From Balneolales bacterium (lineage in GTDB: Bacteria; Bacteroidota; Rhodothermia; Balneolales; Natronogracilivirgulaceae), in contig SKNT01000125.1 of the NCBI GenBank assembly GCA_007120385.1, positions 1 through 35,890 of the forward strand: a DNA stretch of 35,890 nucleotides. Direction: 5' to 3'. The notes below the pieces were generated by a model. That model was not told the DNA's origin and searched no databases. It saw only the letters and a program-made list of their open reading frames with translations. The position numbers were made by a program, and so were the translations under genes. Positions within the stretch are counted from its first letter, which is position 1, and each line of letters opens with the position of its first letter. Of this stretch, positions 1 through 35,890 are shown one piece after another.

Positions 1-1829
1 ACGGTCCGAACGGCCTGCGCCGGGTCGCATCCCGCATCCACGCACTGACAAGGCTGGCGGAAAAAGGTCTGGAAAGGCTCGGTTTCGCGCAGCTCAACGG
101 ACACTTTTTTGATACCCTGCGGATCGATGCGGGCAGCCCGGAGATGCAGAAACTCATCCGGGAAGAGGCGGAAAAGAATGAAATGAACTTCCGCTACTTC
201 GAAGATGAGCCGTTGATCGGCATATCGTTTGACCAGGCCAAGGAGCCGGAGGATGTGGAGGCGGTGCTTGCCGTTTTTGCCGCGGCATCACAGAAAAAGG
301 CACCCGAAACGGCAGCCATGCGTGACAGCATCACTGTCAGCTATCCCGAACAGCTGGCCCGGACCAGTGGCTTCCTGACCCACCCGGTCTTCAATGCCAT
401 CCATAGCGAACATGAGATGCTTCGCTACCTGAAGAAACTCGAAAACAGGGATATCTCGCTCGCGCATTCCATGATCTCGCTGGGATCGTGCACCATGAAA
501 CTGAACGCCACCACCGAGATGCTACCGGTGAGCTGGCCCGAACTGGCGGATATCCACCCGTTTGCTCCGGATTGGCAGGCCGAGGGCTACCGTCGTATTA
601 TTGACGATCTGTCGGTCTGGCTGTGTGAAATCACCGGTTTTGACGCCATATCCATGCAGCCAAACTCCGGGGCGCAGGGGGAGTACGCCGGTCTGCTGAC
701 CATCCGCAACTGGCATATCTCCCGCGGCGAGGGGCACCGTGACGTGACCATCATTCCGTCATCAGCGCACGGTACCAATCCCGCCAGCGCCGTGATGGCC
801 GGCATGGAGGTTGTCATCACAAAGTGTGACGATATGGGCAATATCGATCTGGTTGACCTGCGTGAGAAGGTGGAAGCGAACAGCGACCGTCTGGCTGCGC
901 TCATGGTAACCTACCCGTCCACCCACGGTGTATTTGAGGAAGATATTGTCGAAATCTGCGATATGATCCATCAGCATGGCGGTCAGGTGTACATGGACGG
1001 GGCCAACATGAATGCCCAGGTCGGGCTTACCTCGCCGGCCCGCATCGGTGCCGATGTGTGCCATCTTAACCTGCACAAGACCTTCTGCATCCCTCATGGC
1101 GGCGGTGGACCCGGAATGGGCCCGATTGGTGTCCTCGAGCATCTGAAACCGCACCTGCCCGGCCATTTCCGGCTGCCGAACAAATCGGGAGCCGTTTCCG
1201 CCGCACCTTACGGCAGTCCCAGCATCCTGGCCATCTCCTATGCCTACATCCGCATGATGGGCGCCGAGGCGCTTACCCAGGCCACCCGCCTGGCAATCCT
1301 CAACGCCAATTACATCATGGATCAGCTCAAGGAGTACTACAAGCCGCTTTATGTGGGCAAGAATGGCCGGGTTGGGCACGAAATGATTGTGGAACTTCGG
1401 GATTTCCGTCAAACTACTGGGGTGGACGCGATTGATGTAGCCAAACGGCTGATGGACTTCGGCTACCACGCACCAACGGTCTCATTTCCCGTTCCCGGCA
1501 CCATGATGATTGAGCCGACCGAAAGTGAGAACAAAGCGGAACTGGACCGGTTCTGCGATGCCATGATCACCATCCGCAAGGAAATTTCCGCAATTGAAGC
1601 GGGCCGCTGGGATAAAGAGATGAATCCGTTGAAAATGGCCCCGCATACGGCGCGGCTAGTTACGGCCGAGGACTGGGATTTGCCGTACAGCCGCCAGGAA
1701 GCGGTCTATCCGCGGGAGTGGGTGGCGGAAAACAAGTTCTGGCCGAGTGTTGGGCGCATCGACGAGGTCTACGGTGACCGGAATCTGATGTGCAGCTGTC
1801 CGGACCCTGCCTCCTACGTTACCAGTTGA
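1..1829 (+). CDS. gcvP: Glycine dehydrogenase (decarboxylating), P-protein, 5'-truncated by window edge
   Basis: P-protein of the glycine cleavage system; it decarboxylates glycine with PLP and passes the aminomethyl group to the lipoyl H-protein. The reading frame is open from base 3 and begins with a GPNGLRRVASRIHALT segment that belongs to the end of the N-terminal half. This is therefore the single-chain P-protein rather than a split PA/PB form, with about 608 of the usual ~950 residues present. The PLP-binding segment HLNLHKTFCIPHGGGGPG is intact, with its lysine codon at 1077-1079. The C-terminal block NKFWPSVGRIDEVYGDRN is typical of the family. The start lies outside the window, so nothing can be said about promoter or neighbours upstream. 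The gene converges on the SPOR lipoprotein gene. Confidence 0.97.
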   Translation, partial: GPNGLRRVASRIHALTRLAEKGLERLGFAQLNGHFFDTLRIDAGSPEMQKLIREEAEKNEMNFRYFEDEPLIGISFDQAKEPEDVEAVLAVFAAASQKKAPETAAMRDSITVSYPEQLARTSGFLTHPVFNAIHSEHEMLRYLKKLENRDISLAHSMISLGSCTMKLNATTEMLPVSWPELADIHPFAPDWQAEGYRRIIDDLSVWLCEITGFDAISMQPNSGAQGEYAGLLTIRNWHISRGEGHRDVTIIPSSAHGTNPASAVMAGMEVVITKCDDMGNIDLVDLREKVEANSDRLAALMVTYPSTHGVFEEDIVEICDMIHQHGGQVYMDGANMNAQVGLTSPARIGADVCHLNLHKTFCIPHGGGGPGMGPIGVLEHLKPHLPGHFRLPNKSGAVSAAPYGSPSILAISYAYIRMMGAEALTQATRLAILNANYIMDQLKEYYKPLYVGKNGRVGHEMIVELRDFRQTTGVDAIDVAKRLMDFGYHAPTVSFPVPGTMMIEPTESENKAELDRFCDAMITIRKEISAIEAGRWDKEMNPLKMAPHTARLVTAEDWDLPYSRQEAVYPREWVAENKFWPSVGRIDEVYGDRNLMCSCPDPASYVTS

Positions 1830-1876
1830 GGTCGGAATTCCGGTGCGGCCAAGACGGTAAATTCGTTTACTGTGCT

Positions 1877-1909
1877 ATGCCGATCGGCATTTGAACGGAC
1901 GTGATCCGT
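1877..1909. terminator. Two small inverted repeats between convergent genes, possible bidirectional terminator
   Basis: The 92-base gap between the convergent gcvP and SPOR genes contains a perfect 14-bp palindrome (atgccgatcggcat, 1877-1890). Close by is a second 5-bp stem with a 5-base loop (1895-1909). Neither is followed by a strong T run on either strand, so termination is inferred from position only. Confidence 0.3.
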
Positions 1910-1921
1910 ATTTGAAAGGGT

Positions 1922-2560
1922 TTACCGCTCCACACGTCCCGGGTGGATCTGGCTGTGTATCACCCACGCCTCCGGATAGCGGAGTCTTACGAAATCGGTG
2001 AACTCAAGGGCTCTCTGCCTGTTCATGAAATCCCCCACATGCACCCGGTAATAGGGCTGCTGGAAAACAATATATGTTCTTGGCTGGGGCGGAGCGCTCA
2101 CACTTTTGATCCATTCTTCAAAATCCTCGCGTATTTCATCGGCCAGACGGGCATCACGGGTAGAAATGATCTGAATCCGGAATCCGTGGTTCTGGTGGGT
2201 CCGGTCCCGTACCTCTTCAGGTTTGTCCTGCTCAAGATACTGAGTCGGGATTTCATTGCGAATGCTGTTCCGCTGGTCAGAGAGCCGGCTGCGGTACGCC
2301 TCCAGATTGAAAGCCAGCTCGGGCAGTTCCATCAGCAGCTCTTCAGCCCGCTCCTCAAGTCTGAGAATCACATCTGCCTCAATTTCCTCATCCTCTGCGA
2401 TCTCTTCCATCAGTTCCGCCAAGTCGGCATACTCATCATAGGCCTGGGCCATAAGCCGGTCCATTTCATCGTCGCGAAGCTCTTCCGTCGGCGCACATGA
2501 GGCCAGTAATACGGTTGCCACCAGCAGGGGCAGGATCAGAAAACGGTAGTGGTTCAGCAT
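1922..2560 (-). CDS. SPOR-domain lipoprotein
   Basis: Predicted envelope lipoprotein of 212 residues. The ATG at 2560 was chosen because it starts a lipoprotein signal peptide (MLNHYRF, a hydrophobic stretch, then the lipobox LLASC); the frame stays open further upstream but has no such signal there. After the lipidated cysteine comes a strongly acidic helical region rich in Glu, Asp and Leu (about residues 22-80). A linker and a C-terminal SPOR-like domain follow (about residues 130-208, FRIQIISTRDARLADEI to YRVHVGDFMNRQRALEFTDFV). SPOR domains bind peptidoglycan with stripped peptides at division sites; that role here is family knowledge and not shown by the sequence. It lies 135 bases downstream of the aldehyde dehydrogenase pair and may be transcribed separately. 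Confidence 0.8.
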   Translation of the reverse strand: MLNHYRFLILPLLVATVLLASCAPTEELRDDEMDRLMAQAYDEYADLAELMEEIAEDEEIEADVILRLEERAEELLMELPELAFNLEAYRSRLSDQRNSIRNEIPTQYLEQDKPEEVRDRTHQNHGFRIQIISTRDARLADEIREDFEEWIKSVSAPPQPRTYIVFQQPYYRVHVGDFMNRQRALEFTDFVRLRYPEAWVIHSQIHPGRVER

Positions 2561-2626
2561 GTATGTGTCGGGGAATATCCCGGGACTACCGGGGTTGTCA
2601 ATGGTTCGGATGCCGGTTAGAGCACG

Positions 2627-2657
2627 CATGGCGGGAAACCATTCCGATTCCGCCATG
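2627..2657 (-). other. 8-bp inverted repeat between ALDH-like and SPOR genes
   Basis: Arms catggcgg (2627-2634) and ccgccatg (2650-2657) are perfectly complementary around a 15-base loop. The structure lies between the stop of the upstream ALDH-like gene and the SPOR start. No T run follows, so it could be a factor-dependent terminator, a processing site, or chance. Confidence 0.3.
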
Positions 2658-2695
2658 TATCAAAACGTGGATTTCGTTGTAATGTTTTATGACAT

Positions 2696-3559
2696 TCAGG
2701 TTCCGACGGGATGCCACGTGGTCTTGATCTCCTGGAAGTCCATGATGTAGTAAGGAGACTGAGCCTGCTCTTTCATCCAGTCGGTTGCATCGTAAAAATG
2801 TACTCTTTTAACGTTGAGATGCGCGTTCTCCTGAATTATTTTTTTCTGTTCGGGATCGTTGGCTGCACTGAGTACGGAGTTAACGTCCATGTGTCCGGCC
2901 AGATGCGACACCAGTTCGGCGCGGAACCCGGTCAGAACATTGACCACACCGCCGGGCACATCGGATGAGTGGATGACTTCTGCCAGGGTGCAGGCAATGC
3001 TGCCATGTTTCTCGGAAGAGACAACCACGCAGGTGTTGCCGCCGGCGATAACGGGAGCGATCAGGGATACCAGACCAATAAGGGCATTGTCATCGGGAGC
3101 AACGATGCCCACCACTCCGGTTGGCTCCGGTATGGAGAAGTTGAAATGCGGACTCGCAACCGGATTGACGGAACTGAAAAGGGCCGGATACTTGTCCGTC
3201 CAGCCGGCATAGTGCACCAGCCGATCGATGGCCAGTTCGACTTCACTCTCTGCACGCCGCCGGGTGACAGCAGCGTTTTCCAGTTCCGCAACGAACTGAT
3301 CGCGTCGCCCTTCCAGCATTTCAGCCATCCGGTAGAGGATTTGACCACGGTTGTAGGCTGTGCGTCCTGCCCACCCCGCCTGTGCTTTTCGTGCTGCCTG
3401 GATGGCGTTGCGCAGATCTTTGCGGGATCCGCGGCACAGGTTGGCCAGCGGTTTCTGCTTCTTGTCCAGCGCCTGGAAATAATGTTCCGACTCGGACCGG
3501 GAGAATTTTCCGCCGATATACAGTTTGCAGGTTTTCAAAACGTTCAGTCGATTGCTCAT
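2696..3559 (-). CDS. Half-length aldehyde dehydrogenase-like protein, ALDH16 C-terminal pseudo-domain type
   Basis: 287 residues related to the NAD-binding half of aldehyde dehydrogenases (LYIGGKFSRSES near the N terminus, IPEPTGVVGIVAPDDNALIGL, APVIAGGNTCVVVSSE, PGGVVNVLTG). It stops before the part that would carry the catalytic cysteine, and the ELGGK glutamate motif is absent. It cannot be a normal dehydrogenase by itself. ALDH16 proteins join a catalytic ALDH domain to a second non-catalytic ALDH-like domain in about 780 residues. Here the preceding gene (493 aa) plus this one (287 aa) give 780, and they are joined by a TAATG stop-start overlap. A scaffolding or oligomerisation role for this half is inferred from that family. 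Confidence 0.82.
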   Translation of the reverse strand: MSNRLNVLKTCKLYIGGKFSRSESEHYFQALDKKQKPLANLCRGSRKDLRNAIQAARKAQAGWAGRTAYNRGQILYRMAEMLEGRRDQFVAELENAAVTRRRAESEVELAIDRLVHYAGWTDKYPALFSSVNPVASPHFNFSIPEPTGVVGIVAPDDNALIGLVSLIAPVIAGGNTCVVVSSEKHGSIACTLAEVIHSSDVPGGVVNVLTGFRAELVSHLAGHMDVNSVLSAANDPEQKKIIQENAHLNVKRVHFYDATDWMKEQAQSPYYIMDFQEIKTTWHPVGT

Positions 3560-5040
3560 TACGATAACTCCAGATAGGGTAAAAGACCGTGGATGCCTCC
3601 CTCACGACCCATTCCGCTCTCCTTGTAACCGCCGAATGGCGAGGTCGGATCAAATTTGTTGAAAGTGTTGGCCCAGACGACACCCGCGCGGATACGCTTG
3701 CCGACGTTGAATATCTTGGATCCCTTGTCGGTCCAAATACCGCCTGAAAGACCATAGGGGCTGTTGTTGGCCAGGTTTACGGCTTCGTCGGGTGTACGGA
3801 AGGTCTGGATGGTGAGTACCGGTCCGAATACCTCTTCCTGCACGATACGGTGCGACTGGCTCACATTTTCCACCAGAGTAGGCTGGCACCAGTATCCCTT
3901 TTCCGGTAGATTGCACTTGGTCTGGTAAATCTTCTGGTCGCCTTCCACTCCTTCGGTCAGAAAGCCAAGTATACGGTCGAGCTGCACCTTCGAATTGATG
4001 GCGCCGATATCGGTATTCTTGTCCAGCGGATCCCCGACAATGAGTGTTTCCATGCGAAGTTTGAGTTTGTACACCAGCTCTTCAGCCACACCCTCCTGGA
4101 CAAGCAGTCGCGATCCGGCACAGCACACATGTCCCTGGTTGAAGAAGATGCCGTTGACGATTCCCTCGACGGCCTGTTCCACCGGGGCGTCATCGAAAAT
4201 GATGTTTGCCGCCTTGCCGCCCAGTTCCAGTGTGTATTTTTTGTCGGTACCGGCCACTGCTTTCTGGATGATCTTGCCGACCTCCGTGGAACCGGTGAAT
4301 GCGAGTTTGTCGATGCCTGGATGGTTAACGATATCCACACCGGTCTGCCCGGCTCCGGTGATGATATTGACGACTCCTGGCGGCAGGCCGGCGTCACGGA
4401 TCAGCTCGGCCAGTTTGAGTGCCGTGAGCGGAGTGGTTTCGGCCGGTTTGATAACCACCGTGTTTCCAGCAGCCAGCGCCGGGGCGATCTTCCAGGCCGC
4501 CATGAGAAGCGGGAAGTTCCAGGGGATGATTTGCCCGGCCACGCCATGCGGCTTTGGCCGTACTCCCGGGAAGGCATACTCCAGTTTGTCGGCCCAGCCG
4601 GCATGATAGAAAAAGTGGGCAATGACCTGCGGGATATCGATATCGCGTGACTCCCGGATCGGTTTGCCGCTATCCATGCTTTCCACTATGGCAAATTCAC
4701 GCGCCCGCTCCTGAAGCAGGCGGGCTATTCGGAACAGGTACTTGCCCCGCTCTTTGGCCGGCAGCTTCGACCATACGCCTTCATAGGCCTTTCGGGCAGC
4801 GGTTACGGCCTTGTCTACATCTTTTTTGCCGGCTTCGGCAACCTGTGCGAGCACCTTCTCATTGGATGGATTGACCGTATCGATATAGCGGCCGCTTTCA
4901 GGTTTCTGGAATGTGCCGTCAATAAAGAGCTGGTACTGTGGTTCGATGGAGACGTAATCCGGACTTTCGGGTGCCGGATCATAAGCCCATAGCTCATCGA
5001 AGTGAAGATTCTGATGGGTGGTAAGTTCCTTTTCTGACAT
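3559..5040 (-). CDS. NAD(P)-dependent aldehyde dehydrogenase, catalytic (ALDH16 N-domain-like)
   Basis: Full-length aldehyde dehydrogenase of 493 residues that oxidises an aldehyde to its acid with NAD(P). All key elements are present: PWNFP with Asn175, IKPAE with Lys198, FTGSTEVG, the general-base Glu272 in LELGGK, and the nucleophile Cys306 in NQGHVCCAGSR. The EEVFGPVL and PFGGYKESGMGRE motifs lie in the C-terminal third. It starts 4 bases after deoC stops and overlaps the next gene by one base, so the three are almost certainly one transcript. DeoC releases acetaldehyde and glyceraldehyde 3-phosphate, so acetaldehyde is a plausible substrate, but this is inferred from context. Confidence 0.92.
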   Translation of the reverse strand: MSEKELTTHQNLHFDELWAYDPAPESPDYVSIEPQYQLFIDGTFQKPESGRYIDTVNPSNEKVLAQVAEAGKKDVDKAVTAARKAYEGVWSKLPAKERGKYLFRIARLLQERAREFAIVESMDSGKPIRESRDIDIPQVIAHFFYHAGWADKLEYAFPGVRPKPHGVAGQIIPWNFPLLMAAWKIAPALAAGNTVVIKPAETTPLTALKLAELIRDAGLPPGVVNIITGAGQTGVDIVNHPGIDKLAFTGSTEVGKIIQKAVAGTDKKYTLELGGKAANIIFDDAPVEQAVEGIVNGIFFNQGHVCCAGSRLLVQEGVAEELVYKLKLRMETLIVGDPLDKNTDIGAINSKVQLDRILGFLTEGVEGDQKIYQTKCNLPEKGYWCQPTLVENVSQSHRIVQEEVFGPVLTIQTFRTPDEAVNLANNSPYGLSGGIWTDKGSKIFNVGKRIRAGVVWANTFNKFDPTSPFGGYKESGMGREGGIHGLLPYLELS

Positions 5041-5044
5041 AAGC

Positions 5045-5944
5045 TTATCCGATAGAGAAATAGTCGGGGGATTGGTATTGGCCGGTTTTCTGCTTGATGA
5101 TCTGCATCAGCAGGTCGTTTGCAAGCGAGCTGGCGCCGAAGCGAAACAGGTCGGGCGTGAGCCAGCCGGCTCCGAGCGTCTCCTTCACCATCACCAGATA
5201 ATGCAGCGCCGTTTTGGCATCGCGGATGCCACCGGCCGGTTTCATGCCGACCTTGTTTCCTGTGCGAAGATAGTAGTCGCGAATGGCATACAGCATCACC
5301 AGTGTGACAGGCATGGTGGCCGCAGGGGAGATCTTCCCGGTCGATGTTTTTATGAAATCGGCTCCGGCGTAAATGGCAATATCGCTTGCCTTGCGCACAT
5401 TTTCGTAGGTCTCAAGCTCACCGGTTTCCAGAATCACCTTGAGATGGGCCGGACCGCAGGCCTCCTTGAATGTCGCAATCTCATCAAATACGTAGTTGTA
5501 TTCACCCTTGAGAAAGGCCCACCGCGAAATAACCATGTCAATTTCATCTGCACCCTCGTCCACGGCATATTTCACCTCTTCAATGCGTGATTCGAGCGTG
5601 CCCATGCCGCTGGGAAAGGAGGTGGCCACGCTGGCCACATGGATACCGGAACCCTTGAGGATTTCAGCCGCCAGACGCACACGGTTCGGGTAGACGCAGA
5701 TGGCTGCTACCATCGGGATATTCGGATCCGCTGCATGGGGATACATCGCCTTGTAGCAAAGCTGGCGAACTTTTCCGGGCGAATCCATCCCCTCAAGTGT
5801 GGTCAGGTCCACCATTTGCAAAGCCAGCTTCAGGGCAAAGAGCTTGGACTCTTTCTTTATGCTGCGGGTGCGAAACCGGGCAACCCGCTCCTCCACACCA
5901 ATCTGATCCACCGGGACGGTCTGTTTGAAATCAGGAATCATCAT
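5045..5944 (-). CDS. deoC: Deoxyribose-phosphate aldolase
   Basis: Class I aldolase that splits 2-deoxyribose 5-phosphate into acetaldehyde and glyceraldehyde 3-phosphate in deoxynucleoside catabolism. At 299 residues it is a long-form DeoC. The Schiff-base lysine is Lys199 in GADFIKTSTGK, the second active-site lysine is Lys235 in GMKPAGGIR, and the conserved acid lies in DEIDMVIS (about 133-140). The usual segment after EIDMVI reads SRWAFLKGEY here, a variant seen in the longer subgroup. Two adjacent ATG codons could serve as start; the first is given. It heads the deoC-ALDH-ALDH-like operon and sits 48 bases after the glycosyltransferase stop, with a terminator-like hairpin between. Confidence 0.95.
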   Translation of the reverse strand: MMIPDFKQTVPVDQIGVEERVARFRTRSIKKESKLFALKLALQMVDLTTLEGMDSPGKVRQLCYKAMYPHAADPNIPMVAAICVYPNRVRLAAEILKGSGIHVASVATSFPSGMGTLESRIEEVKYAVDEGADEIDMVISRWAFLKGEYNYVFDEIATFKEACGPAHLKVILETGELETYENVRKASDIAIYAGADFIKTSTGKISPAATMPVTLVMLYAIRDYYLRTGNKVGMKPAGGIRDAKTALHYLVMVKETLGAGWLTPDLFRFGASSLANDLLMQIIKQKTGQYQSPDYFSIG

Positions 5945-5971
5945 AATTGTTTCAATGTTTTCGTAGACCTG

Positions 5972-5991
5972 AAAAAATAGGCAGATTGCCT
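5972..5991 (-). terminator. Rho-independent terminator after the glycosyltransferase gene
   Basis: Read on the minus strand, a short stem aggca/tgcct with a 3-base loop (5979-5991) is followed by a run of six T (5972-5977). It begins right at the glycosyltransferase stop codon and would separate that gene from deoC. The stem is short, so some readthrough is possible. Confidence 0.5.
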
Positions 5992-5992
5992 G

Positions 5993-7024
5993 TCAATTGC
6001 CAGTACCCGGCAGGGCGCCATATGTGCGGCGGCCGCGGAAAAAGTACTGCCAGATAATGGAATACGAACGAAGCACCCGCTTGTCGTCGGGTACGGTTCG
6101 GGCGGCTGCCAGGACTTTGCGAGAGGATATCAAGCCGGGCACTGAACGGTAAAAATGCAGGTGAGCGCGCAGGATGGCGAAGCACTCGCGGAACTTGCCG
6201 CCAGACAGCGAACGGGCAAAAGCCACTCCGTCCAGGATCATCCTGATCAAGAGCCGCGGCACAATGTCACGCGTGCAGCTGTTTTTCCAGATCATTTTCA
6301 GATTGTTGCGGAAGTTGTAATATAGCTTGCGAGGGGAGTCGGTGGGGAGCGAACCACCGCCGAGGTGGTAGACAACGGAGTCAGGGCAATAGCGGATCCG
6401 GTACCCGCGGTTCCATAGACGCCAGCAAAGGTCTATCTCTTCCATATGAAACTCGAAGGACTCATCAAAACCGCCGCAATCCTCAAATTGTTTGCGCCGG
6501 ACCACCAATGCCGCGCCACTGGCCCAGGATATGTCGCATGCGTCGTCATACTGCCCGGTATCGCATTCCAGTGTGTCGAAAATTCGTCCGCGGCAGAAGG
6601 GATAGGCGAAACGGTCCAGCATGCCACCCGCCGCCCCGGCATATTCAAAGAATTCCTTGTCAGTCCAGCTGCGCAGTTTCGGCTGCAATGCGGCCACACC
6701 TGGATCTTCCTCCAGCATCCTGCGAAGGGGTTTGAGCCATCCCGGTGTAACCTCCACATCGTTGTTCAGGAAAATGAGCTGGTCAGCACGGGCATGCGCT
6801 GCCGCCCTGTTGTTGCCTCCGCAATAGCCGTAATTCCGGTCAAGGGCAGCTATCCTCATGCCAGGGTATGACTCGGCAACCCATTGCGCCGTACCGTCGG
6901 TAGAAGCATTGTCGGCTATGATAATCTCCGCCTGTTCGCGGGAATGCTCCCAAACAGATGGCAGATAGGTTTTCAGGTGATGCAGAGCGTTCCAGGTGAC
7001 AATAATTATACTGAAATCGGGCAT
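5993..7024 (-). CDS. Family 2 glycosyltransferase (rhamnosyltransferase-like)
   Basis: 343-residue GT-A fold glycosyltransferase. The N terminus FSIIIVTWNAL, then IIIADNASTDGT, is the classic GT2 nucleotide-sugar binding start. The DxD-type metal site is FLNNDVEV (about residues 85-92), and the catalytic-acid region is FHMEEIDLCWRLWNRGY. The arrangement resembles WbbL/RfbF-type enzymes of O-antigen or cell-surface polysaccharide synthesis, but donor and acceptor cannot be told from the sequence. The C-terminal third is basic and partly amphipathic, consistent with membrane association. No other polysaccharide genes are nearby. It is divergent from the phosphodiesterase gene. Confidence 0.9.
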   Translation of the reverse strand: MPDFSIIIVTWNALHHLKTYLPSVWEHSREQAEIIIADNASTDGTAQWVAESYPGMRIAALDRNYGYCGGNNRAAAHARADQLIFLNNDVEVTPGWLKPLRRMLEEDPGVAALQPKLRSWTDKEFFEYAGAAGGMLDRFAYPFCRGRIFDTLECDTGQYDDACDISWASGAALVVRRKQFEDCGGFDESFEFHMEEIDLCWRLWNRGYRIRYCPDSVVYHLGGGSLPTDSPRKLYYNFRNNLKMIWKNSCTRDIVPRLLIRMILDGVAFARSLSGGKFRECFAILRAHLHFYRSVPGLISSRKVLAAARTVPDDKRVLRSYSIIWQYFFRGRRTYGALPGTGN

Positions 7025-7086
7025 AATAACACGTTTGGACAGGGAAATCGGGTGTTGAGAAATCGACAGGCAAGAGCAGAAAAAGC

Positions 7087-7115
7087 TTTACCGAAGTTGC
7101 ATATTGCCGTATAAT
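7087..7115 (+). promoter_or_regulatory. Candidate sigma-70-type promoter for the YfcE-like gene
   Basis: A perfect TATAAT (7110-7115) lies 17 bases after tttacc (7087-7092, four of six matches to TTGACA). It is about 45 bases upstream of the phosphodiesterase ATG. This is the closest match to a classical promoter that I noticed in the window. Confidence 0.45.
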
Positions 7116-7158
7116 GACAGAATTGGAAACTATGGTCCCATGATACACATTTAGTACC

Positions 7159-7683
7159 ATGCTTAAAATAGGGTTGATATCAGATACGCACCACTACCTG
7201 GACCCCCAGGTGGCCGATTTTTTTTCCGGCGTGGATGAAATCTGGCATGCTGGTGATTTCGGCAGCATGGAAATTGCAACCAGCCTGGAAAGCATAGCCC
7301 CGCTGACCGGCGTGTACGGCAATATAGACGGACCGGATATCCGGTCGGTCTATCCGTTGCACCAGCGGTTTACAAGGGAAGGGGTTGATGTGTGGATGAC
7401 GCATATTGGCGGCAACCCGGGCCGCTACGCCCTGCCTATTAAAAAGGATCTTGAGGACCATCCGCCCGACCTTTTCATATGCGGACACACCCACATCCTC
7501 AAAATCGCAAGGGATCACGAAAAGCAGGATATGATCTACATGAATCCGGGGGCCGCCGGTGTGCACGGCTTTCATGAATTCCGCACCATGGTCCGTTTTG
7601 GGGTGGAAAATGGAAAGATTCTGGAAGTGGAAGTGATAAACCTGGGCAAAAGAGTGATAAAAAACTGGAGATCCGGTTCTTGA
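7159..7683 (+). CDS. YfcE/MJ0936-type metallophosphoesterase
   Basis: 174-residue calcineurin-like phosphodiesterase. All metal ligands of the family are visible: Asp9 and His11 (ISDTHH), Asp33 (HAGDF), Asn55 (YGNID), His82 (MTHIGG), and His110/His112 (CGHTHIL). The size matches the compact bacterial YfcE/YsnB group, which hydrolyses model phosphodiesters with Mn or similar metals; natural substrates are uncertain. It is a single-gene unit, divergent from the glycosyltransferase and convergent with the carotenoid desaturase, whose stop lies 29 bases away. Confidence 0.93.
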   Translation: MLKIGLISDTHHYLDPQVADFFSGVDEIWHAGDFGSMEIATSLESIAPLTGVYGNIDGPDIRSVYPLHQRFTREGVDVWMTHIGGNPGRYALPIKKDLEDHPPDLFICGHTHILKIARDHEKQDMIYMNPGAAGVHGFHEFRTMVRFGVENGKILEVEVINLGKRVIKNWRSGS

Positions 7684-7712
7684 TGCAGGTTTTCTTGCAA
7701 ATCAGGCTGGTT

Positions 7713-9197
7713 TCACTTCCCGTCAGCGCGATCAACCAGCACACCCACATTCACCGCTGACTGCAGCACTAGCGGGATGCCGCCGCCGGGATGCGTGCTG
7801 CCGCCGCAGAGATAGAGGTTGTCAAACCAGGGTGATTTGTTGCGCGGACGTACAAATGCCGCATTGCGGCTGTTCGAACTGGTGCCGTATATGCTGCCCT
7901 TGTTTGACCCATAAAGACGCTCAAAATCGGGCGGTGAGATGGTCCTTTTGAACAGGATCGCCTCCCGGAGCCCTTCAAGACCCCGTGATTCCAGGGTGTG
8001 GATGATGTGATCGGTATAGGTATCCTGCCATTCGTGCCACAGTTGCCCGGCCGCCGTATAGGGTGCATTGACCAGCATGAACAGGTTGGAACACTCAGGC
8101 GGGGCATCATTAGTGTCGGTGACCGAAGTGTTGGTGATGTAGACGGTTGGATCCTGTGGCGGCTCTTTCATCTCAAAAATTGTTCGGAATTCCTCCTCGT
8201 AATCTTCCGAGAAAAAGATGTTGTGGTGTTCCAGCTGCGGGTAGGAACGGTTTATCCCAAGAAGTACCACAAAACCGGAGCAGGAGGGTTCGATGCCCGC
8301 AATGCGGGCTCTTTTGAAGCGAGAAAGCACCTGGTCTGGCATCAGATTCAGATAAGTGTCCGAGGCATCGCTGTTGGCTACAACGGCATCGGCTTCATAC
8401 AGCGTGCCGTTGATCATCAGCCCCGAGATATGACGGCGGTGCCCCGGGTCGGGTACGATCATATCAACCGGCACCCCGGTATGCACCCTCACCCCGCAAT
8501 CCTCGGCAAGGCGCGTTAGTGCCAGGGCAAGATTGTACATCCCGCCTTTGATATAATATCCTCCAAGACGCAACTCCACATAGGGAATTACATTCAATGT
8601 AGCCGGTGCCTGGAAGGGTGAAGACCCGTTGTAGGTGGGGAATCTTTTGAAAAGCTGGCGCAGCTTTGGTGAGCTGAAGAAGTCATCCACCCGTTTTGAT
8701 ACAGTGGTGAAAGCATCAATGCGGAGAAAATCAGGGATATTTCGGAGCTGAAGATCCCGGACGCCCTGCAGCGGATTGAACAGGAATGTGTCGGCAGTAC
8801 GTCGATACAGGTCGGCGCTGTACTCCAGAAAACGGTCCCACGCCTCCACGTCCTCAGGTGCGAACCGCATCAGTTCGTTTCTGTTGCGCAGCGGATCCTG
8901 GTAGTTATTGAATACGGAACCGTCCGGGAACTGATAACGGCAGACCGGTTCCACAGGCATCCATTCCAGATAATCGGCGGCTGATTTGCCGCATTGCTCA
9001 AACAGCTGCTCCACCATGAACGGCATTGTGAGAAGGCTGGGGCCTGTGTCAAAACGAAACCCTTTGGCCCTGACTTCCTGCATTTTGCCTCCGGGGCTAT
9101 CATTTTGCTCAAACACATCGACCATGTGCCCACTGGAAGCCAGGATGGCTGCCGCTGAAAGTCCTCCCAGTCCTGCTCCTATGACGCTGATTTTCAT
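7713..9197 (-). CDS. CrtI-family carotenoid desaturase (CrtD/CrtI-like)
   Basis: 494-residue FAD-dependent desaturase of carotenoid synthesis. The N terminus carries the dinucleotide-binding motif IGAGLGGLSAAAILA followed by VFEQNDSPGGKMQ. RFDTGPSLLTMP is typical of phytoene-desaturase relatives, and the C-terminal flavin signature is LYLCGGSTHPGGGIPLVLQSA. The segment GSIYGTSSNSRNAAF resembles the 1-hydroxycarotenoid 3,4-desaturase (CrtD) branch more than classical CrtI, but I cannot settle this without a tree. It overlaps the end of rlmD by 4 bases (ATGA), so it is translationally coupled to that gene. No other crt genes are in the window. Confidence 0.88.
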   Translation of the reverse strand: MKISVIGAGLGGLSAAAILASSGHMVDVFEQNDSPGGKMQEVRAKGFRFDTGPSLLTMPFMVEQLFEQCGKSAADYLEWMPVEPVCRYQFPDGSVFNNYQDPLRNRNELMRFAPEDVEAWDRFLEYSADLYRRTADTFLFNPLQGVRDLQLRNIPDFLRIDAFTTVSKRVDDFFSSPKLRQLFKRFPTYNGSSPFQAPATLNVIPYVELRLGGYYIKGGMYNLALALTRLAEDCGVRVHTGVPVDMIVPDPGHRRHISGLMINGTLYEADAVVANSDASDTYLNLMPDQVLSRFKRARIAGIEPSCSGFVVLLGINRSYPQLEHHNIFFSEDYEEEFRTIFEMKEPPQDPTVYITNTSVTDTNDAPPECSNLFMLVNAPYTAAGQLWHEWQDTYTDHIIHTLESRGLEGLREAILFKRTISPPDFERLYGSNKGSIYGTSSNSRNAAFVRPRNKSPWFDNLYLCGGSTHPGGGIPLVLQSAVNVGVLVDRADGK

Positions 9198-10639
9198 GTG
9201 TTTAAGTCAAACTCGATTTCTTTTTTGGATAAAACGGCGACGGACTCGACATGATATGTCCGGGGGAACATGTCGACCGGCTGAATGCGTTCCAGCCGGT
9301 ACTGATCCGACAAAAGGGCCACATCCCTGGCCTGGGTCGCGCTGTTGCAGCTTACGTATATGATTTTTTCCGGCAGGATGCTGAGTAACTGTCCGATTAC
9401 CGCTTCGTGCATGCCGGCCCGCGGGGGATCGGTCACAATGATATCGGGGCGTCCGTGCCGTCTGATAAGTTCGTCATTGAAAATGTCCTTCATGTCGCCT
9501 TGTTCAAAAACGGCATGGATTACCCCGTTCCCTGCGGCATTTTCGCGGGCTTTTTCGACCGCACCCGCATGGATCTCAATGCCCACTACCCTTGAGGCCA
9601 TTGCGCTGAGGTAAATCGAGAGCGTTCCCACCCCGCAGTACAGGTCATAGAGTACCGGAACATTGTCAAGGGCTCCCAGCACCACATCATACAACTTCCT
9701 GGCCTGACGGGTGTTGGTCTGGAAGAAGGTGTTCGGGTCGATCCTGAAATGGTATGGTCCAAGGTACTCCCTGATGTAACCCGGGCCGTGCAGCACTTTC
9801 TGGTACCTTCCTTCGGAGGAAGGTGAGCGTGTGTCGTTTATCGTGTGGATCATGGTGGTGATCCTGGGGAACTGGTCCAGGAGCCATTCGGTGAGCGGTG
9901 TCATTGTCTGGTCGTCTTCACCGCTGGTGACCAGGTTGACCATGAGATCACCGGTGTGTTCGGCATTGCGAATAATCAGGTTGCGAAGAAAACCCTCGTG
10001 CCGGTGTGTATTGTATGGCGGGATGTGGTTTGAAAGTGCATATTCACGAATGGCATCGAGAATCTGGAAAGAGACAGGATCCTGCAGATGGCACTCGTCC
10101 AGGTTCAGTATGCGGTCGTAGCGGCCGGGCACATGAAGTCCCAGGGCAAAGTCGCGGTCGGCGATCTCCCGGCCCGACTCCACTTCCTTATCTGTGAGCC
10201 AGCGCCGGTCACCGAACGTGTACTCCATCTTGTTGCGGTAATAGAACGGCTCCGGTGCACCGATGACCGGTTCTGTGTGGATGTCGTGGAATCCGCCGAT
10301 GCGCTGAAAGTGGTCACGAACATGGCCCGTCTTGTATTCCAGCTCTTTATCATAGGGAACATGCTGCCAGGTACAGCCGCCGCAGGTACCGGCGTGCCGG
10401 CATTTTGGAGCAATCCTGTCCGCAGATGGATTCAAAACTTCAAGAAGAATGCCTTCCGCATAGTTTTTCCTTTTCCGGATGATGCGTACACGGACCTGGT
10501 CTCCGGGTGCGGTGTGCTTGACAAAAACAGCATAATCCCCAACTCTGCCCAGACCTTTTCCTTCAAAGGCGGCGGTGGTGATATCCAGAATCAGTTCTTT
10601 TCCCTTTTTAACCCGGGGAATTGGTGTTTCCATGCTCAT
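9194..10639 (-). CDS. rlmD: 23S rRNA (uracil-C5)-methyltransferase, RlmD/TrmA family
   Basis: 481-residue SAM-dependent RNA m5U methyltransferase. It has an N-terminal TRAM domain (about 12-70), then a 4Fe-4S site with Cys80, Cys86, Cys89 and Cys183. The SAM-binding motif is LYCGVGTLSIYLS (about 333-345), the DPPRAGM motif is at 404-410, and the nucleophile is Cys431 in YVSCNSATQARD. The iron-sulfur cysteines and length fit RlmD/RumA, which modifies 23S rRNA (U1939 in E. coli numbering), but related enzymes target other uridines. It is preceded by the cyclic-nucleotide-fold gene (6-base gap) and overlaps the desaturase start. Confidence 0.92.
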   Translation of the reverse strand: MSMETPIPRVKKGKELILDITTAAFEGKGLGRVGDYAVFVKHTAPGDQVRVRIIRKRKNYAEGILLEVLNPSADRIAPKCRHAGTCGGCTWQHVPYDKELEYKTGHVRDHFQRIGGFHDIHTEPVIGAPEPFYYRNKMEYTFGDRRWLTDKEVESGREIADRDFALGLHVPGRYDRILNLDECHLQDPVSFQILDAIREYALSNHIPPYNTHRHEGFLRNLIIRNAEHTGDLMVNLVTSGEDDQTMTPLTEWLLDQFPRITTMIHTINDTRSPSSEGRYQKVLHGPGYIREYLGPYHFRIDPNTFFQTNTRQARKLYDVVLGALDNVPVLYDLYCGVGTLSIYLSAMASRVVGIEIHAGAVEKARENAAGNGVIHAVFEQGDMKDIFNDELIRRHGRPDIIVTDPPRAGMHEAVIGQLLSILPEKIIYVSCNSATQARDVALLSDQYRLERIQPVDMFPRTYHVESVAVLSKKEIEFDLNT

Positions 10640-10645
10640 TCCGGA

Positions 10646-11212
10646 TCAACTGATTTTTTCTTTTGCCGATTCTTCGGACGGTATGTCATAGGTTTCAAAC
10701 AGCAGGGCATAGGTTTCCGGACCGGCGGTCTCATCATCGATTTGCGACATGCGCGACATGACCAGGTCTAATTGCCTGGTAGCAAACACGTTCAGTGTTT
10801 CAAGAAATCTCAGGGCGATCCTCGGATGCCGTTTTCCGAGTGTCTGGTAATCAGAGATAAAAAAGCCGTACAAAATGGTATCCGTTGTGCAACGGGCCGA
10901 GGCTTTCCGTTTGACCAGATAGTCTACACTGAAAGCACCGAAGCATTCCGGTGCATGAAGTACGGTCAGCTGCACCGCATTTTCCGTTTGTTCCTCCTGG
11001 TAAAGCAGTTCCACAGCCCCCTGTTCGATCATGTAAAAGCCTGTCCCCGGATCTCCCTGATGGTAGACAAACTCCCCGGCCTTGAACCGCCGGCGGTGGC
11101 AGAGCTGAAGAAACTCGTACCGCTCTAGCTGTGACATTCTCTTAAGGAATGTAGACTGAAAAATCATTTCGGATTGCGCCTTGATGCGCTTCCAGAATTT
11201 CGGCTTGATCAT
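10646..11212 (-). CDS. Cyclic nucleotide-binding-fold protein without a DNA-binding domain
   Basis: 188 residues from the ATG at 11212. Longer in-frame starts would run into the divergent upstream gene and show no family similarity. The protein has a Crp/Fnr-type beta-roll (about 42-125: FKAGEFVYHQGDPGTGFYMIEQGAVELLY). In the phosphate-binding cassette the usual FGE reads FGA (Ala93), with KRKASAR following. Loss of the ribose-binding glutamate suggests it may not bind cAMP. The C-terminal part forms one long helix (about 130-160) and then an acidic tail; no helix-turn-helix is visible. It heads the rlmD-desaturase transcript. Its role is unknown. Confidence 0.75.
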   Translation of the reverse strand: MIKPKFWKRIKAQSEMIFQSTFLKRMSQLERYEFLQLCHRRRFKAGEFVYHQGDPGTGFYMIEQGAVELLYQEEQTENAVQLTVLHAPECFGAFSVDYLVKRKASARCTTDTILYGFFISDYQTLGKRHPRIALRFLETLNVFATRQLDLVMSRMSQIDDETAGPETYALLFETYDIPSEESAKEKIS

Positions 11213-11402
11213 TTGGTTATCAGATGGTTGAAACTGAAATGAGTGATCCTCAGAATGGTGGTTTCCGGTTACCCGGTAAGGTACAAAATGATGAGAACAA
11301 TTTGCTTCATCAATTCGCAGGAAACATCCGCAACTTTGTTTACCTTTCCATTTAGCCTGTTCAGATGCTGGCTTTTTGTAAATGAAAAAATTGGATAAAC
11401 CG

Positions 11403-11939
11403 ATGAAAAAAATTCTTCTCGTCTCTGCCGTAACTTTGCTTGTTTTCGCCAATGCTGACGCACAATTTCTTTCAGACAGCGAACTGTTTTCCGAGGGTGT
11501 TCCGGAAAGCAAGATAAAGGAACTTGGCATTCCTGATGCCGATCGCATAATGGAGCTGAAGGAAACGGCTCACGCGGCTTTCGAATCGGGAGACTGTACA
11601 CAGGCAATCCCAGCCCTGGAAGCCCTTGGAAAAGAGGCCGACTGGTACGGCACCCTGATTCTAACGGGCCTGGAACCCTATTTTCAGGCGGATATCAGGG
11701 ATAAGCGCGATTTTGAGGATCAGCGGCGGCTTATGCCTCTGGAGGCCAGGGGTAATGAGTTTCTCAAACTGCGCAATGAAGCACTGGTGATGCGGGCGGA
11801 ATGCCTGGTGGAGACCGGAGAGGCCGAGGCGGCCGTTGCGGCTTACATACGTGCCCTGAAGGCCATATACATCAACGAGCGGGAGTTGTGGGAGCGGGCC
11901 CGCAACGGACTTTACAAGCTGATCGGATTCAATCATTGA
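11403..11939 (+). CDS. Exported protein of unknown function with helical-repeat character
   Basis: 178 residues from the ATG at 11403, chosen over an in-frame ATG at 11382 because it gives a clean signal peptide (MKKILLVSAVTLLVFANADA, likely cleaved before Gln). The mature part is helical, with two stretches resembling tetratricopeptide-like helix pairs: ELKETAHAAFESGDCTQAIPALEALGKEA and RAECLVETGEAEAAVAAYIRALKAIY. I do not recognise the family. It is divergent from the cyclic-nucleotide-fold gene and convergent with the Omp85 gene, so it appears monocistronic. A periplasmic scaffold role would be only a guess. Confidence 0.7.
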   Translation: MKKILLVSAVTLLVFANADAQFLSDSELFSEGVPESKIKELGIPDADRIMELKETAHAAFESGDCTQAIPALEALGKEADWYGTLILTGLEPYFQADIRDKRDFEDQRRLMPLEARGNEFLKLRNEALVMRAECLVETGEAEAAVAAYIRALKAIYINERELWERARNGLYKLIGFNH

Positions 11940-11955
11940 TCATGCAATGATTTTC
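11931..11955 (+). terminator. Hairpin spanning the stop codon of the exported protein gene
   Basis: An 8-bp perfect stem aatcattg/caatgatt (11931-11938 and 11945-11952) with a 6-base loop includes the end of the reading frame and runs into tttt. It lies between two convergent genes and probably ends transcription of the rightward one. Confidence 0.5.
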
Positions 11956-11989
11956 AGTCACTAACGGCTTGCGGTGAGATTCTCATCCC

Positions 11990-14350
11990 TCAGAAGGAAT
12001 GGCCAATGCCGAAGTGCCAGTAGGGATTACTGTTGTTGAACCAGCCGCGCTGCAGATCATGGACCCGGTAGGCAATATCGATGCGGAAGACCAGAAAATC
12101 CCAGTCCAGCCGCAATCCGAATCCCGATCCCACTGCAATCTGCTTGTAAAATTCATCGAAGCGCAATTTTCCCTCATCAAAAGGGCTTCGCGTCCCGTAC
12201 CAGATGTTGCCGAAATCAGTGAAACCGGCGATTCCCCAGTTCGTGCTCAGGAAGTTGTGGAAAAGAATGTGCCTGTACTCCAGGAATCCGGCCAGTTTGA
12301 TATCGCCTCCGTTGATGGGCACTTCACCGGCCGAAGCATCCAGGTCGGCCGGACCCAGTCGCAGCGGCGGCCATCCGCGGATATCATTGCTGCCACCGGC
12401 AAAAAAGCGTCTGTTCAGGGGAATTTGCTGCGTCACTCCAAAGGCATGGGCATAACCTGCGAATGCCCGCCAGGCAAATGTGCCGTTTTCAAGGATCGGA
12501 GTGTAGTTCCGGTAGTCAAAGGAAACGCGGACAAACTGGCTGTAGGTCAAGGTGCTGTCACTCAGACTGAGCGAAGGAACGGTGCCCTGAACATCGCCTG
12601 GCTCAAAGAGGAACCTGTCCATCAGAAAGGGTATGGTACCGCCAAGTTCAATCGAAGATTCGCTGAAAAATCCGTAGTCCCTCTTTATGAGATCGGTCTT
12701 GGCAAACCGGAACGTGTAGCGAACGATGGAGCTGAACTGCGGATTGAAGTCCTCCAGGATACGTTCCACAATGATTTCGTCAAAACGGTCGCGCAGGTTG
12801 CGCTCAAACTCGGATGTTGCGGATGCATCAAGCCAGTCCAGCTCAATGAGGTCCAGCAAACTGGCCATTTGGGGACGGTGCCGCACTTCGAACTGGTTGT
12901 TGAAGCGGAAGTTGGCATTGATGGTGAAGTTTTCCTGCCGGCTTTGCGCCCAGCTGAAACGGTAGCGGGTGCTGGCATTCAGGAAAAACGGGGTCTGGTC
13001 GAGCCGGTTGAACGGGAAATTGAGCCGCTGCACAGTATAGGCCGTACTCAGCTCGGTGCTGTTGAGCAGGGTCCCGCTTACGTATTCAAAATTGCCCTGT
13101 ACACCGACCTCAAAATTCTCAGCTCCCTGGAAAAGGTTGTTGTTGATGTACCGCACACCGGCGCCGGCACCAAAACCCAGCCGCCTCATACCGAAAAAAT
13201 CAAGCTGGATTCTGTGCTTGGGGAGAGTTTGCATTCTGACATAGACCGGAAGCACATCGTTTGAATAATCGGGCAGGGAACCGTCAGGTGTGTGTCCGAA
13301 CTGATTTACCACCAGCATGCCGAGGTTCTGGAACTGGTTGACCGTATTGCGATAGGCGCTGTTGTCGTACCTGTTGCCCGGCTGGAACAGCACCTGCCGT
13401 GTGATGAGGCCGGTGCGGGTCTTGGCGGATTCGTCCACGTGCACCACGATCTGGTAGGGTTCCCGGGTGTACGGCGGTCCGGACAGCGTATCCATCCGGA
13501 CTTGATCGAGCTGTCCGTCGGGTCCGCGAAGCTCCACATGCACATCCCCGAACTGGTAAACACGTCCCGGGAAAATCCGGAACAGGATATCATGCTCAAG
13601 GGTCTGGACCGTATCCTCCCGGACAATGGCAATGACCGAGTCGCGCGTTACGGAGGCATAGCCGTTGTTTCTGAGGTGGGTAATGATTCTGTTGCGCTCC
13701 TCGGCAATTTTTTCATAGGTGAACGCCTGGCCTGAATGAAAGGATGTGTCGTTGATGGCCCGGTTTACAATGTTGCTGTTCTTGTAGAAAGCTACCGGAT
13801 CGTTCCCGGAATCCATCTCTGGCATGCCACTGTAATAGATTTCACGGATTCGCGATTGCCTGCCTTCCCGGATCATGAATGAAATCTCGATGCGCTCCCG
13901 GTCGAAGTAGGTGATATTGGTATCTATTGTGGCGCTGCGGTATCCTTTGGATTCATAAAAATTGGTCAACCGCTCAATATCCCTTTCCAGCACAACCCGG
14001 TCAAGAAGGGATGGCGGCTCGCCGATCCGGCTGGATATGCGGTTGAGCTGGTACCAGAAGGTGAGTCCGGGTATGCCGAGGAATTGCCGGTTCGGGCGCG
14101 TTCGGACGATTGATCGCAATTCTCCGTCACTGAAAGACTGATTGCCGACAAAGCGCACTCTGCGAATCCTTTTGTCTTCGTCTTCAAGGTCATCCCGGGT
14201 CACGTTCCGGGATTCCTGTGCGGATGCATGGGCATGGAACGCCCCGCTTCCTGTTTCAGCCATGGAGGCACGGGCACCGGTATCTCCAACCAGGGGCAGA
14301 ATCAGACCGGGGAGAAAACAAAGGCATATAACACGTAGAAGGCGATTCAA
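11990..14350 (-). CDS. Omp85/BamA-family outer membrane protein
   Basis: 786-residue outer-membrane protein. A signal peptide is followed by POTRA-type repeats (about residues 55-390; the first is IRRVRFVGNQSFSDGELRSIV). A 16-strand-type barrel makes up the C-terminal half. The conserved loop-6 motif appears as NDIRGW (about residue 655), preceded by RRFFAGGS. The chain ends in an aromatic residue (FGIGHSF), as expected for an outer-membrane insertion signal. BamA inserts barrel proteins and related Omp85 members assist particular substrates; which applies here is not decided by the sequence. It is convergent with the exported protein gene. A tatatt element upstream (in the 14350-14477 gap, minus strand) is a possible -10. 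Confidence 0.87.
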   Translation of the reverse strand: MNRLLRVICLCFLPGLILPLVGDTGARASMAETGSGAFHAHASAQESRNVTRDDLEDEDKRIRRVRFVGNQSFSDGELRSIVRTRPNRQFLGIPGLTFWYQLNRISSRIGEPPSLLDRVVLERDIERLTNFYESKGYRSATIDTNITYFDRERIEISFMIREGRQSRIREIYYSGMPEMDSGNDPVAFYKNSNIVNRAINDTSFHSGQAFTYEKIAEERNRIITHLRNNGYASVTRDSVIAIVREDTVQTLEHDILFRIFPGRVYQFGDVHVELRGPDGQLDQVRMDTLSGPPYTREPYQIVVHVDESAKTRTGLITRQVLFQPGNRYDNSAYRNTVNQFQNLGMLVVNQFGHTPDGSLPDYSNDVLPVYVRMQTLPKHRIQLDFFGMRRLGFGAGAGVRYINNNLFQGAENFEVGVQGNFEYVSGTLLNSTELSTAYTVQRLNFPFNRLDQTPFFLNASTRYRFSWAQSRQENFTINANFRFNNQFEVRHRPQMASLLDLIELDWLDASATSEFERNLRDRFDEIIVERILEDFNPQFSSIVRYTFRFAKTDLIKRDYGFFSESSIELGGTIPFLMDRFLFEPGDVQGTVPSLSLSDSTLTYSQFVRVSFDYRNYTPILENGTFAWRAFAGYAHAFGVTQQIPLNRRFFAGGSNDIRGWPPLRLGPADLDASAGEVPINGGDIKLAGFLEYRHILFHNFLSTNWGIAGFTDFGNIWYGTRSPFDEGKLRFDEFYKQIAVGSGFGLRLDWDFLVFRIDIAYRVHDLQRGWFNNSNPYWHFGIGHSF

Positions 14351-14476
14351 TGATAACTGATACGGATAGATGGTGGCGAATAATGGTCACGTCACCTTAA
14401 TATAAGCATTTCAAATCAGGGTGGAACGGGATGGCATGATTCTGGTCAGGAACCGGGACAGGCGGGTAGTAGGACG

Positions 14477-14722
14477 TCAAACGTCATCGTAGTCGAATCC
14501 CTCATCCTCTTCACCGTGGAAGAAATCCTCTTTCATGATGTAGTCAGGCCAGATCTCCTCGATGCTTTCATAAGGAGTGTCGTCTTCCTCATCAAGTTCG
14601 TATAGATTGTCGATTACCTGCTGAGGGCAACCGTTTCTCTCGGCCCATTCAATTAATTCATTTCTTGTTGCCGGCCAGGGTGCATCCTCAAGTGTCGCAG
14701 CAAGTTCAACGGTCCAAATCAT
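14477..14722 (-). CDS. Small acidic DUF2795-like protein
   Basis: 81-residue protein starting MIWTVELAATLEDAPWPAT, followed by NELIEWAERNGCPQQVIDNL and YESIEEIWPDY, then a very acidic tail. This pattern matches the DUF2795 family as I know it from Bacteroidota and Chlorobi; its function is not established. The ELIEWAERNGCPQQVIDNL stretch could be a small helical binding motif. It stands alone 127 bases from the Omp85 gene on the same strand and is divergent from tatA. Confidence 0.8.
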   Translation of the reverse strand: MIWTVELAATLEDAPWPATRNELIEWAERNGCPQQVIDNLYELDEEDDTPYESIEEIWPDYIMKEDFFHGEEDEGFDYDDV

Positions 14723-14824
14723 AATGGCTCTACCTGAAATTTTGGGTTAGTATCTTTCGTCGACTATTAACTAATAAAATTGATAAAATTCAAGTCCCTA
14801 ACGTCTTGACAATAAAATAAATTT

Positions 14825-14843
14825 TTCAGGGGTTATCCCTGAA
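14825..14843. other. 7-bp inverted repeat in the tatA upstream region
   Basis: ttcaggg and ccctgaa (14825-14831 and 14837-14843) flank a 5-base loop in the AT-rich 184-base gap between the DUF2795 gene and tatA. A ttgaca hexamer sits at 14806-14811 and a tttgctatttt segment just downstream. The repeat could be an operator or a leader hairpin for tatA. No direct evidence separates these. Confidence 0.3.
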
Positions 14844-14906
14844 GTGAAAGTTTGCTATTTTACAAAAACCAACGATTGTATTTAAATTAAATTTTGAGGT
14901 TGTTTT

Positions 14907-15146
14907 ATGGGCTCATTTGGCGGTGTTGAAATACTGGTTATCGTACTGGTTGTGCTTCTTTTGTTTGGCGCCAAAAAGATTCCGGAACTTGCCCGGGGCC
15001 TGGGGCAGGGGATTACCGAATTCCGCAAGGCGTCCAGCGATATACGCAAGGAACTGGAGAAAGGTCCTGAGGAACCGGTGGAACCAAAACGCGAAGAGGC
15101 AAAACGGGAAGAGCAGAAAGTTAAGAAAGAAGAGAATCAGGACTGA
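14907..15146 (+). CDS. tatA: Sec-independent protein translocase protein TatA/E
   Basis: 79-residue TatA-type subunit that forms the translocation pore for folded proteins with twin-arginine signals. A short N-terminal membrane helix ([15 protein letters not shown], about 6-20) is followed by the hinge motif [16 protein letters not shown]. An amphipathic helix and a charged Lys/Glu-rich tail complete the protein, a standard layout. TatC is not in the window. A likely substrate is, however: the alkaline phosphatase at 21724-23175 has a twin-arginine signal. Confidence 0.95.
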
Positions 15147-15180
15147 GGCTCCTCAAAGACATCCATCTTTTCTTTGAATC

Positions 15181-15240
15181 ATGAAGCTCAACCAAAACTT
15201 GCATCTGAACCAGGACATTTCACGTTTTGAAGTTATCTGA
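15181..15240 (+). CDS. Possible 19-codon leader ORF overlapping the gatA start
   Basis: An ATG at 15181 opens a 19-codon frame that ends in TGA at 15238-15240, overlapping the gatA TTG start by 14 bases in another frame. It could couple translation of gatA, but such short frames arise by chance and no ribosome-binding site marks it. Confidence 0.15.
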   Translation: MKLNQNLHLNQDISRFEVI

Positions 15241-16756
15241 AATTTGCCGTACCCGCACAAAGCTGCAGTCCGGAGCGCTTACCCTGCCGGAACTTGTGTC
15301 GGGTTTCCTGACCCGTATTGAGAGGGACAATCCGAATATCAATGCGTTTTCGCAGCTGCACAAGGAGCAGGCACTCGTACGGGCCCGTGAAATCCAGGAA
15401 AAAATCACCGCAGGTACGGCCGGGTCCCTTGCCGGGGTTGTGATGGGCATCAAGGAAGTCCTCTGCCAGAAGGGGTATCCCGCTACCTGCGCATCGAAAA
15501 TGCTCGCATCCTACCAGGCGGTCTATGATGCCACCGTTGTTGAGCGGCTGCTCGCCGAAGATGCGGTCATTATCGGCCGGCTCAACATGGATGAATTTGC
15601 CATGGGGTCTTCCAATGAGAACTCCATGTACGGTCCCGTCCGCAACCCCCGGAACCATTCCCGTGTCTCCGGCGGTTCCAGCGGAGGAAGCGCGGCAGCC
15701 GTAGCCGCAGGGATGTGCCATGCCACCCTTGGCAGCGATACCGGCGGTTCCATTCGTCAGCCCGCCTCATTTTGCGGCGTGGTTGGACTCAAGCCATCTT
15801 ACGGTCGCGTCTCCCGTCACGGACTGGTTGCCTATGCCTCATCGTTCGACTGTGTCGGACCGTTTGCCCGGTCGGTGTACGATGTATCGGTCATTCTCAA
15901 AGCGATCGCAGGACAGGATCCGATGGATGCCACATCCTCTGCCGAACCGGTGCCTGACTACCCCGGCCTGCTGGAAAACATGCGGTCCGATATCACCGTC
16001 GGCATTCCGGAGGAATATTTCAGTGACGACCTGGATCCGGAGATTCGCCGCCGGATTATGGATATTGCCAAAAAGATGGAGCAGAAAGGTGCAAGACTGG
16101 TGGAAATCCGGCTGCCCAACCTGAAATACGCTATTGCCGCCTACTATGTGCTGGCCACGGCGGAGGCGTCCAGCAACCTCGCCCGCTTTGATGGCATAAG
16201 GTACGGACACCGGGCGGATATGAAGGCGGTGCGCGCGCAGCTGAAAGCCGAGGAGGCCGCGGTCGCTGCCGGCGGGCCGGCAAACAGCCAGGACCTGGAC
16301 ACCCTGATGATCCGGCTTTACAAGCAAAGCAGAACCGAGGGGTTCGGACCGGAAGTGAAACGGCGGATCATGCTGGGCACCTATGTGCTCAGTGCCGGTT
16401 ACTATGACGCCTACTATGGTAAAGCGCAGCGCATCCGCCGGCTCATCAAGCAGGACTTCCAGGAAGCATTTTCCCGGGTGGATGTCATCATCTCGCCAAC
16501 AGCGCCTTCCACGGCGTTTGAACTGGGATCCAAAGTGAACGATCCGCTTCAGATGTACCTGACCGATATCTACACGATTTCGGCAAACCTGGCCGGCATA
16601 TGCGGAATCAGCATACCAGCCGGCGATCACAGCCGCGATGGCATGCCGATCGGCGTGCAGTTCATGGCCGATGCATTTCGCGAACCGGATTTGCTTAATG
16701 CGGCAATGCTGGCGGAATCGGTATGCGCCGCAGGTGCAGATGAGCAGCCGGCTTGA
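15227..16756 (+). CDS. gatA: Aspartyl/glutamyl-tRNA amidotransferase subunit A
   Basis: 509-residue amidase-signature enzyme that releases ammonia from glutamine for GatB to convert Glu-tRNA(Gln) or Asp-tRNA(Asn). The Ser-cisSer-Lys triad is intact: Lys76 (VVMGIKEVL), Ser151 (SGGSSGGSAAAVAAG) and Ser175 (GSDTGGSIRQPASF), with the same spacing as characterised GatA. The start is TTG: in-frame stops lie at 15182 and 15206, no ATG or GTG occurs between them and 15227, and the next in-frame ATG is far inside the conserved region. GatB and GatC are not nearby. An M28-type lipoprotein gene follows after 46 bases. Confidence 0.95.
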   Translation: MKLSEICRTRTKLQSGALTLPELVSGFLTRIERDNPNINAFSQLHKEQALVRAREIQEKITAGTAGSLAGVVMGIKEVLCQKGYPATCASKMLASYQAVYDATVVERLLAEDAVIIGRLNMDEFAMGSSNENSMYGPVRNPRNHSRVSGGSSGGSAAAVAAGMCHATLGSDTGGSIRQPASFCGVVGLKPSYGRVSRHGLVAYASSFDCVGPFARSVYDVSVILKAIAGQDPMDATSSAEPVPDYPGLLENMRSDITVGIPEEYFSDDLDPEIRRRIMDIAKKMEQKGARLVEIRLPNLKYAIAAYYVLATAEASSNLARFDGIRYGHRADMKAVRAQLKAEEAAVAAGGPANSQDLDTLMIRLYKQSRTEGFGPEVKRRIMLGTYVLSAGYYDAYYGKAQRIRRLIKQDFQEAFSRVDVIISPTAPSTAFELGSKVNDPLQMYLTDIYTISANLAGICGISIPAGDHSRDGMPIGVQFMADAFREPDLLNAAMLAESVCAAGADEQPA

Positions 16757-16802
16757 CCGTCAGTAAACCACAAACAGACAACCAGGATTTACCGGGCTGA
16801 TC

Positions 16803-17837
16803 ATGCACAAGCGGATGGTTCACAGTTTCCTGATCGGTTGCTCCGGGACCCTTTTACGGTTAATGACACTCTTGTTCACAATGTCACTGCTGTCAGCTTG
16901 CGGAGACGATCCATCCGACCCCCGCCTGTCATTCACCGAACGCTCACGTGACGTGCCGGCCTTTGACGCCGACTCGGCCTACAACTTCATCGCCGCACAG
17001 GTCGGCTTCGGTCCGCGCAATCCGGGCTCGGATGGCCACCGCCTCACCCGTGACTACCTGACCGGAAAGCTCAGGGAATACGCGGGACCGCGGGCCGTCT
17101 ACGTACAGCCGTTCACCCATACGGGGTACACCGGGGAGACCTATGAAATGAGCAACATCATTGCCGCTTTCCGCCCGGACCAGGGCGACCGGATCATGCT
17201 TCTTGCCCACTGGGATACCCGTCCGCGCGCCGAGAGGGACCCGGATCCGCGCCGGCGCAATGAGCCGATACCCGGAGCCGATGACGGCGGAAGCGGCGTG
17301 GGCGTTCTGCTTGAACTGGCCCGCATATTCCGCGACCATCCGCCGCCTGTGGGGGTGGATATCCTGCTCTTTGACGGCGAGGATTACGGGCGCGAAGGCG
17401 ACCTTGACTACTATTTCCTGGGTTCGCGCTACTGGTCGGCCAACCCGCCGGTTCCGGGATACCGCCCGCGTTTCGGAATTCTGCTGGATATGGTCGGTGC
17501 CAGAGACGCCGTCTTCCCCCGGGAGGGGTTCTCCATGCAGTATGCACCGCGCCTGGTCGATGAAGTCTGGCGGATTGCCAGTGAGCTGGGGCACGATGAT
17601 CTTTTTCTGGATGAGAAGGGATCGTCCATTGCCGACGACCACTGGATCATCAATCGCAAAACCGGCATCCCGACCATCAACATCATCCACCACAAACCTC
17701 CGCGTCCGATGCAACGGGACGTGTCGTTTCCGGATTACTGGCACACCCACGCCGACGACATGGATATCATTGACACCAAGACGCTCCAGGCGGTAGGCGA
17801 TGTGCTGCTGGAGCTGATTTACAACCGGATCCGGTGA
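16803..17837 (+). CDS. M28-family zinc lipoprotein, glutaminyl-peptide cyclotransferase-like
   Basis: 344 residues with a lipoprotein signal (long hydrophobic stretch to LLSAC, Cys33). The catalytic domain has M28/glutaminyl cyclase hallmarks: AHWDTRPRAERDPDP (His136 region), PGADDGGSGVGVLLELAR (zinc-ligand Asp around 160-161), LLFDGEDYG (Glu193), FLGSRYWSAN, GILLDMVGA and SSIADDHWIINRKTGIPTINIIHH. Glutaminyl cyclases turn N-terminal Gln into pyroglutamate; close relatives are aminopeptidases. The single-zinc-like pattern favours cyclase, but activity is inferred. An ATG at residue 5 is an alternative start. It lies between gatA and prmA on one strand. Confidence 0.85.
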   Translation: MHKRMVHSFLIGCSGTLLRLMTLLFTMSLLSACGDDPSDPRLSFTERSRDVPAFDADSAYNFIAAQVGFGPRNPGSDGHRLTRDYLTGKLREYAGPRAVYVQPFTHTGYTGETYEMSNIIAAFRPDQGDRIMLLAHWDTRPRAERDPDPRRRNEPIPGADDGGSGVGVLLELARIFRDHPPPVGVDILLFDGEDYGREGDLDYYFLGSRYWSANPPVPGYRPRFGILLDMVGARDAVFPREGFSMQYAPRLVDEVWRIASELGHDDLFLDEKGSSIADDHWIINRKTGIPTINIIHHKPPRPMQRDVSFPDYWHTHADDMDIIDTKTLQAVGDVLLELIYNRIR

Positions 17838-17852
17838 ACATACCGGGAGCAT

Positions 17853-17874
17853 CCCCATCCCCATCCCCATCCCC
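17853..17874 (-). repeat. (CCCCAT) tandem repeat, four G4 runs on the minus strand
   Basis: Four C4 runs (17853-17856, 17859-17862, 17865-17868, 17871-17874) are separated by exactly AT. The minus strand therefore carries four GGGG runs with 2-base loops, a textbook G-quadruplex pattern. It lies in the 57-base gap between the M28 gene and prmA, on the template strand for these genes. The copy number could vary by slippage. Confidence 0.8.
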
Positions 17875-17894
17875 TGATTCAACCCCTCAATGCC

Positions 17895-18743
17895 ATGAAC
17901 AGAACATACGTGAAGCTCAGACTCAGGATTCCGAAGGAAGAACAGGACCTGGCCGCCGACGACCTTATCGCTTTCGGCTTTGACGGATTTGAGCAGCTGG
18001 AAGGGGAGCTGGAAGCGTGGATTCCGGAGAATAAATTTACAGAAAACATCAAATTGCGTTTTGAGGCCTGGTTTGAGGAGCAGTCGGGTGGCCGGTGGCA
18101 GATCATCGGTGAGGAAACGGTGAAGGAGCGAAACTGGAACGAGGAGTGGGAGAAATCGATCCGTCCGCTCTCTGTGGGACGTTTCTTCATCCACCCAACC
18201 TGGTCTGACGAGAAGCTGCCCCCGGAGAGCATACCCCTTGTAATCGATCCTAAAATGGCATTCGGGACGGGTTATCATGAGACCACACGTCTGCTGCTTC
18301 GCCTCCTGCCGGATCATGTACGTCCGGGCGACCGGGTGCTGGATATGGGAACGGGAACCGGAATACTTGCGATTGCGGCCCTGCTCCTGGGAGCAAGTGA
18401 AGCTGCGGGCATCGATATTGACCCGTGGTGTTACGAGAATGCGCTGGAAAATGCCCGGCTCAACGGCGTCAGCGACCGGCTGGACATACGCATCGGTTCC
18501 ACGGAGCAGATTCCGTCCGTCGCCCGTTACGACATGATCCTGGCTAACATCAACCGCAATATCCTGCTGGATCTGGCCGGAACCCTGACCGGGCATCTGG
18601 GTCCGGGAGGCATACTGATGCTTTCCGGGATTATGGAAGAAGATCTGGATGCGATACTGGCCAGTTCGCATTACGCTTCCATGAAGCGCCTGGAAGAGCG
18701 CGGAGAAAACGAGTGGCGGGCACTTGTGCTGCAAGCAGGGTGA
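17895..18743 (+). CDS. prmA: Ribosomal protein L11 methyltransferase
   Basis: 282-residue SAM-dependent methyltransferase that trimethylates ribosomal protein L11. An N-terminal substrate-recognition domain (about 1-90) is followed by KERNWNEEWEKSIRPLSVG, the family-typical linker, and DPKMAFGTGYHETTRLLL. The SAM-binding motif VLDMGTGTGILAIAALLLGA starts near residue 148, and ILANINRNILLDLA is the NxN-type active-site segment. Length and order match PrmA throughout. It follows the M28 gene and precedes the sigma factor by 106 bases. Confidence 0.94.
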   Translation: MNRTYVKLRLRIPKEEQDLAADDLIAFGFDGFEQLEGELEAWIPENKFTENIKLRFEAWFEEQSGGRWQIIGEETVKERNWNEEWEKSIRPLSVGRFFIHPTWSDEKLPPESIPLVIDPKMAFGTGYHETTRLLLRLLPDHVRPGDRVLDMGTGTGILAIAALLLGASEAAGIDIDPWCYENALENARLNGVSDRLDIRIGSTEQIPSVARYDMILANINRNILLDLAGTLTGHLGPGGILMLSGIMEEDLDAILASSHYASMKRLEERGENEWRALVLQAG

Positions 18744-18775
18744 AGAACTTCCGAAAAATATGAAGCTACAATCCG

Positions 18776-18807
18776 ATGCAGAAACTTGCTATATTTCCGT
18801 TCTGCAT
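18776..18807 (+). promoter_or_regulatory. Inverted repeat and candidate promoter ahead of the ECF sigma gene
   Basis: atgcagaa (18776-18783) and ttctgcat (18800-18807) form an 8-bp perfect inverted repeat around a 16-base loop. The loop contains ttgctatattt, close to the tttgctatttt found upstream of tatA. This could be a promoter core framed by an operator, for example for autoregulation, about 43 bases upstream of the sigma gene. Inference only. Confidence 0.35.
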
Positions 18808-18849
18808 GGATTATTCTGAACCTGTATGTAACCATCAGGCATTGCCGCA

Positions 18850-19452
18850 GTGACACAAAAAAACACATCAACGGACAGCAGTCGCAAGGATCTTGTCTTT
18901 GTGGAAGCGGCGCTTGCCGGTGACCAGCAGGCCTATCAGCAACTGGTGGACAAATACCAGCGCGCCCTGTACTTCCACATCCTGAAACTGGTTCGGAACC
19001 GCGATGTGGTGGACGACCTGGTCCAGGAGGCGTTCCTCAAAGCATTTGACAGCCTGGAATCCTACAACCGGCAATATGCCTTCTCAACCTGGATATACCG
19101 GATCGCTACCAACAACAGCATCGACTATCTCCGGAAGAAGAAACTCAGCACACTTTCCATCGACGAGCCGGTGCAGGGCAAAGACGGCGAGATGCATATG
19201 GAACTGGCGGATGAGTCGGCGGACACAGACCGGGAAATCATCGTGAAACAGCGTCGCAGTATGGTGCGCGATGCGGTGGAAGCTCTGCCCGAGAAATACC
19301 GGATCGTTGTTCGGATGCGCCACATGCAGGAAATGAGTTACGAGGAGATTGCCGAAGAACTGGCACTTCCGCTGGGAACGGTCAAGGCCCACATTTTTCG
19401 TGCAAGGGAATTGCTGAACAAGCATCTTAAGGACAGAATATCTGCCTATTGA
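18850..19452 (+). CDS. ECF-type RNA polymerase sigma factor
   Basis: 200-residue group 4 sigma factor. Region 2 spans about 20-95 (YQQLVDKYQRALYFHILKLVRNRDVVDDLVQEAFLKAF, then FSTWIYRIATNNSIDYLRKKK), and region 4 spans about 135-195 (LPEKYRIVVRMRHMQEMSYEEIAEELALPLGTVKAHIFRARELLNKHL). The linker is acidic. The start is GTG at 18850: an in-frame stop at 18829 and the lack of other upstream starts leave little choice. No anti-sigma factor of the usual RseA/FecR kind is adjacent. Instead a membrane protein with a voltage-sensor-like domain starts within 50 bases, probably on the same transcript. Confidence 0.92.
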   Translation: MTQKNTSTDSSRKDLVFVEAALAGDQQAYQQLVDKYQRALYFHILKLVRNRDVVDDLVQEAFLKAFDSLESYNRQYAFSTWIYRIATNNSIDYLRKKKLSTLSIDEPVQGKDGEMHMELADESADTDREIIVKQRRSMVRDAVEALPEKYRIVVRMRHMQEMSYEEIAEELALPLGTVKAHIFRARELLNKHLKDRISAY

Positions 19453-19500
19453 CGGTTTTGTCCGGTGTCCACGTCCACAACTGATCAACCAAGATCGAGT

Positions 19501-20646
19501 ATGTCACAAAGCAAATCCGTTAGGAGCGGGCAAATAGGTTTTTTTTTCCTGGATTTCCTGATGATCGCCCTGCTTGTGGTCAACCTGGCATGGATTGTCT
19601 TCGACTGGCTGTTTGAATATGAATTGATTCGCAGTTACCTGCACGGAGTGGCCCCGGATTTCACCGATATGTATGCGGCCACCATCCACCCCCGTTTCAT
19701 TCTCATCGACCTGATGTTTGTTTCGGTGTTCCTGACCGAATTTTTCATCCGCTGGGGCCTGGCGGTTTACCACCGGATCTATCACCGCTGGTTTTTCTTC
19801 CCCTTTATCCATTTTTACGATCTGCTGGGGTGCATACCGGTGGGCGGATTCCGGTTCCTGCGCCTTCTCCGCATCATATCCATCACTTACCGGCTTCAGA
19901 AACACGGGATCATCGACCTCCGCGATACCGCGGTAGTCCGTTTCATCCGGAAATATCACGGCATTCTCATAGAGGAACTCTCCGACCGTGTCACACTCAA
20001 CATCCTGAGCGATATCCAGCGCGAAGTACGCAACGGAGGACCTGTCGTCGACCGGATCGTCAACGAGGTAGTCATGCCGCAGCGTGAATCACTGGTGGAG
20101 TGGATGTCCCACCGCATCGAGAAAGTGGCCAACAACAATTACGAAGGGTACCGTGAGGATATCCGCCAGTATGTGCAGGAGCGTATCAACACCGCTGTGG
20201 ACGAAAACGAGGAGTTCGCGAGGCTGGAACTGATCCCGGTGTTCGGGTCGCTGTTCAGGAACACCGTGGAGAAGGCCATTGCGGACATGGTGTTCAGCGT
20301 GATCAACGGCATCATGCAGGATCTGGCATCGAATCGGAACCGTGTCCTGATCAACGAGACGGCCGATGTGCTTTTTGATGCCATCCTGCTCAAGGAAGAG
20401 GATACCGAACTGAACCGGCTGGTCGTTGACACAATGGACCGCTCCCTGGAAATCGTCAAGCAGCAGGTGCGCGTGCAGCAGTGGAAGCTGCGGGATCTGG
20501 CCGAGGACGAGGATCACTTCCGGGAGTTGCTCCGTGAGGAACTGATGAAAGCGTATGCGGAAACGGACACGGATACAGACATGGTCACGGAACCGGATGT
20601 TGAATCCCGTGCGGAGGATCCCGGTGACAACGCATCCAAAAAATGA
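19501..20646 (+). CDS. Membrane protein with voltage-sensor-like S1-S4 domain and no pore
   Basis: 381 residues from the ATG at 19501; a GTG at 19465 would add 12 residues. Four N-terminal membrane segments match a voltage-sensor layout: S1 about 14-37; S2 about 65-90 with FLTEFFIRW (Glu80, Arg84); S3 about 98-113 with FYDLLGCIP (Asp107); and S4 about 116-132 with arginines 118, 121 and 124 at three-residue spacing plus Arg131. No S5-pore-S6 follows. The remaining ~240 residues look soluble and helical, with heptad-like stretches (IVNEVVMPQRESLVEWMSHR, FRNTVEKAIADMVFSVINGI) and an acidic Thr/Asp tail. I do not recognise the soluble family. It lies between the sigma gene and queG with short gaps. 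Confidence 0.7.
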   Translation: MSQSKSVRSGQIGFFFLDFLMIALLVVNLAWIVFDWLFEYELIRSYLHGVAPDFTDMYAATIHPRFILIDLMFVSVFLTEFFIRWGLAVYHRIYHRWFFFPFIHFYDLLGCIPVGGFRFLRLLRIISITYRLQKHGIIDLRDTAVVRFIRKYHGILIEELSDRVTLNILSDIQREVRNGGPVVDRIVNEVVMPQRESLVEWMSHRIEKVANNNYEGYREDIRQYVQERINTAVDENEEFARLELIPVFGSLFRNTVEKAIADMVFSVINGIMQDLASNRNRVLINETADVLFDAILLKEEDTELNRLVVDTMDRSLEIVKQQVRVQQWKLRDLAEDEDHFRELLREELMKAYAETDTDTDMVTEPDVESRAEDPGDNASKK

Positions 20647-20655
20647 AGGACCGGC

Positions 20656-21660
20656 ATGACCGGAATGGCGAAAAATACCACCGAACGTACGGAGATGGTC
20701 CGTCAGGAAGCGCTGCGCCTGGGTTTTGACGCCGTCGGTTTTGCCAGGGCGCGCCGCCTGGAGGAGCAGGAGAGCCGGCTGGAGCAGTGGCTCAGGGAGG
20801 GGCGGCACGGAAAAATGGCCTACATGGAAAACCACTTCGACAAACGTCTGGATCCGCGCCGGCTGGTCCCGGGAGCGCAATCGGTCGTCTCGGTGATGAT
20901 GAGCTATCACCAGCCGGATCTTGCCGGGCGGCAGCTTGCCTCGGAGGAGCCGAAAATTTCAAAGTATGCCATGGGCGAGGACTACCACATGGTCCTCAAG
21001 GAGAAATTGTTCGAACTGTTCGCCTTCACGGAGTCGGTTACCGGCAAGGTGGAAGGGCGTGTTTTTGTGGATACGGCTCCGGTGCTGGACAAGGCCTGGG
21101 CCGTGGAATCGGGTGTCGGGTGGCTCGGAAAGCACACCAATGTGCTGAACCGCGAATGGGGATCCTGGTTTTTCCTTGGTGAGATGATCCTGGATGCGGA
21201 ATTTGACTATGACAACCCGGTGGCGGACCATTGTGGCACCTGTACCAGGTGTATAGATGCCTGTCCCACAGATGCCATCCATGAGCCCTACAAAGTGGAC
21301 GGCAGCAAATGCATCTCCTACTTTACCATCGAGCTGCGCGAAGAGATTCCGGAGGAGTATCACCGCCAGATGGGCGAGTGGATTTTTGGATGCGATATCT
21401 GCCAGGATGTGTGTCCGTGGAACCGCAAGGCGCGGCGCGGATCGGAGGAGCGCCTCTTTGCCAGGCCGGAGACGGCGGAAAAGGACATTGACTACTGGGA
21501 AGAACTGGACTTGCAGGAATACCGCAGGCTGTTTCGGCGCAGTACCGTCAAGCGGGCGAAATTTGATGGCATGAAACGGAATATCCGCATATCTGGTGCC
21601 AATCTGCGCGGATCGGACCGACGCTTTGTGAACGTGGCAGGCAAAAAAAAGCATCCGTGA
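20656..21660 (+). CDS. queG: Epoxyqueuosine reductase
   Basis: 334-residue cobalamin- and iron-sulfur-dependent enzyme that reduces epoxyqueuosine to queuosine in the tRNA wobble base. The N-terminal domain (ALRLGFDAVGFARARRLEEQ) and FVDTAPVLDKAWAVESGVGWLGKH are typical of the QueG family. Two 4Fe-4S clusters are evident in CGTCTRCIDACPTDAI and CDICQDVCPWN. The first ATG is preceded by gaagga at suitable spacing; an ATG at 20665 is possible. It starts 9 bases after the voltage-sensor-like gene. A terminator hairpin overlaps its stop. Confidence 0.95.
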   Translation: MTGMAKNTTERTEMVRQEALRLGFDAVGFARARRLEEQESRLEQWLREGRHGKMAYMENHFDKRLDPRRLVPGAQSVVSVMMSYHQPDLAGRQLASEEPKISKYAMGEDYHMVLKEKLFELFAFTESVTGKVEGRVFVDTAPVLDKAWAVESGVGWLGKHTNVLNREWGSWFFLGEMILDAEFDYDNPVADHCGTCTRCIDACPTDAIHEPYKVDGSKCISYFTIELREEIPEEYHRQMGEWIFGCDICQDVCPWNRKARRGSEERLFARPETAEKDIDYWEELDLQEYRRLFRRSTVKRAKFDGMKRNIRISGANLRGSDRRFVNVAGKKKHP

Positions 21661-21676
21661 GGGGACACGGATGCTT
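21649..21676 (+). terminator. Terminator overlapping the queG stop codon
   Basis: An 11-bp perfect stem (21649-21659 paired with 21666-21676) has a 6-base loop. The left arm includes the last codons of queG, and an A run lies 5' of it, so on the minus strand the stem is followed by a T run. It could therefore also stop leftward readthrough past the phosphatase gene. Confidence 0.6.
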
Positions 21677-21701
21677 ATCGGTCATGACTCTTGCAGATCA
21701 T

Positions 21702-21718
21702 GAAGAATCGGATTCTTC
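21702..21718 (-). terminator. Hairpin after the alkaline phosphatase gene
   Basis: gaagaatc and gattcttc (21702-21709, 21711-21718) form a near-continuous inverted repeat 5 bases beyond the phosphatase stop. No strong T run follows directly, so it probably acts together with the adjacent 21649-21676 hairpin. Confidence 0.4.
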
Positions 21719-21723
21719 AAAAT

Positions 21724-23175
21724 TCATGCCTCCTGATAGGCCTGAACAGCGGCCATCTCCACCATGAGATGGAACAGGTCAGTGTTCTTAGTGAACGGGC
21801 CGATGCGGTCGCTGCCCGGTCCGTAGGCGGCAAGTTCCACGTAATCCGAGGTGTGTGAGGTGCCGATCCAGTTGAAGGCCAGATAATTGGCCAGGATCTG
21901 ACCCATTACGGGCCAAGGGCGGCTCATCATCCGGTGCAGGTTCTCATACTCACGGGCGTAGGCCTTTCGCAGGATTTCGGCCTCGTCGCGACGGATCTCG
22001 ATTTTTGTGGCGTATTCAACCAGTTCGCGGATGCGGCTGACCGAACTGTTTTCGTCGAGCTGCGGCAGGAACCAGTTGTTGGTGTGGCGGAATTCGGCCA
22101 GACGGTCAAAGCGGGGCTCGCTTTCACCGTAGCCGGATCCGACACCATTCAGGCCGGGATTGGCGTTGCCGTGATCGGTGGTGATGATGACCAGCGTGTC
22201 GTCCCGGTTTTCGGTAAACTCCAGCACCCTGGCGATGGCGTCATCAAAGGCGATCTGGTCGTAGATGAGGCCGGCGGCGTCGTTGCCGTGTGCGGCATGG
22301 TCCACCCGTCCGCCCTCCACCTGAAGGATGAAGCCGTTCGGGTTCTGCGACAGCCGATTGATTGCGCTTTCGGTCATTTCCGCCAGTGTAGGAATGTCGC
22401 GCCGGTACTCTTCGGTGTTCATATGATCGAGCGTGTAGGGCACGTGGCTGTCGTAGAAGATGCCCAGCAGTTTCTCACTGCTGTTGAATGCCTTCAGTTC
22501 TTCTTTTTTGCGGACCACCTTGTATCCGGCTTGAGCATATTCGCTGTAGAGGTCTCGTCCATCCTCGCGGTGTTCAGCACTATAGAATCGGTTTCCACCG
22601 CCAAGAAGCACGTCGTAGCCCCTTTCAAGATACTGGGTGGCTATGGTGGGTTCTTCACCCCTGGCCATGACGTTGGCTCCGAACCCTGCCGGGGTGGCAT
22701 GGGTGATGGTCGTGGTGGTAGCCAGGCCGGTTGCCTTGCCGGCATCGCGGAAGATTTTGAGGATGGGCTTGAGTGGCTGCTCGTCCTCGGTCATGTTGAC
22801 GCGCCCGTTGACCAGGCGCCTGCCGCATCCCCAGGAGCAGGATGCGGCCGCTGAGTCGGTCACGATGGAGGATCCGGAGGTCATGTCCATGAGTCCGCGG
22901 ACGACCCTGTTTTGTTCATACAGGGAAATCCAGTGGGATGGGCGGCCGTGATTGCGGCGAAGGAAATGGTCGGCTGCGGTCAGGGTGCCGGAACTCATTC
23001 CGTCGCTGACCATGAAAATAATGTTCTTTGCATCGCCGGGACGGGCACTTCCGTTTCCGGATGCACAACCGCCAAGCAGGGTGCCGGATCCCAGGACCAT
23101 ACCTGAAAGCGCACCGGTTTTGAGAAAATCCCGCCGGCTGAAAGCGCCGTTTTTTGAAGCCTTCTTTTGTGACAT
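21724..23175 (-). CDS. Alkaline phosphatase, PhoA superfamily, Tat-exported lipoprotein
   Basis: 483-residue metal-dependent phosphomonoesterase. The N terminus has a twin-arginine signal, SRRDFLKTG (Arg14-Arg15), then a lipobox LLGGC (Cys37), implying Tat export and lipid anchoring. Metal and active-site motifs: MVSDGMSSG (Asp58), the nucleophile Ser108 in VTDSAAAS, QVEGGRVDHAAHGND, ITTDHGNANPG, and TSHTSDYVELAAYG near the C terminus. Order and spacing match bacterial alkaline phosphatases. An insertion of about 70 helical residues (SSVSRIRELVEYATKIEIRR and following) precedes the last histidine motif. It is expected to release phosphate from organic esters in the periplasm or at the surface. 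Phosphate-starvation control is likely by family, but I recognise no Pho box. Confidence 0.93.
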   Translation of the reverse strand: MSQKKASKNGAFSRRDFLKTGALSGMVLGSGTLLGGCASGNGSARPGDAKNIIFMVSDGMSSGTLTAADHFLRRNHGRPSHWISLYEQNRVVRGLMDMTSGSSIVTDSAAASCSWGCGRRLVNGRVNMTEDEQPLKPILKIFRDAGKATGLATTTTITHATPAGFGANVMARGEEPTIATQYLERGYDVLLGGGNRFYSAEHREDGRDLYSEYAQAGYKVVRKKEELKAFNSSEKLLGIFYDSHVPYTLDHMNTEEYRRDIPTLAEMTESAINRLSQNPNGFILQVEGGRVDHAAHGNDAAGLIYDQIAFDDAIARVLEFTENRDDTLVIITTDHGNANPGLNGVGSGYGESEPRFDRLAEFRHTNNWFLPQLDENSSVSRIRELVEYATKIEIRRDEAEILRKAYAREYENLHRMMSRPWPVMGQILANYLAFNWIGTSHTSDYVELAAYGPGSDRIGPFTKNTDLFHLMVEMAAVQAYQEA

Positions 23176-23496
23176 GATGTAAGAAATTTAGAAATGTTAA
23201 AGTGATTTCGATAGCGAATAGAGCGTATTGAGGATAGGGCGGCCGGGCACGTCCGGTACGGAAACGTTTGGGAGTGGTTCAGCAAATAAGCCGTCACAGT
23301 CCGCAAGACTGTGCTCAATTACAATGTGATTCAAAAAGAATAAGGAAAAAGAAGTAATGATACTGTAAAATTTTGAAATGCCCGGGGCATGAAAACTGTT
23401 AATTCATCGGAAAAATAAATTAATATCCGCGTATGTTATATATCCGATTATGGAAACGAACTGTTTGAATCATTATTTAAAAGGAGGAAAATCGAA
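23176..23496. other. Divergent intergenic region between alkaline phosphatase and htpX
   Basis: No gene is visible in these 321 bases. They hold a hairpin with 7-bp arms cacagtc/gactgtg (23295-23301, 23307-23313) and a 13-base palindrome atgcccggggcat (23378-23390). The last 100 bases before htpX are AT-rich. Promoters for both genes must lie here, and the two inverted repeats are candidate regulatory sites. I cannot assign a regulator. Confidence 0.5.
23482..23487 (+). promoter_or_regulatory. Strong Shine-Dalgarno site of htpX
   Basis: A full aggagg lies 9 bases before the htpX ATG. Most other genes in this window have weak or no recognisable Shine-Dalgarno sequence, so this stands out and may support high translation under stress. 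Confidence 0.7.
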
Positions 23497-24360
23497 ATGA
23501 TCAAGAACACTATCAGGACTGTGTTTCTCATGTCGCTAGTGGCGCTGCTTTTTTTACTTATAGGCGGATTGCTGGGCGGACAGACCGGCATGATCATCGC
23601 TCTGGTGATTGCCCTGTCGATGAACTTTTTCAGCTACTGGTACTCGGACAAGCTCGTGCTTAAAATGTACCGGGCCCAGGAAGTGAACCGGGATAATGCC
23701 CCGAAGTTCTACAGCATGGTGGAAGAGCTGGCGCAAAATGCCGGTCTGCCGATGCCCAAAGTGTATATCATCCCGCAGCAGCAGCCCAATGCCTTTGCGA
23801 CGGGACGGAATCCAAAGAATGCGGCCGTTGCAGCAACACAGGGAATATTGCAGAGTCTGAATGAGCGCGAACTCCGCGGTGTGATGGCCCATGAGCTGGC
23901 TCACATCAAGAACAGGGATATCCTCACTCAGACGATCGTCACCACGGTTGTGAGTGCGATCACCATGATTGCCCAGTTTGCCATCTTTTTCCCCATCGGA
24001 CGCGGCGGCGGCAATGGTCCCAACATCGTAGTAGTGCTTCTGACACTGATTCTGGCGCCACTGGCTGCGGCCATGCTTCAGTCAGCGATTTCGCGTACCA
24101 GGGAATTCGAGGCTGACCGTGTGGGTGCCGAAATCTGTGGAAGTGCCGAAAGTCTGGCCAGCGCCTTGCGGAAAATCCAGGCATCGGTGGAGCGCACGCC
24201 TATGCAGGCCTCCGAGACCGCACAGCGTTCCACCGCCCATATGTTTCCGGTTAACCCGTTTTCAGCCCGTGGCATGAGCCGCCTGTTCTCCACACATCCC
24301 GACACGGCCCTCCGCATCCAAAAACTCATGGAAATGGAGCGTACAGGCGTTTATTCCTGA
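23497..24360 (+). CDS. htpX: HtpX-type membrane zinc metalloprotease
   Basis: 287-residue M48 protease that degrades damaged membrane proteins. Two N-terminal membrane helices (about 8-27 and 32-48) precede the zinc motif HELAH (132-136, in GVMAHELAHIKNRD). The third ligand lies in REFEADRVG (about 205), and two further hydrophobic segments (about 147-170 and 176-197) lie between them. The length matches the family (about 290). The strong ribosome-binding site and a separate upstream region suggest independent regulation. It is divergent from the alkaline phosphatase gene and followed by ssb after 158 bases. Confidence 0.95.
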   Translation: MIKNTIRTVFLMSLVALLFLLIGGLLGGQTGMIIALVIALSMNFFSYWYSDKLVLKMYRAQEVNRDNAPKFYSMVEELAQNAGLPMPKVYIIPQQQPNAFATGRNPKNAAVAATQGILQSLNERELRGVMAHELAHIKNRDILTQTIVTTVVSAITMIAQFAIFFPIGRGGGNGPNIVVVLLTLILAPLAAAMLQSAISRTREFEADRVGAEICGSAESLASALRKIQASVERTPMQASETAQRSTAHMFPVNPFSARGMSRLFSTHPDTALRIQKLMEMERTGVYS

Positions 24361-24518
24361 ATCATTTGAAACATTCTTTGAATATGGCCATGGGAATGTG
24401 TACCATTTTGACAGATGCAACAAATGGGCAATCAAAATACGGGTGGCTGCTTGTAAGGAATAGGCCGCTTTCGGGTCTATTGCATACCTAAGGCAACCTG
24501 GAACGTAACAAAAAGATT

Positions 24519-24962
24519 ATGGGATCACTTAATAAAGCAATGATTATTGGACGACTCGGGGCCGATCCCGAAGTTCGTTACACACAGAACAATACAGCGC
24601 TGGCCAACATAAGGGTGGCCACCAACGAAAAATACCGGGACAGCAACGGTGAGCTGCAGGAAACCACCGAATGGCATCGGGTAGTTGCGTGGGGCCGGCT
24701 TGCGGAAAACTGTCAGCAGCTGCTCAAGAAAGGTTCTCTGGTTTACTTTGAAGGACCGATCCAGACCCGGTCATGGGAGGACAAGGACGGCCAGAAGCAG
24801 TACATGACCGAAATCAAGGCACTGAACATGCAAGTGCTTGACAGCAGGATGGACTCCGGCGGTGGATATGAATCTGCACGCAAAGAGGAGCTTTCGGTCA
24901 ACGACGCCAAGGAATTCGAGCCCGGTGACGGCGCTGACCAGGATGATGACCTGCCGTTCTGA
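24519..24962 (+). CDS. ssb: Single-stranded DNA-binding protein
   Basis: 147-residue SSB with the OB fold in the first ~110 residues (LNKAMIIGRLGADPEVRYT, TTEWHRVVAWGRLAENC, LVYFEGPIQTRSWEDKDG). A short acidic linker ends in the tip DDDLPF, which recruits repair and replication proteins. It protects single-stranded DNA in replication and recombination. The following CorC/GldE-type gene gives the ssb-gldE neighbourhood common in Bacteroidota. Confidence 0.96.
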   Translation: MGSLNKAMIIGRLGADPEVRYTQNNTALANIRVATNEKYRDSNGELQETTEWHRVVAWGRLAENCQQLLKKGSLVYFEGPIQTRSWEDKDGQKQYMTEIKALNMQVLDSRMDSGGGYESARKEELSVNDAKEFEPGDGADQDDDLPF

Positions 24963-24992
24963 TTAGAACCGGGCCTGTCCATATCGTTTGAA

Positions 24993-25047
24993 GGGCATGA
25001 CAAGACGAACCGGGTGTCACACCACGGTCCGTCTTGTCCGCCTGCCC
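24993..25047 (+). other. Long imperfect hairpin between ssb and the CorC-like gene
   Basis: Nested arms pair across this segment: gggca/tgccc (24993-24997 and 25043-25047), a 9-bp perfect stem gacaagacg/cgtcttgtc (24999-25007 and 25030-25038), and an inner accg/cggt (25009-25012 and 25025-25028). No T run follows, so it is not a standard intrinsic terminator. It could be an mRNA-stabilising or processing structure, or a small RNA. Confidence 0.5.
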
Positions 25048-25128
25048 AGTGGAAATCAGCAGCGTTGCATGCAACTTGGATTGTGGTTAGATTTGAGAGA
25101 CTTGTTACTTTACCGACTATAAACCCTG

Positions 25129-26529
25129 TTGGATAACATATTTGTGTTACAGATTGTGGATGCCGGCGGCCGTATCTGGGAAACGGCGGAGGGAAGTACG
25201 TTTGATACGCTGCTGACCAATCCGGTTGATTTCATTGTCCTGATTGTCATCATACTGCTGGGACTTGTCTTCTCGGCATTCTTTTCGGGCGCGGAGGTGG
25301 CTTTCTTTTCACTGGACAAAAAGGTGGACCGCAAAGCCATAAAAAGTTCTGAAAAGGACCGGTCGTTGACCCGCGTGCTTTACATGTTGGAAAAGCCGCG
25401 ACAGCTGCTGGCAACGGTACTTATAGGGAACACCTTTGCCAATATAATAACAGCGGTTGGTGCGGCCGTTGTGACCGGCCGGCTGGTGGCGTTGTTTGGA
25501 TTGCCACAGGTCATTGTTTTCACGGTAGAGATTATCGTGCTTACATTTTTAATTGTGATTCTGGCAGAAATTGCTCCCAAGCTGCTCGCCTTGAACAAAC
25601 CGCTGGCCGTATCCCGGAAGCTCAGTGGCCTTCTTTACGTCTTTTTCGTCATTTTCGGCCCGTTGTCCCGCCTCATATCTCGAAGCACCCGTTTTCTCGA
25701 GAAAAGCGTACCCCGCCATGGAGACAGTTTTTCCAGTGAAGACCTTAAGGCTATTGCCGAGGTAGGGGAGCTGCATGGATCCATCCATGGCGATGAACGC
25801 GAGATCATCGAAAATGTCATTGAATTCGGGAACACCTATGTCCGGGAGATCATGACCTCAAGGGTGAATATTTCTGCCATCAATACCAGGAACACACTTC
25901 AGGAAGTGCTTGATCTTATCCGCGAAAAAAGCATTTCGAGACTACCCCTCTATGAGGAGAACCTGGACAACATTATTGGAATAATCCACTCAAAAGACTT
26001 GCTGCCGTATATCAACACCGATCTAGGGGAGGCGGCGATCAACTGGAAGACACTGGCAAGAAAGCCGCTTTTTATACCCACTACAAAGAAACTGGATGAT
26101 CTGTTACGCGATTTCCAGAGGGAAAAAACCCATATTGCCATAGTCGTCGACGAGTATGGTGGAACCGAGGGCATTATCACACTGGATGATGTTCTGGAGG
26201 AGATTATCGGGGAGATCACCGATGAATATACCGAGACGGTGGAGCTGTTTACCAGGAAAAAATCGGGCAATTATGTTTTTGATGCGAAGATTGATCTGGA
26301 CGACATGGCCGATATCCTGTCCATGGAACTGACATCCGATGATGACGAGTACGAAACCCTTGGAGGTCTGATTTATCATTTGCTTGAACGTATTCCTGAG
26401 GAAGGAGAGACCATGGCGTTCAAGGGACTGGAACTCAAGGTTGAGGAAATGGAAAACAACAGGTTGTCAAAGGTCGAGGTAAAAGTCCTCGATGAAACCC
26501 TGAAAAAATCCGCACCCGGTGAAGACTGA
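25129..26529 (+). CDS. CNNM/CBS-domain transporter, CorC/HlyC family (GldE-like)
   Basis: 466 residues with a DUF21/CNNM membrane domain (about 32-200, including FFSGAEVAFFSLDK and ILAEIAPKLLALNKP). A CBS pair follows (about 215-355, VREIMTSRVNISAI and IIGIIHSKDLLPY, then HIAIVVDEYGGTEGIITLDDVLEEIIG). The C-terminal CorC_HlyC domain runs to residue ~455. Members are linked to magnesium or other cation transport; in gliding Bacteroidota the paralogue next to ssb is named GldE. No other gliding genes are seen here, so I leave the name open. The start is taken as TTG at 25129; a GTG at 25144 is an alternative, and an in-frame stop lies at 25120. Confidence 0.88.
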   Translation: MDNIFVLQIVDAGGRIWETAEGSTFDTLLTNPVDFIVLIVIILLGLVFSAFFSGAEVAFFSLDKKVDRKAIKSSEKDRSLTRVLYMLEKPRQLLATVLIGNTFANIITAVGAAVVTGRLVALFGLPQVIVFTVEIIVLTFLIVILAEIAPKLLALNKPLAVSRKLSGLLYVFFVIFGPLSRLISRSTRFLEKSVPRHGDSFSSEDLKAIAEVGELHGSIHGDEREIIENVIEFGNTYVREIMTSRVNISAINTRNTLQEVLDLIREKSISRLPLYEENLDNIIGIIHSKDLLPYINTDLGEAAINWKTLARKPLFIPTTKKLDDLLRDFQREKTHIAIVVDEYGGTEGIITLDDVLEEIIGEITDEYTETVELFTRKKSGNYVFDAKIDLDDMADILSMELTSDDDEYETLGGLIYHLLERIPEEGETMAFKGLELKVEEMENNRLSKVEVKVLDETLKKSAPGED

Positions 26530-26562
26530 ATCCAAAATTATTCCAAAGCTTTTTGAATTATC

Positions 26563-27855
26563 ATGATTGAAAGGTATTCACGTGAGGAAATGGCCTCCAT
26601 CTGGACTGAAGAGAGCCAGTTCCAGTCATGGCTCGACGTTGAAATTGCGGCATGCAAGGCATGGAGCCGGCTGGGTGTTATTCCTGAAGGGGATATCCTT
26701 AAAATGGAAGCCAATGCCCGTTTTGACATAGGGCGCATCCATGAAATCGAGGAGCAGACCCGACATGATGTAGTCGCATTCACCCGCGCCGTTTCAGAGT
26801 CGCTTGGAGAGGAAAAAAAATGGGTTCACTATGGTCTGACTTCCACAGATGTAGTGGATACCGCCATGGGAGTGCGCCTGCTCCAGGCAAACCGTATTAT
26901 TCATGACGGGCTGGACCGGATGTCATTGGTACTCGCGGACAAGGCAAGAGAGCACAAATACACGGTTATGATGGGCCGAACTCACGGTGTCCATGCCGAA
27001 CCGACGACATTCGGGCTGAAATGTGCGCTCTGGTTCGAGGAAATGAAGCGGAACAGAGACCGTTTCGGACATGCGGCAAAAGGAGTGGAATTTGGAAAGC
27101 TCTCCGGTGCGGTGGGTACATTTGCAAATATTCCTCCGGAAGTGGAATCGATCACCTGTGAATTGCTCGGTCTCACGCCTGCACCGGTTTCAACACAGAC
27201 GTTGCAGCGGGACCGTCACGCTCATTATATGGCCGTCATTGCGCTGATCGGCTCGAGTCTGGAAAAAATCGCTGTCGAAATCCGGCATTTGCAGAAAACG
27301 GAAACCAGGGAAGTGGAGGAGCGTTTCCTCAAAGGGCAGAAAGGTTCCTCGGCCATGCCTCACAAACGCAATCCGGTCAGTTCGGAAAACATCACGGGTT
27401 GCGCCCGGGTGCTGAGGGGATACATGGTCACGGCTTATGAGAACATTCCCCTTTGGCATGAGCGTGATATTTCCCATTCAGCGGCTGAACGAATTATTAT
27501 TCCGGATGCACTGATTCTGCTGGACTACATGCTGCACAGGTTTTCAGGAGTGCTCGAAAACCTTGTCGTATATCCGGAGAACATGAAAGAGAATATCAAC
27601 AGGACACACGGGCTGGTTTTTTCACAGCGGCTGCTGCTGATGCTCATTGAAAAGGGCATGTCCAGGGAGGATGCCTACGATCTTGTCCAGCCGCTGGCGA
27701 TGCAGGCCTGGGAGCAGAAAATGCCGTTCCGGGCACTGGTCGAAAAGAGCAAAATGATTACCTCGCATCTGGGGCCAGAAGAGCTGCATGAAGCATTTGA
27801 TCCCGGTTATCACTCCCGGAATGTGGACATCATTTTCAAGCGAGCAGGTCTGTAG
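26563..27855 (+). CDS. purB: Adenylosuccinate lyase
   Basis: 430-residue fumarase-superfamily lyase acting twice in purine synthesis: on SAICAR and on adenylosuccinate, each time releasing fumarate. Motifs in order: [38 protein letters not shown], and the flexible signature loop [11 protein letters not shown] (residues 261-271) with the catalytic serine. It starts 33 bases after the CorC-like gene and may share its transcript. Its last 20 bases overlap the end of menE on the other strand. Confidence 0.97.
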
Positions 27856-29641
27856 CCATTTCCTGCAGTTTGTTTCTCTCGGTTTTCCCGAGTGAGGTGC
27901 GCGGAATGGAGGAAATGAACAGCAGCCGTTTCGGACGCTGATGAGGTCTCAGGTTTCCTTCGGCGAATTTGTTCACGGCTGATTTCAACCCTGCATAAGC
28001 GGCCTTCTGCTTTTTGTCAAATGCGGAGTCCCCGGACCTGGAGAAGTTCTCACGTGTCGTGCTCTCATCAACTGTGAACCCGCCAACTGTGCTTTCATCT
28101 GGCACAATGAAGGCAACCACAATCTGTCCCCACCCCTCATCGGATATGCCGGTTACAGCGACATCACTTATCTGCGGACATTTTCGAAGGATATCCTCTA
28201 CCTCCACCGGATTGACATTCTGGCCGCCAGATATGATCAGGTCGGTCCGTCGTGCCTCTATGAAGAGGTGTCCGTCCACATCCATGCGGGCATAGTCGCC
28301 GGTTTCAAACCATCCCTGCGGATCCGGACCCGATCCGGATGCGATGATCTGCCGGTCGGCATTTAAATAGCCGGGCAAGACCTGGGGGCCGCGGATCCGA
28401 AGCAGCCCGCTTTTGCCGCGCTGTACCTGTCTTCCGTGCTCGTCTGTGATCATCACCTCATGCCCGGGAAAGGGCTTGCCCACCGATCCATGGGGATCAG
28501 GTCCGTCTCGGGTCTGTGCTGCGATTTGTCCACAAGTTTCGGTCATGCCATAGCTGAAACAGACCGGCCAGCCGGCTTTTTGGGCATCATAAATCAGTTT
28601 GGGTTCAGCCGGTCCGCCCCCAATCAGTACCATATCAAGAGAATCCGGAGGGGATATGCCGTCTTTCGAACAGAAATCCAGAAGGCGTAAAAGCATGGTC
28701 GGCACCAGTGAAATCCTCTGGATTCCGATGCACTCTTTGATATCACGCACCAGAACCTGCGGATCGAAGCGATCCCACAAGTACAGTCCGGTTCCATTGA
28801 GCAGCGCCCGGAAAACAATGGTCAGGCCACCCGTGTGATAGAGCGGAAGACAGTTTCCCCACAAATGATTATTCCCGGAGTGATCCCCGGTGTTATCCCT
28901 GGAATAATCCCCTTTGCTATCCGGGGACGGGTTCATTGAGCCATCATCGGGTGTTCTGGTTCTGGCATGTGTGTCCCGGTGCCGGTCATCGTCCATGAAA
29001 GCATTGATGGCGGCTGCAATCATATTGCGTCGAAGAAGTGCAACTCTTTTTGGACGACTGGAACTGCCAGAGGTGGTTAGGCCGCAAAAAAGGCCGTCTG
29101 GCTGATCAAACAGGTCGTCAAGAAAACCAACCGGCAGATCTGGCATGGCGTCATCAGGCTTCCCGGCAGCGGGTTGATCCGGTAAAATGTTTGGAGCCAA
29201 TAAGATGCCGGAGACCGGTTTGTTGCCATCGGCCGAAGACATGCCGGCTGTTGCCAAAACGGTTTTGGTTTCAGGGGTAGTAAGTACAAGAAAATCAGGC
29301 TGGAGGAGCGAAACCGGTTCCATGTACGAATGAGCAAAAGGCACAAAGGGTATGTTCCGAACCCAGCAGTACACCATCCACAATATGGCTTCAAATCGCC
29401 GGGTTGTATCAATGCCGAACCATGCTTGGGGTGTGGGATCATCCTTCCAGCTCTTTACGATATCCGGGTGATGGTTTTGCAGGTGCTGATCCGCCGTGTG
29501 GATGAGCTGAGGCAATTCGCGGTAACGGACGGCTCGCCTGCCATCAGTCAGAAACAATGCATCGTCCCGGAACCAACCGGAGGAATGATGGCCATGCCCA
29601 GGCAAATAGGAGTCTGCATTATGTGATCTTCTTGGACTCAT
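27836..29641 (-). CDS. menE: o-Succinylbenzoate-CoA ligase, menaquinone synthesis
   Basis: About 601 residues from the ATG at 29641, which sits 8 bases after the menC stop; a start at 29677 would overlap menC. It is an AMP-forming acyl-CoA ligase: P-loop-like [65 protein letters not shown], and the catalytic lysine in [10 protein letters not shown] near the C terminus. The assignment to MenE rests on the menA-menC context. Two low-complexity insertions make it longer than typical MenE: about 45 residues before CLPLYHTGG and about 40 residues before the last domain. Confidence 0.88.
28867..28914. repeat. Degenerate 12-bp tandem repeat inside menE
   Basis: Four consecutive 12-mers share a core of at-ccc-gg: gattattcccgg, agtgatccccgg, tgttatccctgg and aataatcccctt. 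In the protein they encode [12 protein letters not shown] and GNNH, part of the polar insertion. Twelve is a multiple of three, so copy-number change keeps the frame. Confidence 0.7.
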
Positions 29642-29649
29642 CCGGCTGA

Positions 29650-30786
29650 TCAGAAATCCTTGACAGGGGCGAGCCATTTCTTGCGGATATCCGGCTGGAG
29701 TCCAAGACCGGCATTTTCTCCGAGGTGTATATGCGGGCCGGATTCCCGTGGCGGGAAATCCACCTGGAGCTGAGAGCCGGTATCCAGGCCATGATCCGTT
29801 TCCCGTTTGACATTGCTGACGGCGGCAAGATGTGCCAGAAGCCGTCGGCCGATTGCCGTTTCAAAAGTTGAGGAAATTGCGACCGCCAGTTTGCTTCGGA
29901 GTGGGGCCTGGAGTTCGGCAAAGGTACCGAACAGCATGGGCTTGATGACCAGCTGTGTCACACTTGCATGGGACTCCAGTAACCGGATGTCTTCCGGGGT
30001 GCGAACCGATTCATCCAAGGCAAGCGGGAAGCCATATGACCGCAACTGTGAAAGTGCCTCGGGGGACGGATCTGCCAGCGGCTCCTCAATGTAGGCGATA
30101 TTTCGGGGCAGCTCTTCCTTTTCCCAAATCGACTGCAATCCGCCGAAAAGTTTCAAGGCCTGGTCAATGGTAAAAGATTTGTTTGCATCAAACCGGAATA
30201 CCAGGTCTGGATACGTCCGGCAGGTATTGCGAATCATTTCCAGTGCCTCGTCCGGATCCGCGGGTACTTTCAGTTTGACTGTCCGGAAGCCGCACTCCTT
30301 GCGGAAGCGGATTACCTGATGCCGTTTTTCGTCGTCCATGACCCCGGCAAGAGCATTGCATCGGACATATCCCTCTACGGGTACGACCCGGTTGCGCGAC
30401 GGCTTTGGAAACAGCAGGTTCTTCCAGTAGGTGTACAGGGGCTGCCTGGCAGCAATGGCTTTCTGCTGCTCAGAGAGCATGGACAGGCCAAAACGTACGG
30501 AAGGAAGACGGGAAAGTTCGGGTTTAAGACGGTCATCTTCCAGAAAACGGTCCAGGGAGCGGTCCCGGAATGCGGATCGTATACTCTGACCATGCTCCAC
30601 GAGAAACGATTTGGCATCATCGTACGACTCCGTGGAAAAACCGGGCAGTGGAGCTGTTTCGCTCCAGATTCCATGTCCGTCACCTATCAGAAACCCTTTG
30701 CGTTCCACGATATCACCAGCAGCAGTGCGAAACGGTTTCCGGAATGGTATGGTGTAGTGAAGTAGTGTCAGCTGCTCGTGCTTCAT
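29650..30786 (-). CDS. menC: o-Succinylbenzoate synthase
   Basis: 378-residue enolase-superfamily dehydratase that turns SHCHC into o-succinylbenzoate in menaquinone synthesis. The catalytic layout is complete: VKLKV (Lys171, Lys173), FRFDANKSF (Asp200), YIEEPL (Glu234), ALDES (Asp258) and LVIKPML (Lys282), on an N-terminal capping domain starting LLHYTIPFRKPF. It lies between menA (27-base gap) and menE (8-base gap) on one strand, so the three are almost certainly co-transcribed. Confidence 0.94.
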   Translation of the reverse strand: MKHEQLTLLHYTIPFRKPFRTAAGDIVERKGFLIGDGHGIWSETAPLPGFSTESYDDAKSFLVEHGQSIRSAFRDRSLDRFLEDDRLKPELSRLPSVRFGLSMLSEQQKAIAARQPLYTYWKNLLFPKPSRNRVVPVEGYVRCNALAGVMDDEKRHQVIRFRKECGFRTVKLKVPADPDEALEMIRNTCRTYPDLVFRFDANKSFTIDQALKLFGGLQSIWEKEELPRNIAYIEEPLADPSPEALSQLRSYGFPLALDESVRTPEDIRLLESHASVTQLVIKPMLFGTFAELQAPLRSKLAVAISSTFETAIGRRLLAHLAAVSNVKRETDHGLDTGSQLQVDFPPRESGPHIHLGENAGLGLQPDIRKKWLAPVKDF

Positions 30787-30813
30787 TGGTTCAGGTTCGG
30801 ATGTGTTGGTTTG

Positions 30814-31695
30814 TTACCGGGATAAGATGACACCCAGGGAGAAAAGAAATCCAAACGCGGTCATGAACTGGGCGGTCTTTACCAGGATCATGTTGAACTG
30901 CTCTTTTCGGGTCTCCTTCCAGAATCGATGGATCAGGAACAAGGCTGGAATGACCAGGATCATGGGGAGCAATATAACCGGGTCGTACGACTCACGGAAA
31001 TAGAAATATGGCGGTACTGCGAAGGCCAGCAGTGCGAGCAGAAGGTATTGCCACCGGGTAAAGCGCTCGCCCAGCAATACAACCAGGGTTTTTTTACCGG
31101 CTTTCCGATCCGTATGGACATCCCTGTAGTTGTTTGCCGTCAGGATCATGGTTGACAGTGCGCCAACAGCCAGGGCAGCCCAGAAGGATTCTGCCGACCA
31201 TTGCAGGGCGTTGACATAATAGGTGCCCATGACCGCTGCAAGTCCGAAAAAAAGAAAGACGAACAGGTCGCCCAAACCATTGTAGGCGAGAGGGAACGGT
31301 CCTCCTGTGTAGAGCAGTCCGGCAGCTATACTGAGAATGCCGATCACAAGGACAGGCCATCCGGCAAGGAAAACGAGATAGAGACCAAGCAGGAAGGCGA
31401 GAAAAAAGGTAATCAGCGCTGTGCCGAGCATGATATTGGGGGCGATTTCACCGGATGATGAAGCCCGGGTGAACCCGACACGGTCGTCGGTATCTGCTCC
31501 GTTGCGAAAATCAAAATAGTCATTGGCGAAGTTGGTGGCTATTTGAATGAGAATGGCACAGCAAAGGGCAACAAGCGTAGCGGGACCGTGGAACAGGCCA
31601 TGGTTCCATGCCAGTGAGCCGCCAACCAGCACGGGAATCAGTGATGCCGGTAGCGTTCTGAGACGGGCCGCTTCAATCCAGACAGAGAATTTCAT
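30814..31695 (-). CDS. menA: 1,4-Dihydroxy-2-naphthoate polyprenyltransferase
   Basis: 293-residue UbiA-superfamily membrane enzyme that attaches the isoprenoid chain in menaquinone synthesis. The two Asp-rich motifs are NDYFDFRNGADTDD (about residues 58-71) and NNYRDVHTDRKAGKKTL (about 188-204). They lie among eight or nine predicted membrane helices, with an ARLRTLPASLIPVLVG start typical of MenA. It is first in the menA-menC-menE operon and divergent from the glutamine synthetase gene. Two perfect palindromes lie in the shared 241-base upstream region. Confidence 0.95.
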   Translation of the reverse strand: MKFSVWIEAARLRTLPASLIPVLVGGSLAWNHGLFHGPATLVALCCAILIQIATNFANDYFDFRNGADTDDRVGFTRASSSGEIAPNIMLGTALITFFLAFLLGLYLVFLAGWPVLVIGILSIAAGLLYTGGPFPLAYNGLGDLFVFLFFGLAAVMGTYYVNALQWSAESFWAALAVGALSTMILTANNYRDVHTDRKAGKKTLVVLLGERFTRWQYLLLALLAFAVPPYFYFRESYDPVILLPMILVIPALFLIHRFWKETRKEQFNMILVKTAQFMTAFGFLFSLGVILSR

Positions 31696-31783
31696 TATGC
31701 AACGGTATCGGAGAAGATAAGGATGCCTTCAAAATACGTAAAACATCATAGAGAATATTACCCCGGATGTTGGAAGCGCTTTT

Positions 31784-31801
31784 TTGCTTTATATAAAGCA
31801 A
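31784..31801. promoter_or_regulatory. Perfect 18-bp palindrome, candidate operator 1 (menA/glnN)
   Basis: ttgctttatataaagcaa is its own reverse complement over 18 bases. It lies 83 bases upstream of the menA ATG and 135 upstream of the glutamine synthetase ATG. Such symmetry fits a dimeric regulator site; a hairpin role is also possible. The regulator is unknown. Confidence 0.5.
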
Positions 31802-31828
31802 TTATTGTTTAGGATATGAAAATTTAAG

Positions 31829-31846
31829 TCAAAAAATATTTTTTGA
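31829..31846. promoter_or_regulatory. Perfect 18-bp palindrome, candidate operator 2 (glnN side)
   Basis: tcaaaaaatattttttga is a second exact 18-bp palindrome whose centre is 45 bases from the first. Its A/T tracts could also bend DNA or act as an upstream element for the glutamine synthetase promoter, for which tatatt at 31880-31885 is a weak -10 candidate. Confidence 0.45.
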
Positions 31847-31936
31847 TTAAAAAAATATGGATTTTGTCTTATTATGGTTTATATTAGTCTTGTCTCAAAA
31901 TTGAAAAACGGAACAAAAAACCTGGAGTGATTTTTC

Positions 31937-34132
31937 ATGAGCAAATTGTATAGGAGATTCGATGCACTGGAAGCTGTAAGAAAAGCGGAATCGACGCTGC
32001 TTGCCAGAAACGGATCCGGTAAAATGAATATGAATATTGCTGAAATTTTTGGTGAAAACTGTCTTTCCATAGATACCCTGAAGGAGCGTCTTCCCAAGTC
32101 GGTCTGGAAAGTGCTCAAGAAAACCATCCGTGACAATGCGCCCCTGGATTTTGAAGTGGCTGATGCGGTTGCGGTGGTTATGAAGGAGTGGGCTACTGAA
32201 AAAGGGGCAACGCACTATACCCATTGGTTTCAGCCGCTTACCGGTGCCACGGCCGAAAAGCATGACAGCTTTATCACTCCCAATCAGGGAGGGGGAGCCA
32301 TTACCCAGTTTTCCGGGAACGACCTGATGCGTGGCGAACCGGATGCTTCGAGTTTTCCCAGCGGGGGCTTGCGTCCCACCTTTGAAGCTCGCGGCTATAC
32401 GGCGTGGGATCCGACTTCACCGGCATTCATCATTGAAAACGGCAATGGTTCCACTCTCTGCATCCCGTCGGTTTTTGCTTCCTGGAAAGGCGAATCCCTG
32501 GATTTCAAAACGCCTCTGCTTCGCTCCATCGAGTCACTTAACAAGGAGGCGCTCAGAACGTTGAAACTTTTTGGCGAGGATGATGTGACCTGGGTCAATG
32601 CCACAGGCGGATTCGAGCAGGAGTATTTTCTGATCGACCAGGAGTACTACTATCGCCGTCCCGACCTGCTCACATCCGGACGCACCCTGTTCGGTGCCAA
32701 ACCTCCCAAGGGCCAGGAACTGGACGATCACTACTTCGGATCGATCCCTGACAGGATTCTCTCCTTCATGCTGGAAGCGGAGCGGGAGTTGTACCGCCTT
32801 GGTGTTCCGGTGAAAACCCGCCACAATGAAGTGGCGCCGAGCCAGTACGAAATTGCCCCGATATTTGAAAAGGCGAATGTGGCTGCCGATCATCAGCAGC
32901 TGACCATGATCACGCTGAAACGCATTGCCAGGAAGTATGGCCTGGTCTGCCTGCTCCATGAAAAGCCGTTTGCCGGACTTAACGGAAGCGGCAAGCATGC
33001 CAACTGGTCGATGGTTACCAGCAAAGGCAACAACCTGCTGGAACCGGGTGATACCCCGCACGACAACATGCAGTTTCTGTTCTTTTTTGCCGCCGCACTG
33101 AAGGCGGTATATGAACATCAGGGGCTGCTTCGGGCATCGATTGCAAGTGCCGGAAATGATCATCGGCTTGGTGCCAATGAGGCGCCGCCTGCCATCATTT
33201 CGGCGTATATTGGCGAGCAGCTGGACGATATCGTTGAACAAATCAAGTCGGGCAAGGCGAAGACAACCAAGGAAAGCGGACTTCTCGGCCTGGGAATTCC
33301 GGTGCTGCCGACCATTCCCAAGCACGCCGGCGACAGGAACAGGACCTCACCGTTTGCATTTACAGGAAACAAGTTTGAATTCCGTGCCGTCGGGTCCGAG
33401 CAGACCGTATCATTTCCGATGACGGTGCTCAATACCGCCGTTGCCAGTGCGATAGATCAGATGACCACCGCGCTCGAAACGGAGATGAGCAGCGGCAGCG
33501 ATCTGGAAGCCGCTCTGGAAACGGTGCTTCACAATACGTTCCGTGAGATCGATCCCATTCTGTTTCATGGTGACGGCTACTCGGACGACTGGCAGGAAGA
33601 GGCGGCCAAAAGAGGGCTGCTCAACCTCAAAACCACGATGGAGGCCCTGCCATACTTCACCGAGGAAAAGAGTATTGAGCTCTTTGAGAAGTACAACGTA
33701 CTTTCCGAAAAAGAGCTTGAATCCAGGCTCGAAATCTATCTGGAACAGTACTTTTATAAGCTGAACATTGAAGCGGAAACCACCGAGGACATTGTCCGGA
33801 CGATGATTGTCCCGGCCACCATCCGCTATCTCAACGAAATACTCGCGGTCAACGACAGAGGAAAGGCGAGCGGGCTCGACATCACATCCACAAAGACCCT
33901 GGCCGAAGAAGTCAACACGGTGCTGAGCCAACTGCTTGTTGCCGTCGATAAATTGCGCAAGGTCAATGAGGATCTGGGAGGTGACACCATCCCCGAGAAA
34001 GCCGATCACCTTTCCCGAGTGGTGCTGCCAGAAATGAACAAGGTCCGTGTGCTTTCGGACAAGCTGGAAAAGCTTGTGCCGGACGATTACTGGCCGCTGC
34101 CATCCTATCGCGAGATGCTTTTCGTGAAATAG
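31937..34132 (+). CDS. glnN: Glutamine synthetase type III
   Basis: 731-residue GSIII, much longer than type I (about 450), as expected for the family found in Bacteroidota, cyanobacteria and some others. It makes glutamine from glutamate, ammonia and ATP. Type III N-terminal features include [18 protein letters not shown] (about 95-112). The active-site blocks are FEQEYFLID (226-234), [22 protein letters not shown] and [10 protein letters not shown]. The C-terminal extension ([17 protein letters not shown] to [11 protein letters not shown]) is family-typical. It is monocistronic, with a clear terminator after it and palindromes upstream that could mediate nitrogen control (inference). Confidence 0.97.
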
Positions 34133-34183
34133 ATCTTTCGAAAAACAAGATCCCTTCTTCTTGACGCAACAGGAGGAAAGAGC

Positions 34184-34218
34184 AAGCCCGGTGCTGTGAG
34201 AGCAGTCCGGGCTTTTTT
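34184..34218 (+). terminator. Rho-independent terminator after glnN
   Basis: aagcccgg (34184-34191) pairs with ccgggctt (34207-34214), with a further inner tgct/agca pairing, followed by six T (34213-34218). It is a strong intrinsic terminator about 50 bases past the glutamine synthetase stop. Confidence 0.9.
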
Positions 34219-34257
34219 ATCGAGAAGAATTTGCATTTACAATTCGCTCTGCTGATA

Positions 34258-34276
34258 ACTCAACTTTCGGAGTTCA
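34258..34276 (+). repeat. Left terminal inverted repeat of the IS
   Basis: 19 bases identical to the reverse complement of 35772-35790. The pairing ends at 34257/35791, so these ends are well defined to within a base or two. Confidence 0.88.
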
Positions 34277-34326
34277 GAATGGTGGTTTAAAAAACCGATA
34301 ACTTATTGTAAATCAATAAAATAAAA

Positions 34327-34402
34327 GAGAATAAGTCCTCTGGTTTTTGTATTTTAAAAGTACCATAAACAATTAGAATACAACCAGTTAGAACTTATTC
34401 TC
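34327..34402 (+). promoter_or_regulatory. Long leader hairpin directly before the transposase ATG
   Basis: Three pairing blocks stack in order: gagaataagt with acttattctc (34327-34336 and 34393-34402, 10 bp), ctggtt with aaccag (34340-34345 and 34382-34387, 6 bp), and about 9 bp between 34349-34357 and 34373-34381, with one G-T pair. The outer arm ends at the base before the start codon. In several IS elements, such as IS10 and IS50, a similar fold hides the start from transcripts entering from outside. Confidence 0.65.
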
Positions 34403-35788
34403 ATGGATACCAATTTACAAATATGCACGATCAAAAACATCACCTGGCTCACAGCATGGGTCAAGCAATTTTGTCCGGGCAAGACGCTTCGTCAAGCCGG
34501 AATAAAAAAGCGATCCGGCGTTACGGTGGATTGGCTCTTGCAACTGCTCCTTGTTTTGCCTTTTATCGACCTGCGTGTCTATCAACTTCACGGCTCAGAT
34601 AATGAACTGCCTCATCGAAGTACCTTTTATGATTTTCTGGCGCAAACATCCTACAACTGGAGGACCCTGGTCATGATGGCCACCCTGCGCCTTATCGAAG
34701 AATTAGAACCGCTGACCTGCCGGTCACAGGATCGGGTTATCATTGTCGACGACAGTCCCTATAAACGTGATCGCAGTAAGAAAGTGGAATACCTGGGCCG
34801 GCATTTCGATCATAGCAGCCATACATATTATCGTGGTTATCGTATGCTGACCATTGCATGGAGTGATGGACACAGCCTGGTGCCTGTAGACTTTGAATTG
34901 CTCAGTAATGGGGATGCCCACAAACGTTTGGGAGATCAACCCAACGTGGATCTGAGAACTCATTTGGGGAAACGGTGTTTGGCGGCTATTAGCAAAGCTA
35001 CCGACCAGACACTGAATATGCTGGATCGAGCATTAAAGGCCGGAATTACGGCGGACTATCTGGTCTTCGACAGCTGGTTTGCCCATGCCGGCCTGTTGCA
35101 CAAACTTAGCCGGCACCTGCCGGTGGTTTGTATGTTGAAGAACTCCGGCAAAATCAGTTTTCGTCATGGCAAGCGTATCTATCAGCTCAAGGGTCTGTAT
35201 GAGAAGGTTCAAAGTCGTAAGCGTCAAAAAAAATCAAATGAGCACCAAATTATCGGTTCGATCCTCGTGGATATGCTCAGCGGGCCCAGGGTGCGTATCG
35301 TATTCATGTGTGACAGACGTAACCCTGAGCGATGGTTGGCATTGGCCAGTACAGATATCTCCATCTCACCGGAACGAATCTGCCAAATTTATGCCAAACG
35401 CTGGGCCATAGAGGTCTTTTTCAAACAGGCCAAGCAGCAATTGGGGCTGGCCAGGGAGTTTCAATTGCGAAACTATGCCGGTCTGATTGCTCACACAAGT
35501 ATTGTCTTGCTACGCTATATGATGCTGGAATATTATCGGCGACAGTGCACCGATGAACGGACGATACCGGGGTTATTTTATACCTATGTCCGTGAATTAC
35601 AGATGTTGGGTATTCAGGTATGTATTCAACTGATACTGATAGAAGTTCTGGAACTAATTGCCCGCCAAGGTCAGGGTCAGTTATTGGAGCAAGCGATTGA
35701 TCTGATTGGTACTTTTTATCAGTCTCACCCATGGTTACACGCCTTTTCCTTTGAAAAGGAAAGGGTTACATTGAACTCCGAAAGTTGA
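34403..35788 (+). CDS. DDE transposase, IS4 superfamily
   Basis: 461-residue transposase. The DDE residues are placed as follows: the first Asp in VIIVDDSPYKR (about residues 112-122), the second in LVFDSWFAH (about 220), and the Glu in the signature YAKRWAIEVFFKQAKQQLGL, which fits the IS4-type Y-(2)-R-(3)-E-(6)-K pattern. An N-terminal helical region (about 1-100) probably binds the terminal repeats. The frame is intact, so the element may be active. It ends with TGA inside the right terminal repeat. Its leader hairpin leaves no clear Shine-Dalgarno site exposed. Confidence 0.9.
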   Translation: MDTNLQICTIKNITWLTAWVKQFCPGKTLRQAGIKKRSGVTVDWLLQLLLVLPFIDLRVYQLHGSDNELPHRSTFYDFLAQTSYNWRTLVMMATLRLIEELEPLTCRSQDRVIIVDDSPYKRDRSKKVEYLGRHFDHSSHTYYRGYRMLTIAWSDGHSLVPVDFELLSNGDAHKRLGDQPNVDLRTHLGKRCLAAISKATDQTLNMLDRALKAGITADYLVFDSWFAHAGLLHKLSRHLPVVCMLKNSGKISFRHGKRIYQLKGLYEKVQSRKRQKKSNEHQIIGSILVDMLSGPRVRIVFMCDRRNPERWLALASTDISISPERICQIYAKRWAIEVFFKQAKQQLGLAREFQLRNYAGLIAHTSIVLLRYMMLEYYRRQCTDERTIPGLFYTYVRELQMLGIQVCIQLILIEVLELIARQGQGQLLEQAIDLIGTFYQSHPWLHAFSFEKERVTLNSES

Positions 35789-35790
35789 GT
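35772..35790 (-). repeat. Right terminal inverted repeat of the IS
   Basis: Exact 19-base reverse complement of the left end. It contains the last codons and the stop of the transposase gene. Confidence 0.88.
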
Positions 35791-35890
35791 ATTAACATCA
35801 CTAAAGCATGGGGCATTACAAAAGGAAGCCCGGATGTCGTGATTGCAATATTTGACAGGGGAATTGATTTGGACAGCATAACAGGTGAAT
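35791..35890 (+). pseudogene. 5'-truncated subtilisin-type (S8) peptidase fragment, runs off window
   Basis: The frame from 35791 reads INITKAWGITKGSPDVV and then IAIFDRGIDLDSITGE. This matches the start of an S8 catalytic domain, where the first catalytic Asp normally stands in a DTG or DSG motif; here it is DRG. No signal peptide or propeptide precedes it, because the IS end abuts it directly, and the 38 bases on the other side of the IS do not encode the missing part. It is probably a broken gene, though the rest lies outside the window. A TTG within the right IS repeat at 35785 is in frame. Confidence 0.6.

Follow-up and report, generated by a model that had tools for sequence, protein, structure and literature searches.

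A widespread, unnamed family of pore-less bacterial membrane proteins with a truncated S1-S4 domain very probably homologous to potassium-channel voltage sensors

In this study, we analysed a stretch of 35,890 nucleotides (the window) from a Balneolales bacterium, contig SKNT01000125.1 of assembly GCA_007120385.1, in which genes for an M28-type peptidase, PrmA, an ECF sigma factor, a membrane protein and QueG follow one another on the + strand. The features to which the text refers are as follows.

16803-17837, + strand: M28-type peptidase, read from the open reading frame, upstream of prmA
17895-18743, + strand: prmA, upstream of the sigma factor gene
18850-19452, + strand: ECF sigma factor (PF04542, E 7e-18; PF08281, E 2e-17)
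19501-20646, + strand: open reading frame for the pore-less S1-S4 membrane protein of 381 aa, member of a conserved family
19522-19617, + strand: S1 helix, residues 8-39 (AlphaFold, conservation)
19696-19773, + strand: S2 helix, residues about 66-91, with Glu80 and Arg84 (Glu-x3-Arg) and with Phe77 at Glu minus 3 (conservation; aligned with the S2 of K+ channels)
19789-19839, + strand: short S3, residues 97-113, Asp107-x5-Pro113 (conservation, AlphaFold)
19843-19902, + strand: S4 helix, residues 115-134, with Arg118, Arg121 and Arg124 (RxxRxxR), all three in 65/65 members
19930-20580, + strand: soluble helical C-terminal region, residues 144-360 (AlphaFold; no transmembrane hydrophobicity)
20518-20643, + strand: lineage-specific acidic tail, net charge -7
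20656-21660, + strand: queG, tRNA epoxyqueuosine reductase (TIGR00276, E 2.5e-105), 9 bp downstream of the membrane-protein gene

The sigma factor and membrane-protein reading frames lie where an earlier note on this DNA had placed them, and Pfam confirmed the sigma factor. The note put the start of the second gene within 50 bases of the first; the distance from the sigma stop is 48 bases to the ATG at 19501 and 12 bases to an alternative upstream GTG at 19465. It had also seen no recognisable anti-sigma neighbour, and we likewise found no anti-sigma gene beside the pair, which is flanked by prmA upstream and queG downstream. The membrane protein matched no Pfam, NCBIfam or PADLOC family above cut-off, and a PHROGs search returned only weak matches to unknown families.

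AlphaFold predicted four helices in order in the N-terminal part, with S1 at residues 8-39, S2 at 66-90, a short and broken S3 at 99-103 and 105-110, and S4 at 115-134. The model of S1-S4 alone (58 sequences) had a pLDDT of 84.4 and a pTM of 0.70, and the full-length model a pLDDT of 75.6 and a pTM of 0.43. Charge pattern and hydropathy fit a topology with both termini inside. Further helices were predicted at 144-177, 181-191, 195-235, 248-276, 280-296, 302-324 and 337-360, in a region whose conserved residues are Glu159, Arg163, Pro246 and Gly249 and for which a search of the PDB by sequence found no solved relative. The earlier description of a soluble helical region with an acidic tail thus holds for about 200 soluble helical residues and not for the tail as a family trait, since it is unconserved and missing from most relatives.

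The membrane protein is a member of a widespread, unnamed bacterial family. Of 60 near genomes, 26 carry a member; others occur elsewhere in Balneolales, in seven genomes of another family of the same class (f12), in Alcanivorax, Alkanindiges and Acinetobacter, and in a few other Gammaproteobacteria. In Moraxellaceae the gene was present in 183 of the 199 genomes sampled, A. baumannii included. The Moraxellaceae protein resembles the window protein in a profile match over the whole length and belongs to the same family, but shares only 25-30% identity with it and sits in a different gene neighbourhood. Nearly all genomes have one copy; G018 has two (L015, L027). The homologue matches L010 (G013) and L009 (G019) each contain one in-frame stop; either these copies are trimmed or damaged, or the stops arose in sequencing. 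Homologues 48-90% identical occur in metagenome-assembled genomes labelled Cloacimonadota or Spirochaetales (L035, L040-L044) and are likely to be mis-binned contigs or recent transfers. The genome sets are samples that include many such assemblies, among which mis-binning may affect several records labelled 'Spirochaetales' and one labelled 'Cloacimonadota', and reading frames were called mechanically. In A. baumannii records the homologue is unannotated or named either 'hypothetical protein' or 'preprotein translocase subunit SecA'; one SecA-named homologue (L224, CP035931.1) has minC-minD-minE as its neighbours and comes from a record described as a plasmid. No family search supports the SecA name.

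Conservation was counted over 65 non-redundant members with less than 88% identity. The earlier note had singled out an S2 glutamate with a nearby arginine, an S3 aspartate followed by a proline, and S4 arginines at 118, 121, 124 and then 131. These are indeed the residues that the family keeps: an acid at position 80, an acid at 107, Pro113 and Arg118, Arg121 and Arg124 each occur in all 65 members, Arg84 in 60, and position 131, an arginine in the window protein, is basic in most. Because of this invariance of the acids, Pro113 and the three S4 arginines, the S1-S4 signature exceeds chance. Trp85, Trp97, Pro101, Tyr106, Glu159, Pro246 and Gly249 are also present in 65/65, and Asp18 in S1, the helix that has Asn28 at its middle, is nearly invariant (64/65). 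Twenty further, divergent Moraxellaceae members retain both acids, Arg121 and Arg124 in every case (20/20) and Arg118 in 18.

Profile comparison indicates that residues from about 1 to 135 are very probably homologous to the voltage-sensor domains of bacterial K+ channels, so that the likeness the earlier note had drawn by eye held up. Against sets of K+ channels, hhalign gave probabilities of 91-97% and scores of 47-70. The main set scored 67.5 (96.9%). As the channels L200-L202 could bias this test (two had been found with the family profile itself, and L202 is the same channel as L200), the comparison was rerun without them, giving 50.0 (93.7%), and with six Kv-type channels picked only by PF00520, giving 46.9 (91.0%). 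By comparison, the highest score among 150 within-segment column shuffles, which preserve hydrophobicity and composition, was 28.8. Free shuffles attained no more than 20.7, and 60 shuffles compared with the combined Kv set no more than 22.6; reversing the profile gave 21.8. Two membrane families from the region that are unrelated to this one scored about 16 with a probability of about nil. A set of mostly Nav-type channels gave only 54%, and the higher scores of the Kv-type sets place the domain nearer to K+ channels. Searched against whole genomes, the family profile retrieved the K+ channels L200 (E 5.9e-4) and L201 (E 8.7e-4; per-genome values), with S2, S3 and S4 in register and TTVGYG filters. 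Both appear to be intact channels whose S3-S4 hairpin is likewise very short, and they are possibly the nearest channel relatives of the family. A weak match of the profile to the C-terminal region of an unrelated 477-aa protein (L199) was judged a chance helical match.

Could the protein instead be of unrelated origin, a four-helix membrane protein in which an arginine helix arose by chance? No significant PDB match was obtained by fold or by sequence (whole-protein phmmer and profile searches returned only designed helical repeats, an annexin and a TFIID subunit, all with E >1), and the Pfam Ion_trans family (PF00520) matched three members, all weakly, at best with E 0.065. Such a protein would nevertheless have to account for a profile-profile score at least about twice the best of the 150 segment-preserving shuffles, for independently chosen channels too, for the retrieval of K+ channels by the profile alone, and for the kept spacing of E-x3-R in S2 and D-x5-P in S3, which we take to be that of Shaker E293/R297 and D316/P322. 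We therefore consider an unrelated origin very improbable. With bacterial K+-channel voltage sensors (PF00520), particularly those whose S3-S4 linker is short (L200 and L201, for example), the family shares, in register, the S1 aspartate, the S2 acid-x3-R, the S3 D-x5-P and the S4 RxxR; it differs from them in having a roughly 200-residue soluble helical domain in place of S5-P-S6 and the selectivity filter, and its S3-S4 hairpin is even shorter than theirs, L200 and L201 included.

The family domain is a truncated form of the voltage-sensor domain, with a shortened S3. Between Pro113 and the first arginine of S4 there are only 2-4 residues, and the outer half of S3 is therefore missing. Of the four-helix signature proposed in the earlier note, S3 calls for correction. 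A Foldseek search of the PDB with the S1-S4 model gave 13 matches (E up to 10), 10 of them voltage-gated channels, including NavCt, KCNQ1, KCNQ2 and NavAb, with a best, non-significant E of 2.6 and TM-scores of 0.34-0.47; this predicted fold agrees with a voltage sensor and falls short of proof. The full-length model gave nothing significant, long-helix proteins dominating its matches.

This truncation raises the question of whether the domain still senses voltage. S1-S4-like domains serve as an anchor or dimer interface in several channels that are not voltage-gated, and the S1-S4 part of the family might likewise have become a membrane anchor or dimer interface for a C-terminal domain that does the work. 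Besides the truncated S3, only three S4 arginines are regularly spaced, at every third position, and the aromatic plug of the charge-transfer centre is not kept: position 77, which precedes the S2 Glu by three residues, is Phe in 31, Leu in 30 and Tyr in 4 of the 65 members. In addition, Glu159, Arg163, Pro246 and Gly249 of the C-terminal region are conserved equally with the S4 arginines. However, the S2 acid, the S3 acid and the three S4 arginines are retained almost throughout the family, even where identity falls to about 25%, which would be unexpected for a plain anchor. Loss of sensing is a real possibility, to which we give somewhat less weight than to a domain that still responds to membrane potential.

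The absence of pore helices, claimed in the earlier note, was borne out: nothing beyond residue 145 is hydrophobic enough for a pore helix. The family-mean Kyte-Doolittle hydropathy there never exceeds 0.70, compared with a maximum of 2.45 in S1, which leaves no room for hidden pore helices, and the family alignment showed no selectivity-filter motif. Eukaryotes are known to have voltage-sensor proteins that lack a pore. Among them, the voltage-sensing phosphatase has the same plan as the family, in which S1-S4 leads straight into a cytoplasmic domain and there is no pore. The family differs from it in being bacterial, in its truncated S3 and in a C-terminal domain that is not PTEN-like and has no recognisable enzyme motif; no Pfam match to a PTEN-like catalytic domain was obtained in any of 37 members. 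To our knowledge, what is new here is the combination of a pore-less S1-S4 domain with a soluble helical domain, and the bacterial setting. According to a 2023 review, every known prokaryotic voltage-sensor domain comes with a pore (PMC10377628). The family contradicts this rule and constitutes a conserved exception to it; in the open-licence PMC literature, our searches turned up no account of a voltage-sensor protein from bacteria that lacks a pore.

The other pore-less S1-S4 proteins to which the family can be likened are Hv1/VSOP and HVRP1 (TMEM266), and an Hv1-like proton channel, in which S1-S4 itself conducts protons, was considered. Fifteen of 85 members carry Asp28 in the middle of S1 (14 loci of the Moraxellaceae search, L253-L259, L265-L270 and L272, and L060), always together with Asp35; most members have Asn28. 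We infer from two score groups that the Asp28 loci of Moraxellaceae are Psychrobacter-like. Aligned indirectly through K+ channels, position 28 corresponds to Asp112 of human Hv1 (its sequence checked against PDB 5oqk), and Asp35 lies seven residues further on, like Glu119. On the other hand, position 28 is Asn in the window protein, whose S1 core is free of acids, the S4 tryptophan of Hv1 (RxWRxxR) is absent from the family, which has R-F/A-L-R-L-L/F-R, and direct profile alignment to human Hv1 was not significant (0.9%). An S1 aspartate placed in HVRP1, moreover, gave no conduction (PMC4148356). A proton channel is thus an improbable reading of the family, and owing to Asn28 we do not propose proton conduction for the window protein.

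As a hypothesis, the earlier note had suggested that the protein senses membrane potential and either governs the adjacent ECF sigma factor or is governed by it. The two genes are on the same strand, 12-48 bp apart and probably co-transcribed in the window, and within the taxonomic family of the window they adjoin in six genomes (G000, G004, G007, G008, G010, G011), five besides the window's own. In six other genomes of that taxonomic family, however, the pair is split, in five by opposite-strand genes: about 4 kb of them in G001 and G005 and a single gene in G013, G014 and G017, the sixth (G012) having a gap of about 0.8 kb. For the intervening gene in G013, a weak Pfam match suggests a beta-barrel-like protein. 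In G028 the two genes lie 1.6 Mb apart on one contig (sigma at 2.352 Mb, membrane protein at 3.979 Mb). The order was covered by 129 genomes, of which 116 carry the sigma orthologue (81 of the 84 good ones), among them 33 of the 34 sampled near genomes in which no membrane protein was detected. No orthologue of it was found beside the family gene in Alcanivorax, Moraxellaceae or other families of the order. These adjacency counts come from a six-frame search, as greedy calling of reading frames masks the sigma gene in a few loci, e.g., L011. Since the orthologue occurs across the order whether or not the membrane protein is present, and since the pair is split by opposite-strand genes in close relatives, the sigma neighbour is incidental, a matter of local rearrangement, and we place the sigma factor outside the system of the membrane protein. 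The functional pairing did not survive this survey, a lack of conserved linkage in relatives being a result that the earlier note had itself named as refuting: a sigma-linked sensor is refuted as a general system and retains next to no likelihood. queG is the steadier neighbour of the family gene in the window's taxonomic family.

A different neighbourhood was found in Moraxellaceae (loci L049-L107 and L253-L272), where nearly every locus examined has the family gene immediately upstream of minCDE. At most loci of Acinetobacter and Alkanindiges, a PlsC-like acyltransferase gene, the family member, minC, minD and minE follow one another on a single strand, usually with 4-36 bp before the family member and typically about 120 bp after it; Pfam confirmed the acyltransferase and the three Min proteins. 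In 18 of the 20 genomes with divergent Moraxellaceae members, minCDE also lies directly downstream, despite proteins that are far apart in sequence. In the passage of PMC10369030 that cites Strahl and Hamoen (2010), collapse of the membrane potential is said to affect the oscillation and localisation of MinD. Because minCDE adjoins the family gene and MinD localisation depends on membrane potential, a link between the family and the Min system is testable; the position of a voltage-sensor-domain protein next to minCDE is no more than suggestive of it. The linkage is confined to Moraxellaceae, the neighbours in other lineages (Balneolales, f12, Alcanivorax) being queG, DUF6577, xthA or others, and synteny within Moraxellaceae alone may stem from common descent and not from a functional tie. 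In several genomes of family f4 of the order, a DUF6577 gene lies directly upstream of the family member (e.g., L154, L158). The gene aciT (ABUW_0098), considered as the Acinetobacter homologue, is a different gene, as minC is ABUW_3048 in the same strain and aciT lies elsewhere. A literature search with the presumed locus tags beside minC found nothing.

Taken together, there is about an even chance, in our estimation, that the family responds to membrane potential and passes a shift of S4 to its C-terminal domain. Arg118, Arg121 and Arg124 of S4, countered by Glu80 and Asp107, would shift with the membrane potential; helix 144-177 would relay the shift to the C-terminal domain, and this domain would then bind or release a partner. 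This partner would not be the sigma factor, and in Moraxellaceae the adjacent MinCDE would be the best candidate. In its most far-reaching form, which we regard as rather unlikely, a pore-less sensor passes the membrane potential to a cytoplasmic domain on a prokaryotic version of the voltage-sensing-phosphatase plan and makes the Moraxellaceae Min system respond to it, while the Psychrobacter-like branch may also conduct protons like Hv1.

In summary, analysis of one membrane-protein gene of a Balneolales bacterium led to a family that is present in almost every sampled Moraxellaceae genome and yet lacks both a Pfam and an NCBIfam model and in part bears the wrong name, SecA. If the family senses voltage, it would represent a dedicated electrical sensor in bacteria, and its place beside minCDE bears on how the membrane potential affects MinD and cell division.
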